Shown here: in pieces, positions 1 through 50,567 of the stretch
Position numbering within the stretch: the stretch's first letter is position 1
Layout: the number at the start of each line of letters is the position of its first letter
From: Chloroflexota bacterium
GTDB taxonomy: Bacteria > Chloroflexota > Anaerolineae > UBA2200
Reading direction: 5' to 3'
Assembly: GCA_014360905.1 (NCBI GenBank)
Contig: JACIWW010000023.1
Location: 1 to 50,567 of the forward strand
DNA: 50,567 nucleotides
The notes under the pieces: model-generated
Seen by the model: only the letters and a program-made list of their open reading frames with translations
Databases searched by the model: none
Told to the model about the DNA's origin: nothing
Made by a program: the position numbers and the translations under genes

Positions 1-533
1 ACCAGGAGGCCAAGGAGATATGCGAGCAACTGGGCGACCAGCGGGGCAAGAGCGCCACGCTGCATGAGATGGCCTATATTTACCGTGTGCGCGGCGACCT
101 GGATGGGGCGATGCGCCTGTACCAGGAGTCGCTGGCCATCAACGAGCAACTGGGCGACCTGCAGGGCAAGAGCGCCACGCTGCATGAGATGGCCTATATT
201 TACTGTGTGCGCGGCGACCTGGATGGGGCGATGCGCCTGTACCAGGAGTCGCTGGCCATCAAGGAGCAACTGGGCGACCTAAGGGGCAAGAGCGCCACGC
301 TGGCCATGATGGGACAGGTCCTCGCACTGCAGGAACAAAACGAACTAGCCCTGCGCGCTTTTCTGGAAGCTTTCATTACCCTGTCCCGCATGGGCGCCGC
401 CGACGCCGTAAAGGTAGCAGAGATTATCCAGGACTTTCGCGCACAGATTGGCGCAGACGCCTTCGCGGAACTGTGGCGGCGGGTTACCGGCCAAGAGGAA
501 CTGCCTGCCTGGTTGGAGGGAGAGCAATCTTGA
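1..533 (+). CDS. TPR-repeat protein, 5' end outside window
   Basis: The reading frame is open from the first bases, so the gene starts upstream of the window. The visible part encodes tetratricopeptide helices of about 40 residues. Each unit carries YQESLAI, EQLGD and GKSATLHEMAYIY, typical of TPR_12-type repeats used for protein-protein contacts. At DNA level the unit is 120 bp; gagcaactgggcgacc recurs at 28, 148 and 268 with very few changes, so the repeats are recent or kept uniform by gene conversion. The last 75 residues are a non-identical cap rich in Ala and Leu. The stop codon overlaps the start of the epimerase gene, so the two are likely co-translated. The partner or function cannot be told from the sequence. 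Confidence 0.85.
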   Translation, partial: QEAKEICEQLGDQRGKSATLHEMAYIYRVRGDLDGAMRLYQESLAINEQLGDLQGKSATLHEMAYIYCVRGDLDGAMRLYQESLAIKEQLGDLRGKSATLAMMGQVLALQEQNELALRAFLEAFITLSRMGAADAVKVAEIIQDFRAQIGADAFAELWRRVTGQEELPAWLEGEQS

Positions 534-1504
534 AAGCCCTCATCACTGGTGGCGCTGGCTTCATCGGCAGCCACTTAGCCGAGTACCTGCTCGCGCAGGG
601 GCATGAAGTTGCCGTCATAGACAACCTCTCCACGGGGCGGCTGGAGAACGTCCAGCACCTGATGACCCATTCCCGCTTTCACCTCGCCATTGACACCATC
701 ACCAGCGAACTGGTGCTGGACCGCCTGGCGAGCGAATGCGACTGCATCTACCATCTCGCTGCCGCCGTGGGCGTGAAACTCATCGTGCAGTCGCCAGTGT
801 ACACCATCGAGACCAACATCATAGGCACTGCCGCCGTCTTCCGCGCCGCCAAGCGCTATCGCCGCCCGATTATCCTTGCGTCCACCTCCGAAATCTACGG
901 CAAGAACGAGCACGTGCCCTTTGCCGAGGACGACGACCGCCTGCTGGGTCCCACCACGCGCAGTCGTTGGTGCTACTCCGAGTCCAAGGCAGTGGACGAG
1001 TTCCTGGCGCTGGCTTATTGGAAGGAATGCGGCTTGCCCGTGGTCATCGTGCGCCTCTTCAACACCATCGGACCGCGCCAAACCGGGCGTTACGGCATGG
1101 TCGTGCCGCGCTTTGTGGCGCAGGCGCTGGCGGGGGAACCGCTCACCGTGTATGGCGATGGGCGCCAAACCCGTTGCTTCGCCGACGTGCGCGACATCGT
1201 GCGCGGCATGGTCGCCCTGGCGGAATGCCCGCAGGCGCGGGGGCAAGTGTTCAACCTGGGCTCCGACCGCGAGATTGCCATCGCCGATCTGGCACGTCTG
1301 GTCATTGACATCACGGGCAGCAAATCGGAGATCGTCTACATCCCATACGAACAGGCGTATGAGGCGGGCTTCGAGGACATGCAGCGTCGCGTGCCGGATG
1401 TCTCCAAAGTCGCTGCGTTCATCGGCTGGCGGGCAACCATCCCGCTCGAGGAGAGCATCCGCGCCGTGGCGGAGTACATCAAGTCCCAGAAACCAGGTTT
1501 CTGA
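530..1504 (+). CDS. NAD-dependent nucleotide-sugar epimerase/dehydratase (extended SDR)
   Basis: A 324-residue extended short-chain dehydrogenase of the UDP-glucose 4-epimerase / GDP-mannose dehydratase type. Near the N-terminus it has the Rossmann motif GGAGFIGSH, and it has the catalytic pair as YSESK (Tyr and Lys), preceded by STSEIYG. LFNTIGPRQ and the R-x-Y-G-M-V-V-P-R-F segment are typical of nucleotide-sugar epimerases. I choose the TTG at 530 because it puts the Rossmann motif directly at the N-terminus, has GGAGGG about 9 bases upstream, and forms a TTGA overlap with the stop of the TPR gene. A longer in-frame start at 473 would lie inside the TPR gene. The final codons (QKPGF, stop) are written by a palindromic repeat, AGAAACCAGGTTTCT, which also occurs near 18886. 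It probably supplies sugar donors for surface glycans; the exact substrate is unknown. Confidence 0.9.
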   Translation: MKALITGGAGFIGSHLAEYLLAQGHEVAVIDNLSTGRLENVQHLMTHSRFHLAIDTITSELVLDRLASECDCIYHLAAAVGVKLIVQSPVYTIETNIIGTAAVFRAAKRYRRPIILASTSEIYGKNEHVPFAEDDDRLLGPTTRSRWCYSESKAVDEFLALAYWKECGLPVVIVRLFNTIGPRQTGRYGMVVPRFVAQALAGEPLTVYGDGRQTRCFADVRDIVRGMVALAECPQARGQVFNLGSDREIAIADLARLVIDITGSKSEIVYIPYEQAYEAGFEDMQRRVPDVSKVAAFIGWRATIPLEESIRAVAEYIKSQKPGF

Positions 1505-1508
1505 GAGA

Positions 1509-2058
1509 GAATTACCACAAAGGCACCAAGACGCAAAGGTGATTCGATTCCTGCTTGCGGCGGACAACAGTCCGCCGTGTCGTGGAGTGGGCTGTTGCCC
1601 GTGTCGAGCAGGTGACAACGAAGACCTGACCAATTGCGCCCCTACCCTGGCTTGCGGCGGACAACAGTCCGCCGTGTCGTGGCGTGGGCTGTTGCCCGTG
1701 TCGAGCAGGTGACAACGAAGACCTGACCAATTGCGCTCTTACAGCGCTCATGGGCGCCAGGGATTGAAATCCCTGGCTAAAATTGACAAGCCCCTTCAGG
1801 GGCTTCTCACATTCAGCCGGGGAATTCATTCCCCCGCCCATGCCCTGCAATGCCTGCTTGCGGCGGACAACAGTCCGCCGTGTCGTGGCGTGGACTGTTG
1901 TCCACGCCGAGCAGGTGACAACGAAGACCTGACCAATTGCGCCCCTACCCTGGCTTGCGGCGGACAACAGTCCGCCGTCTCGTGGCGTGGGCTGTTGCCC
2001 ACGCCGAGCAGGTGACAACGAAGACCTGACCGGTCTGGAACAAGCGAGGCAGACACAG
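1509..2058 (+). repeat. Intergenic repeat block: four 97-bp units plus TTCA-loop hairpins
   Basis: About 550 bp without a gene. It opens with a caaaggcaccaagacgcaaag element (1516-1540). A unit beginning cttgcggcggacaac occurs at 1554, 1651, 1857 and 1954: two tandem pairs, each with a 97-bp period. Each unit holds GGCGGAC-AACA-GTCCGCC, a second hairpin of the GGGC-TGTT-GCCC type, and a constant tail with gacaacgaagacctgacc. Between the pairs (about 1741-1850) lie GGGAT-TGAA-ATCCC, AAGCCCC-TTCA-GGGGCTT and GGGGAA-TTCA-TTCCCC palindromes. Apparent reading frames here are translations of the repeat and are not genes. No promoter stands out. Confidence 0.9.
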
Positions 2059-2061
2059 AGC

Positions 2062-2814
2062 ATGCAGAGAACTCAAGACGCGCGTCGTAAAAGGGCGGGG
2101 ATAGGGCTTGTCCTCGTGGGCATCCTCTTGCTGTTGCTCTCCATCGTCTGGTATGCCCTCACCCCTAGCCCCTCTGCCAAAGGTCGAGGGGAGTTCTTCA
2201 CCCCCAGCCCATCTGCCGCCGCGAGCGTGGCAACGCTCATTCCCAGCGCCTTTGCCCAAGCCACTATCCGCCTCGCTCCTACTGCGGCTGCCATAGCCAC
2301 GGAACTGCCCCCGCCGACTCCCATCCCCACTGCCGGCCCTGCCTCGAGCCGAACTTCCGCACCGGTGCGCATCGTCATCCCGTCCATCAGCGTGGATGCC
2401 CCTGTGGTAGAAGTTGGCTGGCATGTGGTTTGGCTTGAGGGCGAGGCGCGTGGCGTATGGGATACCGTTGCAGGAGCAGCCGGGCATCACCGCGGCAGCG
2501 CCGATCCTGGTCACTCTGGCAACTGCGTTCTCTCTGCCCACAGTTCCGATGCTGGCGGAGCGGTCTTTCGCCGCCTGGACGAACTGGCTGAAGGGGACTT
2601 GGTGCAACTTTACAATCTAGACGGAATGTGCTATACTTATATTGTTACCACTGTATTTACCGTGGATGAGACCGGGGCGACAGCGGCAGAGAAGCGTCAG
2701 CATGCCACCTGGTTAGACCCGACCGATCAACCTGTCCTCACGTTGGTTACCTGTTGGCCGGCTTGGGCCTATACGCACCGCATCATTGTCCGGGCAAGTC
2801 TGCATGTGCCCTGA
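2062..2814 (+). CDS. Sortase (class D/E-like), membrane-anchored transpeptidase
   Basis: A 250-residue sortase, which cleaves LPxTG-like sorting signals and attaches surface proteins. An N-terminal membrane segment (GIGLVLVGILLLLLSIVWYA) is followed by a Ser/Thr/Pro-rich stalk and the sortase barrel. Candidate catalytic residues are His in VLSAHSSD, Cys in LTLVTCWP and Arg in THRIIVRA, in the order seen across the family. The start chosen is ATG 2062, which puts the membrane anchor at the N-terminus; the frame is open back into the repeat block. Part of the stalk (SPSAKGRG) is encoded by a sequence resembling the ccctcaccc/gaggggag palindromic repeat seen between genes elsewhere, so a repeat seems absorbed into the gene. 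Possible substrates nearby are the DUF11 protein ending in LPATG and the proteins ending in LPLV/N motifs. Confidence 0.88.
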   Translation: MQRTQDARRKRAGIGLVLVGILLLLLSIVWYALTPSPSAKGRGEFFTPSPSAAASVATLIPSAFAQATIRLAPTAAAIATELPPPTPIPTAGPASSRTSAPVRIVIPSISVDAPVVEVGWHVVWLEGEARGVWDTVAGAAGHHRGSADPGHSGNCVLSAHSSDAGGAVFRRLDELAEGDLVQLYNLDGMCYTYIVTTVFTVDETGATAAEKRQHATWLDPTDQPVLTLVTCWPAWAYTHRIIVRASLHVP

Positions 2815-2881
2815 TGGTATTGACTTTGTCAGACCTGCGAAGTTTAGGGAAATGTTACAGGTCTGAATACAGGAAGACGAG

Positions 2882-3760
2882 TTGGGGATTCGTACATTTT
2901 CGCTCGCCCTGGTGTGTGCACTCCTTTTTGCCTCGGGTTGCCATTCCCCGCGACAGAAGGAAGCGCCTTTCTCCACCCCCTTTGGCGTGGGCGTGGGCGA
3001 TGCGCCAGTTACGGCAGCACAACTGGATGCACTAGGGCCAGTTTGGTACCTGGATTGGACTTGGCGTGGGCCAGCCTTGGAAGGGCATGAAAGGCTCTAC
3101 ATGATCGGTTGCGCTGAAGTGAAGGGGGATCGTGGCGCCATTCCTGCAGCGATGCGCGCTAGCGGTGCTTCCTGGTGGGCATTGGGCAACGAACCCAACG
3201 ATCCCTCTCAGGATAATCGCACGCCAGAGGAATACGCCGAACTGTACCATGTCTTTGAGGAGTGGGCCAAGAGCGCTCCCCGCTGCCGTATCCTGCCGGC
3301 AGGGATCGCCAACGCGGACTGGCGGTGGACCGAAGCCTTCCGCGAAGCGTTTCGCCAGAAGTACGGACGCTATCCGCGCGTGGATGGCTGGAACATACAC
3401 AACTACATCCTGGAAGCAGGCCTGGACCCGTATGATGTAGGCGAGTTCCAACGGCGCATCCTGGCTTTCCATCGCTGGATGGAGCGCATCGGCGATGGAC
3501 ACAAGCCGCTTTTCCTGACTGAGTTCGGCGTCCTGTATGGGAATGGCTGCTGCGACCGTCCAGTGGACCCGCCGGAAAAAATCCAGCAATTCATGCGCGA
3601 TGCCGTGCATTGGCTGGTTGAGTCGGAAGTCGTGTCCTGCTGGGCTTGGTTTGCGACTTACTCGAAACATTACAATGGCAGCCTGATGACCAAAGAAGGG
3701 CAATTGAACGATTTGGGCGTTCTGTACCGTGAGCTAACCAAAAAGGCTGTCAACGAATAA
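2882..3760 (+). CDS. Secreted lipoprotein, clan GH-A-like glycoside hydrolase
   Basis: 292 residues starting at TTG 2882 behind an aggaag site. The N-terminus is a lipoprotein signal peptide: a hydrophobic core, then FASGC, with Cys20 as the lipidation residue. The mature part looks like a TIM-barrel glycosidase. ALGNEPND carries the Asn-Glu pair expected for the acid/base (Glu104), and FLTEFGVLYG gives a likely nucleophile at the end of a later strand (Glu214). WNIHNYI is shared with the dockerin-bearing protein at 7343-8848, so the two are paralogues with different anchoring. The substrate is unknown; neighbouring glycosyl-transfer and surface genes point to glycan turnover. The family call rests on motifs only. 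Confidence 0.75.
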   Translation: MGIRTFSLALVCALLFASGCHSPRQKEAPFSTPFGVGVGDAPVTAAQLDALGPVWYLDWTWRGPALEGHERLYMIGCAEVKGDRGAIPAAMRASGASWWALGNEPNDPSQDNRTPEEYAELYHVFEEWAKSAPRCRILPAGIANADWRWTEAFREAFRQKYGRYPRVDGWNIHNYILEAGLDPYDVGEFQRRILAFHRWMERIGDGHKPLFLTEFGVLYGNGCCDRPVDPPEKIQQFMRDAVHWLVESEVVSCWAWFATYSKHYNGSLMTKEGQLNDLGVLYRELTKKAVNE

Positions 3761-3880
3761 GACACGAATGAACGAATGATATGGCCAATGAAATGCCTCT
3801 CAAGTCAGAAGTGTACTAGCGGCAACGCGAGCAAGGCAAATCGTCGCCATATCAAATCTTGTTAGGGTGGGAGGAGGAAG

Positions 3881-6649
3881 ATGGATAAAAATCGCTCGTT
3901 TTGGACTGCTCTCCGTAACAAGGAGAACATTATCCCCAGGTTCGTGCTCGTTTTGGGAGTCGCCCTATTATTGACCATTCTTTACGGAACTGCGCGCACG
4001 CCGTGGGCTTTGCCGGCAAATGCACTGGCGGGTCAGGGTGTGGCCCAGACGGAGACGCCGACAGAGTACACCATCCCACCTCCCACAGAGACGCCCACGC
4101 CGACGGAGTACACCATCCCACCTCCCACGGAGACGCCGACACCTACTTCTACCTGTCCGCCGTGTCCGCCCTGTCCCACCTGTCCCGCTCCGCCTACGCT
4201 GACGCCAACGCCCACTCCGTATGCCACTGGCCCAGGTATCTGCCCGCGTGCCGGCTACCCGGACTATGCGCCGCACGGCCCGCCTGACTTTGACATGCAC
4301 CAGGGCGAATGGCGTGCTGCTGGGCAGTGGACGCACTCTGGCCCGGCTGTCGCAGCGAATGCCCTGTGGTGGCTGGACTCCAAGGCGGAGTACGAACTGG
4401 GGAACAAGTACGGGTTGGTGACGGCCTATGGCCCCTGGTATGACCATCACGCCGACAACGTTCCGCCGTTAGCGGAAGAACTCGCAGGCAAATTGCAGAC
4501 GAGCAACCGCGGCACGAAAGTGGAGGACATGGTCGCTGGTCTGGAGGAGTACATCTTCACCAAAGGGCTAAGCGATTCCTACGTCGTCGAGGTGATCAAG
4601 GGGCCCGACAAGGACTGGCTGTGGCTGGACGCCCAGTACCATGACGATTTTGTGCTGCTTTTGCTTGGCTTCTGGCAACAGGAACGCGGCGCATGGACCC
4701 GTGTAGGTGGCCACTGGGTGGGGGTCTGCTGTGCAGACCCGTATGCTTGGGGCGTGGAGCTCGTGGATCCGTTCTTCGACCACGCTGCCCATGGCTATCC
4801 TGGTTGGTCTTTTGGCGGCATACCTATCACCTATACCCAGCACAACGACGCCGCTGAGGTCAGTTATGACGCCTATGCCTTTGCCGATACGGACGTGCCC
4901 GGTGCGCAGTGGTCGCCGGCCGACTATGCGCACGTCCAGTTAGGGGAAATCGTGACCAACAGTCTTGGCCAGAACTTTGGCTGCATGTTGGAGAAGTACC
5001 GCGGACCGTACAAGGCTGGCCTGCCCATCCACGTGGCAGTGGATTATGCTGTCGTGATCCGTCCTGGCGCGCGCTGCAGCGTGGCGACGCCAACACCGAC
5101 CAAGACGCCAGCCGCCTATGAAATGGAAATCACCAAGAGCCATCTTCCTGACACCGTCATGGTTAACTCGGACTTTTGGTTCCACATCTTTGTCACCAAC
5201 ACGGGTGCATCGCTGCTGCACAACGTTATGGTGACCGACACGCTGCCCAGTGCGATTGACCCCGATGCAGTGGAGCCGGGCATTGGGCCGCCATCTGCCT
5301 GCTTGCCCGGCGGGACCTTCGACCCAGCAACGATGGTTGTCACTTGGTCGCTTGGCACTCTGGAACCGGGCGCATCCGCTGCTCTCTGCATCAAGGCGCA
5401 GACCCATTCCGCTGCTGCCGGCACTTGCGTCACCAACACCGTCGTTGCGGAAAGCCTGGAATGCGCAGTGATTACCGCTACGGACACGATTTGCATCTAT
5501 GCCCCGCAGACTCCTACGATCACTAGCTCGCCCACGCCTAGCGAGACCTTATCGCCGACCCCAACTAGCACGAGCACGCTGACACCCATACCAACGCCTA
5601 CGAGCACTGCTACCCCAACTGTGCCGCCTGGCTGTCCTACTTGTCCGCCTTGTCCCACCTGTCCCCCGCCGACTATGCCGACGGCAACGCCCACTCCCTA
5701 CGGGACCGGACCTGGTATTTGCCCGCGTGTCGGCTACCCGGACTATGCGCCGCATGGCCCGCCAGACTTTGACATGCGCCAGGAGGAGTGGCACGCTACC
5801 GAGCAGTGGACCCATTCGGGCCCCGCTGCCGCAGCGGATGCCCTGTGGTGGCTGGATTCCAAGGCGGAGTACGAACTGGGGAACAAGTATGCCCTGGTGA
5901 CGAACTATGGCCCCTGGTACGATCATGATGAAGAGAATGTTCCACCATTAGTGGAAGACCTCGCGGGCAAATTGCAGACGAGCAGTTACGGTACAACTGT
6001 GGAAGACATGGTCGCCGGTCTGGAGGAATATATCCATGCTCAGGGGTTAAGCAGCTCTCTAGTTGTAGAGGCGATCAAAGGTCCAACCTGGCGCTGGCTG
6101 TGGTACGATGCCCAGGAGCATGATGACTTCATCGTGCTACTGCTGGGCTTCTGGCAACAGGAACGCGGCATCTGGACCCGTGTAGGTGGCCACTGGGTGG
6201 GAGCCTGCTGCGCAGACCCGTATGCTTGGGGCTTGGAGCTCGTGGATCCGTTCTTCGACCACGCTGCCCATGGCTATCCCGGACAGGCTTTCGGCGGCGT
6301 ACCCATTACCTATACCCAGCACAACGACGCCGCTGAGGTCAGTTATGATGCCTATGCTTTTGCCGATGCGGATGTGCCCGGTGCCAAGTGGTCGCCACGC
6401 GATTATGCGCACGTCCAGTTAGGGGAAATTGTGACCAACAGCCTTGGCCAGAACTTTGGCTGCATGTTGGAGAAGTACCGCGGACCGTACAAGGCTGGCC
6501 TGCCCATCCATGTGGCGGTGGATTATGCCGTGGTGATCCGCCGTGGTGCGCGCTGCAACGTGTACGGGCTCAGTTTGCCGCTTGTGTTCAGGAATCGGGT
6601 CATATCCGCAGCGGAAGACCGCCACACGTATCGCGGACCTCGGCCATGA
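3881..6649 (+). CDS. Large surface protein: two C39-like domains and a DUF11 domain joined by Thr-Pro linkers
   Basis: 922 residues behind the strong site gggaggaggaag. Order: N-terminal membrane/signal segment (residues about 20-40), a Thr-Pro-rich linker ending in a CPPCPPCPTC cluster, a domain of about 280 residues (118-400), a DUF11 conserved-repeat domain (about 411-542), a second Thr-Pro/Cys linker, then a second copy of the first domain (about 611-894). The two copies are offset by 1479 bp and are nearly identical over long DNA stretches. The fold resembles C39-like papain-type domains: THSGPA (Ser153, Ser646) sits where CGPA is usual, GGHWVG supplies His278/771, and LVDP supplies Asp296/789. 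The nucleophile is Ser in both copies, encoded TCT and TCG. The C-terminus contains LSLPLVFRN, the LPLV-type motif seen in other secreted proteins here. It is probably exported and wall- or membrane-associated; activity is doubtful. Confidence 0.75.
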   Translation: MDKNRSFWTALRNKENIIPRFVLVLGVALLLTILYGTARTPWALPANALAGQGVAQTETPTEYTIPPPTETPTPTEYTIPPPTETPTPTSTCPPCPPCPTCPAPPTLTPTPTPYATGPGICPRAGYPDYAPHGPPDFDMHQGEWRAAGQWTHSGPAVAANALWWLDSKAEYELGNKYGLVTAYGPWYDHHADNVPPLAEELAGKLQTSNRGTKVEDMVAGLEEYIFTKGLSDSYVVEVIKGPDKDWLWLDAQYHDDFVLLLLGFWQQERGAWTRVGGHWVGVCCADPYAWGVELVDPFFDHAAHGYPGWSFGGIPITYTQHNDAAEVSYDAYAFADTDVPGAQWSPADYAHVQLGEIVTNSLGQNFGCMLEKYRGPYKAGLPIHVAVDYAVVIRPGARCSVATPTPTKTPAAYEMEITKSHLPDTVMVNSDFWFHIFVTNTGASLLHNVMVTDTLPSAIDPDAVEPGIGPPSACLPGGTFDPATMVVTWSLGTLEPGASAALCIKAQTHSAAAGTCVTNTVVAESLECAVITATDTICIYAPQTPTITSSPTPSETLSPTPTSTSTLTPIPTPTSTATPTVPPGCPTCPPCPTCPPPTMPTATPTPYGTGPGICPRVGYPDYAPHGPPDFDMRQEEWHATEQWTHSGPAAAADALWWLDSKAEYELGNKYALVTNYGPWYDHDEENVPPLVEDLAGKLQTSSYGTTVEDMVAGLEEYIHAQGLSSSLVVEAIKGPTWRWLWYDAQEHDDFIVLLLGFWQQERGIWTRVGGHWVGACCADPYAWGLELVDPFFDHAAHGYPGQAFGGVPITYTQHNDAAEVSYDAYAFADADVPGAKWSPRDYAHVQLGEIVTNSLGQNFGCMLEKYRGPYKAGLPIHVAVDYAVVIRRGARCNVYGLSLPLVFRNRVISAAEDRHTYRGPRP

Positions 6650-6673
6650 GGAGGTCTGGCTAGCAAATAGACC

Positions 6674-7285
6674 ATGCGCTATCTCGCCAAGCACCATGTG
6701 CGGGCAATGACAGGCACGCGGCTGCTGTTCGTTGTTCTGTCTCTTACACTAACTTTGTTGGGGACTGGCTCATCGGCGATGCCTGCCGAGCCGTCGAGAG
6801 AGGCAGCGCAGAAAGCGCTGACGCAGGCAGGACTGAGCCTGTCCCCAGCAGAACTGACGGTGGCGGCTTTTGCGCCCTTCTCTGTTGACATCATGGTACA
6901 TTGCGGCGATCATGCCGACGGCGTGGCCACTGAGTTGTCTTTCAACCCCGCCTATCTGCAGGTAGTCTCGATTGTCCCCGATACCTCCCAATTTGTGCTG
7001 CCCCTGCGCAATACGTATGATAACCAGGCGGGCATAGTGCGCTATGACGCAGGAGCAGCGCTGGATTGTCGCATCCGAGGTACCTGTCCCACGGGCATCG
7101 TACGCATTGCCACCGTCAATTTGCGTGTGGTCACGCGCGCTCTGCCCGTTACCTATCTCGGTTTGCGCGGACAGATGTCTTGGGGCGGGGCAAATACCTT
7201 TGATGGGGTTGGCAGTGGCAGCACCATCACCATTCTGTTGCCCAGCATCCTGTACTGCTACCTGCCGCTCATCAGGAACAAATGA
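6674..7285 (+). CDS. Secreted cohesin-like domain protein
   Basis: 203 residues. The N-terminal hydrophobic segment (LLFVVLSLTLTLLGTGSSAM) is a signal peptide. The mature part matches the jelly-roll pattern of cohesins: ATELSFNPAYLQVVSI corresponds to the strand with Asp/Asn-Pro and Leu, followed by AGIVRYDAG, a Gly-rich turn and IVRIATVNLRVV, then a terminal strand. A typical cohesin is about 140 residues, which fits. It ends in YLPLIRNK, the short C-terminal LPLV/I motif seen in two other exported proteins of the window. The next gene encodes a glycosidase with a C-terminal dockerin, so the two may bind each other. An alternative reading is a generic carbohydrate-binding or PKD-like domain. 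Confidence 0.7.
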   Translation: MRYLAKHHVRAMTGTRLLFVVLSLTLTLLGTGSSAMPAEPSREAAQKALTQAGLSLSPAELTVAAFAPFSVDIMVHCGDHADGVATELSFNPAYLQVVSIVPDTSQFVLPLRNTYDNQAGIVRYDAGAALDCRIRGTCPTGIVRIATVNLRVVTRALPVTYLGLRGQMSWGGANTFDGVGSGSTITILLPSILYCYLPLIRNK

Positions 7286-7342
7286 TAAAGACCTGTCAGG
7301 CCTGGACTGAAAATCCCTGGCTGCTCTAGAGGAACTCAATTG

Positions 7343-8848
7343 ATGAATCGGTCTGTCTTCATAACTCTCTGTGTGCTGCTGTCCATCCTGTGGCTGGCTT
7401 TCCCTAGCCATGCTCAGAATCCGCAATGTCCATTGCCCACTTGGCGCTTTGGTGTGGACATGAACCCGGCATTCGGCAAGATCACGGACTATGACGTGGC
7501 AGCCTTGCACATTGGCTGGTATTCTGATTGGACTACCAGCCTGACCCCACTGCGCCCTGGCGGCATCGAGTATGCCCAATTGATTTGGGTGTACAATGGC
7601 GTGCCCGCGCTCTCCCTGGATACAGTGGGGACGTTGGTAGATGCCAACCCCGGATCGCTGTGGATGATTGGCAATGAGCCGGAGTGCACGTATGTGCCAG
7701 GTGGGGGCAATAACACACCTCAGCAGTACGCAGATGCCTATCACCAGTTGTACACATTCATCAAGGAGCGCGATCCCACCGCCCAGATCGCCATCGGAGG
7801 GGTGGTGCAGCCCACGCCCTTGCGTCTCAAGTGGCTAGACCTCGTGCTGGAGTATTACCAGACGACCTACGGCCAGCCCATGCCCGTGGATGTGTGGAAC
7901 ATCCACAACATGATCCTGCAAGAACTGCGGGGGTCATGGGGTTGTGGCATCCCAAAGGGGCTGAGCGAGAACCAGGGACGGCTGTACACCGTGGATGACA
8001 ATGACAATTTTGCGATTTTCCGGCAGCACGTAATTGACTTCCGCACCTGGATGCGCGACCGAGGTCAGCGGGACAAGCCACTCATCATCAGCGAGTACGG
8101 CGTGCTGATGCGTGCGGACTGGTATCCCCAGTTCAGCCCAGCACGGGTCAGTGCCTTTGTGAACGCTACCTTTGACTACTTGCTGACTGCTCATGACGAT
8201 AGCCTGGGTTATCCCGCCGATGGCAACCGTCTGGTGCAGCGCTGGCTATGGAACAGCCTCAACGATGCCCCTTATAACTTCAATGGGGGGCTTTTTGCCC
8301 ACGACTACCCCATCTATCCCGGCAAACTCACACCGATAGGACTCAACTTCAAACAGTACATGGATGGGCTGCTTGCTGGGTCTTCCTGCTTCACTGGGGC
8401 TATCCAGCTGGAAGGGCGCCCGGCACCTCCGCAAGCCTCCTACGTACTCACCGCAACGGTGAGCCTTTACCCTGTTGGCTGTCCTTATCCCGACATCCGC
8501 AGCGTACAGACCGACGCCATGGGACGCTTTCGCGTGTGCCACGTGGCGCCAGGCATATATGACATCGTAGTCAAAGTCTACAACACCCTTGCTAACCGTC
8601 TGGACGGAGTGGCGATAACGACAGCGGAGCCGCTCGTTGATTTTGGTCTATTGCGTTCCGGTGATGCCAACAACGACAATTGCGTCAATATCCTGGATTT
8701 TTCCCTTCTAGGTGCCGCTTATGGCACCTGTGCTGGCGATTCTCGTTTTGATTACCGCGCCGATTTCAATGGCGATGGCTGCATCAGCCTCCTCGATTTT
8801 TCCTGGCTGGTCACTCGTTTCAGCGAGGTCGGGGCTACCTATCCGTGA
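7343..8848 (+). CDS. Secreted glycoside hydrolase-like protein with C-terminal dockerin
   Basis: 501 residues. The signal peptide MNRSVFITLCVLLSILWLAF is followed by a likely AQ cleavage site. Residues 35-345 form a TIM-barrel glycosidase-like domain with MIGNEPEC (Glu112, acid/base candidate), DVWNIHN and ISEYGVLM (Glu250, nucleophile candidate). Residues about 350-435 look like a carboxypeptidase-regulatory/CNA-B-type beta domain (a G-x-F-x-V segment, then GIYDIVVK). Residues 437-495 hold two dockerin calcium loops: GDANNDNCVNILDF and ADFNGDGCISLLDF. I prefer ATG 7343; a TTG three bases upstream is equally spaced from agagg. It is a paralogue of the lipoprotein at 2882-3760 and lies just downstream of the cohesin-like gene, which suggests an enzyme docked to a surface scaffold. 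Confidence 0.82.
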   Translation: MNRSVFITLCVLLSILWLAFPSHAQNPQCPLPTWRFGVDMNPAFGKITDYDVAALHIGWYSDWTTSLTPLRPGGIEYAQLIWVYNGVPALSLDTVGTLVDANPGSLWMIGNEPECTYVPGGGNNTPQQYADAYHQLYTFIKERDPTAQIAIGGVVQPTPLRLKWLDLVLEYYQTTYGQPMPVDVWNIHNMILQELRGSWGCGIPKGLSENQGRLYTVDDNDNFAIFRQHVIDFRTWMRDRGQRDKPLIISEYGVLMRADWYPQFSPARVSAFVNATFDYLLTAHDDSLGYPADGNRLVQRWLWNSLNDAPYNFNGGLFAHDYPIYPGKLTPIGLNFKQYMDGLLAGSSCFTGAIQLEGRPAPPQASYVLTATVSLYPVGCPYPDIRSVQTDAMGRFRVCHVAPGIYDIVVKVYNTLANRLDGVAITTAEPLVDFGLLRSGDANNDNCVNILDFSLLGAAYGTCAGDSRFDYRADFNGDGCISLLDFSWLVTRFSEVGATYP

Positions 8849-8863
8849 AGGCGCAGGAGTTCA

Positions 8864-9649
8864 TTGGTGTCGTGGCCTGATCATCGGCGTAGCATGAGCA
8901 GAGGGTTATGGCTTGCTGTCTTTGTCATTTTGGTGCTGGCGGGCGCCATGGGCGGGAAATGGGCGCTGCCGGGCACAGTGGCACTTGGACAGACTATCCC
9001 CAGACCCACCGCAACGGCCACTCCTACCGCGACAAGCCCTGCGCTGCCCACGCCCACCTGGACGCCACGCCCCACCTGGACACGGGTGCCAACCAGCCCG
9101 CCAGAACTGCCTACCGCCACGCTACTGGCTGTGCTTGCATCGCCCACGCCAACCCAGAGCCGGGTGCCCACACTCACCCCAGCAGGCTTGCCTACCCCTA
9201 CCGCTTCGCCTACGCTGCCTTGGGCGACGCCCTCCGCCAGCCCGACACCCATAGCCGAACCAGCCGCTCTGCTGTTGGTGGTTGAGGTGCCACACCCCAT
9301 TGCCGGTCCCGCTGATCGCGTTACTTTCATCTTGCAGGTGGCCAATGTGGGCTACGAGGCAGCCGAGGGAGTTCGTGTATCCGTCACCTGGCCTGATGAC
9401 CTCCTGGTGCAATCGGTTGATTGCGCCACTTGTGCCGTCAGTCAGATGCCAGGGCGCTTGACCTTGGCTATTGGACGCTTGGCACCTGGAGGGCAGGTCA
9501 TTGCCCCTGTTGTGGCGGTGGTGGCTGAGGATGCTTGGCCTGGTCAATTGCTGCGCACGGATTGGACGCTGACTGCCGAGGGCATGCCCGCGCAGCAGGT
9601 AGAAGCCATGGTCGAGTTGCCTTGGGCCGAGTTGCCGGCCACCGGATGA
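8864..9649 (+). CDS. DUF11-type surface protein ending in LPATG
   Basis: 261 residues. The start at TTG 8864 (or GTG 8867) is supported by caggag 6-9 bases upstream; ATG 8894 is possible but has no such site. A membrane/signal segment (LWLAVFVILVLAGAMGG) is followed by about 85 residues of Thr/Pro/Ala linker. A DUF11-like beta-sandwich domain comes next, with VTFILQVANVGYEAAEGVRV and a later LAPGGQV turn. The protein ends exactly at ELPATG followed by the stop. LPATG fits a sortase signal, but the hydrophobic segment and basic tail that normally follow are absent. It could be truncated, or the motif could be coincidental. It lies between the dockerin glycosidase and the DUF4012 gene, in one + strand run. 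Confidence 0.7.
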   Translation: MVSWPDHRRSMSRGLWLAVFVILVLAGAMGGKWALPGTVALGQTIPRPTATATPTATSPALPTPTWTPRPTWTRVPTSPPELPTATLLAVLASPTPTQSRVPTLTPAGLPTPTASPTLPWATPSASPTPIAEPAALLLVVEVPHPIAGPADRVTFILQVANVGYEAAEGVRVSVTWPDDLLVQSVDCATCAVSQMPGRLTLAIGRLAPGGQVIAPVVAVVAEDAWPGQLLRTDWTLTAEGMPAQQVEAMVELPWAELPATG

Positions 9650-9687
9650 TATATGTCAAACAACCAGGGTGGGACGTGTAGTTCAAT

Positions 9688-11778
9688 ATGAGAGGCCATA
9701 CCATGCTAAATTCTTCGCGTTCTCCGCGGCTTGGCTGTTGGCTCTTGCTCATCGTCGCGCTGATCGTCTTGCTTGTGCTTGGCTACAAGGCAGTCAGGCT
9801 CTGGCCGCATGTCTCTGCTTTGCTGAACAGGGCCGAGGCGCTGCGTACGCTGATTGGTGCCGATGTCGCCAGCCTGAGTCCCGCTGACATGGCTCGGATA
9901 CGCGCACAACTGGGCGATACACGGGAAGACCTGCAGGCTATTCGCCAGGAAATCGGCTTCCTCCTGCCGCTGATCGAGCGCCTGGGTTGGGTGCCGCGCA
10001 TTGGGCATGACTTGGCAGCAGCGCCGGCTTTGTTGGAGACGGGCATCCACTTGTGCGATGCCGGCTGGTGGGGGCTATTGGGGTTGGAACCGCTCATGGA
10101 GACCCTCTCTAAGCCCATCCAGCAGCTAGGTCAGACGACTCTCGAAGCGGCTTTGCCTGTGCTCGTCGTCTCCCGTCCCCGTTTCGCCGAGGCAGAAGCC
10201 GCTCTAGCCCAGGCGAACAAGGCATGGAGCCGCCTGGATGGGCGAGTGCTTTCCCCGCGCCTGGCCGAATGGAAAGCGCGCCTGGATCAATACCTGCCCC
10301 TTTTGTACGGAGCAACCCGATTAGCCCAAGTTGCCCCAGACCTTTTGGGACAGGGGCAGCCGGTCAACTACCTAATCCTGGCACAGAACAATCACGAACT
10401 ACGTCCCACCGGTGGTTTTATCAGCGGCGCTGGGATGATGCAGTTTTCCGCGGGCAAAATCGTCACCATGACCTTCCAGGATAGCTATGCCGTGGATGCA
10501 CAGTGCGACCTCGGCGCACATCCACCCCCGCCTGAACCGCTGCGCGAGTACATCTGGGCACCAGCGCTGATGTTCCGCGATGCCAACTGGTCTCCAGACT
10601 TTCCCACCTCAGCCGCGGTCATGACGAGTATCTACCGCCTGTGTCGCGGGGTGCAGGCTGACGGCGTGATTGCCTTTGACCTCGATGGCGTAGCCAATTT
10701 GCTGCGCGGGCTGGGGTCCGTGCAGCCGGAGGGCTATCCGGAAGCGGTGACCGCCGATACGTTCCTGCAATACGTTGCCCAGTACTGGGCGAATCCTCTG
10801 CATGCGCTCGACACGGCGGAGCAGGAGACCGGAGAGTGGTGGCTTCGCCGCAAGGATTTCATGGCCGATCTGCTCCAGGCTGCGTTACGGAGAATTACCA
10901 CCGCGCCGCAATCCATCAATGTGCCGCAATTTGGCCTGACCATGCTCCAGTCCCTGCGCAGCAAGCATCTTCTGGTCTATCTGCGCAACCCTGCAGCAGC
11001 GCATGTCTTGTCTGACATGTCTTGGGATGGCGCACTGCGCCCCTGGGACGGCGACTATTGCCTGATTGCGGATGCCAACGTTGGCTTCCGCAAGGTAAAC
11101 CCCCATATCCAACAGCACATGAATTATCAGGTAGATTTGAGCCCAGACAGCCCGCCACGGGCTATGCTGACCTTGTATTACCAAAACAAGAGCACGGGGA
11201 CACAGGAATGCATTGCCGGGTCGTATTACGATGATACCTACCAGGAAATGATGCAGGGCTGCTACTGGGACTATGTGCGGGTGTATGTGCCTCGTGGCAG
11301 CCGCCTGCTCGCGGTGGAGGGCAGCGACCTTGCGCCAGGAATCACGGAAGATGAAGGCAAAACGGTCTTTAGCGCCTTTCTGGTCCTCGCTCCTGGCGCA
11401 AGTCGCACGCTAACATTTCACTATGAATTACCCTCCTCCGTTTTCCCTCAAGGGGAGGGGGTGAGGTCCTACCGTCTGCTCCTGCAGAAGCAAGCCGGCA
11501 CGTTCAACATACCCGTGCAGGTGAGCATCTCTGGACGCCTGCTGCTTCTCGACCCATCCCAGTCGGATGTGTGGACAACCGATGAAGCAGGAAGGGTGTA
11601 CTTCGCTCTGGACAGCGATATCCGCTTGACCTGGGTCGAACCAGGCGCGCGAGAAACGCCAGCAGTGTGGATGACTGCTATTCTCGGCCTTGCAGGCCTG
11701 GCGATGATCCTGGTGGGGCTGGGGATTTTCTACCGTGGTCTCACCACCAAAACACAAAGGCACAAAGAACAAGAGTGA
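9688..11778 (+). CDS. DUF4012 membrane protein
   Basis: 696 residues. It has an N-terminal transmembrane helix (about residues 10-32), a long extracytoplasmic part and a second helix near the end (about 658-684). The DUF4012 signature is the segment YLILAQNNHELRPTGGFISG around residues 226-246. This family is common in Chloroflexota and Actinobacteria exopolysaccharide/surface clusters; its reaction is unknown. Two segments look repeat-derived: a stretch at about 11436-11468 (ccctcaaggggagggggtg) resembles the tcccc/gggga-type intergenic palindrome and encodes SSVFPQGEGVRS, and the C-terminal tail TTKTQRHKEQE is encoded by an aaaacacaaaggcacaaag element like the one at 1516. Start ATG 9688 or ATG 9703 are both possible; no strong ribosome site is visible. 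Confidence 0.85.
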   Translation: MRGHTMLNSSRSPRLGCWLLLIVALIVLLVLGYKAVRLWPHVSALLNRAEALRTLIGADVASLSPADMARIRAQLGDTREDLQAIRQEIGFLLPLIERLGWVPRIGHDLAAAPALLETGIHLCDAGWWGLLGLEPLMETLSKPIQQLGQTTLEAALPVLVVSRPRFAEAEAALAQANKAWSRLDGRVLSPRLAEWKARLDQYLPLLYGATRLAQVAPDLLGQGQPVNYLILAQNNHELRPTGGFISGAGMMQFSAGKIVTMTFQDSYAVDAQCDLGAHPPPPEPLREYIWAPALMFRDANWSPDFPTSAAVMTSIYRLCRGVQADGVIAFDLDGVANLLRGLGSVQPEGYPEAVTADTFLQYVAQYWANPLHALDTAEQETGEWWLRRKDFMADLLQAALRRITTAPQSINVPQFGLTMLQSLRSKHLLVYLRNPAAAHVLSDMSWDGALRPWDGDYCLIADANVGFRKVNPHIQQHMNYQVDLSPDSPPRAMLTLYYQNKSTGTQECIAGSYYDDTYQEMMQGCYWDYVRVYVPRGSRLLAVEGSDLAPGITEDEGKTVFSAFLVLAPGASRTLTFHYELPSSVFPQGEGVRSYRLLLQKQAGTFNIPVQVSISGRLLLLDPSQSDVWTTDEAGRVYFALDSDIRLTWVEPGARETPAVWMTAILGLAGLAMILVGLGIFYRGLTTKTQRHKEQE

Positions 11779-11805
11779 CTGCTTTTGTATCTTGTTGACT
11801 TACTT

Positions 11806-12000
11806 GCTCCGCGTGGACAACAATCCGCGCACAAACCATATCGCTCCGCGCGGACAACAGTCCGCGCAAAACGGCTGGGCTGTTGCCTAGCCTGAGCGAA
11901 CTGTATTGCTCTGCGCGGACAACAGTCCGCGCAAAACGGCTGGGCTGTTGCCCAGCCTGAGCGAACTGTATTGCTCTGCGCGGACAACAGTCCGCACCAG
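11806..12000 (+). repeat. AACA/TGTT-loop hairpin cluster upstream of the RAYT gene
   Basis: Includes the left 93-bp direct repeat and then two further partial copies of the unit ctctgcgcggacaacagtcc (from about 11910 and 11970). Each unit pairs a GCGGAC-AACA-GTCCGC hairpin with a CTGGGC-TGTT-GCCCAG hairpin, joined by aaaac. The gene-free stretch ends with taaggaga, the ribosome site of the RAYT gene. Confidence 0.85.
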
Positions 12001-12043
12001 ATGGAGCGAACAAGCGCACACTTAAAACAGTAAGGAGATACCC

Positions 12044-12607
12044 TTGAGTACACGCTGGCGACCCATATTTGATCCAACTCATCTCTACTTTGTGACTACA
12101 GCAACAGCCAACCGCACACAGATCTTCCGAAGGGATATCATCAAACGGACTCTTGTAGACGCCCTGTACTTTACCAGTCTGATGAACAATACCCACTTGT
12201 TCGCCTTTGTTGTAATGCCTAATCACATTCACGTCATCATCCAATGCACGGAGGGCTTTCCTCTACAGAAATGGACTCGCGCATTCAAAACGTGTACCTC
12301 GCAATTGATTGTCCGCCTCTATCAAATGGAGCAAAACTGGCATGAGCTGAGCCTTCTCGCCACTGCCGGCACACAAGCTGGGACGCAGAGGTATAAGGTG
12401 TGGGAAAACGGTTATCTAGCTAAGAATGTAGTTGGACCGGAATTCCTGATTCAGAAACTCACGTATATTCACAACAATCCAGTGCAGTCCCATTGGCAAT
12501 TGGCTAGTGCGCCAGAGGAGTACCAATGGTCAAGCGCGCGTTTCTACTTGCAGGATGACAAAGAATGCCTGATTCCCATTCAGGATGTAAGGGAGTTGTT
12601 GGCTTGA
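12044..12607 (+). CDS. rayT: REP-associated tyrosine transposase (RAYT, Y1_Tnp/IS200-like)
   Basis: 187 residues, TTG start at 12044 with aaggaga 5-11 bases upstream. FVVMPNHIHVIIQ contains the HUH metal-binding motif (His-Ile-His) of Y1 transposases. The catalytic Tyr is probably the one in KLTYIHNNPVQ, a signature of the RAYT branch, and the C-terminal YQWSSARFY is also typical. RAYTs are single-copy, non-autonomous-looking HUH nucleases that nick and join single-stranded DNA at REP hairpins. Its location between REP-like hairpin clusters fits that role. The gene appears intact, so the hairpins could still be mobile. Confidence 0.9.
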   Translation: MSTRWRPIFDPTHLYFVTTATANRTQIFRRDIIKRTLVDALYFTSLMNNTHLFAFVVMPNHIHVIIQCTEGFPLQKWTRAFKTCTSQLIVRLYQMEQNWHELSLLATAGTQAGTQRYKVWENGYLAKNVVGPEFLIQKLTYIHNNPVQSHWQLASAPEEYQWSSARFYLQDDKECLIPIQDVRELLA

Positions 12608-12639
12608 GGGAATCCGTGCTGTACAGCATTGCTCTGCGT

Positions 12640-12822
12640 GGACAGCAATCCTTTCTCTTGCTCTGTGCGGACAGCAGTCCTTTCTCCTGCTCCGCGTGGA
12701 CAACAATCCGCGCACAAACCATATCGCTCCGCGCGGACAACAGTCCGCGCAAAACGGCTGGGCTGTTGCCCAGCCTGAGCGGGTTTGTATCAAAACGGCT
12801 GGGCTGTTGCCCAGCCCAAGCA
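12640..12822 (+). repeat. AACA/TGTT-loop hairpin cluster downstream of the RAYT gene
   Basis: Contains the degraded units gtggacagcaatcc and gtgcggacagcagtcc, then the right-hand 93-bp direct repeat (12689-12781), and a last CGGCTGGGC-TGTT-GCCCAGCC hairpin at about 12796-12817. The start codon of the DUF2723 gene follows within 10 bases, so this cluster lies in its 5' leader. Confidence 0.85.
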
Positions 12823-12824
12823 CT

Positions 12825-14414
12825 ATGATGAAGAAAAGCAAACCCTTTCCCATGCCAGGCAAAGAAGTTGACACACCACGCTCTGCACTGCCCACCATTT
12901 ACGCGGTGTCCGCTGCTGTCGCCGTTGCTCTGTGCGTGCTGGCCATCTATGCCCGCACCATGGCTCCCACTATCACCCTGCGTCACAATGGCGCGGATAG
13001 CGGCGACCTGGTTACCGCCGCCATCAACTTGGGCGTGCCTCACCCAACTGGCTATCCGCTGTACACTTTGATCGCCCACTGCTTCACCCGCCTGCCCGGC
13101 ATCGAGCCTGCCCGTGGGGTGAATCTCCTGTCGGCATTGGCGGCGGCGTTATCCGTTGCCGCCGTTTTCTGGGCGTCCTATCGCCTGCTTGTCATGCATG
13201 AGGACGATGGCTTGCTTGCGTTGGTAGCATCCGGCAGCGCTGCCGGGCTGTATGCCTTCAGCGAGTTGCTGTGGTCTCAGGCTACCATCGCCGAGGTCTA
13301 TAGCCTGAACGCCCTCCTAGTGGCAGTGTTGTTGGCATTGATGCTCTCCCTTCCTCTGCCAACTCGGCTTTATGCGGTGGCGTTCCTGTTTGGACTTGGT
13401 CTGGCGCATCACCTCACCATCGTCTGGCTGATTCCTGCCCTCTGGCCCTACGCAGGTGTTGCCCGCGCATGGCTGAGCAGACGGCGGGTGTTCTACCTGG
13501 CTCTCTGCCTGCTCCCGGGATTGCTCCTGTATCTGTACATTCCCATCCGTGCGGCTGCCCGTCCCGTGCCCAACTGGGGGGGAGCGGATAACCTCTCCGG
13601 CTTCCTATGGCTGGTCACCGGCGAAGCCTACCGCCGTTACCTCGGCGGTGTGTTGCCTCTCCACTTCCTACAGCGCCTCTCGGCATGGGCAGGCATTTGG
13701 GTGCGCGATCTACATGTCCTCGGATTGGCGCTGGCTTTGTTGGGACTGTGGCGCGGACTGGAGACCGACCGGCGGTTCACCTGCTTTGGGCTGACTTATG
13801 TCGTGCTGCTCAGCGTGTACGCTATGCTTTACATAACTCATGACTCCTACCTGTATCTGCTCCCTGCAGCCGGGGTCATCGCCCTGTGGACCGCACGGGG
13901 TGCCATGCTCTTGTTGCACGACGTGCAAAAGCAGGCAAGGGCGAAACGTGTCCCGCAACTAGTTCTCGCTGTTGCCATCCTCCTCTTGCTGGCATTGCCC
14001 GTTGCTTCCGTGATGGCGCGCTTTCGCGAGATGGACCTCAGCGCAGACCGCCAGGCCTATAACTTTGCCCAAGGAGTACTCCAGATGGCTGCTCCCGGCG
14101 CCATTGTCATCTCCAAGAGCGACACACAGACCTTGCCGCTTTGGTATGTGCGCTATGGACTGGGCATGCGCCCCGATGTCATGGTAGTGGATCGCTATCT
14201 CCTGGCATTTGATTGGTACCGCCGTGATCTGGCTGTGCAGCATCCAGCCCTGGCGATGGTGACGAAAGCACATGACAGCCAAGAGGCAGTGAGTCTTCTG
14301 GTGTTGGAAACCCCTCCGGGGCAAGCCGTGCACCTCACCTATGCCGATAACTTGCTTTTCACCCTTGCTTCCTGGGTGCAGGAAGGCTCCTTGTTCACCC
14401 TCTTCCGCCAGTGA
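12825..14414 (+). CDS. DUF2723 / GT117-type multi-pass membrane protein
   Basis: 529 residues. The N-terminal signature TLRHNGADSGDLVTAA followed by GVPHPTGYPLY defines DUF2723, classified as glycosyltransferase family 117 and proposed to act as a lipid-linked-sugar-dependent protein O-glycosyltransferase. About ten hydrophobic helices follow, then a soluble C-terminal region with SKSDTQTLPLWY. Start ATG 12825 (or 12828) is chosen because upstream in-frame codons only translate the hairpin repeat; no good ribosome site precedes it, since the repeat abuts the start. The stop is 6 bases before the GT2 gene, so they are probably co-transcribed. Role: probably glycosylation of surface proteins such as the Thr-Pro-rich ones upstream (inference). 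Confidence 0.88.
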   Translation: MMKKSKPFPMPGKEVDTPRSALPTIYAVSAAVAVALCVLAIYARTMAPTITLRHNGADSGDLVTAAINLGVPHPTGYPLYTLIAHCFTRLPGIEPARGVNLLSALAAALSVAAVFWASYRLLVMHEDDGLLALVASGSAAGLYAFSELLWSQATIAEVYSLNALLVAVLLALMLSLPLPTRLYAVAFLFGLGLAHHLTIVWLIPALWPYAGVARAWLSRRRVFYLALCLLPGLLLYLYIPIRAAARPVPNWGGADNLSGFLWLVTGEAYRRYLGGVLPLHFLQRLSAWAGIWVRDLHVLGLALALLGLWRGLETDRRFTCFGLTYVVLLSVYAMLYITHDSYLYLLPAAGVIALWTARGAMLLLHDVQKQARAKRVPQLVLAVAILLLLALPVASVMARFREMDLSADRQAYNFAQGVLQMAAPGAIVISKSDTQTLPLWYVRYGLGMRPDVMVVDRYLLAFDWYRRDLAVQHPALAMVTKAHDSQEAVSLLVLETPPGQAVHLTYADNLLFTLASWVQEGSLFTLFRQ

Positions 14415-14420
14415 AGCGCT

Positions 14421-15395
14421 ATGCTGGCCTCCGTGATCATCCCTGCCTATAACGCACAGACAACTATTGCCCGCTGCCTGACGGCATTGCGCCAACAGAC
14501 CCTGCCTCCAGAGGAGTACGAGATCATCGTCGTGGATGATGCCTCAACCGATGGGACAGTAGAGATAGCACGGGAGCATGGCGCAGCCGTCATCGTTCAA
14601 ACCGTGCGCAGCGGCCCAGCGGCTGCGCGCAATGCGGGCGCTGCTCAGGCTCAGGGCGATGTCCTCCTCTTCATTGACGCTGACTGCGAAGCAGCCCCGG
14701 ACTGGTGTACAGAGATGCTGCGCCCCTTTGCCGACCCAACTGTCTGTGGCGTGTACGGTGCCTACCGCACGCGCCAGACCAGCCTGGCGGCTCGCTTTGC
14801 CCAGGCGGAATTTGAGGAGCGCTATGCCCGTCTGATCCAGCGACAAGACATTGACTTCATCGCCACGCATGCGGCAGCCATCCGTCGGGATGTGTTTCTG
14901 GCGCAAGGAGGCTTCCGTCTCGATATGTGGGGCAATGAGGACGTGGAGCTGGCCTTCCGCCTGTCGCGCAGTGGGTATAGGTTGGTCTTTGCGCCACATG
15001 CCATTGTCTACCACGAGCATCCATCCACGCTGAGGCGCTACCTGCAGGCCAAAGTTTCGCGCGGCTACTGGCGCACGCTAGCCTACGCTCGGCATCCACC
15101 CAAAGCGCTTTCCGACGCGTATACTCCTCCGTGGCTGAAACTGCAGGTTGTGGGGCTGGTGGCGCTGGCCATTGCCATGGTGGCCGGCGCGTTGCGCCCA
15201 TCGTTCCTTCCCTTTGCTTTGTCTCTGCTGGCGGCTTTGCTCCTCACCACAGTGCCCTTCGTTCGCTTTGTGTGGCGGACGCAACCAGGGCTTCTCTGGA
15301 TAGCACCCTGGCTCTCCCTGGCGCGCTCTGCGGCTCTGGCCCTCGGCGTCTGTGCTGGGCTGATTGCGGTTGCCATCCATTTGCTGCGCCGTTAG
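14421..15395 (+). CDS. Family 2 glycosyltransferase, membrane-anchored
   Basis: 324 residues. The GT-A fold starts at once with ASVIIPAYNAQTTIARCL and EIIVVDDASTDGT. The metal-binding DxD-like motif is FIDADCEA, and WGNEDVELAFRL supplies the catalytic-base region. The last 90 residues are three or four hydrophobic helices (LKLQVVGLVALAIAMVAGAL and following). It likely transfers a sugar from a nucleotide donor to a lipid or polysaccharide at the inner membrane. It is tightly linked to the DUF2723 gene upstream (6-base gap) and lies before a UPF0104-type membrane protein, forming an envelope-glycan operon. The acceptor is unknown. Confidence 0.9.
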   Translation: MLASVIIPAYNAQTTIARCLTALRQQTLPPEEYEIIVVDDASTDGTVEIAREHGAAVIVQTVRSGPAAARNAGAAQAQGDVLLFIDADCEAAPDWCTEMLRPFADPTVCGVYGAYRTRQTSLAARFAQAEFEERYARLIQRQDIDFIATHAAAIRRDVFLAQGGFRLDMWGNEDVELAFRLSRSGYRLVFAPHAIVYHEHPSTLRRYLQAKVSRGYWRTLAYARHPPKALSDAYTPPWLKLQVVGLVALAIAMVAGALRPSFLPFALSLLAALLLTTVPFVRFVWRTQPGLLWIAPWLSLARSAALALGVCAGLIAVAIHLLRR

Positions 15396-15460
15396 TTCGT
15401 TGGTTCGTAATGAGCGCTTTAGCGCTCAGCGCACTGGAGTGCGCATGACCAACCCGTTTG
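15396..15460 (+). repeat. Two palindromes with variant loops
   Basis: GAGCGC-TTTA-GCGCTC (about 15414-15429) directly followed by GCGCAC-TGGA-GTGCGC. The stems equal those of the common TTCA/TGAA palindromes but the loops differ, which makes these useful diverged members of the family. They form the spacer between the GT2 gene and the next membrane protein. Confidence 0.75.
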
Positions 15461-15468
15461 AGTAACCC

Positions 15469-16500
15469 TTGACACACTCCTCGAAGAGGCTGCTCACAAC
15501 CTACCGCCCATTGCTTGGCCTAGCCTTAGGCGTGCTGGTTACTGCTAGCGCATTCCTGTTTGTCGCACGCGAATGGGACTGGCGCGTCACCTGGGCTGTG
15601 CTGAGCCAGTCCGACCTGCGTTACCTAGCGCTCGCCCTGTGCGCCATGCTGGGCAACATCGCCTGCAAGACACTGCGCTGGCAGTGGCTCTTCTATCCTC
15701 AGGGGCAGCATTTCAGCCGCAGAAATCTGTTGATGGCGCTGCTGCTTGGCCAACTTGGCAATATCCTGCTGCCCACGCGCTTGGGAGACCTCGCACGTAT
15801 CTGGGTGCTGAGTCAGGGGCAGCGCATCGCGCTGAGCCTGTCCCTGCTGACCGTTGTGGCGGAGAAAGCCATGGACAGCGTGATGATGCTGCTCGTGCTC
15901 GCAATCCTACTCCCCTTTGTTCCGCTACTGCCTTGGCTGAGCAAGACTCATCTTGTCCTCGCAGGTGCACTGATTATCCTCCTTGTGGCATTGGTCTGGT
16001 TGGCAGTGCAAGAGTCGCTTCGTCAGCGCCTAATGCGGGCCATGAGGCGCCTGCGCCTTGGTCCTGTCGCGAATTGGGCAGAACGGGCCATGGATGCCAT
16101 TGTCCACTTGCGCAAACTGCAGGCATGGCCAGTGCAATTGCGCCTATGGGCGCTGTCTGCTGCTATCTGGCTGCTCTCTGGCTTGGTCAACCACTTTGCG
16201 TTCCGCGCGGTGCGACTGAACCTGCCCTTTGCCGCGGGGTTGCTCCTTGCGGTGACCGAAATCAGCGGCACGAACGTGGCCTACGCTCCTGCGGCGTTGG
16301 GCGTGTACCATTCCATCTGTATCCTCACGTTGTCCCTCTTCGGCGTGCGCTTTGCGCCTGCGTTGAGCGCTGCTTTGCTGTTGTACCTGGTCGTGTATGC
16401 GCCCATCATCGTGGGTGGCTTGCTAGCAGTGTGGCTAGAGGGATTCGACCTGGGTCAGTTCAGCAAGCGGAGCAGCCCGCTCGAACAAAAACCTTCCTGA
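15469..16500 (+). CDS. UPF0104 / AglD-like multi-pass membrane protein (lysylphosphatidylglycerol synthase TM region)
   Basis: 343 residues with about eight transmembrane helices. It matches the flippase-like integral membrane family (LPG_synthase_TM): an early L-x-x-x-x-R-W-x-W segment (KTLRWQWLF), LGQLGNILLPTRLGDLARIW (the conserved N-x-x-P-x-R-x-G-D-x-x-R motif), VAEKAMDSV, and a late SGTNVAYAPAALGVYHSI. In archaea and bacteria such proteins are linked to sugar or lipid transfer across the membrane. The start is taken at TTG 15469, leaving a short basic N-terminus before the first helix; the ribosome site is weak. It closes the surface-glycan run. Confidence 0.85.
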   Translation: MTHSSKRLLTTYRPLLGLALGVLVTASAFLFVAREWDWRVTWAVLSQSDLRYLALALCAMLGNIACKTLRWQWLFYPQGQHFSRRNLLMALLLGQLGNILLPTRLGDLARIWVLSQGQRIALSLSLLTVVAEKAMDSVMMLLVLAILLPFVPLLPWLSKTHLVLAGALIILLVALVWLAVQESLRQRLMRAMRRLRLGPVANWAERAMDAIVHLRKLQAWPVQLRLWALSAAIWLLSGLVNHFAFRAVRLNLPFAAGLLLAVTEISGTNVAYAPAALGVYHSICILTLSLFGVRFAPALSAALLLYLVVYAPIIVGGLLAVWLEGFDLGQFSKRSSPLEQKPS

Positions 16501-16502
16501 CC

Positions 16503-16565
16503 AACCTCCTCACTCTCCACTCCTCACTCATCACTCCTCACTTCTCACTCTCCATTCCTCACTCT
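16503..16565 (+). repeat. Short TCACTC-type low-complexity tract
   Basis: A pyrimidine-rich run built from ctcctcact, catcact and ctccact words. It is the same word family as the long heptamer array at 27641-27752. The following AT-rich 80 bases lead to the Hsp20 ribosome site; no confident promoter was found in them. Confidence 0.7.
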
Positions 16566-16651
16566 AACGAAATTCTAACATTTCTCTTGTGCAATTCTAA
16601 TACACGTTTGCTACGATATAGGTGCAAAATTAGAGCAGCAGGAGGTGAACT

Positions 16652-17104
16652 ATGGCTAGCCTGATCAAGTGGGAACCCTTCAGCGATTTGATCTCTCTGC
16701 GCGACGCAATGGATCGCCTCTTCGAGGAGAGCTTTGTCCGCATGCGTGGCCTGCCTACGCTCTGGGGCGCCGAAACGCTGGCTCTGGACATGTACGAGAC
16801 GCCCGATAGCGTGGTGGTCAAGACCGCAGTGCCCGGGGTCAAGCCCGAGGACATCGAGATCACCATTACCGGCGACATCCTGACCATCAAGGGCGAGACC
16901 AAGGCTGAGGAGAAGGTTGAGAAGGCCAATTACATCCGCCAGGAGCGGCGCTATGGCGCATTCCAGCGCTCGGTGCAACTGCCAGGCGCACTGGTGTCGG
17001 ACAAAGCAGAGGCCACCTTCGAGAACGGCGTCCTGACATTGACTATCCCCAAGTCTGAAGAGGCGAAACCCAAGACGATCAAAGTAGAGACCAAGAAGAA
17101 ATAA
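16652..17104 (+). CDS. hsp20: Hsp20 / alpha-crystallin family small heat-shock chaperone
   Basis: 150 residues, ATG start behind the near-ideal site aggaggtg. The N-terminal region carries WEPFSDLISLRDAMDRLFEE, and the alpha-crystallin domain (about 45-140) starts at LALDMYETPDSVVVKTAVPG and includes ILTIKGE and the A-x-F-E-N-G-V-L-T-L-T-I-P-K motif. It acts as an ATP-independent holdase in the cytoplasm. No CIRCE or HAIR element is recognisable upstream, so its heat control is unknown. A rho-independent terminator follows at once, so the gene is monocistronic. Confidence 0.95.
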   Translation: MASLIKWEPFSDLISLRDAMDRLFEESFVRMRGLPTLWGAETLALDMYETPDSVVVKTAVPGVKPEDIEITITGDILTIKGETKAEEKVEKANYIRQERRYGAFQRSVQLPGALVSDKAEATFENGVLTLTIPKSEEAKPKTIKVETKKK

Positions 17105-17114
17105 CATAGCGCAA

Positions 17115-17154
17115 CCCTCCTGCGGGTCCCCCACCTGCAGGAGGGCGAGTTTTC
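17115..17154 (+). terminator. Rho-independent terminator of hsp20
   Basis: Inverted repeat CCCTCCTGC (17115-17123) and GCAGGAGGG (17137-17145), with a short C-rich loop, followed by cgagtttt. It lies 10 bases after the hsp20 stop. Confidence 0.85.
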
Positions 17155-17504
17155 TAACGCAGAACACGCTGAGAACGCAGGGATTTCTCGATGATTTCCC
17201 TCTGCGTTCTCTTCGTTGTTTTTAGCAAGGGGTATCAAGCGGCGCGAGATGCTTCACTTCGTTCAGCGTGATATCAGAGGGTTGCATTTTGAGCGCAGCG
17301 AAGAATTTTGCTGCCAGAAGCCTGGTTTTTGTGGCTTTTTTGCGCTGTAAGTGTTCAGATTAGGGCTGGGTTCGGTGAGTTGGAGGACAGCTCGTTTTCT
17401 ACTATTCGTGCCTAGCTATCGTGGCACTACTGTATCTTGCGACACGAGGGTGCTCGCTTAAGATTCTTTACCTCAAATCTGAACAGTTACTTTGCGCTAA
17501 ACTA
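17155..17504 (+). other. Gene-free stretch with degenerate repeats
   Basis: 350 bp without a credible reading frame. It contains an inverted repeat GAGAACGCAGGGA / TCCCTCTGCGTTCTC (about 17169-17213) followed by ttcgttgttttt, which could be a second terminator. It also contains a ggcgcgagatgcttcacttc element and the word agaagcctggttttt (17317), related to the AGAAACCAGGTTTCT palindrome. The rest is unremarkable and leads to the rpoD promoter. Confidence 0.6.
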
Positions 17505-17533
17505 TTGACATAGCCCTTAAAATACGCTATAAT
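17505..17533 (+). promoter_or_regulatory. Consensus sigma-70 promoter of rpoD
   Basis: TTGACA (17505-17510), 17-base spacer, TATAAT (17528-17533): a perfect match to the primary-sigma consensus. The predicted start near 17540 gives a leader of about 150 nt before the rpoD start codon. Confidence 0.9.
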
Positions 17534-17556
17534 ATATATACTAAGATGAACAGACA

Positions 17557-17664
17557 GGAACACTGGGCCTCCGTTCATTCCATCCTAAAAGTCGTTGCTT
17601 TGTGCAAGGGGGCACCATTTGTGGTGTCCCCTTTTCCCTGCATTTACGGTGTAACCAGTGTTCC
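17557..17664 (+). promoter_or_regulatory. Structured 5' leader of rpoD with nested terminator-like hairpin
   Basis: The leader is closed by a 10-base inverted repeat, GGAACACTGG (17557-17566) and CCAGTGTTCC (17655-17664). Nested inside is a hairpin of 11 pairs with one G-U (AAGGGGGCACC at 17606-17616 with GGTGTCCCCTT at 17623-17633), followed by tttcc, which resembles an intrinsic terminator. This could be an attenuator or protein-binding leader. It matches no riboswitch class that I recognise. The ribosome site gtgaagga lies just after the closing stem. Confidence 0.6.
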
Positions 17665-17688
17665 TTAATCCCATAGATAGGTGAAGGA

Positions 17689-18879
17689 ATGGCTGAAGCG
17701 ACTTTAAAAGAAAAAGAAAAGACCCTGGATCCAGCGCGAGAATTGATCGAGAAAGCCGAAGAGCAAGGCTATCTGACGGTAGAAGATGTGCTCGAGTACT
17801 TCCCTGAGGCGGAGAAGAACTTGCCTCAGTTGGAGGACCTTTTGACATACCTCTATAACGAGGGCATCGAGATCATTTCCGAAGAAGAGGAAGAAGAGGA
17901 GAAGGAAGAGGCCAAAGAGCAGGAGGAAATGGAGCCCGAGATCGAGGAGGAGGTCTTTGATCTAAGTGGCATCAGCAGCGACGATACCATCAGCCTCTAT
18001 CTGAAGGAAATGGCCAGCGTGCCCTTGCTGAAGGCGGAGGAAGAGATCCAGTTGGCCAAACAACTGGAGCGGGGCAAAGCAGCCCGGCGCAAGTTGGAGA
18101 AGGATGGGCAGAACCCCGTGCTGCGCGAAAAGTACCTGCGCGAGATCGAACTGGGCAACGCGGCGCGTGCCCATCTCATCAAAGCCAACACACGCCTCGT
18201 GGTCAGCATCGCCAAACGCTATATGGGGCAGGGTGTGCCCTTCCTAGACCTCATCCAGGAGGGCAACCTGGGCCTGATGAAGGCGGTGGAGAAATTCGAT
18301 TACCGCCGTGGCTGCAAGTTCAGCACCTATGCTACTTGGTGGATCCGCCAGAGCATCACCCGTGCCTTGGCGGAGCAAGGGCGCATTATTCGCCTGCCGT
18401 CCCATGTAGGCGACCGCATCCGCAAAGTATATCGCACGGCGCAACAATTGGAGCAGGATAGCGGGAAAAAGCCAACGCCTACCGAGATTGCGAGGCGCAT
18501 GGGTGTGGATCCAGCCAAGGTTCGCTGGTTGCTGAAGGTATCCCGTCGGCCGCTTTCCCTGGAAAAGCCGGTGGGCGAGGAAGAGGATAGCGAACTGGGT
18601 GAGTTCATCGAGGACGAGGACAGCCCTACGCCCACCGACACGGTGACGCAGAACCTGTTGGCGGAGAAGGTGGAGGAAATCCTCTCCACACTCAGCCCGC
18701 GTGAGGCACGTATCCTGCGCCTGCGCTTTGGCCTGCAGGATGGACGCTCCTACACTTTGAAGGAAGTGGGCGAGAAATTCGGACTGACGCGCGAGCGCAT
18801 CCGACAGATAGAGCGCGAAGCGCTCAACCGCTTGCGCCACCCCAGCCGCAGCCGCCAACTACGCGATTACATGCGTTAA
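17689..18879 (+). CDS. rpoD: Primary RNA polymerase sigma factor (sigma-70/RpoD/SigA)
   Basis: 396 residues. N-terminus: a short region 1.1-like helix bundle, then a very acidic stretch of Glu (residues about 63-85). Region 1.2 is [17 protein letters not shown]. Regions 2.1-2.4 run through [37 protein letters not shown] and [20 protein letters not shown], the -10 recognition helix. Region 3 follows, then region 4 with [10 protein letters not shown] and the helix-turn-helix [20 protein letters not shown] for -35 binding. Domain order and length are those of the housekeeping sigma of Gram-positive-like bacteria. It has its own consensus promoter and structured leader. A palindromic repeat acts as a possible terminator. 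Confidence 0.97.
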
Positions 18880-18885
18880 CAACAG

Positions 18886-18919
18886 AAGCCAGGTTTCTGA
18901 GAGAAGCCTGGTTTCTTCT
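18886..18919 (+). repeat. AGAAGCCAGGTTTCT inverted repeat, possible rpoD terminator
   Basis: AGAAGCCAGGTTTCT and AGAAGCCTGGTTTCT, separated by gag, can pair with G-U wobbles to form a long hairpin directly after the rpoD stop. The same word overlaps the end of the epimerase gene (1491-1505) and a related word is at 17317, so this is a separate palindromic repeat family that may double as a terminator. The rest of 18920-19118 holds GGCGGAC-TGTT-GTCCGCC at about 19054-19071 and no gene. Confidence 0.65.
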
Positions 18920-19118
18920 ACAGTCCGTCAGACCCGGCGCGGGCTGTTGCAGGGGTAAGCCATCAACAATAGGAAAACGAATCCTCGAATGATGCTGCGG
19001 TGATTTGTTTATTCGTTCCCCCATTTTTTGACGGCCGTCACTCAATAGCTCGCGGCGGACTGTTGTCCGCCTGGAGCGTGGAGGGATAGGACGGCTTTTC
19101 TGTCTGCCTTCCTAAGTT

Positions 19119-19148
19119 TTGACAAACAGCCCCATCTTGGACTAATAT
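19119..19148 (+). promoter_or_regulatory. Likely promoter of the ECF sigma operon
   Basis: TTGACA (19119-19124), 18-base spacer, TAATAT (19143-19148). It looks like a housekeeping promoter about 80 bases upstream of the sigma gene. An ECF-type autoregulatory motif was not recognised. Confidence 0.65.
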
Positions 19149-19234
19149 TGCATAGATCGTGGCGCATATCTGCGTTTGAGCGTATATTCGAGACCACTTT
19201 TACGTCATGAGTAATGACAGAATGAGGAAGCTTC

Positions 19235-19984
19235 TTGGCTGATGATGCCGCGTTGCTGGACCGCATTCGTCAACACGATACGGTAGCCTTGGCTCAAGTG
19301 TACGATGAATACTACGAGCGCATCTATCATTACGTCTATCGCTATGTAGGCCAGGTTGATGCTGCCGAAGACTTGACGGCTAATGTCTTTCTCCGTCTGC
19401 TGAAAGCGGTCCAGAGTGGTTCCTGCCCGCGCACGAATCTCTCTGCCTGGCTCTACCGCGTGGCGCACAACCTGGTGGTGGATACCTTCCGGCGCAAACC
19501 AGTAGCGGAGTTGGAACTGGCCGATTGGTTGGAGAGCAGCGATGGGGACCTGCTGCAGACCGTTGAGCAACGCCTGCAGATGGAACGTGTGCATCGTGCG
19601 TTGCGCCAACTCACGCCGAGTCAACAGCAGGTGCTCGTGCTGCGTTTTCTGGAGGGATTGGACAACCGTGAGATTGCGCTCATCTTGGGCAAAAGCGTAG
19701 GAGCAGTGTGCGCATTGCAACACCGCGCTTTGTTGGCGCTGCGTCAAGTGCTGGCATATGATCAGAATCAAGGGCCAGGAGCGACTCCGGTCTCCGCAGA
19801 AAGTGGACATGACCAGGAAGAGATGGAGCAGCAAGCACTCCAAGAGCGCCACAGGTCTTGCGTGGCCGCACCCTTGATCACGCGCATTGGACTGCATTTC
19901 TTCCTCGAGGCGTTGCCCCTTCTCATGGCAGCCATCCAAGGTGAGGAAGGCGCAAGCGAGGCGGCTTGTGAGGTCATGTCATGA
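19235..19984 (+). CDS. ECF-type RNA polymerase sigma factor
   Basis: 249 residues, TTG start at 19235 behind gaggaag. Sigma region 2 includes YDEYYERIYHYVYRYVGQ and AEDLTANVFLRLLKAV. Region 4 includes LTPSQQQVLVLRFLEGLDNR and the helix-turn-helix EIALILGKSVGAVCALQHRA. A tail of about 70 extra residues after region 4 is unusual for the family; it contains a hydrophobic stretch near the end and could be regulatory. The stop overlaps the start of the DUF5667 membrane protein by 4 bases (ATGA), the usual arrangement of an ECF sigma with its membrane-bound controller. Confidence 0.92.
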   Translation: MADDAALLDRIRQHDTVALAQVYDEYYERIYHYVYRYVGQVDAAEDLTANVFLRLLKAVQSGSCPRTNLSAWLYRVAHNLVVDTFRRKPVAELELADWLESSDGDLLQTVEQRLQMERVHRALRQLTPSQQQVLVLRFLEGLDNREIALILGKSVGAVCALQHRALLALRQVLAYDQNQGPGATPVSAESGHDQEEMEQQALQERHRSCVAAPLITRIGLHFFLEALPLLMAAIQGEEGASEAACEVMS

Positions 19985-22050
19985 TGCACACCGAAGCCAA
20001 AGTACTGCACAAAGGCATTGACCATCTGCTTGCGGGCGGGACAGTGGAGGAATACCTGGGGCAGGCAGAGGTCAGTCGTTTGCCTGCCTCCAGCCGGGAA
20101 GAATTGCTCTCCCTCCTGGGACTCGCCACCGTTCTGCTACAACTGCGCCAAGTGCCCATCCCCGCACCGCAAGCCAAAGCAGCCAATCGCGCTCGCTTCT
20201 TGGGCGAGGCGGTGCGGCTGAAGGAAGAACGCCGTGTGCAACCCCTGTGGCTCCGGCTGCGCCTCCCAGAGCGGATTGGACGGGGTCTCTTGGGCGCGGC
20301 GCTTGCGGTGATCCTCGTGCTAGCCATTGGCTCAGGAGTGGCCAATGCTGCGGCAAATAGCCTGCCTGGTTCATCGCTGTACCCATTAAAACTGGTGATA
20401 GAGGATGCGCGGCTGGTTTTTGCTTTCAGCCATCCCACACGAACCCAGCTCTACCTGCACTTTGCCAGCGAACGTACGAAGGAGATGGCGCATCTGGCTG
20501 CTGCAGGACGGCCTGTGCACGAGAGCATTGTGATGCGCATGGCGGAAGAATGGCAGGGTGCTGTGCATGCCGCTGCAGCCAGTGGCATGCCACAAGCCCA
20601 TGAGTTGCTCCAGAAGGTGATCGAGACCAGCGACAAGCAGAAGGAAGTATTGCGCCAGGCCAGTATGCAGGCAGCACCGGAGGGACAGGTGCTGTTGGAG
20701 CAGGCCATCGCCGTAACAGAGCAGGCTTCGCGCCAGGCACAAGCAGCGCTGCAGAGTCTGGTTGCGCCCGAGGTCGTGCCCACGCTTACCGTAACAGGGA
20801 TAGACGCAACATGTACTCCAACGGCCATGGCCACGCCAACTACGGTGAGTGGCGGAGGTGTCCCAGCAGTCGCGGCCACGTCAGCCCCAGTGGGTGGTGG
20901 CGGTGCCCCAGCAAGCACGGCTACGCCCGCCCCGGTGAGCGGCGGGGGTGCCCCAACGGTCACGGCCACGCCCACCGCGGTGAATGCAGGGCTTCCTCCC
21001 ACGCTTGCTGCCACACCCACTGAGGTGAGCACACGGTTCACTCCAGCGCCTACTGCCACACCGAGCGCAGAGCCAGGTGCCACACTAACTCCCACCCCCT
21101 CCATCTCATTGCGCATTGCCCTGCGAGATGTGCCCGATCCAGTGCCGGCATCGCACCGCATCCACTACGACGTCTATGTCATCAACGACAGCGATGTGCC
21201 GATGACGAATGTGGTCGTGGTGGTAAGTTGGTCACAGCGCGATTGCATCTACCTATTGCCGGACAACGCCGCGGAAAAGACCTGGACGGTGGGCACGCTC
21301 GAGGCACACAGCACGCATCACATCTATTTCGCGGTGAGCACTTTCGTCATCTGTGCCGGGAACACAGTGACGATGGAAGCGGTGGTGACTTGCGATCAGG
21401 GCACGGCAAGAGCAACGGAGACCACGAGCATTGGCCCTCCGCCCACGCCTACGCCAACGCTCACGCCTACGCCACAGTTCATTTTCCGCGTGACCAATAC
21501 GGATTGGCCAGATCCGGTGCCGGCAGGGTATAATGTCCATTACGATATCTGCGTCGTAAACGATGGGGATGTGCCGCTGACCAACGTTGTCCTTGTGGAC
21601 CGCTGGTCGCCACGTGATTGTGTCTACCTGGCGCCAGATAATCCCGAACAAGTGACCTGGAACATTGGTACGGTACAAGCGCACTCCCGCTATTGCGTGC
21701 ATCTTGTCTTGAGTACATTCAGCATCTGTGCTGGAAATAACGTGACGAACGAGGCAATCATGATCTGTGACCAGGATACAGCGCGTGCTGAGCAAACTAC
21801 ATCCATTGGTCCGCCGCCAGCGGCAATACCGAGACCCACATTGTCGCTTATCTTCACTCCAACCGCGCTGCCTGAGGGTACACCTACTGCGACGTCCACG
21901 TTGCCTCCTCTGGAAACGGTGACTCTGACACCGCCTCCTCTGGAAACGATGACCCCAACGCCGCCACCACTAGAGAACATGACGCCAACGCCCACGCTCA
22001 TCCCGCGCTATGTTGGCCACCTGCGCAGGCAGGACATGGCTGGGGAATGA
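19981..22050 (+). CDS. DUF5667 / anti-sigma-like membrane protein with two DUF11 domains
   Basis: 689 residues. A cytoplasmic N-terminal region of about 98 residues starts with repeated helices like those of anti-sigma zinc-free domains. A transmembrane helix follows (101-122, GLLGAALAVILVLAIGSGVA), then the DUF5667 motif ANSLPGSSLYPLKLVIEDAR with FASERTKEM. Next is a Thr-Pro/Gly-rich linker with repeated VSGGG(A/V)P units, two DUF11-type beta domains (each beginning DPVPA and containing YDVYVINDSDVPMTNVVV or its equivalent), and a final Pro-Thr tail. It overlaps the ECF sigma gene by 4 bases, so it probably holds that sigma at the membrane in response to an outside signal (inference). The last residues (MAGE, stop) are encoded by the GGGGAA-TGAA-TTCCCC palindrome. 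Confidence 0.8.
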   Translation: MMHTEAKVLHKGIDHLLAGGTVEEYLGQAEVSRLPASSREELLSLLGLATVLLQLRQVPIPAPQAKAANRARFLGEAVRLKEERRVQPLWLRLRLPERIGRGLLGAALAVILVLAIGSGVANAAANSLPGSSLYPLKLVIEDARLVFAFSHPTRTQLYLHFASERTKEMAHLAAAGRPVHESIVMRMAEEWQGAVHAAAASGMPQAHELLQKVIETSDKQKEVLRQASMQAAPEGQVLLEQAIAVTEQASRQAQAALQSLVAPEVVPTLTVTGIDATCTPTAMATPTTVSGGGVPAVAATSAPVGGGGAPASTATPAPVSGGGAPTVTATPTAVNAGLPPTLAATPTEVSTRFTPAPTATPSAEPGATLTPTPSISLRIALRDVPDPVPASHRIHYDVYVINDSDVPMTNVVVVVSWSQRDCIYLLPDNAAEKTWTVGTLEAHSTHHIYFAVSTFVICAGNTVTMEAVVTCDQGTARATETTSIGPPPTPTPTLTPTPQFIFRVTNTDWPDPVPAGYNVHYDICVVNDGDVPLTNVVLVDRWSPRDCVYLAPDNPEQVTWNIGTVQAHSRYCVHLVLSTFSICAGNNVTNEAIMICDQDTARAEQTTSIGPPPAAIPRPTLSLIFTPTALPEGTPTATSTLPPLETVTLTPPPLETMTPTPPPLENMTPTPTLIPRYVGHLRRQDMAGE

Positions 22051-22290
22051 ATTCCCCACCTGAATATAAAAAGCCCCTGAAAGGGCTTGGCGCTTTTAGA
22101 CAGGGATTTCAATCCCTGGCAGTGTCATTGCGAGGATCGCTTTTGCGACGAAGCAATGTCGTGGGTGATGAGTAGGGCGGCTTTTCTAGCCACCTTTCCG
22201 CTCGGCGTGGGCAACAGCCCACGCCAGGAATGACGTTGGACTGTGGTCCGCCTGGAGCAGGGCGGCTTTTCTAGCCGCCGTTAATCGGGG
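22029..22290 (+). repeat. Mixed palindrome cassette between the DUF5667 gene and the next gene
   Basis: In order: TGGGGAA-TGAA-TTCCCCA (this contains the stop codon of the upstream gene), an AAGCCCC-TGAAA-GGGCTT variant, CAGGGAT-TTCA-ATCCCTG, a tgtcattgcgaggatcgc element, GGCGTGGGC-AACA-GCCCACGCC (about 22204-22223), and a worn gtccgcctggagc copy, with a repeated gggcggcttttctagcc between. No promoter is clear. Confidence 0.85.
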
Positions 22291-22351
22291 TCAGACATGG
22301 GTGGCAGGCTGGTGCCTCCTATTTAGAAAATATGAGGAAAGGAGCATGAAA

Positions 22352-23491
22352 ATGAACAGGTACGATATTTTCAGAGTGGTGATTTGTGTGAGCGTATTGT
22401 TGCTGGTGCTGGCGGGATTGAGCCAGGCACAGGAACCCGCAACAGAAGGGCAAGCAAGCACGCTGGATACAGTGGGCAATGAATTCACCTACCAAGGACG
22501 CTTGCTTAGGGATGGCAGCCCGGTCAATGGCAACTGCGACTTCCAGTTCCAGCTCTGGGATGCGGCAAGCGGCGGCACACAGGTCGGTTCAACGTTAACA
22601 AAGACCAATGTGCCCGTGAACAACGGCATCTTCACCGTGCAGTTAGGTTTCAGTGGGCAGCCTTTTACGGGCGATGCACGCTGGTTGGCAATTAGCGTGC
22701 GCTATCCTGCCGGCAGTGGTTCCTACCAGGCACTAAGCCCACGCCAGCCCCTGACGGCTGTGCCCTATGGCCTGTCCCTGCAGCCTGGCGCACGGGTTGT
22801 GAGTGGGGACTCTACCGCGCAGCTCATTGGCATCTATATCAGCGGAGGTATACCACCTGTACTCTACCCTTACGCTGTCTATGGCAGTAGCCGATGGGGC
22901 GTGTGGGGCGACACCAGCGAAGGCTTGGGTGTACGCGGGACGGCGAATTCGGGCACGGGCGTGTACGCCTACAGCACCACGGGCACAGCGATCTATGCCG
23001 GTGGCACGGGCATCATCAAGAGCACCGCCAAGTCCTACCTCTGGATCAGCGGCAACAGCATGGTGAAGAACCAGTCATTGGACACGACACAGTGGGATAT
23101 GTGGACCAATGGTGCGGCTAGAATCTGGAGGGGCAGCGCTGCGGGTGACAAGTCCGTCTACTATCCTGTTACCATCCCCAGCGTGCTCTACGGGCAGCCG
23201 GTCAAGGTGACCAAACTCACCGTGTATTACGGATGCCAGGATGGCAGTAAGAATTACATCACCGGCACCACCCTGAACAAGCAGACAGATGCCGATAATG
23301 CTGCGCCAATCATCTACGATACAACAGATCGAACCAGCAACCTCCCCACATCCTACACCTTGAATTTGACCTCCAACAATACACTCAGTGCCGAGCAGGG
23401 TGGGCTGGCTCTGTACCTAAACCTTGCCTTCGCCGATGCCACAAACTACATCCAGATTGGTGGCATTCGCCTGGAGCTGGAGCACCAGTAG
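22352..23491 (+). CDS. Secreted protein of unknown function (FTYQGRL-type)
   Basis: 379 residues from ATG 22352, which is spaced 7 bases from aaaggag; ATG 22346 is too close to it. The signal peptide covers about residues 5-28 (VVICVSVLLLVLAGLSQAQ). The mature protein opens with NEFTYQGRLLRDGSPVNG, a beta-rich module seen at the start of many large secreted bacterial proteins. Gly/Thr-rich repeats follow (GVWGDTSEGLGVRGTANSGT), similar to phage-tail-fibre or adhesin shafts, then a beta domain ending IQIGGIRLELEHQ. I cannot assign a reaction; a surface or adhesin role is the plausible guess. It is followed 25 bases later by another small secreted protein. Confidence 0.75.
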   Translation: MNRYDIFRVVICVSVLLLVLAGLSQAQEPATEGQASTLDTVGNEFTYQGRLLRDGSPVNGNCDFQFQLWDAASGGTQVGSTLTKTNVPVNNGIFTVQLGFSGQPFTGDARWLAISVRYPAGSGSYQALSPRQPLTAVPYGLSLQPGARVVSGDSTAQLIGIYISGGIPPVLYPYAVYGSSRWGVWGDTSEGLGVRGTANSGTGVYAYSTTGTAIYAGGTGIIKSTAKSYLWISGNSMVKNQSLDTTQWDMWTNGAARIWRGSAAGDKSVYYPVTIPSVLYGQPVKVTKLTVYYGCQDGSKNYITGTTLNKQTDADNAAPIIYDTTDRTSNLPTSYTLNLTSNNTLSAEQGGLALYLNLAFADATNYIQIGGIRLELEHQ

Positions 23492-23516
23492 GATGAGCGG
23501 GCAAAGGAGGCGTATC

Positions 23517-23807
23517 ATGCGTACGAAAGGGATAGTCTTCCTGGGCTTGCTCATCATGCTGCTCCTGGCGCTTGTCGTGCAGGCGGATGCCCCGGGTTTC
23601 TCCATTAACTGGTATGTGGTCAGCGGCGGAGGCGGGCGCTCCACGGGCGGGGCTTTCACCTTGGATGGCAGCGTGCTGCAGCCGGCGGGGGTGATGACCG
23701 GCGGCGCCTATCAATTGCAGAGCGGCTTTTGGCCTGGCGCGTTGGCGTTTGTCCCCTCCCATCGCCTCCATCTCCCCGTGCTGTTGAAGAACTTGATTAC
23801 ACCCTAA
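23517..23807 (+). CDS. Small secreted protein with C-terminal LPV-x-x-KN motif
   Basis: 96 residues, ATG behind aaaggagg. The signal peptide is MRTKGIVFLGLLIMLLLALV, cleaved near VQA-DAP. The mature part, WYVVSGGGGRSTGGAFTLDG followed by GGAYQLQSGFWPG, matches a short beta module common in Chloroflexota and other secreted proteins. It ends in LHLPVLLKNLITP, close in form to YLPLIRNK (6674-7285) and LSLPLVFRN (3881-6649). Together with the preceding gene it may form a two-gene surface operon under the ECF sigma upstream (inference). Confidence 0.8.
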   Translation: MRTKGIVFLGLLIMLLLALVVQADAPGFSINWYVVSGGGGRSTGGAFTLDGSVLQPAGVMTGGAYQLQSGFWPGALAFVPSHRLHLPVLLKNLITP

Positions 23808-23813
23808 ATACCT

Positions 23814-23845
23814 CCTCCCGCAGATGCCAGCCCATCTGCGGGAGG
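23814..23845 (+). terminator. Hairpin after the small secreted protein gene
   Basis: A perfect 13-bp inverted repeat CCTCCCGCAGATG (23814-23826) and CATCTGCGGGAGG (23833-23845), 6 bases after the stop. The downstream T-run is weak (acactcttt), so termination is likely but not certain. Confidence 0.7.
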
Positions 23846-23944
23846 ACACTCTTTGGATAGCCCGTGGCGGGGATGGTCTGTCCAGGATGGGCATGGCTGG
23901 ACCTATACTTTTCCGACTTTCACATTTCGCACGGGTAACAGCCT

Positions 23945-24042
23945 GGGCACAAAACGGCTGGGCTGTTGCCTAGCCGGAGCGGAGGATAGAGTGCTCAAAA
24001 CCCCTCTCCTGCGCTGCGGGAGAGGGGTCAGGGGGTGAAGTT
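23945..24042 (+). repeat. Palindromes at the end of the phage head module
   Basis: Contains CGGCTGGGC-TGTT-GCCTAGCCG and CCCCTCTCCTGCGCTGCGGGAG followed by aggggtcagggggtg. The second family recurs at 41641 and 47198. It lies between convergent genes, right at the 3' end of the - strand phage block. Confidence 0.8.
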
Positions 24043-24053
24043 AACAACTTCTC

Positions 24054-24683
24054 CTATTCCCAAGGACCCACCCGTGCGTCTGTGCCTGCAACTTTGACCT
24101 CTGCCAGTGCCTCCAGCCGCCGGCCGCACTCCGCCAACCGCTGCTCTCCCCACTGCTGCAACGTTCGCGGCACATCAGCCCCAATTGTTACCTGATTCAT
24201 CAGTCCCCGCGCCTTGGCAATTGCCGCATAACCCGCCGCCCCGATGACAAGAGCCGCTTTCTCATCACCTCTCAGCGTCGTCTCAGTCGCCGAATCCAAG
24301 CCCTCCAGAGTATGCCGTGTACTGTAAAAGATCCGTATGTCATATTCCGCATCTGGATCATCCCCACACTCCAAGTACAGCGTCAACCGATCCAACATCC
24401 GAAAGGACACTGGGTGAGCCTTTGCGTAATCCTCATCGTCCGCATCATACGGATACCACACCTCGATGACATCCACCAGCCCATCCACTACGCTCAGATC
24501 ATACTCCCGCTGCTTATCCACCGCATCCACCGTAGTGTCCGCCAACGGTGGCAGGCTCACGCTCAATTCATCCAGCGCCAGACGTATCGCTGCATCCAAA
24601 TCATCCGTAGACCACTCCCCGTAACTCGTATCCATCAATAGCGCTGCCACTCGCTCTCTAACCGCATCTAACTCTGTTGCCAT
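24054..24683 (-). CDS. Phage head-tail connector/adaptor-like protein
   Basis: 209 residues, ATG at 24683 behind ggggag. The N-terminus, MATELDAVRERVAALLMDTS followed by WSTDDLDAAIRLALDEL, resembles the helical start of phage gp6-type connector or adaptor proteins, which often begin with a short Ser/Asp-rich segment. The middle is beta-rich and acidic (VWYPYDADDEDYA). The C-terminal helix ends LAEVKVAGTDARVGPWE. It is the last gene of the - strand phage head module, so a connector position is logical. The assignment rests on position and general form, not on a clear motif. Confidence 0.55.
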   Translation of the reverse strand: MATELDAVRERVAALLMDTSYGEWSTDDLDAAIRLALDELSVSLPPLADTTVDAVDKQREYDLSVVDGLVDVIEVWYPYDADDEDYAKAHPVSFRMLDRLTLYLECGDDPDAEYDIRIFYSTRHTLEGLDSATETTLRGDEKAALVIGAAGYAAIAKARGLMNQVTIGADVPRTLQQWGEQRLAECGRRLEALAEVKVAGTDARVGPWE

Positions 24684-24770
24684 TGGCTCCCCGCTCCGTG
24701 CCTATTTTGTGTTGCGTGATCCGTTTTGCATTTACGCCAAGCCTGGTATGGAACACGCAACATGCAATAC

Positions 24771-25034
24771 TTACACGTAAACTACCGCTACCTCTGGCCC
24801 CGTTCCCGCATCCACTGTAACATACAGCGACGAGAAACTTACAGGCATAGAGGGAGAAAACGCCACCGACCCAGCACCACTGAGCCGCAGCCCCACAATC
24901 TCCGTCCCGTCAGACCCGCCATCCTTCACGTGGATCTGTGCTGCGTCCGAGTGCGTGAGCACCACTGCCACCAGCAGCCCAGGCGCAGCCTTGACCTCGC
25001 CCGACTCTGTTAACATGACTATCTTCGCTGCCAT
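24771..25034 (-). CDS. Small phage-module protein, possible head decoration
   Basis: 87 residues, ATG at 25034 behind aaaggggg. It is entirely beta-like (VKAAPGLLVAVVLTHSDAAQ, then VGLRLSGAGS and SSLYVTVDAGTGPEVAVVYV), without a signal peptide. The pattern fits small capsid-associated or fibre proteins in which a G-x-L-x-x-V start is followed by a scalar value domain. It lies 13 bases after a 48-residue coiled-coil gene. The function is a guess from context. Confidence 0.6.
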   Translation of the reverse strand: MAAKIVMLTESGEVKAAPGLLVAVVLTHSDAAQIHVKDGGSDGTEIVGLRLSGAGSVAFSPSMPVSFSSLYVTVDAGTGPEVAVVYV

Positions 25035-25047
25035 TTATGCCCCCTTT

Positions 25048-25194
25048 TTACGCTGTCTTTTTCTTCTTGGCGCTGGCTGTCAACGAGCCGTGCTCCAGTG
25101 CTGCCAGCCGCCGCTTTAGTTCAGCCAGTTCTGCTTCCAGCCGCTCCAGACGGTGGGAGATCTCACGCAATTCCGATGACCCACCTCCTGCCAT
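25048..25194 (-). CDS. 48-residue coiled-coil protein
   Basis: Short gene with a strong site (ggaggaggaa) just before ATG 25194. The product starts MAGGGSSELREISHRLERLE and continues as a heptad-patterned helix (EAELAELKRRLAALEHG), then a Lys-rich tail (KKKKTA). Such mini-proteins occur in phage head modules, but I do not recognise a family. It is the first gene after the MITE-bearing spacer and is tightly followed by the 87-residue gene. Confidence 0.65.
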   Translation of the reverse strand: MAGGGSSELREISHRLERLEAELAELKRRLAALEHGSLTASAKKKKTA

Positions 25195-25227
25195 TTCCTC
25201 CTCCTTATATATGCCTCACCTCTTGCT

Positions 25228-25260
25228 AGACCTGACGGGTCTCTCAGACCCGTCAGGTCT
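25228..25260. repeat. Perfect 15-bp hairpin, possible terminator
   Basis: AGACCTGACGGGTCT (25228-25242), ctc, AGACCCGTCAGGTCT (25246-25260). A fully paired 15-bp stem with a 3-base loop. It lies in the 257-bp gap inside the phage module, and a MITE is inserted directly at its right end. No T-run follows on either strand. Confidence 0.75.
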
Positions 25261-25266
25261 ATAATA

Positions 25267-25385
25267 GAGAGTGTTGAAAAAGTCGGAAAGACTTTACAAT
25301 AGCCACAATATGTTGTATGGCCAAGCATTGTAAACACAACATGTGGCTATGATTTCAAATAACTCCTATATTTTTCAACACCCTC
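25267..25385. mobile_element. MITE-like element, 119 bp, with terminal inverted repeats and 7-bp target duplication
   Basis: The ends are GAGAGTGTTGAAAAA (25267-25281) and TTTTTCAACACCCTC (25371-25385): 15-bp inverted repeats with one mismatch. TATAATA flanks both sides (25260-25266 and 25386-25392), a clean direct duplication. An internal inverted repeat, AGCCACA plus TGTTGT (25301-25316) with ACAACATGTGGCT (25336-25348), gives a folded core. No protein is encoded. Its composition (AT-rich) differs from its neighbours. A transposase that would mobilise it is not in the window. Confidence 0.75.
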
Positions 25386-25451
25386 TATAATAGGGCAAGG
25401 GATGAGATCTTCCCTGCCTCCCCCCTGGTACGAATACAAAATTCGCCCCGC

Positions 25452-25598
25452 CTATTTGCGGCGCGCCACGTACCGTGCTGAGGCAACCTTCTTGTCATAA
25501 CCCAGCAGCGCCAGCAGCGCCACGAGGAACGCAATCAGCGCTTGCTTCAGGATCGGCCAGACGAATGCCCACACCGCGCTCCAATCAATCTCAAACAT
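25452..25598 (-). CDS. 48-residue membrane protein, holin-like
   Basis: ATG at 25598 with ggaggg 5 bases upstream. The product is MFEIDWSAVWAFVWPILKQA followed by LIAFLVALLALLGY and a basic tail ending in ARRK: one hydrophobic segment with an acidic start and a positive end, as in small phage holins or membrane anchors. It starts 18 bases beyond the end of the protease-capsid gene, on the same strand. The family is not recognised; holin is a suggestion from form and context. Confidence 0.65.
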   Translation of the reverse strand: MFEIDWSAVWAFVWPILKQALIAFLVALLALLGYDKKVASARYVARRK

Positions 25599-25616
25599 CG
25601 CTCCCTCCTTCACTCC

Positions 25617-27629
25617 TCACTCCACATTGCTCTTGTACAGCGGACGATAGTCGCCAACCCCCACCGCCACGACGAACCGCGCCTTGATGCGCATCTCATC
25701 GTTGGTGAACATGCTGCCCACCGTCTCTTGATCCGCTACGAACACTTCCGGCACGTTGCTGAAGCGATAGCCCACGACAATCGCGGGAAACACCCGCGGA
25801 TCCGCTACAGCCAGCCAATCGTTGGCATCCGTCATCTCCGGGCACACGATCACCCGCGATGAGCCACGCCGCACATTCGCATCGTTGTCCGCAGTCCCTG
25901 GCTCGCCTTCGCTTTGCATAATTGTGAGCGCCGTTTTCTCCAACTCGATGGGCACGACCAGGTACGCTGGCCTGATCCCCATGCGTTCCCCACTTGTTGC
26001 CTCCGTCTGCTTGTACATCGCTTGGATGACTGCATCCCAAGAGGATGCGCTCAATGCCGAAGTGCCCAGGTTGCCGTAGGTGCTGCAAAACAAGCGGTTG
26101 GTCGTCTGTCCGCTCGGCCAATATGGCCCCACGCCTGAGTTCGCCATCCACAGGTTGGCAATCATCCCGCTCAGCGTCCGGTAGCCGGCTATGGCTAACT
26201 TGCGCGGGATGGCGCGGAATGCCCGCGTCTCGTCCTTGTCCATCATCTCCAGCGTGACGCCCACATACGCGCCTTTCTTGACGAAGGACACCACTTCTTC
26301 CTCGTCGCTCCACGATAACTCTGTGTAGGCGCCGCCTTCCGCAACTGTTGGCAGGTCGGCAAAACCGCCCAGGGTGACCAGCGTCACGTCCTTCATGCTG
26401 CCGAAATACTCCTCCGAGACAATGGGCTCCCACCAGCGATCCGCCGTGTTGAAATAGTCCAGGATCACCTTGTTGAAGGCGTTCTTGACCAGGCTGGTCA
26501 TGGTGCTTGACGTAACGTTAGCCAGCGCGGCGCGCTCCGCATCGAAAACGCCGCGAAAATCATAGTCGCCCGTCACCATCAGATACAGCTCCCTGATGCC
26601 CGACACCGGACGTATGCCCTGCAGCGCTTCGCTGGCCGGCTTCAGACCACACAGCCGATCCATCACCGCTTGCAGCCGGTCCATCTCGTTCAAACCAACT
26701 TCCAGCGCTGAACCCCGCGTTCGTCCCACTCCGAGCACCTGGGGCCCGGCCTGTGCTACGCTTGCCGCCCACGCCGACTTGGCCGCCTCGATGGCAGAAT
26801 CAATCGCACCCATCTGTCCAGACTGCCCTGCCAAATGTTGCCGAATCAAGCCCTGCAGTGGAACAGGCAAGCCACTGTTGGATAGCCGCATGTCCAGCAC
26901 CATGTCCCACATTTGAGCCAGCGCCCCATCCACCCCTCGCTCCAGCGGAGAAGAGTTGTGGGTGAGGGTCTGCACACCATGCTCTACCTTTTCCTCCATC
27001 CTTTCATCTCCTATTTGGTTGATACTGCACGTTCCCGTGCGCTGATTCAACGCGCGTATGAATTCACCGCCGCGCGCTGGGTCAAATACTGCATCCACAC
27101 TGATCATTTTTCCAATAGACACCACCTCCCTTCCCTTTGTTTGCACATCCACCACTGCCGATAAGCCGAGCCGTGGCACTGGACGCCCCGCCGCTCTGTC
27201 CGCCAGGTATTGATCTACCATCGCACAGAACCACTCCGCATCTGGTCCGGGGTACACGCGCAGTTCGCCGCATATCCCATTCCATTCATCGGAGTAGGTA
27301 CAGTGCTCGAGCACTCCCAGCAAGTTGCGCAAGCTCCGCCCGCCTGTCTGCGACCATATCTCCGGTAGTTGCGCATGATCCACGAACACGCTTGCCCCCT
27401 CGAAGAGCGGGAGCGCAGCCCGCAGCACCTCCGCGCCATAGTGCAGTCCGTTGCCCTCGCCGGCGGTGATCGCCACCACTTCGTAGCGCCGAAAACCTAC
27501 CGCGCATCCCACCACATCCCCCTGCAACGTGGCCCTGCTCCGCTCACAGAGCGATTCCTGTGCCTCCTCGCATCCCTTGCGAGAGGAGACCAGCCCTCGA
27601 CCCGCCAACTCCACCTCTTGCTGCACCAT
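25617..27629 (-). CDS. Phage prohead protease fused to major capsid protein
   Basis: About 670 residues. The first 210 look like a phage prohead (Mu-I/S78-like) protease domain: VVGCAVGFRRYEVVAITAGE, SVFVDHAQ with a candidate His, and PRLGLSAVVDVQ with a candidate Ser. A helical linker region follows (about 225-330), rich in Gln/Ala like a scaffold. The C-terminal 340 residues have the form of a HK97-type major capsid protein (E-loop/P-domain pattern GGFADLPTVAEGGAYTEL, then FVKKGAYVGVTLEMMDKDE, and a late VAVGVGDYRPLY). I prefer ATG 27629 with gaggagg 8 bases upstream; GTG 27653 would lie in the heptamer array. A fused protease-scaffold-capsid is unusual: normally two genes encode them. The portal gene lies immediately upstream. 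Confidence 0.72.
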   Translation of the reverse strand: MVQQEVELAGRGLVSSRKGCEEAQESLCERSRATLQGDVVGCAVGFRRYEVVAITAGEGNGLHYGAEVLRAALPLFEGASVFVDHAQLPEIWSQTGGRSLRNLLGVLEHCTYSDEWNGICGELRVYPGPDAEWFCAMVDQYLADRAAGRPVPRLGLSAVVDVQTKGREVVSIGKMISVDAVFDPARGGEFIRALNQRTGTCSINQIGDERMEEKVEHGVQTLTHNSSPLERGVDGALAQMWDMVLDMRLSNSGLPVPLQGLIRQHLAGQSGQMGAIDSAIEAAKSAWAASVAQAGPQVLGVGRTRGSALEVGLNEMDRLQAVMDRLCGLKPASEALQGIRPVSGIRELYLMVTGDYDFRGVFDAERAALANVTSSTMTSLVKNAFNKVILDYFNTADRWWEPIVSEEYFGSMKDVTLVTLGGFADLPTVAEGGAYTELSWSDEEEVVSFVKKGAYVGVTLEMMDKDETRAFRAIPRKLAIAGYRTLSGMIANLWMANSGVGPYWPSGQTTNRLFCSTYGNLGTSALSASSWDAVIQAMYKQTEATSGERMGIRPAYLVVPIELEKTALTIMQSEGEPGTADNDANVRRGSSRVIVCPEMTDANDWLAVADPRVFPAIVVGYRFSNVPEVFVADQETVGSMFTNDEMRIKARFVVAVGVGDYRPLYKSNVE

Positions 27630-27640
27630 CACCACCGCCT

Positions 27641-27752
27641 CCTCACTCATCACTTATCACTTATCACTCATCACTCATCACTCATCACTTATCACTTATC
27701 ACTCATCACTCATCACTCATCACTTATCACTCATCACTCCTCACTCCTCACT
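27641..27752. repeat. Heptamer tandem array (C/T)ATCACT
   Basis: About fifteen 7-bp units on the + strand, read as catcact or tatcact, ending with two cctcact units. The order of C and T variants follows a five-unit superperiod (C T T C C), so 35-bp blocks were duplicated. It sits between the portal gene and the protease-capsid gene. On the - strand it reads agtgatg/agtgata, giving many ATG and TGA words in front of the capsid start. A short relative is at 16503-16565. Confidence 0.85.
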
Positions 27753-27761
27753 ACAGGCAAC

Positions 27762-29069
27762 TCAGGATTCGCCTCTACCAATGCGCTCCAATATCCCTTT
27801 CACATCCACCAATTCACCCGCAAAGCGGAAAGCCATCTCGATCGCCGTCTCACGGTCAACCCAGCCATGTTGCGCCATGATGTCCAATGCCTGGGCGATC
27901 TGCCATGCGCTCTGGGCTAGCATCTGGTTGTCCCGTTTGGTCACGTCCGTGAATTTGACCGTCAGATCCAGGTCTGCCAGCGGGCGCCCACGTCCGCGCG
28001 CTTGTGCCCGCCGCACCGCCACTTCCAGCAAGTTCTCCAGCATCCGCCCGAAGGTCAGTTGCCGATGGTAGTAGTGGCGAAAGGTTGGGTCGCCCATCTC
28101 GGCAGCAGTCGCGCGAGTGGCTGTTTCACCCTCGGAGAGAAAGTGCAGTGGAACACCCGCGCCTGCCGCCACCATCAAGCGGATCGCCTTGCCGTCTTCT
28201 TTGGCATCCCAGGCCTCGATCTTGGGCGTGATTGCTTCCCACTTCTCCGTATCCCCGTGCACGATGATGGAGCCAGGTTCGGGTGGGGTCTTGTATTGAG
28301 AGCGCTTCCTGCGCAGCGCATCATCCGAGCCGGGACGGCTGGACACGGTGACATCCCAGAGGAAAGCGGTCTTGTATTTGTTCAGCCGCACGCGATTTTC
28401 CAGCCAGTCCTTGTAGCGCTTCAGCCAGGGCAGAAGTGGGGTGAGGTCGCCATCGCCGCGCACACAGCCCACCGCGCGGTTGATGGTATAGTGCAGCATC
28501 ACCTGTTCTTGCTGCTCCGAGCCGGGCATCGCCGCTGGCCACCAGCGTCCCTCCACGTTGCCAGGCACCAGTTCGTGGTAGCACAGTTCTCGCTCGTAAT
28601 CGTCATCATCCGTCTCGATGCGGTCAATCCATGCCGCAGGAATGGCGCGCACAAAAGAGGCGCCGCTGACCTGCTCCGTGCGCATGACGATGAAAAGCTC
28701 TCCGCTGCGCGTCAGTTCATCGCACCAGTCATAGCAGCGCCGCTCCATATGGTTATTGTGCCAAAACTCGTCTATGAACCTCTGCACCCACTCGTGCTCC
28801 GACTTCACGCTGATCCCAGAGCCCACCACGTAATCGGTGGTCAGACACACGATACGCCGCGCCAGCGGATTGATGCGCCACGCCTCCAGCGCTTCGTCCA
28901 GCCCTGCCCTCCGCGCCGACCATTCTTCGTCCCGGCTCCTTGCCCCACCGCTGATCTGCGACCAATAGGCGTCATCCACGCACTTGACCGCGTTCTCCAC
29001 TCGCCGGTCCATGATGTCGCCAAAGAAACGCTCTGCCAATCCCTCTCTGACCCGATCGAATCGTCCCAT
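27762..29069 (-). CDS. Phage portal protein
   Basis: 435 residues. Portal features: the N-terminal RINPLARRIVCLTTDYVVGSG segment (arginine-rich start of the clip/wing helices), WCDELTRSGELFIVMR, a hydrophobic-turn region YTINRAVGCVRGDGDLTPLL, WLENRVRLNKYKTAFLWDV, and a C-terminal AGVPLHFLSEGETATRATAA followed by a long helix. The length and order fit SPP1/HK97-type portals, which form the dodecameric DNA channel at one capsid vertex. The protease-capsid gene follows on the same strand beyond the heptamer array. No terminase large subunit is found upstream. An opposite-strand reading frame of similar length is a shadow. Confidence 0.85.
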   Translation of the reverse strand: MGRFDRVREGLAERFFGDIMDRRVENAVKCVDDAYWSQISGGARSRDEEWSARRAGLDEALEAWRINPLARRIVCLTTDYVVGSGISVKSEHEWVQRFIDEFWHNNHMERRCYDWCDELTRSGELFIVMRTEQVSGASFVRAIPAAWIDRIETDDDDYERELCYHELVPGNVEGRWWPAAMPGSEQQEQVMLHYTINRAVGCVRGDGDLTPLLPWLKRYKDWLENRVRLNKYKTAFLWDVTVSSRPGSDDALRRKRSQYKTPPEPGSIIVHGDTEKWEAITPKIEAWDAKEDGKAIRLMVAAGAGVPLHFLSEGETATRATAAEMGDPTFRHYYHRQLTFGRMLENLLEVAVRRAQARGRGRPLADLDLTVKFTDVTKRDNQMLAQSAWQIAQALDIMAQHGWVDRETAIEMAFRFAGELVDVKGILERIGRGES

Positions 29070-29126
29070 AGCACCCCTCCGTTTGTTTATCGCATCCCAT
29101 CCTGTAGGCGAATTTTGCCTTCGCCC

Positions 29127-29399
29127 TTACGCTAGTCCACCCAAGCGCAGCAGCGTGCCAATCGCCGCCGTGATGATGGCCACGATGATGATCCGCCGTA
29201 TCCATGCCAGTTCCGCCTTGATATCCTCAATCTCCCCGGCCAGATCGTCCACCATATCCCTGGTCACCACGCCAAACACGCACTTGGGAGACACATCCAC
29301 GCCATCCACATCCGCTTTGGCACCGGCGTGCAGCGTCCGCCATTTGCGGATTGCTGCGCGCAGTTTCGCCTCTCCATCCCTAGCGTTTTCATCCGCCAT
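29127..29399 (-). CDS. Small membrane protein, XhlA/holin-accessory-like
   Basis: 90 residues, ATG at 29399. A charged N-terminal half (MADENARDGEAKLRAAIRKW) and an amphipathic helix (DDLAGEIEDIKAELAWI) lead into one transmembrane segment (RRIIIVAIITAAIGTLLRLG) at the C-terminus. This topology is like XhlA, a phage-encoded haemolysin/holin accessory. The start overlaps the end of the preceding gene by 11 bases, so the two are translationally coupled. The phage context agrees, but the position upstream of the portal gene is unusual for a lysis gene. Confidence 0.6.
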   Translation of the reverse strand: MADENARDGEAKLRAAIRKWRTLHAGAKADVDGVDVSPKCVFGVVTRDMVDDLAGEIEDIKAELAWIRRIIIVAIITAAIGTLLRLGGLA

Positions 29400-29766
29400 C
29401 CAATCCCATCTCCTCGCCGATTTCGCGCAAAGCGACGGCAAATGCTTCTGCCAACGAATCCGCTGCCTCGCCGGACAGCACGCGCTGGTTGCGCAGCGCA
29501 CGCCCAATGGCATCCACTCCCAAACGAATCGCTGCCAGCGCTTTCAGCGGATCCTCTTCGCCCATGCGCTCGATCGCCCGCCGGATCATCACCCTCAGCA
29601 GCGCCACTTCCATCTCCAGCGAAGCCTGTGGGGACGCCAGTTGCCGTTTGATCTCGCGCCACTCCTGCTCCGTGAAAATGCCCTCATAGAAGCGAGCCAC
29701 TTCCTCTGCAACGCCCTCTGTAGTGCCCTCACTAGGCAAGGCTTTCGTACGCTTTTTCCTGCTCAT
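29389..29766 (-). CDS. Phage-module protein of unknown function (helical, 125 aa)
   Basis: ATG at 29766 with ggagg 7 bases upstream. A basic start, MSRKKRTKALP, then helices (EEVARFYEGIFTEQEWREIK and SLEMEVALLRVMIRRAIERM) and an acidic end (EIGEEMGLDGG). It is the first gene of the - strand head module, where phages often put a small terminase or DNA-binding protein. Nothing here proves that; no helix-turn-helix is clear. It is followed, with an 11-base overlap, by the XhlA-like gene. Confidence 0.55.
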   Translation of the reverse strand: MSRKKRTKALPSEGTTEGVAEEVARFYEGIFTEQEWREIKRQLASPQASLEMEVALLRVMIRRAIERMGEEDPLKALAAIRLGVDAIGRALRNQRVLSGEAADSLAEAFAVALREIGEEMGLDGG

Positions 29767-29777
29767 CACCTAACCTC

Positions 29778-29842
29778 CTTTGCTCCGCATAGGCAACAGT
29801 CCACACCACGAGGCGGCGGACTGTTGTCCGCCTGAAGCGAGT
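29778..29842 (+). repeat. GGCGGAC-TGTT-GTCCGCC palindrome and a worn partner
   Basis: Two members of the AACA/TGTT palindrome class: taggcaacagtccac (degraded) and GGCGGAC-TGTT-GTCCGCC. They lie at the 5' boundary of the phage head module. With the palindromes at 23945-24042, the module is flanked by the genome's repeat family on both sides. Confidence 0.8.
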
Positions 29843-29925
29843 GGGATTGCTTTGCCACCTGCGATGCGCACTGACGCACCTGATACAGAACCGTGCCATC
29901 TGCTCGCCTCACAACTGTGCGCAGA

Positions 29926-30023
29926 CAAAAAAGCAGGGGCACTATTCAATTGTGCCCCTGCTTGCTCGGTTTCGATACTCTCGCCATTCCTTGGGCAAAG
30001 AAGCCATCTCCTATATATTCTAG
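29926..30023 (-). ncRNA. Predicted small - strand transcript (sRNA or 21-aa peptide)
   Basis: A good promoter at 30058-30030 is followed about 60 bases later by a classical intrinsic terminator: AAGCAGGGGCAC (29963-29952 on the - strand) and GTGCCCCTGCTT (29942-29931), then six T. The stretch is about 98 nt. It also contains a short reading frame from 30007 to 29942 (MASLPKEWREYRNRASRGTIE) with aggag touching its ATG, or about 9 bases from an internal TTG. It could be a small RNA, a micropeptide, or a stub of a lost gene. It diverges from the DeoR operon promoter. Confidence 0.6.
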
Positions 30024-30029
30024 TGAAAA

Positions 30030-30058
30030 ATTATAGCATAAAATTGTATTTTAGTCAA
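30030..30058 (-). promoter_or_regulatory. Promoter of the small - strand transcript
   Basis: On the - strand: TTGACT (30058-30053), 17-base spacer, TATAAT (30035-30030). One mismatch to consensus. It lies 34 bases from the divergent promoter at 30092-30120, so both could be controlled from one regulatory region. Confidence 0.75.
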
Positions 30059-30079
30059 ATTCACAGAAGAGAGAAAAAC

Positions 30080-30170
30080 GAGCAAAATCTATTGACAAAT
30101 GAACACAATTGTGCTATAATATAAGCGCAAATGAGCAAGAATGGCTTTTCGATTGTGGTGATTTGAGCAA
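30080..30170 (+). promoter_or_regulatory. Promoter region of the DeoR amino-sugar operon
   Basis: Consensus promoter TTGACA (30092-30097), 17-base spacer, TATAAT (30115-30120). The spacer holds the palindrome CACAATTGTG (30104-30113). Three direct repeats of GAGCAA begin at 30080, 30133 and 30165: spacings 53 and 32 bases, near whole turns of DNA. DeoR-family repressors often bind such repeats, so autoregulation is plausible (inference). Confidence 0.75.
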
Positions 30171-30196
30171 GTCCTGTTGAATCGGTGTGCGCATCC

Positions 30197-30958
30197 ATGT
30201 TTAACTCCGAACGCAAACAAGCCATGCTGCTCCTCATTCGTGAACGTGGGCGGGCGACCGTGGCCGAACTGAGCGAACGTTTTGGCGTCAGCGCGGCTAC
30301 AGTGCGTCGCGATCTGGATGCCCTGGAGGACGAGGGGCTCATCCTCCGCGCCCACGGTGGCGCTTTCGTCGCCGAGCGCGCGCTTCCTGAACCGCCCATC
30401 ATCCAGAGGATGAAGGAGAACGAGGAGGCGAAGAGGAGGATCGGGAGAGCAGCCGCAGAACTGATACAGGATGGCGAGACCATCTTCCTGGGGTCTGGCA
30501 CGACGACCTTTGAAGTAGCCCGCAACCTAGCCGGCAAGAAGAACCTGACGGTGATCACCAACGCCCTCAATATCATCAACCTCTTGACAGACCAGCCCGA
30601 CGTCACGGTCATTGTCACGGGTGGATTGTTGCGCCATTCGGAGTTATCCATCATTGGCCACATCGCAGAGCAGACACTGAAGGAGTTGCGGGCGAACAAA
30701 GTGATCATGGGCATGAGGGCTATCAGCATCGAGGATGGCCTGACCAGCGATTATCTGCCCGAGATCATGACGGATAGGGCCATCATCCGCTCTGCCCCTG
30801 AAGTGATCTTGGTAGCCGACCATAGCAAATTAGGGAAGGTATCCACTGTTTTGGTGGCCCCTGTTACCGCGGTGCACAAAATCGTGACGGATTCGGCTGC
30901 CCCAGCGAATGTCGTAGCGGAGTTAAGGGCATTAGGCATAGAGGTAATCCTAGCGTAG
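30197..30958 (+). CDS. DeoR/GlpR-family transcriptional regulator
   Basis: 253 residues from ATG 30197 (GTG 30185 is the longer option). The N-terminal winged helix-turn-helix reads ERKQAMLLLIRERGRATVAE, LSERFGVSAATVRRDLDALE and LILRAHGGA, the classic DeoR signature. The C-terminal DeoRC sensor domain has FLGSGTTTFEVARNL and LTVITNALNI, a phosphosugar isomerase-like fold that binds sugar phosphates. It heads the PTS/NagA/SIS operon, so an amino-sugar phosphate is the probable effector. The promoter region has CACAATTGTG and GAGCAA repeats as possible operators. Confidence 0.93.
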   Translation: MFNSERKQAMLLLIRERGRATVAELSERFGVSAATVRRDLDALEDEGLILRAHGGAFVAERALPEPPIIQRMKENEEAKRRIGRAAAELIQDGETIFLGSGTTTFEVARNLAGKKNLTVITNALNIINLLTDQPDVTVIVTGGLLRHSELSIIGHIAEQTLKELRANKVIMGMRAISIEDGLTSDYLPEIMTDRAIIRSAPEVILVADHSKLGKVSTVLVAPVTAVHKIVTDSAAPANVVAELRALGIEVILA

Positions 30959-31022
30959 AGCAAATCTGCATGTCTTCGGAGTCAGGATCATCGCAGGTTA
31001 TAGTTAAGGAGGATATTACTAT

Positions 31023-31304
31023 ATGAGAATTGCTACTTTGTGTGGAATGGGCTTTGGCAGCAGCATGATGCTCAAAATGTTCATCGAAGAAATCTTGAAG
31101 GACCTGCACATGAAAGCAGAAGTTGTGCCGTGGGATCTGGGTACGTTCAAGGGGCAGCAAGCAGACATCATTGTGGCTCCGGTGGACATGGAGATGCATT
31201 TGCGGAGCACGCCGGCCAAGGTAGTGCTCATCAGAAACCTGGTTGATAAGAAAGAGTTGCGCGAAAAGCTGGTACCGATCTTGCAGGGGTGTCAAACTTC
31301 GTGA
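31023..31304 (+). CDS. PTS IIB component, ascorbate/galactitol type
   Basis: 93 residues, ATG behind aggagg. MRIATLCGMGFGSSMMLKMF carries the P-loop with Cys8, the residue phosphorylated by IIA in the UlaB/SgcB/GatB branch. The rest is the small Rossmann-like IIB fold (DIIVAPVDME, VVLIRNLVDKKELREKL). It hands phosphate to the sugar taken up by the IIC in the next gene but one. No IIA, HPr or EI gene is in this window, so these must be supplied elsewhere. Confidence 0.9.
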   Translation: MRIATLCGMGFGSSMMLKMFIEEILKDLHMKAEVVPWDLGTFKGQQADIIVAPVDMEMHLRSTPAKVVLIRNLVDKKELREKLVPILQGCQTS

Positions 31305-31506
31305 ACGGTTTCTTTGCTGGGGGATGAGACGACGGATTAGGTGTGAGAAAGCCTTTGCGCTGGCTCAGGGGCATGTACGCAGTGGAGACGTCATGGGCAG
31401 TGATAGATCGAGAGAAAGGAGGTGATGGACAAAGTACAGTTGCTCAGGTGATGAATATTGATTGGGAACCCTTTCTACCTTAAAAAATCAAAAGGAGGAA
31501 AATCCA

Positions 31507-32796
31507 ATGTTTCAATTTATCCTACAGTTGATTCAGACACCGGCAGCAATCCTTGGATTGATCGCGTTGGTGGGCTTGCTCATCCAGCGCAAGAGCGCTG
31601 GTGAGGTCATCAGCGGCACGCTCAAGACCGTTCTGGGCGTACTTATTCTGAATGTGGGTATCGGTGCTCTGATCAATGCGCTGGTCCCCATTCAGAGCAT
31701 GTTCACCAAAGCGTTCAAAGTCGAGGGCTTCGTTACCTTTGACGAAGCTTGCCTGGGCGCTGTGCAAGCGGCAAACATCGGCGGAATCGCTGCAGAAATC
31801 TCACTTACCATGCTCTTCGGGTACATTGTCCATATCCTCCTAGCTCGCTTCACGCCGTGGAAGTACATCTACCTTACCGGTCACATGTTCTGGATCCACG
31901 CCGGCGCTTTCGCTATCCTCTACCACTCCTTCGGTTTGCCCTTCTGGCTGGTCGTGCTCTTGGCCTCCATCACCGATGGCTTGTACATGACGCTGGCTCC
32001 GGCCTTGGCCCAGCCCTTCATGCGCAGGATCACAGGCTCGGATGAGATCGCCTTTGGTCATGGTCAGACGCTGTTGAATGTGACTGGTGGTTGGTTGGCT
32101 AGGTTGGTTGGTAAGCCCGAAGAAAGCGCCGAGGAATTGAAACTGCCTCAAGGGCTGGCCTTCTTCCGCGATATGGCCATCTCCATCTCGCTGATCATGC
32201 TGATCATCGTTCTCATCGCAATGTTCATCGCGGGACCAGCCTACGTGACCGAACTCAGTGGGGGCCAGAACTGGATCGTCTTCTCCATTCTGCAGGCCTT
32301 GGGCTTCACCGCAGGTGTGCTCGTTTTGATACAGGGTGTGCGTATGCTCATTGCCGAAATCGTTCCTGCTTTCAAGGGCGTTGCGGATGTGGTCGTTCCG
32401 GGCGCTAAGCCGGCGCTGGACTGTCCGGTGATTTATCCTTATGCGCCGGTTTCCCTGATGATCGGGCTCATCACGGGGAGCATCGCTCAGGTGGTTGCCA
32501 TTGCTCTCCTGGCCGCCCTTGGCTGGCCGATCCCCATCCCGAGCATGATCGCTGCGTTCTTCGCCAGTGGCTCGGGGGCTATCTTCGGCAATGCCTATGG
32601 TGGCAGACGGGGAGCGATCCTCGGTGGCTTCTGGTGGTGCTTCGCTGCTTGGATCATGATCAGCCTGGGCTACAGACTCCAGATCTTTGGCAACTTGGCA
32701 GCCATGGGCGCGGAAAACCTGTTCTTCACTTGCCCAGACGCGATCTTGCCTGCCTTTGGCATCTGGGGTATAGCAAAGCTCCTGGGGCTCGGCTGA
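31507..32796 (+). CDS. PTS IIC permease, UlaA/SgaT family
   Basis: 429 residues, ATG 31507 with aaaggagg 9 bases upstream. About eleven hydrophobic helices. Typical UlaA segments are VLGVLILNVGIGALINALVP, GHMFWIHAGAFAIL, and FASGSGAIFGNAYGGRRGAI near the C-terminus. These permeases import L-ascorbate or other sugars as phosphates with IIB. The neighbouring NagA and SIS genes suggest the substrate is an amino sugar or its acid, not ascorbate. A 202-base gap after the IIB gene holds no reading frame of note, though a strong aaaggaggtg-ATG pair at about 31414-31425 opens only an 8-codon frame. Confidence 0.9.
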   Translation: MFQFILQLIQTPAAILGLIALVGLLIQRKSAGEVISGTLKTVLGVLILNVGIGALINALVPIQSMFTKAFKVEGFVTFDEACLGAVQAANIGGIAAEISLTMLFGYIVHILLARFTPWKYIYLTGHMFWIHAGAFAILYHSFGLPFWLVVLLASITDGLYMTLAPALAQPFMRRITGSDEIAFGHGQTLLNVTGGWLARLVGKPEESAEELKLPQGLAFFRDMAISISLIMLIIVLIAMFIAGPAYVTELSGGQNWIVFSILQALGFTAGVLVLIQGVRMLIAEIVPAFKGVADVVVPGAKPALDCPVIYPYAPVSLMIGLITGSIAQVVAIALLAALGWPIPIPSMIAAFFASGSGAIFGNAYGGRRGAILGGFWWCFAAWIMISLGYRLQIFGNLAAMGAENLFFTCPDAILPAFGIWGIAKLLGLG

Positions 32797-32855
32797 TAGC
32801 CAGGCTGTATGTCCTCGCTACCTAAATCATAAGGATCGAGACGCTTGATTTAGGG

Positions 32856-32888
32856 CTGAGGGCCAGTCCAAACTGTGCTGGCCCTCAG
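32856..32888 (+). terminator. Hairpin after the IIC gene, possible partial terminator
   Basis: CTGAGGGCCAG (32856-32866) and CTGGCCCTCAG (32878-32888), an 11-bp stem with 11-base loop, then tccttat. The T-run is poor, so it may stabilise the upstream mRNA or end part of the transcripts before the sugar-isomerase genes. The rest of 32797-33000 shows no gene. Confidence 0.65.
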
Positions 32889-33000
32889 TCCTTATGCGCT
32901 CGTTTTCTCGGGCTCATGGTGGCTCTACCAGATTTGCTGAATGCAAAAAGCAATCCAATAATATTTTAAGATTTGACGCATGACCTAATCACTGAATAGA

Positions 33001-33747
33001 ATGACGGATAGAAATGCTTTCGAACTCTATCTGGATGAGATCCAGAGCACGCTGAACGATATTCGCGAGAAGCAAAAGACAAATATCCTCGAAGCAGCGG
33101 AGATCATTGCTCAATCGGTCGCTCAGGGTGGCATTCTCCATGTTTTCGGTGCTTCTCACTCCCAATTGTTGGCGCAAGAGATCTTCTACCGAGCGGGATG
33201 TTTGGCGCCCACGAATGTGATGGTCGAACCAACGTTGGGATTGCGCAAGGCAAGCGAGAACTGCTACTGGTACGAGCGTCAAGAGGCTTATGGCAAGGTT
33301 GTCTTTGACGCTTATCGCATTGAACCCGGCGATGTCCTCCTCGTTATCTCCACTTCGGGGCGTAACGAGGTGCCGGTGGAGGTGGCCTTGCAGGCGAAGA
33401 AACGAGGCTTGAAAGTCATCGCTCTTTTATCTCAACCCTATTGCGCCAGCGTCGAGCCCCGACATTCCAGTGGCAAGAAGCTCCCCGACATAGCCGACGT
33501 GGTTCTGGATAACCGAGCGGTGTTTGGAGATGCCGCCATCGAACTCGAGGGCGTCTCTCATAAGGTGGGTCCCACGTCAGGGGTCATTGGCACAGCTATC
33601 CTTCAAGCACTGATCGTCCAAGTTACTCAAATGTTAGCAGAAAAAGGCGTGGAGCCGCCTATTTGGGTTTCTGTGAACGTTCCCGGCGGCGCTGAGATTA
33701 ATGTCAAGTATCTGGAGAAGTACAAAGGTAGGATCAAACATCTGTAA
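33001..33747 (+). CDS. SIS-domain sugar phosphate isomerase-like protein (first paralogue)
   Basis: 248 residues. The single SIS fold begins with a helical segment (FELYLDEIQSTLNDIREKQK), then ILHVFGASHSQLLAQEIFYR, VLLVISTSGRNEVPVEVALQ and a lysine-containing HSSGKKLPDIADVVLDN. The SGRN motif and overall plan match the UPF0309/YbbI-type sugar isomerases that act on phosphorylated amino sugars. It is clearly related to the protein at 34953-35690 (SHS, IFYRAG, SGRN, SGKK and ADVV/ADLV all shared). Start ATG 33001 has only a weak ribosome site. It is followed after 29 bases by nagA. Confidence 0.9.
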   Translation: MTDRNAFELYLDEIQSTLNDIREKQKTNILEAAEIIAQSVAQGGILHVFGASHSQLLAQEIFYRAGCLAPTNVMVEPTLGLRKASENCYWYERQEAYGKVVFDAYRIEPGDVLLVISTSGRNEVPVEVALQAKKRGLKVIALLSQPYCASVEPRHSSGKKLPDIADVVLDNRAVFGDAAIELEGVSHKVGPTSGVIGTAILQALIVQVTQMLAEKGVEPPIWVSVNVPGGAEINVKYLEKYKGRIKHL

Positions 33748-33776
33748 AAATCTTGTTTCAGAAAAGGTGACGAAAA

Positions 33777-34937
33777 ATGCATCGGCTTATCATTCTCAAT
33801 GGACGGGTGATCACTCCATGGCAAGTGTTAGAGAAGGCCACAGTGGTCGTCGAAGAGGGTAAGATCGTCGAAGTGCGAGAGGGGTACGAGCTCTCGGACC
33901 AGAAGGACACCATTATTGATGCCACGGGCAAAATAGTGAGTCCTGGCTACATAGATATTCACGTTCATGGCGCAGCCAGCTATGACACTATGGATGCCAG
34001 TCCGCAGGCCATCCAAGGGATGGCGCGTTTTTTCGCCGCTCATGGCGTGACTGGCTTTCTGCCTACAACGACCACGGCACCTCAAGAAGCCATCTTGGCT
34101 GCTATTGCGAATGCCTCTCTGTGTCAAAGGGAAGGAACAGGCGGCGCGCGTGTACTAGGAGTGCACTTGGAGGGGCCTTATATTAGTCCCAACCAGCCTG
34201 GGGCTCAGCACCCACAATATATTCGACCTGCGCACCCCGAGGAATACCAGCAGTTCTTTTCCTGGGATAACATCAAATTGATCACCCTGGCTCCAGAGAT
34301 CCCCGAGAACATGGCTTTTATCCCTTATGCCATGAGCCGAGGAGCGGCCGTAGCTGTTGGCCACTCGGCAGCCAGTTATGAGGATATTGTGACCGCGGTA
34401 GCAGAGGGGCTCAGCCAAAGCACCCATACCTTCAACGGCATGGTGGGGCTCCACCATCGCCAGCCAGGGACGGCAGGAGCGGTCTTGGCTCTCGATGACA
34501 TCTATGCCCAGGTGATCGTGGACAACGTGCACATTCACCCGGCTGTGGTCAAGATCCTCGTACGGGCCAAAGGGACGGCGCGCACAGTGCTGATTACGGA
34601 CGCCATGCGCGCCACAGGTATGCCTGATGGTGAATATGAACTTGGCGGACGGAAGGTGACGGTCTCTCGCGGCGAGGCGCGGCTGCCCTCAGGAACGCTG
34701 GCGGGCAGCACCTTGACCATGGATCGGGCTGTGCGCAGTGCCATGGCGGATACAGGTCTCGCCTTTGAGCAGGTGTTACCTATGGCTACCAGTGTGCCTG
34801 CCGAGTCCATCGGTCTGGCTGACCAGGTGGGTTCTATCGCACCCGGTAAAACCGCGGACATGATCCTGCTAACCCCCGATTATCGGGTAGCTGCAACCAT
34901 TGTACAGGGTCAAGTAGTGTATCAGAAGAATAATTAG
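33777..34937 (+). CDS. nagA: N-acetylglucosamine-6-phosphate deacetylase
   Basis: 386 residues, full length for NagA, which converts GlcNAc-6-P to GlcN-6-P and acetate. Motifs in order: IDIHVHGAASYDTMDASP, FLPTTTTAP, GVHLEGPYISP (metal-site Glu), AVGHSAASYED (His), STHTFNGM (His), HIHPAVVKIL, and VLITDAMRATGMPDGEY (catalytic Asp). A C-terminal beta segment ends MILLTPDYRVAATIVQGQVV. It lies between two SIS-isomerase paralogues, downstream of the PTS genes and under the DeoR regulator, so it handles the imported phosphosugar. Confidence 0.96.
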   Translation: MHRLIILNGRVITPWQVLEKATVVVEEGKIVEVREGYELSDQKDTIIDATGKIVSPGYIDIHVHGAASYDTMDASPQAIQGMARFFAAHGVTGFLPTTTTAPQEAILAAIANASLCQREGTGGARVLGVHLEGPYISPNQPGAQHPQYIRPAHPEEYQQFFSWDNIKLITLAPEIPENMAFIPYAMSRGAAVAVGHSAASYEDIVTAVAEGLSQSTHTFNGMVGLHHRQPGTAGAVLALDDIYAQVIVDNVHIHPAVVKILVRAKGTARTVLITDAMRATGMPDGEYELGGRKVTVSRGEARLPSGTLAGSTLTMDRAVRSAMADTGLAFEQVLPMATSVPAESIGLADQVGSIAPGKTADMILLTPDYRVAATIVQGQVVYQKNN

Positions 34938-34952
34938 TTAAGGAGGACAGAG

Positions 34953-35690
34953 ATGCTAGCACGTGATTACCTGGACAAAGTAATTGACATGATGAAGCAG
35001 CTCCGGGATACGCAGCTGCAGGCTATTGACCAGGCCGGAGAGATGATTGCTCAAGCAATCGTGGATGGACATTCGCTGTTTGCTTTTGGCTGCAGCCATT
35101 CTGCGGTGCCTGTGGAGGATATTTTCTACCGCGCAGGTGGCCTTATGCTCGTCAATCCTATCTTTGGACCGGGCTTGACACTGGACATCCATCCACCGAC
35201 GATTACCAGCCAGGTCGAACAACTCCCTGGCTACGCCAAGATCTTGCTCAACCGCTTGCCCACGGCTCCCGGGGATGTGCTCATCCTAGTTTCCGTCTCA
35301 GGACGCAACCACGTGCCAATCGAGATGGCTATGGCAGCAAAAGAAAAGGGCATGAAGGTGATCGGCATCACTTCCATGCAATATACGAATGCCGTGACCT
35401 CGCGCCACCCCAGTGGAAAAAAGATGTACGAGTTCGCGGATTTGGTGATTGACAACCTCTCGGCACCAGGCGATGCGGTGCTGGAAGTAGAAGGAGCGCC
35501 CCAGAAGATCTGCCCTACCTCTGGTGCAATTGGTTGTGCCCTCCTGCACGCTGTCATCGCCGCTACAGTGGAGAAGCTGTTGGCCAAGGGTTTCACGCCA
35601 CCTATCTATCTGGCCGCTAACGTGGATGGAGGAGCGGAATACAACCGCAAGATGATGGCGCAGTACAAGGAGCGCATGTACTACTTGTGA
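34953..35690 (+). CDS. SIS-domain sugar phosphate isomerase-like protein (second paralogue)
   Basis: 245 residues, ATG behind aaggagg. Same plan as the first paralogue: SLFAFGCSHSAVPVEDIFYR, LILVSVSGRNHVPIEMAMAA, HPSGKKMYEFADLVIDN and a C-terminal region with AANVDGGAEYNRK matching VNVPGGAEINVK. The two copies flank nagA and probably have related but distinct substrates, or form a heteromer. It starts 15 bases after nagA, clearly in the same operon. Confidence 0.9.
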   Translation: MLARDYLDKVIDMMKQLRDTQLQAIDQAGEMIAQAIVDGHSLFAFGCSHSAVPVEDIFYRAGGLMLVNPIFGPGLTLDIHPPTITSQVEQLPGYAKILLNRLPTAPGDVLILVSVSGRNHVPIEMAMAAKEKGMKVIGITSMQYTNAVTSRHPSGKKMYEFADLVIDNLSAPGDAVLEVEGAPQKICPTSGAIGCALLHAVIAATVEKLLAKGFTPPIYLAANVDGGAEYNRKMMAQYKERMYYL

Positions 35691-35744
35691 GATGCGCACA
35701 TCCTTGGTTATAATCTTCACAGCCAAAGGGGAGGGACACATGCT

Positions 35745-36806
35745 ATGACCGAACGAGGGATGCACACGCTCAAGGAGATTCGCGGGCAGGCCAAAGCCTG
35801 GGCGCAAGCACTGCACGAAGCCCAGTCCGCCTTGCCCAGAATTCGGAAGTTGTGGTCTCAGCAGGATGTGGCTGAGGTGCTATTTTGTGGCTGTGGCTCA
35901 ACGCACTACCTATCTCTCGCCGCAGCAGCCGCATTCCAAGCCGAGACAGGCATCCGAGCGCGTGCCTTGCCTTCGTCGGAGGTCTTCCTGTTCCCAGACA
36001 TCGCCATACCTCCTGGGAAGAGCCTGCTGGTCACCATTTCTCGCTCCGGCGAGACCACCGAGACGGTGCGGGCAGCCAAAGCCTTTGCCGAGCGCAAGGG
36101 CAAGGACAGCGTGCTCGTCATCACCTGCTACGGCCAAAGCACCCTCGCCGGTCTGACGGCAGCGCCGCTTATCGCGAGCGCGGCTCAAGAGCAAAGCTAT
36201 GCCCAGACAGCCTCTTTTTCCTCCATGCTGGTGCTGGCTCTCAGTTTAATCGGGGAGGTGGCAGGGCGGCCGGCTCTGGCCCAGGCTCTGCACACGCTCC
36301 CCGAGCGCGGTGAACTGCTCGTCAGTGAGCGGATCGAGGAGGCGATGCGCCGGCTGGGTGCGGATGAGCGCTACCAACGTTTTTTCTTCCTCGGTTCAGG
36401 CCCCAATTATGGACTGGCCTGCGAGGGCATGCTGAAACTGAAGGAGATGTCGGTTTCTCCCTCCGAAGCCTACCACTTCTTGGAATTTCGCCATGGGCCG
36501 CGTTCCATGGTGAATGACCGTTCCCTTGTGATCGGGCTGCTCTCCGATCGCGCGACGCAGGAGGAAGTGTCCATGCTGGCCGAAATACAGAAACTTGGTG
36601 CACATATCATGGTCATCGGCGAGAGTCCATCCCAACTTGGCACGCTGAAGCCCGAGTACGCTGTCTGGGTGGAGTCGGGATTGCCGGAGACTCTGCGCGG
36701 CCCTCTCTACTTGCCGCCCATGCAATACCTGGCCTACTATCACGCCATGCACAAGGGGCTGAACCCCGATCGCCCCACCAATGTCGAGGCTGTGATTTAC
36801 ATATAA
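35745..36806 (+). CDS. Tandem-SIS aminotransferase/deaminase-like protein (GlmS C-terminal/AgaS/FrlB type)
   Basis: 353 residues; ATG 35745 with ggggaggg 8 bases upstream. Two SIS domains as in the isomerase half of GlmS: first VLFCGCGSTHYLSLAAAAAF with LVTISRSGETTETVRAAKAF, second FFFLGSGPNYGLACEGMLKL with KEMSVSPSEAYHFLEFRHGP. The N-terminal glutaminase domain of GlmS is absent, so it is more likely a deaminase or isomerase of amino-sugar phosphates (NagB-II/AgaS/FrlB type), which would follow NagA. The C-terminal NPDRPTNVEAVIYI is typical of that group. Confidence 0.9.
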   Translation: MTERGMHTLKEIRGQAKAWAQALHEAQSALPRIRKLWSQQDVAEVLFCGCGSTHYLSLAAAAAFQAETGIRARALPSSEVFLFPDIAIPPGKSLLVTISRSGETTETVRAAKAFAERKGKDSVLVITCYGQSTLAGLTAAPLIASAAQEQSYAQTASFSSMLVLALSLIGEVAGRPALAQALHTLPERGELLVSERIEEAMRRLGADERYQRFFFLGSGPNYGLACEGMLKLKEMSVSPSEAYHFLEFRHGPRSMVNDRSLVIGLLSDRATQEEVSMLAEIQKLGAHIMVIGESPSQLGTLKPEYAVWVESGLPETLRGPLYLPPMQYLAYYHAMHKGLNPDRPTNVEAVIYI

Positions 36807-36868
36807 ACACGTACAATCTAACCCCGCTGCACTTGTACATAACATAACTGAAATAACAAGGAGCCGAT

Positions 36869-37714
36869 GTGATTGACTTTCATACCCACCCGATGCTCGT
36901 GCGCGAGATGATCGCCAAGTACCCTGAGCTGGAGACTGCGGCGCGAAAAGTGTTCTTCATCCAGAACATCCTGCAGCCTTTGGAGACCTTTTTCCTGGAA
37001 CTGGATATCTCTGGCTTGGAACGGGCTGTGCTTCTGCCCATTGACGCCACTTCGACTCGGGGCTGTTGTTTGTACACCAACGAGCAGATCGCCGAACTTT
37101 GTGCGCTGAGCGATCGTTTCGTGGGTTTTGCCAGCGTAGACCCGCATGACTCCGCTGCCCCGGAGAAGTTGCGCCGCGCTGTCGAGCAACTAGGGCTACG
37201 CGGCTTGAAACTTGCCCCACCCATGCAGGAATTCTACCCCGATGACCGCACGCTTGCCTATCCACTCTACGAGGTGGCGCAGGAACTACGCATACCCGTG
37301 GTGCTCCATGCAGGTATGTCGTGGGAGCCAGGCAGCAGGGCGAAATATGGCCATCCCATGCATCTGGAGGACGTGGCGGCTGACTTTCCGCAACTCAACA
37401 TCGTCATCGCCCATTTCGCCTGGCCGTGGGTGCTGGAAGCAGTGATGCTGGCGCTGAAGTATCCCAACGTGTACATTGACACGTCCTGCCTCTATTTCGA
37501 CAACCCGACCGATTTCATGCGCTTTGTCATCGGTGGGCAGGTACCGGTAAGCCTCATCGAAAAGAGCCTACGCAACCAGATCGTGTTCGGCTCCAACTAT
37601 CCGCGGGTGGAGATCAAGAACATGGCACGGGCAGTGCGCAGCGTGGGACTGAGCGAGGGGTGCCTGGACTTGATCTTCCGCGACAACGCACGCCATTTGC
37701 TGGGAGAGGTATAG
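36869..37714 (+). CDS. Amidohydrolase-2 family TIM-barrel hydrolase/decarboxylase
   Basis: 281 residues, GTG start at 36869 with aaggag 5 bases upstream. MIDFHTHP supplies the first metal His pair, VVLHAGMSWEPG the next His, and IVIAHFAWPWV a further His. In the last motif, usually G-(T/S)-D-x-P, the sequence is VFGSNYPRVE, with Asn where the metal/catalytic Asp is expected. The middle contains GLRGLKLAPPMQEFYPDD, common in this family. It may hydrolyse or decarboxylate a sugar-derived acid. It overlaps the next gene by spacing of one base, so it is co-translated. Confidence 0.85.
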   Translation: MIDFHTHPMLVREMIAKYPELETAARKVFFIQNILQPLETFFLELDISGLERAVLLPIDATSTRGCCLYTNEQIAELCALSDRFVGFASVDPHDSAAPEKLRRAVEQLGLRGLKLAPPMQEFYPDDRTLAYPLYEVAQELRIPVVLHAGMSWEPGSRAKYGHPMHLEDVAADFPQLNIVIAHFAWPWVLEAVMLALKYPNVYIDTSCLYFDNPTDFMRFVIGGQVPVSLIEKSLRNQIVFGSNYPRVEIKNMARAVRSVGLSEGCLDLIFRDNARHLLGEV

Positions 37715-37715
37715 C

Positions 37716-38147
37716 ATGAAAATCGTGTTGGAGAAAATCGAACTGCAGACGCGGCGCGACAAGGAACTGATTGACATCACCCCGCAGGTGGAGCGCATCG
37801 TGAGGGAGAGTGGTGTCCGCGAGGGCGTGGTGAATGTGCTGACCATGCACACATCGTCTGGGCTGCTCGTGACCGAGGGGCTGCCGTGTCTGGAACGTGA
37901 CATCATCAAGCACCTCGAGACACTGGCTCCAGACGAGGGTGACTACTACCATAACCGTTACCTGGACATTGACGGACGACTAGGCTTTAACGCCGGAGCG
38001 CATCTGAAAAGCGTGCTGGGCGGTATCCAAGTCTTCTTTCCCATCCACGAAGGCGCTATGGTCAAAGGTTCGCGTCAGCGCATCTACTTTGCCGAGTACG
38101 ATGGACCCCTGTGCCGCACGTATTGTGTGCAAGTGCTGGGCGAGTAA
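37716..38147 (+). CDS. yjbQ: YjbQ/UPF0047 family protein
   Basis: 143 residues. MKIVLEKIELQTRRDKELID leads to VNVLTMHTSSGLLVTEGLP (the conserved H-T-S/T-x-x-L-x-x-x-E motif) and GAHLKSVLGGIQVFFPIHEG with RQRIYFAEYDGPLCRTYCVQ, the full family pattern. E. coli YjbQ has thiamine phosphate synthase activity in vitro, but the true role is unsettled. Only one base separates it from the amidohydrolase stop. It is the last gene of the operon. The gap to the cupin gene (38148-38252) shows nothing. Confidence 0.93.
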   Translation: MKIVLEKIELQTRRDKELIDITPQVERIVRESGVREGVVNVLTMHTSSGLLVTEGLPCLERDIIKHLETLAPDEGDYYHNRYLDIDGRLGFNAGAHLKSVLGGIQVFFPIHEGAMVKGSRQRIYFAEYDGPLCRTYCVQVLGE

Positions 38148-38252
38148 GGACTGTCCGTACTGCTTCCTCTCTCGCTATGTCCAGTGTCGCTGCCCAGCCC
38201 TCGAGCTAGTGCGGGCGACGCCTGGCTTTGCTGCCACTGCCGGGAACTGCGG

Positions 38253-38588
38253 CTAGCCCTCGCCGCGCAAGGGTACCAGGCACATGAAGCGCAGCGTCTC
38301 CTGGCTGGTGTTTTTGATGCTGTGCATTTCGTTGGGGGCGATCAGAATGGCATCGCCTGGCCCAATGGGCGTCTCGCCATCGCTGGATACGGCCAGCCCG
38401 CTGCCTGCCAGCACAAAGACCTCATGCTCCCAATCGTGCTGATGCCAAGGCGAGGCTGTGCCTGGGGGCAGGTCGAAGATGCGCATGACAAACCCGGGCG
38501 CGCCTTGCTCAGGTCCGATGACAACCCGCTTCTGGATATTGCCTTCATAGGATATGGCGGGCACGTCCTGGTAATTTCGAATCAACAT
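38253..38588 (-). CDS. Small cupin-domain protein
   Basis: 111 residues, a single cupin barrel. SPWHQHDWEHEVFVLAGSG gives the His-x-His-x4-Glu metal set, and PIGPGDAILIAPNEMHSIKN the second motif with His. It is probably a metal-binding sugar or small-molecule isomerase, or a sensor. ATG at 38588 is preceded on its strand by aaaggagaagcag. It is convergent with yjbQ. The substrate is unknown. Confidence 0.9.
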   Translation of the reverse strand: MLIRNYQDVPAISYEGNIQKRVVIGPEQGAPGFVMRIFDLPPGTASPWHQHDWEHEVFVLAGSGLAVSSDGETPIGPGDAILIAPNEMHSIKNTSQETLRFMCLVPLRGEG

Positions 38589-38656
38589 GTACTGCTTCTC
38601 CTTTCGCGGTCGTGGTCAGCAAATCCCTCGCACCCAGGCGGCATGCATCATGAAAG

Positions 38657-39295
38657 TTATCCGGGTGCGATTGTTGGAGGCTGTTTCTCCCATTCGCTCC
38701 GCTCCAGCACCATCTCGTAGAAAAGGAGCTGCATGCGCCCCAGGTGATGTCGAAAATAAGGGCGCAAGTTGCGGTACTGCTCTTGCTCCAGAAAGCGCAG
38801 GTCAATGCCTTCGGGGATATTGCGGTAGTTGGATCCGATGCGCTGGAAACCGAGCTTCTCGTAGACATGCAGCGCGCGCCGATTGGCTGCCGCCACATCC
38901 AAATACATGCGACGAAAGCCCATTTCATGGAAGTAGTGGGGCAGGAAGAGGCGCAGTGTTTCTGTGCCATAGCCCTGCTCCACGAAATCAGCGCCGAGAG
39001 TGATGCCCAGCCGTGCCGAGATGCGCCGCACGATCTCGCGCAGGCTCAACGTACCAATGACCTGTCCGTCTGATTTGCGCTGGATGACCATCCACATGCG
39101 CGTGGGGTCGTTGTCCTTTATCATGAACCACAGTTCTCGGCTCAGGGGGGTGCTGCGCGGGATGTTCCACAAGCGGTAGAGAGGGTCGGTGAAAGGTCGC
39201 CAGGATTCTATTTGTTCGAGATCGGTGTGGTGTAAATCGCGGACGATCAGACGCGAGCTTTCCAGGTACATCCGGTCTATTTCGCTAACATTCAT
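38657..39295 (-). CDS. GNAT family N-acetyltransferase (RimJ/RimL-like)
   Basis: 212 residues from ATG 39295. LESSRLIVRDLHHTDLEQIE is the typical start of RimJ/RimL-type GNATs. The central block has VIGTLSLREI, then ITLGADFVEQGYGTETLRLF (the acetyl-CoA loop Q-x-x-G-x-G/E) and MYLDVAAANRRALHVYEKLG followed by FQR. The extra 35 C-terminal residues (MQLLFYEMVLERSEWE) are part of the fold. It overlaps the upstream TPR gene by 4 bases (ATGA), so they are coupled. Substrate unknown. Confidence 0.9.
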   Translation of the reverse strand: MNVSEIDRMYLESSRLIVRDLHHTDLEQIESWRPFTDPLYRLWNIPRSTPLSRELWFMIKDNDPTRMWMVIQRKSDGQVIGTLSLREIVRRISARLGITLGADFVEQGYGTETLRLFLPHYFHEMGFRRMYLDVAAANRRALHVYEKLGFQRIGSNYRNIPEGIDLRFLEQEQYRNLRPYFRHHLGRMQLLFYEMVLERSEWEKQPPTIAPG

Positions 39296-40533
39296 TCCCC
39301 AGTTCTGTTTGCCTCGATCTTTGCAAAGTCGTCGGAATAGTCGAAGAAACGCAGCAGTTTGTGCTCTTGAGTATAGTAGGCAATCTGCTGGGGTAGATTT
39401 TCCTCCTCGGGGAGGATGGCCAACGCGCGCAAGATAGAAGTCGCAGCGGCTTCTGCGGAGCGCTTGCGTAGCCGCTTCCAAGGCAGCACACAATCGCCGG
39501 TGCAATGCACGCCGATGATGTCGGTGACCAGCTCTTCTTCCAGCGACCAGTTCAGCGATAGGACAAAGGACAGCATCCGCCCAGGGATGTGTTCAAAGAT
39601 CACCTCGCACAGCGTCGGCTGCTTGCCCAGGGCCAGCACGGTCAGGACGAAATCGTCTTCGCGCAGTTCCTCCACGCCGAGCAAGGGCACTTGGAGCAAT
39701 TGCGACAGGGCGATGGCCAGAGGCTGCGAGTCCTCATCCATGCTGACCACAGCAGTGAAGTGCCATTCGTAGGCACGGATCAAATGGAGCAAGCGGCGTG
39801 TGGTCAGCGCCACATCGCGGTAGGTGAAGGTGTATTGGTCGTAGATGGGGATGTCCAGGCCGTTGTCGCGTCCGGACCCCAAACAGATCACGCCAGAGTC
39901 CCGATACAATCGGTCTTTCAGTCCCAGTTCTTCCTGTCCTGCGAACTCCATGTGCCGCCGTATGAGCAGCAGCGCCTCGCGCAATTGAGATGTGTCTGCG
40001 TTGGGCGGCGCGCTGTGCCAGGCCTCGATCAACAACCGCTCTGCCGTATCGTAATCCTTTTTCCCCATATAACAATCTGCCTGGGCAAACTTGAGCTCCC
40101 AGTCCTCGGGGTATTCTTCCGTGAGCGTCTGGAAATGGGCAAGGGCTTCGTCGAACTGCCCCAAAGCGCACAGGGCATAGCCTAACTCGTAAAGCGCTGA
40201 AGGGTCGTTGGGCTCCAGGGCAAGGCACTGGCGGAATGCCTCCGCCGCCTCTTTGTATTGTTCCAGTTCGGTGAGCACACGACCCAGGTTGAAGTAGTTC
40301 TCGTAATCGCTGCTGAGCAGGACCGCGCTGCGGAATTCGTCCGCTGCTTTGGTCAGCAACCCCTTGCGTCGGTAGTGATGACCAAGCGCAGTGTGCGCTG
40401 CAGCAATGCGTGGATCGGCTTCGACCGCTTGCTTGAACTCGAGCATGGCCTCATCCAGCAGACCCAGGTTCTCCAGTTGCTGTCCCTTCTCGATATGCTG
40501 ATAGGCTTGGATGTGGTTGAATTCGCTTGGCAT
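39292..40533 (-). CDS. TPR-repeat protein with unknown C-terminal domain
   Basis: 413 residues. About five TPR units at residues 8-175, for example AMLEFKQAVEADPRIAAAHT, YFNLGRVLTELEQYKEAAEA and ALYELGYALCALGQFDEALA. The remaining 235 residues are globular, with GLKDRLYRDSGVICLGSGRD and FTYRDVALTTRRLLHLIRAY, and no motif I can name. It is probably a scaffold or regulator. It has its own promoter, and its end overlaps the acetyltransferase gene. Confidence 0.88.
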   Translation of the reverse strand: MPSEFNHIQAYQHIEKGQQLENLGLLDEAMLEFKQAVEADPRIAAAHTALGHHYRRKGLLTKAADEFRSAVLLSSDYENYFNLGRVLTELEQYKEAAEAFRQCLALEPNDPSALYELGYALCALGQFDEALAHFQTLTEEYPEDWELKFAQADCYMGKKDYDTAERLLIEAWHSAPPNADTSQLREALLLIRRHMEFAGQEELGLKDRLYRDSGVICLGSGRDNGLDIPIYDQYTFTYRDVALTTRRLLHLIRAYEWHFTAVVSMDEDSQPLAIALSQLLQVPLLGVEELREDDFVLTVLALGKQPTLCEVIFEHIPGRMLSFVLSLNWSLEEELVTDIIGVHCTGDCVLPWKRLRKRSAEAAATSILRALAILPEEENLPQQIAYYTQEHKLLRFFDYSDDFAKIEANRTGE

Positions 40534-40585
40534 AGAACATCCTCACGCCAGGCTATGCGTCTGGCTTCTTTCTAGTGTCAATGCT

Positions 40586-40613
40586 ATTATAGCGTATTCC
40601 TGACAGTAGTCAA
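40586..40613 (-). promoter_or_regulatory. Promoter of the TPR/acetyltransferase pair
   Basis: On the - strand: TTGACT (40613-40608), 16-base spacer, TATAAT (40591-40586). The predicted start is about 45 bases before the ATG at 40533; a GCCAG...CTGGC hairpin lies in between. Confidence 0.75.
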
Positions 40614-40624
40614 GACGGCGTTTG

Positions 40625-40845
40625 ACAGGAGCATAGCCAGGGCATGAATTCCCCAGCTGAATGTGAGAAGCCCCTGAAAGGGGCTGGTTCGTAGTGCGCA
40701 CTTCAGTGCGCCTGGAGCATGGCCGGGGCGTGAATACCCCAGCTGAATGTGAGAAGCCCTTGAAAGGGGCTGGTTCGTAGTGCGCACTTCAGTGCGCCTG
40801 GAGCATGGCCGGGGCGTAAATAGGGATTTCAATCCCTGGCGCCAA
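40625..40845 (+). repeat. Palindrome cassette, two near-copies of a 97-bp unit
   Basis: Two successive copies of a unit comprising GGGGAA-TGAA or related center, AAGCCCC-TGAAA-GGGGCT, and GCGCAC-TTCA-GTGCGC followed by ctggagcatgg (starting about 40630 and 40727), then CAGGGAT-TTCA-ATCCCTG. This is the same set and order as the large cluster at 42985-43664, in reverse orientation. Confidence 0.88.
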
Positions 40846-40863
40846 TGAGCTGGCCGCCTTCTT

Positions 40864-41520
40864 CTAGTAAAAGTACTCCACCGGCCAGCCGCGCTGACGG
40901 GCTGCTACCTTCAGGCGGGCATCAGGGTTCACCGCCACGGGATGCCCTACCTGCTCCAGCAAGGGCAGGTCGGAATAGCTATCGGTGTAGAAATACGCCT
41001 GTGCCAAATCGGCGCCGTGCTTGCTGGCATATTCCCGCGCATAGTGGAGCTTGCCTGGGCCGTAGCAGGGTGGCGGGATGATCTTGCCTGTGAAGTGCCC
41101 ATCCACCACTTCCACCCGCGTGCACAGATACTCCTCCACGCCCAAGTAGCGTGCCAGCGGCGCCACGACATAAGGCGTCGAAGCGGAGATAATGGTCACC
41201 AAATGCCCCTGCGCGCGGTGCTCGTCCATGCGTTGCACCGCTTTTTGCGCGACATAATGTACGGCCATCTCGTCGAACCAGCGCTGGCAGAAAGCGATGG
41301 TCTCTGCTTCGCTGCTGCTGGAAAGTCCAGAGGCCAGCTTGGCTGCTACTGCGGGGTAATTGAAAAAGCCCAGTTTGTATAGCAAAGCATACCAATACGA
41401 CCGCGCCATAGCTCGTCGGCTAACCTCTCCGCGGTGCCACAGATAGCGCATGTACAGCATGCCGGAGCTATCGCTCAGAACGGTGCGGTCCATATCGAAG
41501 TAAGCGATGATGTTAGTCAT
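40864..41520 (-). CDS. HAD-superfamily IB phosphatase (SerB/PSPase-like)
   Basis: 218 residues. IAYFDMDRTVLSDSSGMLYM has motif I as D-x-D-R-T with Asp8 nucleophile. GHLVTIISASTPYVVAP is motif II (Ser), and the Lys of GPGKLHYAREYASK plus the acidic motif FYTDSYSDLPLLEQVG complete the active site. The cap insertion places it with the HAD-IB group that includes SerB-like and lipid phosphate phosphatases. The start ATG 41520 has no ribosome site but lies just 6 bases after a good -10 box, so its mRNA is probably leaderless. Confidence 0.92.
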   Translation of the reverse strand: MTNIIAYFDMDRTVLSDSSGMLYMRYLWHRGEVSRRAMARSYWYALLYKLGFFNYPAVAAKLASGLSSSSEAETIAFCQRWFDEMAVHYVAQKAVQRMDEHRAQGHLVTIISASTPYVVAPLARYLGVEEYLCTRVEVVDGHFTGKIIPPPCYGPGKLHYAREYASKHGADLAQAYFYTDSYSDLPLLEQVGHPVAVNPDARLKVAARQRGWPVEYFY

Positions 41521-41526
41521 GGCGCG

Positions 41527-41555
41527 ATTGTAGCACAGATGAGGTGGGGAAGCAA
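41527..41555 (-). promoter_or_regulatory. Promoter of the HAD gene giving a probably leaderless mRNA
   Basis: On the - strand: TTGCTT (41555-41550), 17-base spacer, TACAAT (41532-41527), then cgcgcc and the ATG at 41520. The expected start of transcription coincides with the start codon, and no Shine-Dalgarno is seen. Confidence 0.6.
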
Positions 41556-41574
41556 ATATTCGAGGCCCCGCAGA

Positions 41575-41790
41575 GCACGCACTGTAGGGGTGCAATTCAA
41601 TTGCGCACCTACAGCGCATGGGCAACATCCCACGCAAAAAGCCCCTCTCCTACGCTGTAGGAGAGGGGGCCGGGGTGAGGCAATCCGAGCGCTGAAGCGC
41701 TCACTACAAACCCACGCCAGGAGACGGCGGACTGTTGTCCGCCTGGATCAAGAAAGGTGAGGCAGGTTCGTAGTGCGCTTCAGTGCGCTA
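41575..41790 (+). repeat. Mixed palindrome cluster upstream of the dehydrogenase gene
   Basis: Contains a gcaattcaattgcgcacc word, a ccccTCTCCTAC-GCT-GTAGGAGAgggg hairpin with a gccggggtgagg tail (about 41641-41680), GAGCGC-TGAA-GCGCTC, GGCGGAC-TGTT-GTCCGCC and a GCGC-TTCA-GTGCGC copy. Together with 41521-41574 and the promoter below, this accounts for the gap of 368 bp. Confidence 0.85.
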
Positions 41791-41820
41791 TGACTGCACC
41801 AGTTTTTTGCACAACGCTCT

Positions 41821-41849
41821 TTGACCAACTTCCGTTCGTGTGCTATACT
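41821..41849 (+). promoter_or_regulatory. Promoter of the saccharopine-dehydrogenase-like gene
   Basis: TTGACC (41821-41826), 17-base spacer, TATACT (41844-41849). The start codon at 41889 follows a gggagg ribosome site. Confidence 0.8.
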
Positions 41850-41888
41850 CGCTCTTGCGAACATTCCTGGCACAGGGAGGCGTAGGCA

Positions 41889-42980
41889 ATGAAAATCGTC
41901 GTTCTGGGTGGCTATGGGGATATGGGTCAGGGTGTGGTGCAGGACCTCATCGCGCACACGCCTGCGGAAGTGGTCATCGCCGACTACCGCGTGGAGGGCG
42001 CGAAGGCATTCGCGGCGCAATTGGGCGAAAGGGCGAGTGCGGTTTTCGTGGATGCCAACGATCCCGCCTCACTGGATGCCGTGCTGCGCGGTGCGGATGC
42101 CGCGGTAGGCGCCATCGGACCGTTCTACCGCTATGCGGCCAAGATGGCGAGCGCGGCGGTCAAAGCCGGGGTCAACTATGTGGACATCTGCGATGACTAT
42201 GGCCCCATTCAGGAGGTCTTTGCCCTGGATGAGGCGGCCAAGGCTGCCGGCGTGACGCTCATCACCGGCCTGGGCTGGACGCCGGGCATCACCAATTTGA
42301 TGTGTCGCCTAGGCGCTTCACGCCTGGACTCGGTGGATGAAATCAAGATCGCCTGGGCTGGCGGGGCAGAGGATTCGCAGGGGCTAGCGGTGGTGATGCA
42401 TGTGTTCTACGCCGTCACCGGCAAAGTGCCCACTTACCGCGATGGGCAATGGGTTGAGGTCGAGGCGGGCAGCGAAAAAGAGCCTGCAGATTTCGGCGGG
42501 GTGCTGGGCACCGTGAAGGTGTTCCACTGTGGACACCCCGAGCCAATGACCGTGCCGCGCTACATCAAGGTACGCACCGTCAGCCTGAAGGGTGCATTGA
42601 CCCCTGAATGGAACAATGCACTGGCCGATGTCTTTGTCAAACTGGGGCTCACCGCCACGCCCAAGCGCATCGAAACTCTCTCCAAGATCATCCACAAAGT
42701 AGAGCATATTCTAGGCAAGGGCGGTGTGCCATTTTCTGGAGCGCGTGTGGATGTCATCGGACAGAAGGATGGCGAGCCATGCACCTACACCTATCGCACG
42801 GTGGATAAAATGAAGCGCCTCACGGGCATCCCGGCGGCGATTGGGGCGTGGATGCTGGCGCAGGGGCAGGTGCTGCACAAGGGTGTCTACGCTCCAGAGG
42901 GCTGCCTGGAGCCAGAGCCCTTCTTCGCCGAATTAGCCAAGCGTGGCATCACGATCGAAGAGATAGTGAGTGCTGGATAA
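41889..42980 (+). CDS. Saccharopine dehydrogenase-like oxidoreductase
   Basis: 363 residues. The N-terminal NAD(P)-binding motif is VVLGGYGDMGQGVVQDLIAH. Then come ADAAVGAIGPFYRYAAKMAS, VNYVDICDDYG (the conserved D-x-x-D region) and LITGLGWTPGITNL. The C-terminal domain includes GGAEDSQGLAVVMHVFYAVT and a late GVYAPEGCLEPEPFFAELAK. The family includes saccharopine reductases, carboxynorspermidine synthases and related enzymes; the true substrate is unclear. The gene has its own promoter. Downstream is the largest palindrome cluster of the window. Confidence 0.9.
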   Translation: MKIVVLGGYGDMGQGVVQDLIAHTPAEVVIADYRVEGAKAFAAQLGERASAVFVDANDPASLDAVLRGADAAVGAIGPFYRYAAKMASAAVKAGVNYVDICDDYGPIQEVFALDEAAKAAGVTLITGLGWTPGITNLMCRLGASRLDSVDEIKIAWAGGAEDSQGLAVVMHVFYAVTGKVPTYRDGQWVEVEAGSEKEPADFGGVLGTVKVFHCGHPEPMTVPRYIKVRTVSLKGALTPEWNNALADVFVKLGLTATPKRIETLSKIIHKVEHILGKGGVPFSGARVDVIGQKDGEPCTYTYRTVDKMKRLTGIPAAIGAWMLAQGQVLHKGVYAPEGCLEPEPFFAELAKRGITIEEIVSAG

Positions 42981-42984
42981 TCAC

Positions 42985-43664
42985 GAGATCGCTTCGGGCG
43001 CAGGGCGCCCTCGCAATGACACCCTTCCCTGCTCCAGGCGGACAACAGCCCGCCGTCTCCTGGCGTGGGTTTGTAGTGAGCGCTTCAGCGCTCATTGATG
43101 CCAGGGATTGAAATCCCTGGCTAAAAAGGAAAAGCCCCTTTCAGGGGCTTTTCACATTCAGCCGGGGAATTCATTCCCCGGCCATGCTCCAGGCACACTG
43201 AAGTGCGCACTACGAACCTGCGGACAACAGTCCGCCGCCATCCCTGGTGCGGGTTTGTAGTGAGCGCTTCAGCGCTCATACGCGCCAGGGATTGAAATCC
43301 CTGGCTAAAAAGGAAAAGCCCCTTTCAGGGGCTTTTCACATTCAGCCGGGGAATTCACGCCCCGGCCATGCTCCAGGCGCACTGAAGTGCGCACTACGAA
43401 CCAGCCCCTTTCAGGGGCTTTTCACATTCAGCCGGGGAATTCATTCCCCGGCCATGCTCCAGGCGCACTGAAGTGCGCACTACGAACCAGCCCCTTTCAG
43501 GGGATTTTCACATTCAGCTGGGGAATCCATTCCCCAGCCACGCTCCAGGCGCACTGAAGTGCGCACTACGAACCTGCTCCAGGCGCACTGAAGTGCGCAC
43601 TACGAACCAGCCCCTTTCAGGGGCTTTTCACATTCAGCCGGGGAATTCATTCCCCGGCCACGCT
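42985..43664 (+). repeat. Large palindrome cassette cluster (about 680 bp)
   Basis: A gene-free array of short palindromes, many in a fixed order: CCAGGGAT-TGAA-ATCCCTGG, AAGCCCC-TTTCA-GGGGCTT, CCGGGGAA-TTCA-TTCCCCGG, GCGCAC-TGAA-GTGCGC, with constant linkers (ctaaaaagga, ttcacattcag, catgctccag, actacgaacc). GAGCGC-TTCA-GCGCTC, GGCGGAC-AACA-GTCCGCC and a degraded GGGAAT-CCA-TTCCC copy also occur. Partial cassettes are repeated side by side several times. It is not a CRISPR array, since the parts are not identical repeats with unique spacers. Confidence 0.92.
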
Positions 43665-43666
43665 CA

Positions 43667-44515
43667 TTACCCAGCTTGTTGCCGCTGACGGTACGCCCGA
43701 ATGTAGCGCATGGCGTATTCGTCGCGTCCCAGGAGCAGATCCGTCGCCAGGACAGCCGGCCTCACTTTGGCGACGTCCACAGTGGGGCAAGTGACGCCTG
43801 CCGCAATGGCCATGGCCAGGAAGGCACTGTTCAGGATGTCGCGGTCGGGCAGACCGAAGGAGATGTTGCTCGCGCCCAGGGTCTGATTCACACCCAGTTC
43901 CGCCTTGACGCGGCGCACCGCCTCCAGCGTCACCAGCGCTACCCGGTTGTCAGTTGCTACGGTGAGCGCCAGGCAGTCGATGATCACGTCCTCGCGTGGG
44001 ATGCCCAGCGCTTCAGCACGCGCGACGATCTTGTGCGCGATGGACACACGGCGGTCGGCATCCTTGGGGATGCCCTCGTCATCCATGGTCAGACCAATGA
44101 CGGCTGCTCCGTATTCTTTGACCAGGGGCAGCACTTCCCGCAGGGATTGCTCCTGGCCACTGACGGAGTTGATGATCGGCTTGCCGCGGTACACCTCAAG
44201 CGCGGCAGCCAGGGCGCGGGGGTTGTCGCTGTCCAGGCAAAGCGGCACATCCACGACCTCCATGACCGCTTGCACTGCCTGGGGCAGCAAAGCGACCTCG
44301 TCCAAGCCAGCGACGCCTACGTTGACATCCAGGATGTCAGCGCCAGCTTGCACTTGGGCGATGGCTTCGCGGCGCACCGGTTCTAGATCGCCAGCCTGCA
44401 AAGCAGCAGCAAGTTTTTTCTTCCCCGTGGGATTGATGCGTTCGCCAATGAGCACGGTCGGCCCATCGGTGCTGATGACCACCTCTTTCACTGCACTCGC
44501 TACCCTTGTCTTCAT
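43667..44515 (-). CDS. Pterin-binding (DHPS-like) corrinoid methyltransferase
   Basis: 282 residues from ATG 44515. The TIM-barrel of the pterin-binding family: VLIGERINPTGKKKLAAALQ, QAGADILDVNVGVAGLDEVA, VPLCLDSDNPRALAAALEVY, GKPIINSVSGQEQ, and QTLGASNISFGLPDRD. These match methyltetrahydrofolate:corrinoid methyltransferases (AcsE, MetH middle domain). It transfers a methyl group between tetrahydrofolate and a cobalamin protein. The RACo-type activator and the MetH-activation-like gene lie directly upstream. ATG 44515 is close to a ggaggag site; a start a few codons later is possible. Confidence 0.9.
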   Translation of the reverse strand: MKTRVASAVKEVVISTDGPTVLIGERINPTGKKKLAAALQAGDLEPVRREAIAQVQAGADILDVNVGVAGLDEVALLPQAVQAVMEVVDVPLCLDSDNPRALAAALEVYRGKPIINSVSGQEQSLREVLPLVKEYGAAVIGLTMDDEGIPKDADRRVSIAHKIVARAEALGIPREDVIIDCLALTVATDNRVALVTLEAVRRVKAELGVNQTLGASNISFGLPDRDILNSAFLAMAIAAGVTCPTVDVAKVRPAVLATDLLLGRDEYAMRYIRAYRQRQQAG

Positions 44516-44537
44516 CTCCTCCCTTTCTTTCGGTTTT

Positions 44538-44605
44538 ACTGTAGAGAGCGCGGAGGTTTCTAATTGATCTCGGCGTTCTCTGCGAGCTCTGCGGTGAGCA
44601 TTTTT
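44538..44605. repeat. Short degenerate gene-end repeat
   Basis: Words such as ggcgttctctgcgagctc and ctgcggtgagcattt, related to the gagaacgcaggg/ccctctgcgttctc inverted repeat at 17169-17213. It lies in the 100-bp spacer between the RACo and methyltransferase genes; no promoter is seen. Confidence 0.45.
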
Positions 44606-44618
44606 AATCCCTTCGCGG

Positions 44619-46430
44619 TTAGGTTCCCAGATACATAGAGGCGGCGAAGAGGCGCTGGAAGTTGGGCACGGTGGCCAGTTCGATGTAGCGCACACGGCGC
44701 GCAATCTCCTGAGCTGCGCGGCGCTTGCTCTCCGAGATAAGCGCCAGCCGCGCCCCTGTCCCAGCAGCATTGCCCACCTGTACGAAGCGCTCCAACGGCA
44801 GCGCCGGCAACATGCCGATGGCAACGGCACTGGACACGTCGATATAAGAGCCGAAAGCACCGGCAATGACCACCCGCTCGATTTCTTCCGTCCTACGCCC
44901 CGCATCCTGCAAGAGCGCCTCGATGCCCGTGCGGATCGCCCCTTTGGCCAATTGCAACTCGCGCACATCGCGCTGGGTAATGGTGATAGCGGGGCTGCCG
45001 CCGCGCTCCTCCTCGTTCACCAGCACGAACTCGCGCTCCCCGTTGCGCACGCGCACCCTGGGATGCTCGCCCATCCTCCCCGACCTGTCCACCACGCCAT
45101 GGAGATAGAGTTGCGCCAACGCATCGAGAATGCCCGAGCCACAGATGCCCACCGGCGGCGCCCCGTCAATGGTCTGGTATTCGACCCAATCGTCCACCAG
45201 GCGCAAGCGCTCAATCGCCCCCGCCGCGGCGCGCATGCCATGCGTGATGTGCGCCCCCTCGAAGGCTGGACCAGAGGCGCAGGAAACGCTGGTCATCTGC
45301 CCATTGCTGGTCAGGCACACTTCGGTGTTGGTGCCAATGTCCAACGCCAGCACCAGCCCGTCCAGGCGCGCCATCTCCGTGGCCAGCAGCATTGCCACGT
45401 GGTCTGCCCCGACAAAGCCCGCGATATTGGGCAAGAGATGCACATACGCGCCAGGTGCGATGCGCAGGCCCACGTCGCGCGCCTTGATATCCAGCGCACT
45501 GCGCACTGCCGGGACGTAGGGAGAAAGCGCCAGTTGGCTGACCGGCAAACGTAGCAGCAAATGGTGCATGGCGGTATTGCCCACCACCACCGCCTCCACA
45601 ATCTGCTCCGGTTTGACTCCTGCCTCTGCCGACAGTTCCTCAGCCAATTGATTCAGCGCCTCCACTGCCAGGGACTGCATGCGCTGTGCCTCAGCCGGGT
45701 CCTTGTGCGTGCGCGAGATGCGCGTGATGACATCTTCCCCATAGGCAATCTGTGGGTTCATCATCCCCCGACTGGACAGCGTGCGCCCCGTCTCCAGATC
45801 GAGCAGGTACCCCGCGATCTTGGTCGTGCCCAAGTCCACCGCCAGCCCGAGCAGGTGAGCATCAGGGGACATGGCAGCGATCCACTCCCCACCCCGCACC
45901 GCAATCCGCAATGTTTCCACATCGCGCAGGGACGCAAATCCCCGCAATAGCTCGATGTCCACGCTCTGACAGCAGACGTCATGCTGCTCTTGCAGCGCCT
46001 GAAGCACGCGCTCGGCATCCGCTTGTGGATCGGCAAGCGAGGGCAACGTCAGGCGCAAGTCATAGCCGCGCACCGGCGGCTCAGGCGCCACCGCCACTTC
46101 CTGCCCTTCCACCTGCGTGCGCTGAGGCGTGCTTAGCGACTCGGGCGGCACGCGCACCTTCAGGTCGCTCAGCGCATATACTTGGCAAGCGAGGCGATAG
46201 CCTTCCTGCAACTCCCTGGCGCTGAGCGCCTCAACCTCCGCCGCCGTGAGCGGGGAAACTTGTCCAGAAAGTATTTGCACCTTGCAGCGTCCGCAGGTTC
46301 CGCTGCCGCCGCACAGGCTGATCAACGCCACGCCCAGTTGCTGAGCGGCGTCCAAGAGCGAGGCATCGGCAGGGCACTCGCCTCGTCTGCCTACCGGTTC
46401 GAAATCAATGTAATAGGTCAAATCTGTCAT
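44619..46430 (-). CDS. RACo-type reductive activator of corrinoid proteins (2Fe-2S + ASKHA)
   Basis: 603 residues, ATG at 46430. The N-terminal ferredoxin domain has CGGSGTCGRCKVQ with a further Cys in YRLACQVYA: four ligands for a 2Fe-2S cluster. A linker follows, then a large ASKHA-fold domain with ATP-binding motifs: LGLAVDLGTTKIAGYLLDLE, VVVGNTAMHHLLLRLP, VLALDIGTNTEVCLTSNG and VVIAGAFGSYIDVSSAVAIG. RACo reduces inactive Co(II) corrinoid to Co(I) at the cost of ATP. It lies between the MetH-activation-like gene (6-base gap) and the pterin methyltransferase, as expected for a methyl-transfer system. Confidence 0.95.
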   Translation of the reverse strand: MTDLTYYIDFEPVGRRGECPADASLLDAAQQLGVALISLCGGSGTCGRCKVQILSGQVSPLTAAEVEALSARELQEGYRLACQVYALSDLKVRVPPESLSTPQRTQVEGQEVAVAPEPPVRGYDLRLTLPSLADPQADAERVLQALQEQHDVCCQSVDIELLRGFASLRDVETLRIAVRGGEWIAAMSPDAHLLGLAVDLGTTKIAGYLLDLETGRTLSSRGMMNPQIAYGEDVITRISRTHKDPAEAQRMQSLAVEALNQLAEELSAEAGVKPEQIVEAVVVGNTAMHHLLLRLPVSQLALSPYVPAVRSALDIKARDVGLRIAPGAYVHLLPNIAGFVGADHVAMLLATEMARLDGLVLALDIGTNTEVCLTSNGQMTSVSCASGPAFEGAHITHGMRAAAGAIERLRLVDDWVEYQTIDGAPPVGICGSGILDALAQLYLHGVVDRSGRMGEHPRVRVRNGEREFVLVNEEERGGSPAITITQRDVRELQLAKGAIRTGIEALLQDAGRRTEEIERVVIAGAFGSYIDVSSAVAIGMLPALPLERFVQVGNAAGTGARLALISESKRRAAQEIARRVRYIELATVPNFQRLFAASMYLGT

Positions 46431-46436
46431 GGTGTC

Positions 46437-47159
46437 TTAGCGATCCTTGTCATTTTGTTCAAATGCATGCATCGTGCGCAGTCGGTAATGGCCGCACTTG
46501 TCCCGACGCTCACAGAAATCGCACTGCGCCAGGTCGTGAGTTGTGGGCAGGTCGCGCCCCAACCCAATGAGCAGCGAAACCGACTTGAGCGGCACCATCA
46601 GGAGACTATCGGTCAGGCGCACGCCAATGCGCTGCGCGGGCAATAGGTCGAACACCACCCGTTGATCCTCCAGGGTGCAATCCGCACTGCCAGGGCTGAT
46701 GGGAAAACTCGCCTTTTGCCCCTGTTGCTTGGCGCGTTCCTGCACCTGTTGCACGACCTCCCGCGCCATATGGCTCACTGCCAGCGACCCTGCGCTATCG
46801 TACAAAAAGCCCATCACGCCCTGCCCTGCGGCAAAAGCCCGCGATGCCTCCTCCTCCAGGCGCGACCCAATGGTGCAGATGGCCACGGCAATCTGCTCCG
46901 CACGCGCCAACTGTGCGACGACCAGGTGACTGCGCAGGACATGGCCATCCGCCAGAATGAGTCCATCGTCCTGTGCGGCACGTACGGGGAACACATCGTA
47001 CATCGCGACCGGCTCTGCCAGTTCCTTGGCCTTGTCAATGGCCTGCTGGTAGAGGCGCACCATCTCGGCGGGAGCTGGGCCAACGCCAGGCGCCCGCCCC
47101 TGTTGCACCAGCATCTGCTCAACGGTCAAGTTCAAAGAAAAGGAATGAAGTAGTTGCAA
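46437..47159 (-). CDS. MetH activation domain-like protein
   Basis: 240 residues, start taken at TTG 47159, four bases after aggagg on its strand; the exact start is uncertain. The core resembles the vitamin B12-dependent methionine synthase activation domain: AVAICTIGSRLEEEASRAFA, AGQGVMGFLYDSAGSLAVSH, ASFPISPGSADCTLEDQRVV and LLPAQRIGVRLTDSLLMVPL. At the C-terminus, CDFCERRDKCGHYR forms a Cys cluster that could bind a metal or cofactor. Such proteins accompany corrinoid methyltransferases and RACo. It is coupled to the RACo gene by a 6-base gap. The Cys cluster is unusual for the domain. Confidence 0.78.
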   Translation of the reverse strand: MQLLHSFSLNLTVEQMLVQQGRAPGVGPAPAEMVRLYQQAIDKAKELAEPVAMYDVFPVRAAQDDGLILADGHVLRSHLVVAQLARAEQIAVAICTIGSRLEEEASRAFAAGQGVMGFLYDSAGSLAVSHMAREVVQQVQERAKQQGQKASFPISPGSADCTLEDQRVVFDLLPAQRIGVRLTDSLLMVPLKSVSLLIGLGRDLPTTHDLAQCDFCERRDKCGHYRLRTMHAFEQNDKDR

Positions 47160-47189
47160 TGAGCCTCCTGATATATGCCCCACTCCCGA

Positions 47190-47470
47190 CCCCTCTCCTG
47201 CAGCGCAGGAGAGGGGCTTCTAGCGTGGGCTGTTGCCCACGCCGAGCAGAGAGGGTGATAGCCATCAACGAATAGGAGAACGAATAGGAGAACGAATAAA
47301 CGAATGGACTGAGATTCGTTCATTCGTTTTGGCGCAGCCATTCGTTGATGGCAGGTTTGTAGTGAGCGCTTCAGCGCTCATACAGGTTTGTAGTGAGCGC
47401 TTCAGCGCTCATACGCAGGTTTGTAGTGCAGGTTTGTAGTGAGCGCTTCAGCGCTCATACGCCGGCCACG
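47190..47470 (+). repeat. Palindrome cluster and direct repeats between two corrinoid operon parts
   Basis: CCCCTCTCCTGC-AGC-GCAGGAGAGGGG (about 47198-47216), GCGTGGGC-TGTT-GCCCACGC, then three direct gaacgaata words with taggagaac between (47265-47310), cattcgttttggcg, and three successive GAGCGC-TTCA-GCGCTC copies, each preceded by aggtttgtagt. No promoter is clear. It separates the downstream three genes of the corrinoid cluster from the UroD-type methyltransferase. Confidence 0.85.
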
Positions 47471-47486
47471 CTTCCCCCAACACAAA

Positions 47487-47514
47487 GTAAGGCAGGCCTA
47501 AGGGCCTGCCTTAC
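47487..47514 (-). terminator. Terminator of the UroD-family methyltransferase operon
   Basis: GTAAGGCAGGCC (47514-47503 on the - strand) pairs with GGCCTGCCTTAC (47498-47487), followed on that strand by tttgtgttg. It begins 15 bases beyond the stop codon at 47530. Confidence 0.8.
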
Positions 47515-47529
47515 CCAAACCCTAAGCGC

Positions 47530-48654
47530 CTAATATACCCCGTAGGTCTTGGTAGTCTGGATCATCTTGTCCACCAGTTCAAAGCGCGAATCCACAGTCA
47601 GTTCGGCGCTGATGATCAGCCCGCCACCAGCAGCGCAACTATCAATGATACGCTTGACCTCGCGCTCCACCTCCTCCTCGGTGCCAAATTTGAACAGCGA
47701 CGGCTTGAGATTGCCGAACAGGCACAAGTGGTCTCCCAGCACTTGCTTCGCTTTGACGATGTCGGTGCGCTCATCCAGATGCAGGAAGCCAGACTTGGGC
47801 GGTAGTTCCTTGAGATATTCTAGCATCGGCGTCCAGTTCGTGTCAAAGTGATACTGCAGCCGATAGCCTGCAGCCACCGCCGCATTCGCCGCCCGCAGGA
47901 TAAAGGGCAGTTGGAACTTTTCGAACATCTTGGGCGACCACAAATCCGCCGAACCCAAGCAGCCCAAGATGAGCGTCTTGGCCTGCACCATCTCCGCCAG
48001 GTTCAGCGCCGCGGCAATCAGCCCATCGCAGGTGATGTCCAGCACTTCCAGCATCTTGTCTGGATGGCGGCGCACATCCAACAGGAAATTGGTCGTGCCG
48101 CGCAAGCGGGACAGCCAGCCCACCGGTTCGCTCATCGAAGAATCAGTCATGGTGGGCACCTGGTACTGCTCCCACCATTTGCGCGCAATGGCAGCCGTTT
48201 GCGGCACCATCGCTCCCACCAGCCCGAGATCTGCGATTCCTGCCCGTCGGAAACTGAAGAAGCGATGGAAGCCCTCCTTGAGGATCAGGTCATAGTCCTT
48301 CTCCGTCATGAGCGGGTTATCGCGTGAGCGCTCATTCAGGTTGGGCTCTGTGTCGGGCGGAAACTCGCGTCCGGGGAGATACCACTCCAGATAGTAGGTG
48401 GAGAACATATCCGGGATGGGGTTGAGGTACATGGCGAGCAAGAAACCAACCTCGGCCATGTCGAAGCCACCGTGCTTCTTGAAGCCATACTCGAAAGCCT
48501 CGTCCGCCTTCCACGGGTCCATCAGCACATCTGCCACGGTCATGCCCGCCAGCCCTGCGTAGTAGAACTCGCCCATTGGGGCAATGCCCACACGGTCTGG
48601 CTGTTCCAGGTTGATGTGCTTGTTCACTCGTTCGATTGCAGTCATCTCGGCCAT
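47530..48654 (-). CDS. Uroporphyrinogen decarboxylase-family corrinoid methyltransferase
   Basis: 374 residues, ATG at 48654. The URO-D fold without the porphyrin-type active site, as in MtaA/MtbA/CmuA-type cobamide methyltransferases. It starts MTAIERVNKHINLEQPDRVG, typical of the group. Other markers are GLVGAMVPQTAAIARKWWEQ, LILGCLGSADLWSPKMFEKF, the metal-region LQYHFDTNWTPMLEYLKELP with HLDERTDIVKAKQVLGDHLC, and a C-terminal GGLIISAELTVDSRFELVD. Its start overlaps the end of the corrinoid protein gene (TAATG), so the two work as a pair. The methyl donor is unknown. Confidence 0.9.
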   Translation of the reverse strand: MAEMTAIERVNKHINLEQPDRVGIAPMGEFYYAGLAGMTVADVLMDPWKADEAFEYGFKKHGGFDMAEVGFLLAMYLNPIPDMFSTYYLEWYLPGREFPPDTEPNLNERSRDNPLMTEKDYDLILKEGFHRFFSFRRAGIADLGLVGAMVPQTAAIARKWWEQYQVPTMTDSSMSEPVGWLSRLRGTTNFLLDVRRHPDKMLEVLDITCDGLIAAALNLAEMVQAKTLILGCLGSADLWSPKMFEKFQLPFILRAANAAVAAGYRLQYHFDTNWTPMLEYLKELPPKSGFLHLDERTDIVKAKQVLGDHLCLFGNLKPSLFKFGTEEEVEREVKRIIDSCAAGGGLIISAELTVDSRFELVDKMIQTTKTYGVY

Positions 48655-49298
48655 TATTTCACCCCCATGAATGCCTGGATTATTTTCAGGCCTTTGTAGG
48701 CGTCATCGCTGGCAGCATCCGCCCCCACCAACTCGCGCCATCGTTCGTCCACCGGCAACCCGCCGATGATCACCTTGACCTTGTCGCGCAGACCTGCTGC
48801 CTTGAGCTGCTTGACCGTCTCGGCCATGGGGTCAAGCGACATGGTCATGATGCCCGACATGCCCAGGATGTCTGCGCTATCCTTCTTGATCTGCTCGATG
48901 AACTTGGCCGGCGGCACGTCAATGCCCAGGTCGGTAACGGCAAAGCCGGCGTTGCGTGCCAGTGCGACGAAAATGTTCTTGCCGATGTCGTGCAGATCGC
49001 CCTGCACGGTACCGATGACCATCTTGCCGCAGACCTTTCTCTCGGGCGCACCCTGCGCGAGCAGCGCTGGCTCCAGCAACTCCATGGACTCTTTGAAGAT
49101 CTCGGCGCCCATGACCAGTTCGGCCAGGAAGTACTCGCCGGCGGCGTATTTTTCGCCGACGATGTTCATCCCCTTGGTCAGCGCATCCAAGATGTTCCGT
49201 GCCTGTTCCCCGTTGTCCAGAAGGCGCTTGACTTCGTCCAGGACAGCCGTTTCCTCCAGATTGACCATCAAATCCGTAAGTGTCTGAGTTTTGCTCAT
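48654..49298 (-). CDS. Corrinoid (cobalamin)-binding protein, MtbC/MttC-like
   Basis: 214 residues. An N-terminal helical cap (LEETAVLDEVKRLLDNGEQA) is followed by a B12-binding Rossmann domain with the signature VIGTVQGDLHDIGKNIFVAL: Asp101, His103 and Gly106, with His103 as the lower cobalt ligand. The later motifs are VTDLGIDVPPAKFIEQIKKD, ILGMSGIMTMS and VKVIIGGLPV. It is the shuttle that receives a methyl group from the UroD-type methyltransferase and passes it to the pterin methyltransferase. It is overlapped by the methyltransferase gene and preceded by the 70-residue gene. Confidence 0.95.
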   Translation of the reverse strand: MSKTQTLTDLMVNLEETAVLDEVKRLLDNGEQARNILDALTKGMNIVGEKYAAGEYFLAELVMGAEIFKESMELLEPALLAQGAPERKVCGKMVIGTVQGDLHDIGKNIFVALARNAGFAVTDLGIDVPPAKFIEQIKKDSADILGMSGIMTMSLDPMAETVKQLKAAGLRDKVKVIIGGLPVDERWRELVGADAASDDAYKGLKIIQAFMGVK

Positions 49299-49321
49299 TG
49301 TCTTTGCTCCTTGCGTCTCCT

Positions 49322-49534
49322 TCAGTGTTGTGGAGGTGGACCGCCATGCGGTCCACCGGGAGGGCCACCAGGGGGACCAGGTGGGGCGATGCCCCACGCA
49401 CCCATCAGCATGAACATGGCTATCTGGGCCTGGGGCGCGGCTTCTCCGAACATCATGCGTGCGATCAACTTGTTCCTCTCTGCTGGTGGAAGTTTGGCAA
49501 TCGCTTTTCCCTTCTCTTTCTCTTCCTCGAGCAT
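49322..49534 (-). CDS. 70-residue Gly/Pro-rich protein of unknown function
   Basis: ATG at 49534, with aggaggag 7 bases upstream on its strand. The N-terminal half is a charged helix (MLEEEKEKGKAIAKLPPAER) followed by NKLIARMMFGEAAPQAQIAM and FMLMGAWG, then a C-terminal tail of GPPGG and GGPHGG units ending PPPQH. It is the first gene of the operon with the corrinoid protein and UroD-type methyltransferase. The His/Gly/Pro-rich tail could bind metal, but no family is recognised. Confidence 0.7.
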   Translation of the reverse strand: MLEEEKEKGKAIAKLPPAERNKLIARMMFGEAAPQAQIAMFMLMGAWGIAPPGPPGGPPGGPHGGPPPQH

Positions 49535-49641
49535 CGTCTTCTCCTCCTAGAATGATTTGATAAGATGGGATTGGTGCAATTCCCATCGCGAAATGCAGGA
49601 AAATCCGCCACGCACAAACAGTGGTGTGATAAGGGGTGTTG

Positions 49642-49659
49642 CTATAATGTTGTCTATAG
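49642..49659. promoter_or_regulatory. Candidate MarR operator in front of the methyltransferase operon
   Basis: CTATAATGTTGTCTATAG, an imperfect palindrome in the 127-bp space between the MarR gene and the 70-residue gene. Read on the other strand it is CTATAGACAACATTATAG, closely matching CTATGGCAACCACATTATAG at the MarR promoter (50148-50167). A further GATGGGA / TCCCATC inverted repeat (49564-49587) lies in the leader of the operon. Confidence 0.55.
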
Positions 49660-49661
49660 TG

Positions 49662-50096
49662 CTATTGCTGGGGGTCGCGCACGGTAGCGAAAAGGCGGTT
49701 GAGCAATCGTTGCAGTTCGTTCACCTCCTCCTCGCTTAAACTGCGCAAGGCGTCCTGCAGAGCCGCTGTGCGCACGGTTTCGACCTTCTCGCATAACTCA
49801 CGCCCCTTGGGAGTCAGCAGCACTAGCCGCTTCCTGGCGTCTTGTTCATCGCCGACCCTTGCTACAAAGCCATCCTGCTCCAAACGCTGCAGCATACGGG
49901 TGATAAAACCAGGCTCCAGGAACATGCGCTTGGCGAGAGCATCCTGGGAGATGGCATCGCCTTCGGAGAGACCAACCAACACCTGCAATTGCTGGAACGT
50001 GACACCCAGGGGTTGCAGGCGATGAAGGAGATAGTTTCTCATAGCTCTATCCGTACGTCCTAAGAGGAACCCAAGATCATTCTCCAGCAGGATCAC
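49662..50096 (-). CDS. MarR-family transcriptional regulator
   Basis: 144 residues from GTG 50096, with ggggagg 7-8 bases upstream; a TTG 13 codons earlier is the longer choice. The winged helix-turn-helix reads LQPLGVTFQQLQVLVGLSEG, ISQDALAKRMFLEPGFITRM and LQRLEQDGFVARVGDEQDAR with KRLVLLTPKG (the wing). It is the first gene upstream of the corrinoid-methyltransferase genes on the same strand. Its ligand is probably the methylated substrate of that pathway (inference). Confidence 0.93.
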   Translation of the reverse strand: MILLENDLGFLLGRTDRAMRNYLLHRLQPLGVTFQQLQVLVGLSEGDAISQDALAKRMFLEPGFITRMLQRLEQDGFVARVGDEQDARKRLVLLTPKGRELCEKVETVRTAALQDALRSLSEEEVNELQRLLNRLFATVRDPQQ

Positions 50097-50147
50097 GTCT
50101 TTACCTCCCCATTGAGTTGTTAATGAGGAAAGCAAGCCACTAGATTG

Positions 50148-50189
50148 CTATGGCAACCACATTATAGTACGATTTGCGGCATTTGTCAA
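50148..50189 (-). promoter_or_regulatory. Promoter and likely operator of the MarR gene
   Basis: On the - strand: TTGACA (50189-50184), 17-base spacer, TATAAT (50166-50161): a perfect consensus. The operator-like CTATGGCAACCACATTATAG (50148-50167, + strand reading) overlaps the -10 box, so bound MarR would block its own gene. Confidence 0.8.
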
Positions 50190-50203
50190 GTAGGGCACGC
50201 CTG

Positions 50204-50567
50204 CTTCAGGCGGACAACAGTCCGCCGTGTCCTGGCGTGGGTTTGTAGTGAGCGCTTCAGCGCTCGGATTGCCTCACCCCCGGCCTGGCGTGGGTTTGTA
50301 GTGAGCGCTTCAGCGCTCGGATTGCCTCACCCCCGGCCTGGCGTGGGTTTGTAGTGAGCGCTTCAGCGCTCGGATTGCCTCACCCCCGGCCTGGCGTGGG
50401 TTTGTAGTGAGCGCTTCAGCGCTCGGATTGCCTCACCCCCGGCCTGGCGTGGGTTTGTAGTGAGCGCTTCAGCGCTCGGATTGCCTCACCCCCGGCCTGG
50501 CGTGGGTTTGTAGTGAGCGCTTCAGCGCTCGGATTGCCTCACCCCCGGCCTGGCGTGGGTTTGTAGT
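50204..50567 (+). repeat. 53-bp tandem array built on the GAGCGC-TTCA-GCGCTC palindrome
   Basis: One GGCGGAC-AACA-GTCCGCC palindrome at about 50210-50227 is followed by a tandem repeat whose unit starts ggcgtgggtttgtagtgagc at 50234, 50287, 50340, 50393, 50446, 50499 and 50552. The 53-bp copies are essentially identical and carry the palindrome plus ggattgcctcacccccggcc. Six full copies and a part lie in the window; the array is cut by the window end. Confidence 0.93.

Follow-up and report, generated by a model that had tools for sequence, protein, structure and literature searches.

Constant-loop palindromes of a Chloroflexota contig as REP/REPIN elements, with RAYT transposases that appear to read tag and loop and to tolerate varied stems

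Hairpins with a GTAG tag are known from several REP families as intergenic elements that form dimers and clusters, accompanied by RAYT genes flanked by their own REPs (Di Nocera 2013, PMC3733652; Nunvar 2010, PMC2817692), and the source genome of this study resembles these families in each of these respects. Gammaproteobacterial REPs in which GTAG hairpins with TTCA or TTYA loops are built on other stems have already been published (PMC2817692), with examples in Thioalkalivibrio and Haemophilus influenzae, and many REP loops fit TY according to Di Nocera et al. (PMC3733652). A compilation of 66 REP families made for a published search contains GTAG or GTGG throughout (PMC6006769); in this regard the source genome differs through an AACA/CACA-loop set tagged GCTC and through the P and Q hairpins, tagged TTAG and TCAG. 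The closest biochemical counterparts are the group-3 TnpA-REP enzymes of the Marinomonas (Mb) and Stenotrophomonas (Sm) REPtrons. For the Marinomonas enzyme, the loop TTTA requires bases 1, 2, and 4 and leaves base 3 free, the letters of the stem are of minor importance, a mismatch is harmful, and GTAG guides the position of the cleavage site, with strong selection for the AG of the GTAG motif with the CT site (PMC8266576). The Stenotrophomonas enzyme relies on one critical loop base, and reversal of the loop severely reduced cleavage and compromised binding (PMC8266576).

The window, i.e., the whole 50,567-nucleotide stretch analyzed here, contains 66 perfect inverted repeats (stem of at least 7, loop of 3–8) compared to 18–33 in ten first-order Markov sequences. 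These palindromes are genuine, occur well above chance, and are REP/REPIN elements. The genome was surveyed through whole-genome pattern searches and 40 stretches, of which 20 were selected blind and the other 20 mainly from contigs with known repeats. In the 812,665 bases formed by the window and these stretches, perfect stems of ≥7 bp close a tetraloop 236 times, and the loop is TTCA/TGAA in 88 and AACA/TGTT in 52 (together 59%), with the next commonest loop at 6; because half of the stretches were chosen for holding repeats, the density of palindromes in this sample is not a genome average. The skew in loop usage proposed by the sequence-only reading of the window is thus confirmed. The same reading had claimed that the stems share no sequence, which proved incorrect: the S1 and S2 stems (TGAGCGC and TGCGCAC) are identical at 5/7 positions, the P and Q stems (GCCAGGGAT and GCCGGGGAA) at 7/9, and GGAC or GGGC (GGRC) adjoins the AACA loop in the A and B hairpins. 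Each group also has its own tetranucleotide 5′ of the hairpin, namely GTAG for S1/S2, GCTC for the AACA set, and TTAG or TCAG for P and Q.

Three sets of palindromes share one array (~43031–43658), the GTAG/TTYA set (S1 and S2), the GCTC/AACA set (A and B), and a P-R-Q composite. As had been proposed from the sequence, the hairpin order is fixed and the linkers are constant; two units of ~184 bp precede others spaced at 86 bp. The first unit holds an A-type REP at 43031–43055 (plus strand, tag GCTC, loop AACA, GGACAACAGCCC core at 43040–43051) and an S1 REP at 43073–43094 (plus strand, GTAG and TGAGCGC-TTCA-GCGCTCA), continues through the hairpins P at 43100–43121 (minus strand with the TTAG tag on that strand, GCCAGGGAT-TTCA-ATCCCTGGC), R at 43129–43153 (strand not assigned, (AA)AGCCCC-TTTCA-GGGGCT(TT)), and Q at 43161–43182 (plus strand, TCAG tag, GCCGGGGAA-TTCA-TTCCCCGGC), and includes an S2-like REP at 43192–43213, which reads GTAG and TGCGCAC-TTCA on the minus strand and has one mismatch in the stem. 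The A-type REP of the second unit lies at 43218–43238 (plus strand, GGACAACAGTCC core at 43222–43233) and precedes, within 43257–43397, S1 (43257–43278), P (43284–43305), R (43313–43337), Q (43345–43366), and an S2 on the minus strand that extends to 43397. The remainder, 43403–43658, holds the 86-bp-spaced R-Q-S2 units and one extra S2, with Q at 43637–43658 as the last hairpin.

The array occupies the entire gap between two convergent genes, with stop codons at 42980 and 43667. In the sister genome, the orthologues of these genes (window 41889–44968; 83% identical) are on a single contig, separated by 37 kb, which places the array at a synteny break; an empty site was sought there and none was seen. 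A location between convergent genes would suit an RNA function, in which the hairpins act as intrinsic terminators or 3′-end stabilizers and the constancy of the loop reflects an RNA tetraloop preference, and a position downstream of genes, with plausible transcription, is frequent for REPs elsewhere (PMC3733652). Such a function leaves the unpaired GTAG and GCTC tags unexplained, as well as palindromes that are specific to individual RAYTs and copy numbers that track RAYTs, and an Rfam scan of the window, which returned no family, also counts against it. TTCA and AACA are not known as classic stable RNA tetraloops, which points in the same direction. As the origin of the pattern, an RNA function is judged to be improbable, and a secondary RNA role may exist alongside RAYT mobility. 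A tRNA search of the window returned none.

Palindromes of the same sets occur at several other sites in the window. An A/B REPIN cluster at 1549–2012 (CTGCTTG-CGGCGGAC-AACA.. and ..TGTT-GCCCACGCC-GAGCAGG) has a P-R-Q composite in between, and at 22041–22225 a Q-P composite in reversed order is followed by a B-type REP. At 47223–47457 a B-type REP is accompanied by three S1 REPs of direct orientation (GTAG-TGAGCGC-TTCA), and an A-type REP precedes six S1-type hairpins spaced 37 nt at 50209–50530 (plus strand). The A and B hairpins form inverted, REPIN-like pairs 13–15 nt apart and S1 and S2 are also inverted neighbors, comparable to the REPIN/BIME of E. coli, where two differing REPs (Y and Z) are inverted as a unit (PMC3116915, PMC6006769). 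Unlike the E. coli elements, the palindromes described here are perfect and lack the bulge, and several kinds of REP are mixed in one array.

The S1/S2 palindromes, which have GTAG at the 5′ foot and many dispersed copies, occur at both flanks of a RAYT on contig 16 (contig 16:60604). GTAG/TTYA hairpins likewise occupy both flanks of a 76% identical RAYT in the sister species (C3:15612), whose locus shows full identity to record JACIWX010000011.1 (Chloroflexi bacterium isolate MAG-37) across 2.4 kb. In another genus, a 46% identical member of this RAYT subfamily bears hairpins of the form GTAG...ACGAC-TTCA-GTCGT at one flank, sharing the tag and the loop and differing in the stem. The profile of the contig-16 subfamily matched the E. 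coli TnpA-REP structure 4er8 in the PDB at 5.4e-10. Matches to the pattern GTAGTN6TTYAN6A number 48 in the source genome and 77 in its sister, where the reversed-pattern control gives 9 and 11, respectively; in the remaining members of the family and order that were searched, the pattern is close to background. All six unconstrained stem columns are complementary in 40/48 and 60/77 of the matches in these two genomes. Hairpins of the GTAG family have a TTYA loop; besides TTCA, TTTA is a frequent form, particularly in the sister genome.

A scan with the contig-16 subfamily identified 74 RAYT loci in Cyanobacteria, Chloroflexota, Verrucomicrobia, and others. GTAG-tagged hairpins are present at 47 of the 74, the majority with TTYA. 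When the tag and a perfect 7-bp stem were specified and the loop was left free, the loop was TTCA or TTTA in 74/82; when TTYA and a perfect stem were specified and the tag was left free, the tag was GTAG in 74/84 among the matches listed. At least 16 distinct perfect stems occur under GTAG...TTYA across these loci, together with many elements that have one stem mismatch. Watson-Crick pairing, counted over all 126 distinct elements in place of a hand-picked 47-row alignment, averages 80% compared to 47% for shuffled (maximum 50%) and 17–28% for slid sequences, where the shuffle control leaves sequence relatedness in, and the slid and one-per-locus counts agree in direction. When each locus contributes a single element (37 distinct), pairing at the inner five positions reaches 97–100%, and each of these positions shows several pair types, with changes on both sides of the stem. 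Across phyla, the sequences of the GTAG/TTYA set record stem letters that change, pairing that is held, and a tag and loop that are constant.

These comparisons bear on two further explanations. If a few founder palindromes had merely been duplicated, with loops alike by chance, a small number of stems would be expected, and nearly all copies in the source genome are indeed covered by five stems with TTCA and five with AACA; however, in other genera and phyla, RAYTs of the contig-16 subfamily are accompanied by an unchanged tag and loop on different stems, and founder duplication is the least credible of the explanations considered. The test proposed with the sequence-only reading, founder copies as opposed to independent stem changes, accordingly has a divided outcome, with few founder stems within the genome and paired stem changes under the same tag and loop between species. 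Alternatively, the stems could be rewritten in pairs by copying, through hairpin-templated correction or strand switching, with no protein that is specific for loop or tag. Stems that differ and are nonetheless perfectly paired in most elements would agree with this process, but it does not account for the constant tag and loop or for the link to one RAYT subfamily across phyla, and the many one-mismatch elements fit drift combined with selection for usable substrates. Copying of this kind is very unlikely to be the sole cause, and hairpin-templated correction may contribute alongside RAYT action.

Recognition by the RAYT itself is consistent with the characterized enzymes. The S1/S2 elements share GTAG, a short perfect stem, and the need for pairing with the substrates of the group-3 TnpA-REP (PMC8266576), and the Marinomonas loop, with its free third base, matches TTYA. 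The tag abuts the stem in the S1/S2 set, whereas two bases lie between them in Marinomonas, and the Chloroflexota and cyanobacterial RAYTs are likened to group 3 by tag, stem, and loop. Because this biochemistry and the published TTCA/TTYA REPs agree, recognition of loop and stem can be regarded as already known for the GTAG/TTYA set. It had been suggested from the window that a protein recognizes the loop and the stem length and not the stem sequence. For the GTAG/TTYA set, with its RAYT and its paired changes across phyla, the suggestion is supported in outline, except that it omitted the tag, whose constancy equals that of the loop. As a general rule it fails, since the AACA set changes its loop between sister species and keeps its tag and inner stem.

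That second set has its own RAYT within the window. The gene at 12044–12607 (plus strand) matches NF047646 at 85.4 bits (cut-off 80) and PF01797 at 37.6 bits, scores that lie above the curated cut-offs, and encodes a Y1 domain with the HUH motif (HIH in MPNHIHVI) and the catalytic tyrosine (in YIHNNPV), which identifies it as a RAYT/TnpA-REP (REP-associated tyrosine transposase, Y1/HUH). Searched alone against the PDB, it gave a weak match to the IS200-like transposase 2f4f (E 0.008). GCTC-tagged hairpins lie upstream (11812–11998, plus strand; GCTC-..GCGCGGAC-AACA-GTCCGCGC and the inverted GGCTGGGC-TGTT-GCCCAGCC-tGAGC) and, with the same sequences, downstream (12695–12820, plus strand). The inverted A/B pairs, the 92 core matches, and this RAYT together classify the set as REPINs. 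The foot of the A/B elements is G in 79, C in 80, T in 76, and C in 66 of about 90 elements, and is thus neither GTAG nor GTGG. The TIRtrons (TIRYT) are similar to the window and contig-7 loci in that a RAYT-like gene has non-GTAG repeats on both sides (PMC3733652), but around the window RAYT these are short tagged hairpins arranged as REPIN pairs in place of long terminal inverted repeats.

The GCTC set has a narrow distribution. GGRCAACAGYCC has 92 copies in the source genome and none in one order member, and five family members hold 2–4 copies each. At E 1e-5 there was no match to the window RAYT in the family members examined, and among 400 genomes of the phylum only four others match at 1e-20, which leaves few loci at which the GCTC tag can be tested. 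Near five distant matches (30–46% identity), 7/18 hairpins carry GCTC, in 4/5 loci, compared to 1/68 near other RAYTs of the class and 0/109 near RAYTs of the GTAG subfamily; five loci are few, and this comparison was designed once some of them had already been seen. Between the sister species the loop has switched, with the tag and inner stem kept: GCTC...GGRC elements with the loop CACA number 59 in the sister species and 14 in the source genome, and those with AACA number 2 and 92, respectively. As AACA is not fixed between species, the constancy of the loop within a genome partly represents descent from few founders. We lean towards the interpretation that the RAYT clade that includes the window RAYT uses GCTC, and not GT(A/G)G, as its guide tag, with a fast-changing loop and a retained tag and inner stem. 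If GCTC is the guide, cleavage should adjoin a different dinucleotide. A limited literature search found no report of GCTC-tagged REPs; the overall system is already known, and the newest element here is the GCTC tag with its own RAYT in the same window. The AACA matches are strongly clustered on few contigs (C12, C16, C21, C23, and C40 versus C1–C8), and the AACA-rich contigs have a GC of 0.56–0.61 compared to 0.50–0.54 for C1, C3, and C7, possibly marking a REP-rich region or a second replicon.

The P-R-Q composite, with R between P and Q, has the stems CAGGGAT, AAGCCCC, and CGGGGAA and the loop TTCA. A search through the RAYT loci in four genomes, plus some 30 loci of the class, for a RAYT flanked by P, Q, or R as its cognate palindromes gave none. 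P/Q-type hairpins occur in 9/199 genomes of the class and their tags, TTAG and TCAG, retain the AG for which selection was strong in Marinomonas. The composite is probably carried along or mobilized in trans, and mobilization in trans by the TTYA RAYT would be a guess. A single transposase for all seven palindromes was rejected, with at least two RAYTs involved.

Taken together, the palindromes are very probably non-autonomous REP/REPIN elements that depend on RAYT/TnpA-REP transposases of the IS200/IS605-like Y1 (HUH) type. Two of the three sets flank RAYTs of the source genome with intact catalytic motifs, and copy number tracks the presence of a related RAYT between genomes; that no insertion event was observed counts against this interpretation. 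By analogy to the published biochemistry of related enzymes, the hairpin would fold when the strand is single-stranded, e.g., at a replication fork, and the RAYT would read the bases of the loop together with the tag, the latter as a guide choosing the cleavage site, and require a paired stem of set length with little stem sequence. Cutting and rejoining of the strand would spread REP pairs, and the 184-bp and 86-bp units suggest that tandem duplication of REP-bearing units may then generate arrays such as 42985–43664. Judged from the sequences and from the characterized relatives, RAYTs appear to combine tag-and-loop recognition with a tolerance of stem variety, and the pattern of a constant loop and a changing stem can be explained as the footprint of this recognition. 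Dozens of natural RAYT loci across phyla display what in vitro work demonstrated for few enzymes, a tag and loop that are held and stem letters that are free if paired. The GCTC set and its RAYT in the window offer a test case for the guide-sequence model, as an altered tag should shift the position of cleavage in a predictable way.

The RAYTs of the window, contig 16, and contig 7 are flanked by different hairpins, such that each RAYT has its own palindrome, as described for REPtrons (PMC3733652, PMC3686654). The third RAYT of the source genome (contig C7:29092–29496) has the flanking palindrome GGACTGCTGAAGC-CTYG-GCTTCAGCAGTCC. Around a RAYT in another genome of the class there are 17 GTAG-tagged GTGCGGTT hairpins with three-base loops (ttc/ttt), a further tag-constant family with a different loop. 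The window also contains a further long repeated palindrome, CCCCTCTCCTAC-GCT-GTAGGAGAGGGG, and a near copy (41642–41668 and 47190–47216), which elsewhere in the genome is frequently directly 3′ of B-type REPs. A lone perfect 16-bp palindrome, TAGACCTGACGGGTCT-CTC-AGACCCGTCAGGTCTA, is present at 25227–25261, and the sister genome has a similar palindrome downstream of its orthologue of the gene at 41889–42980.
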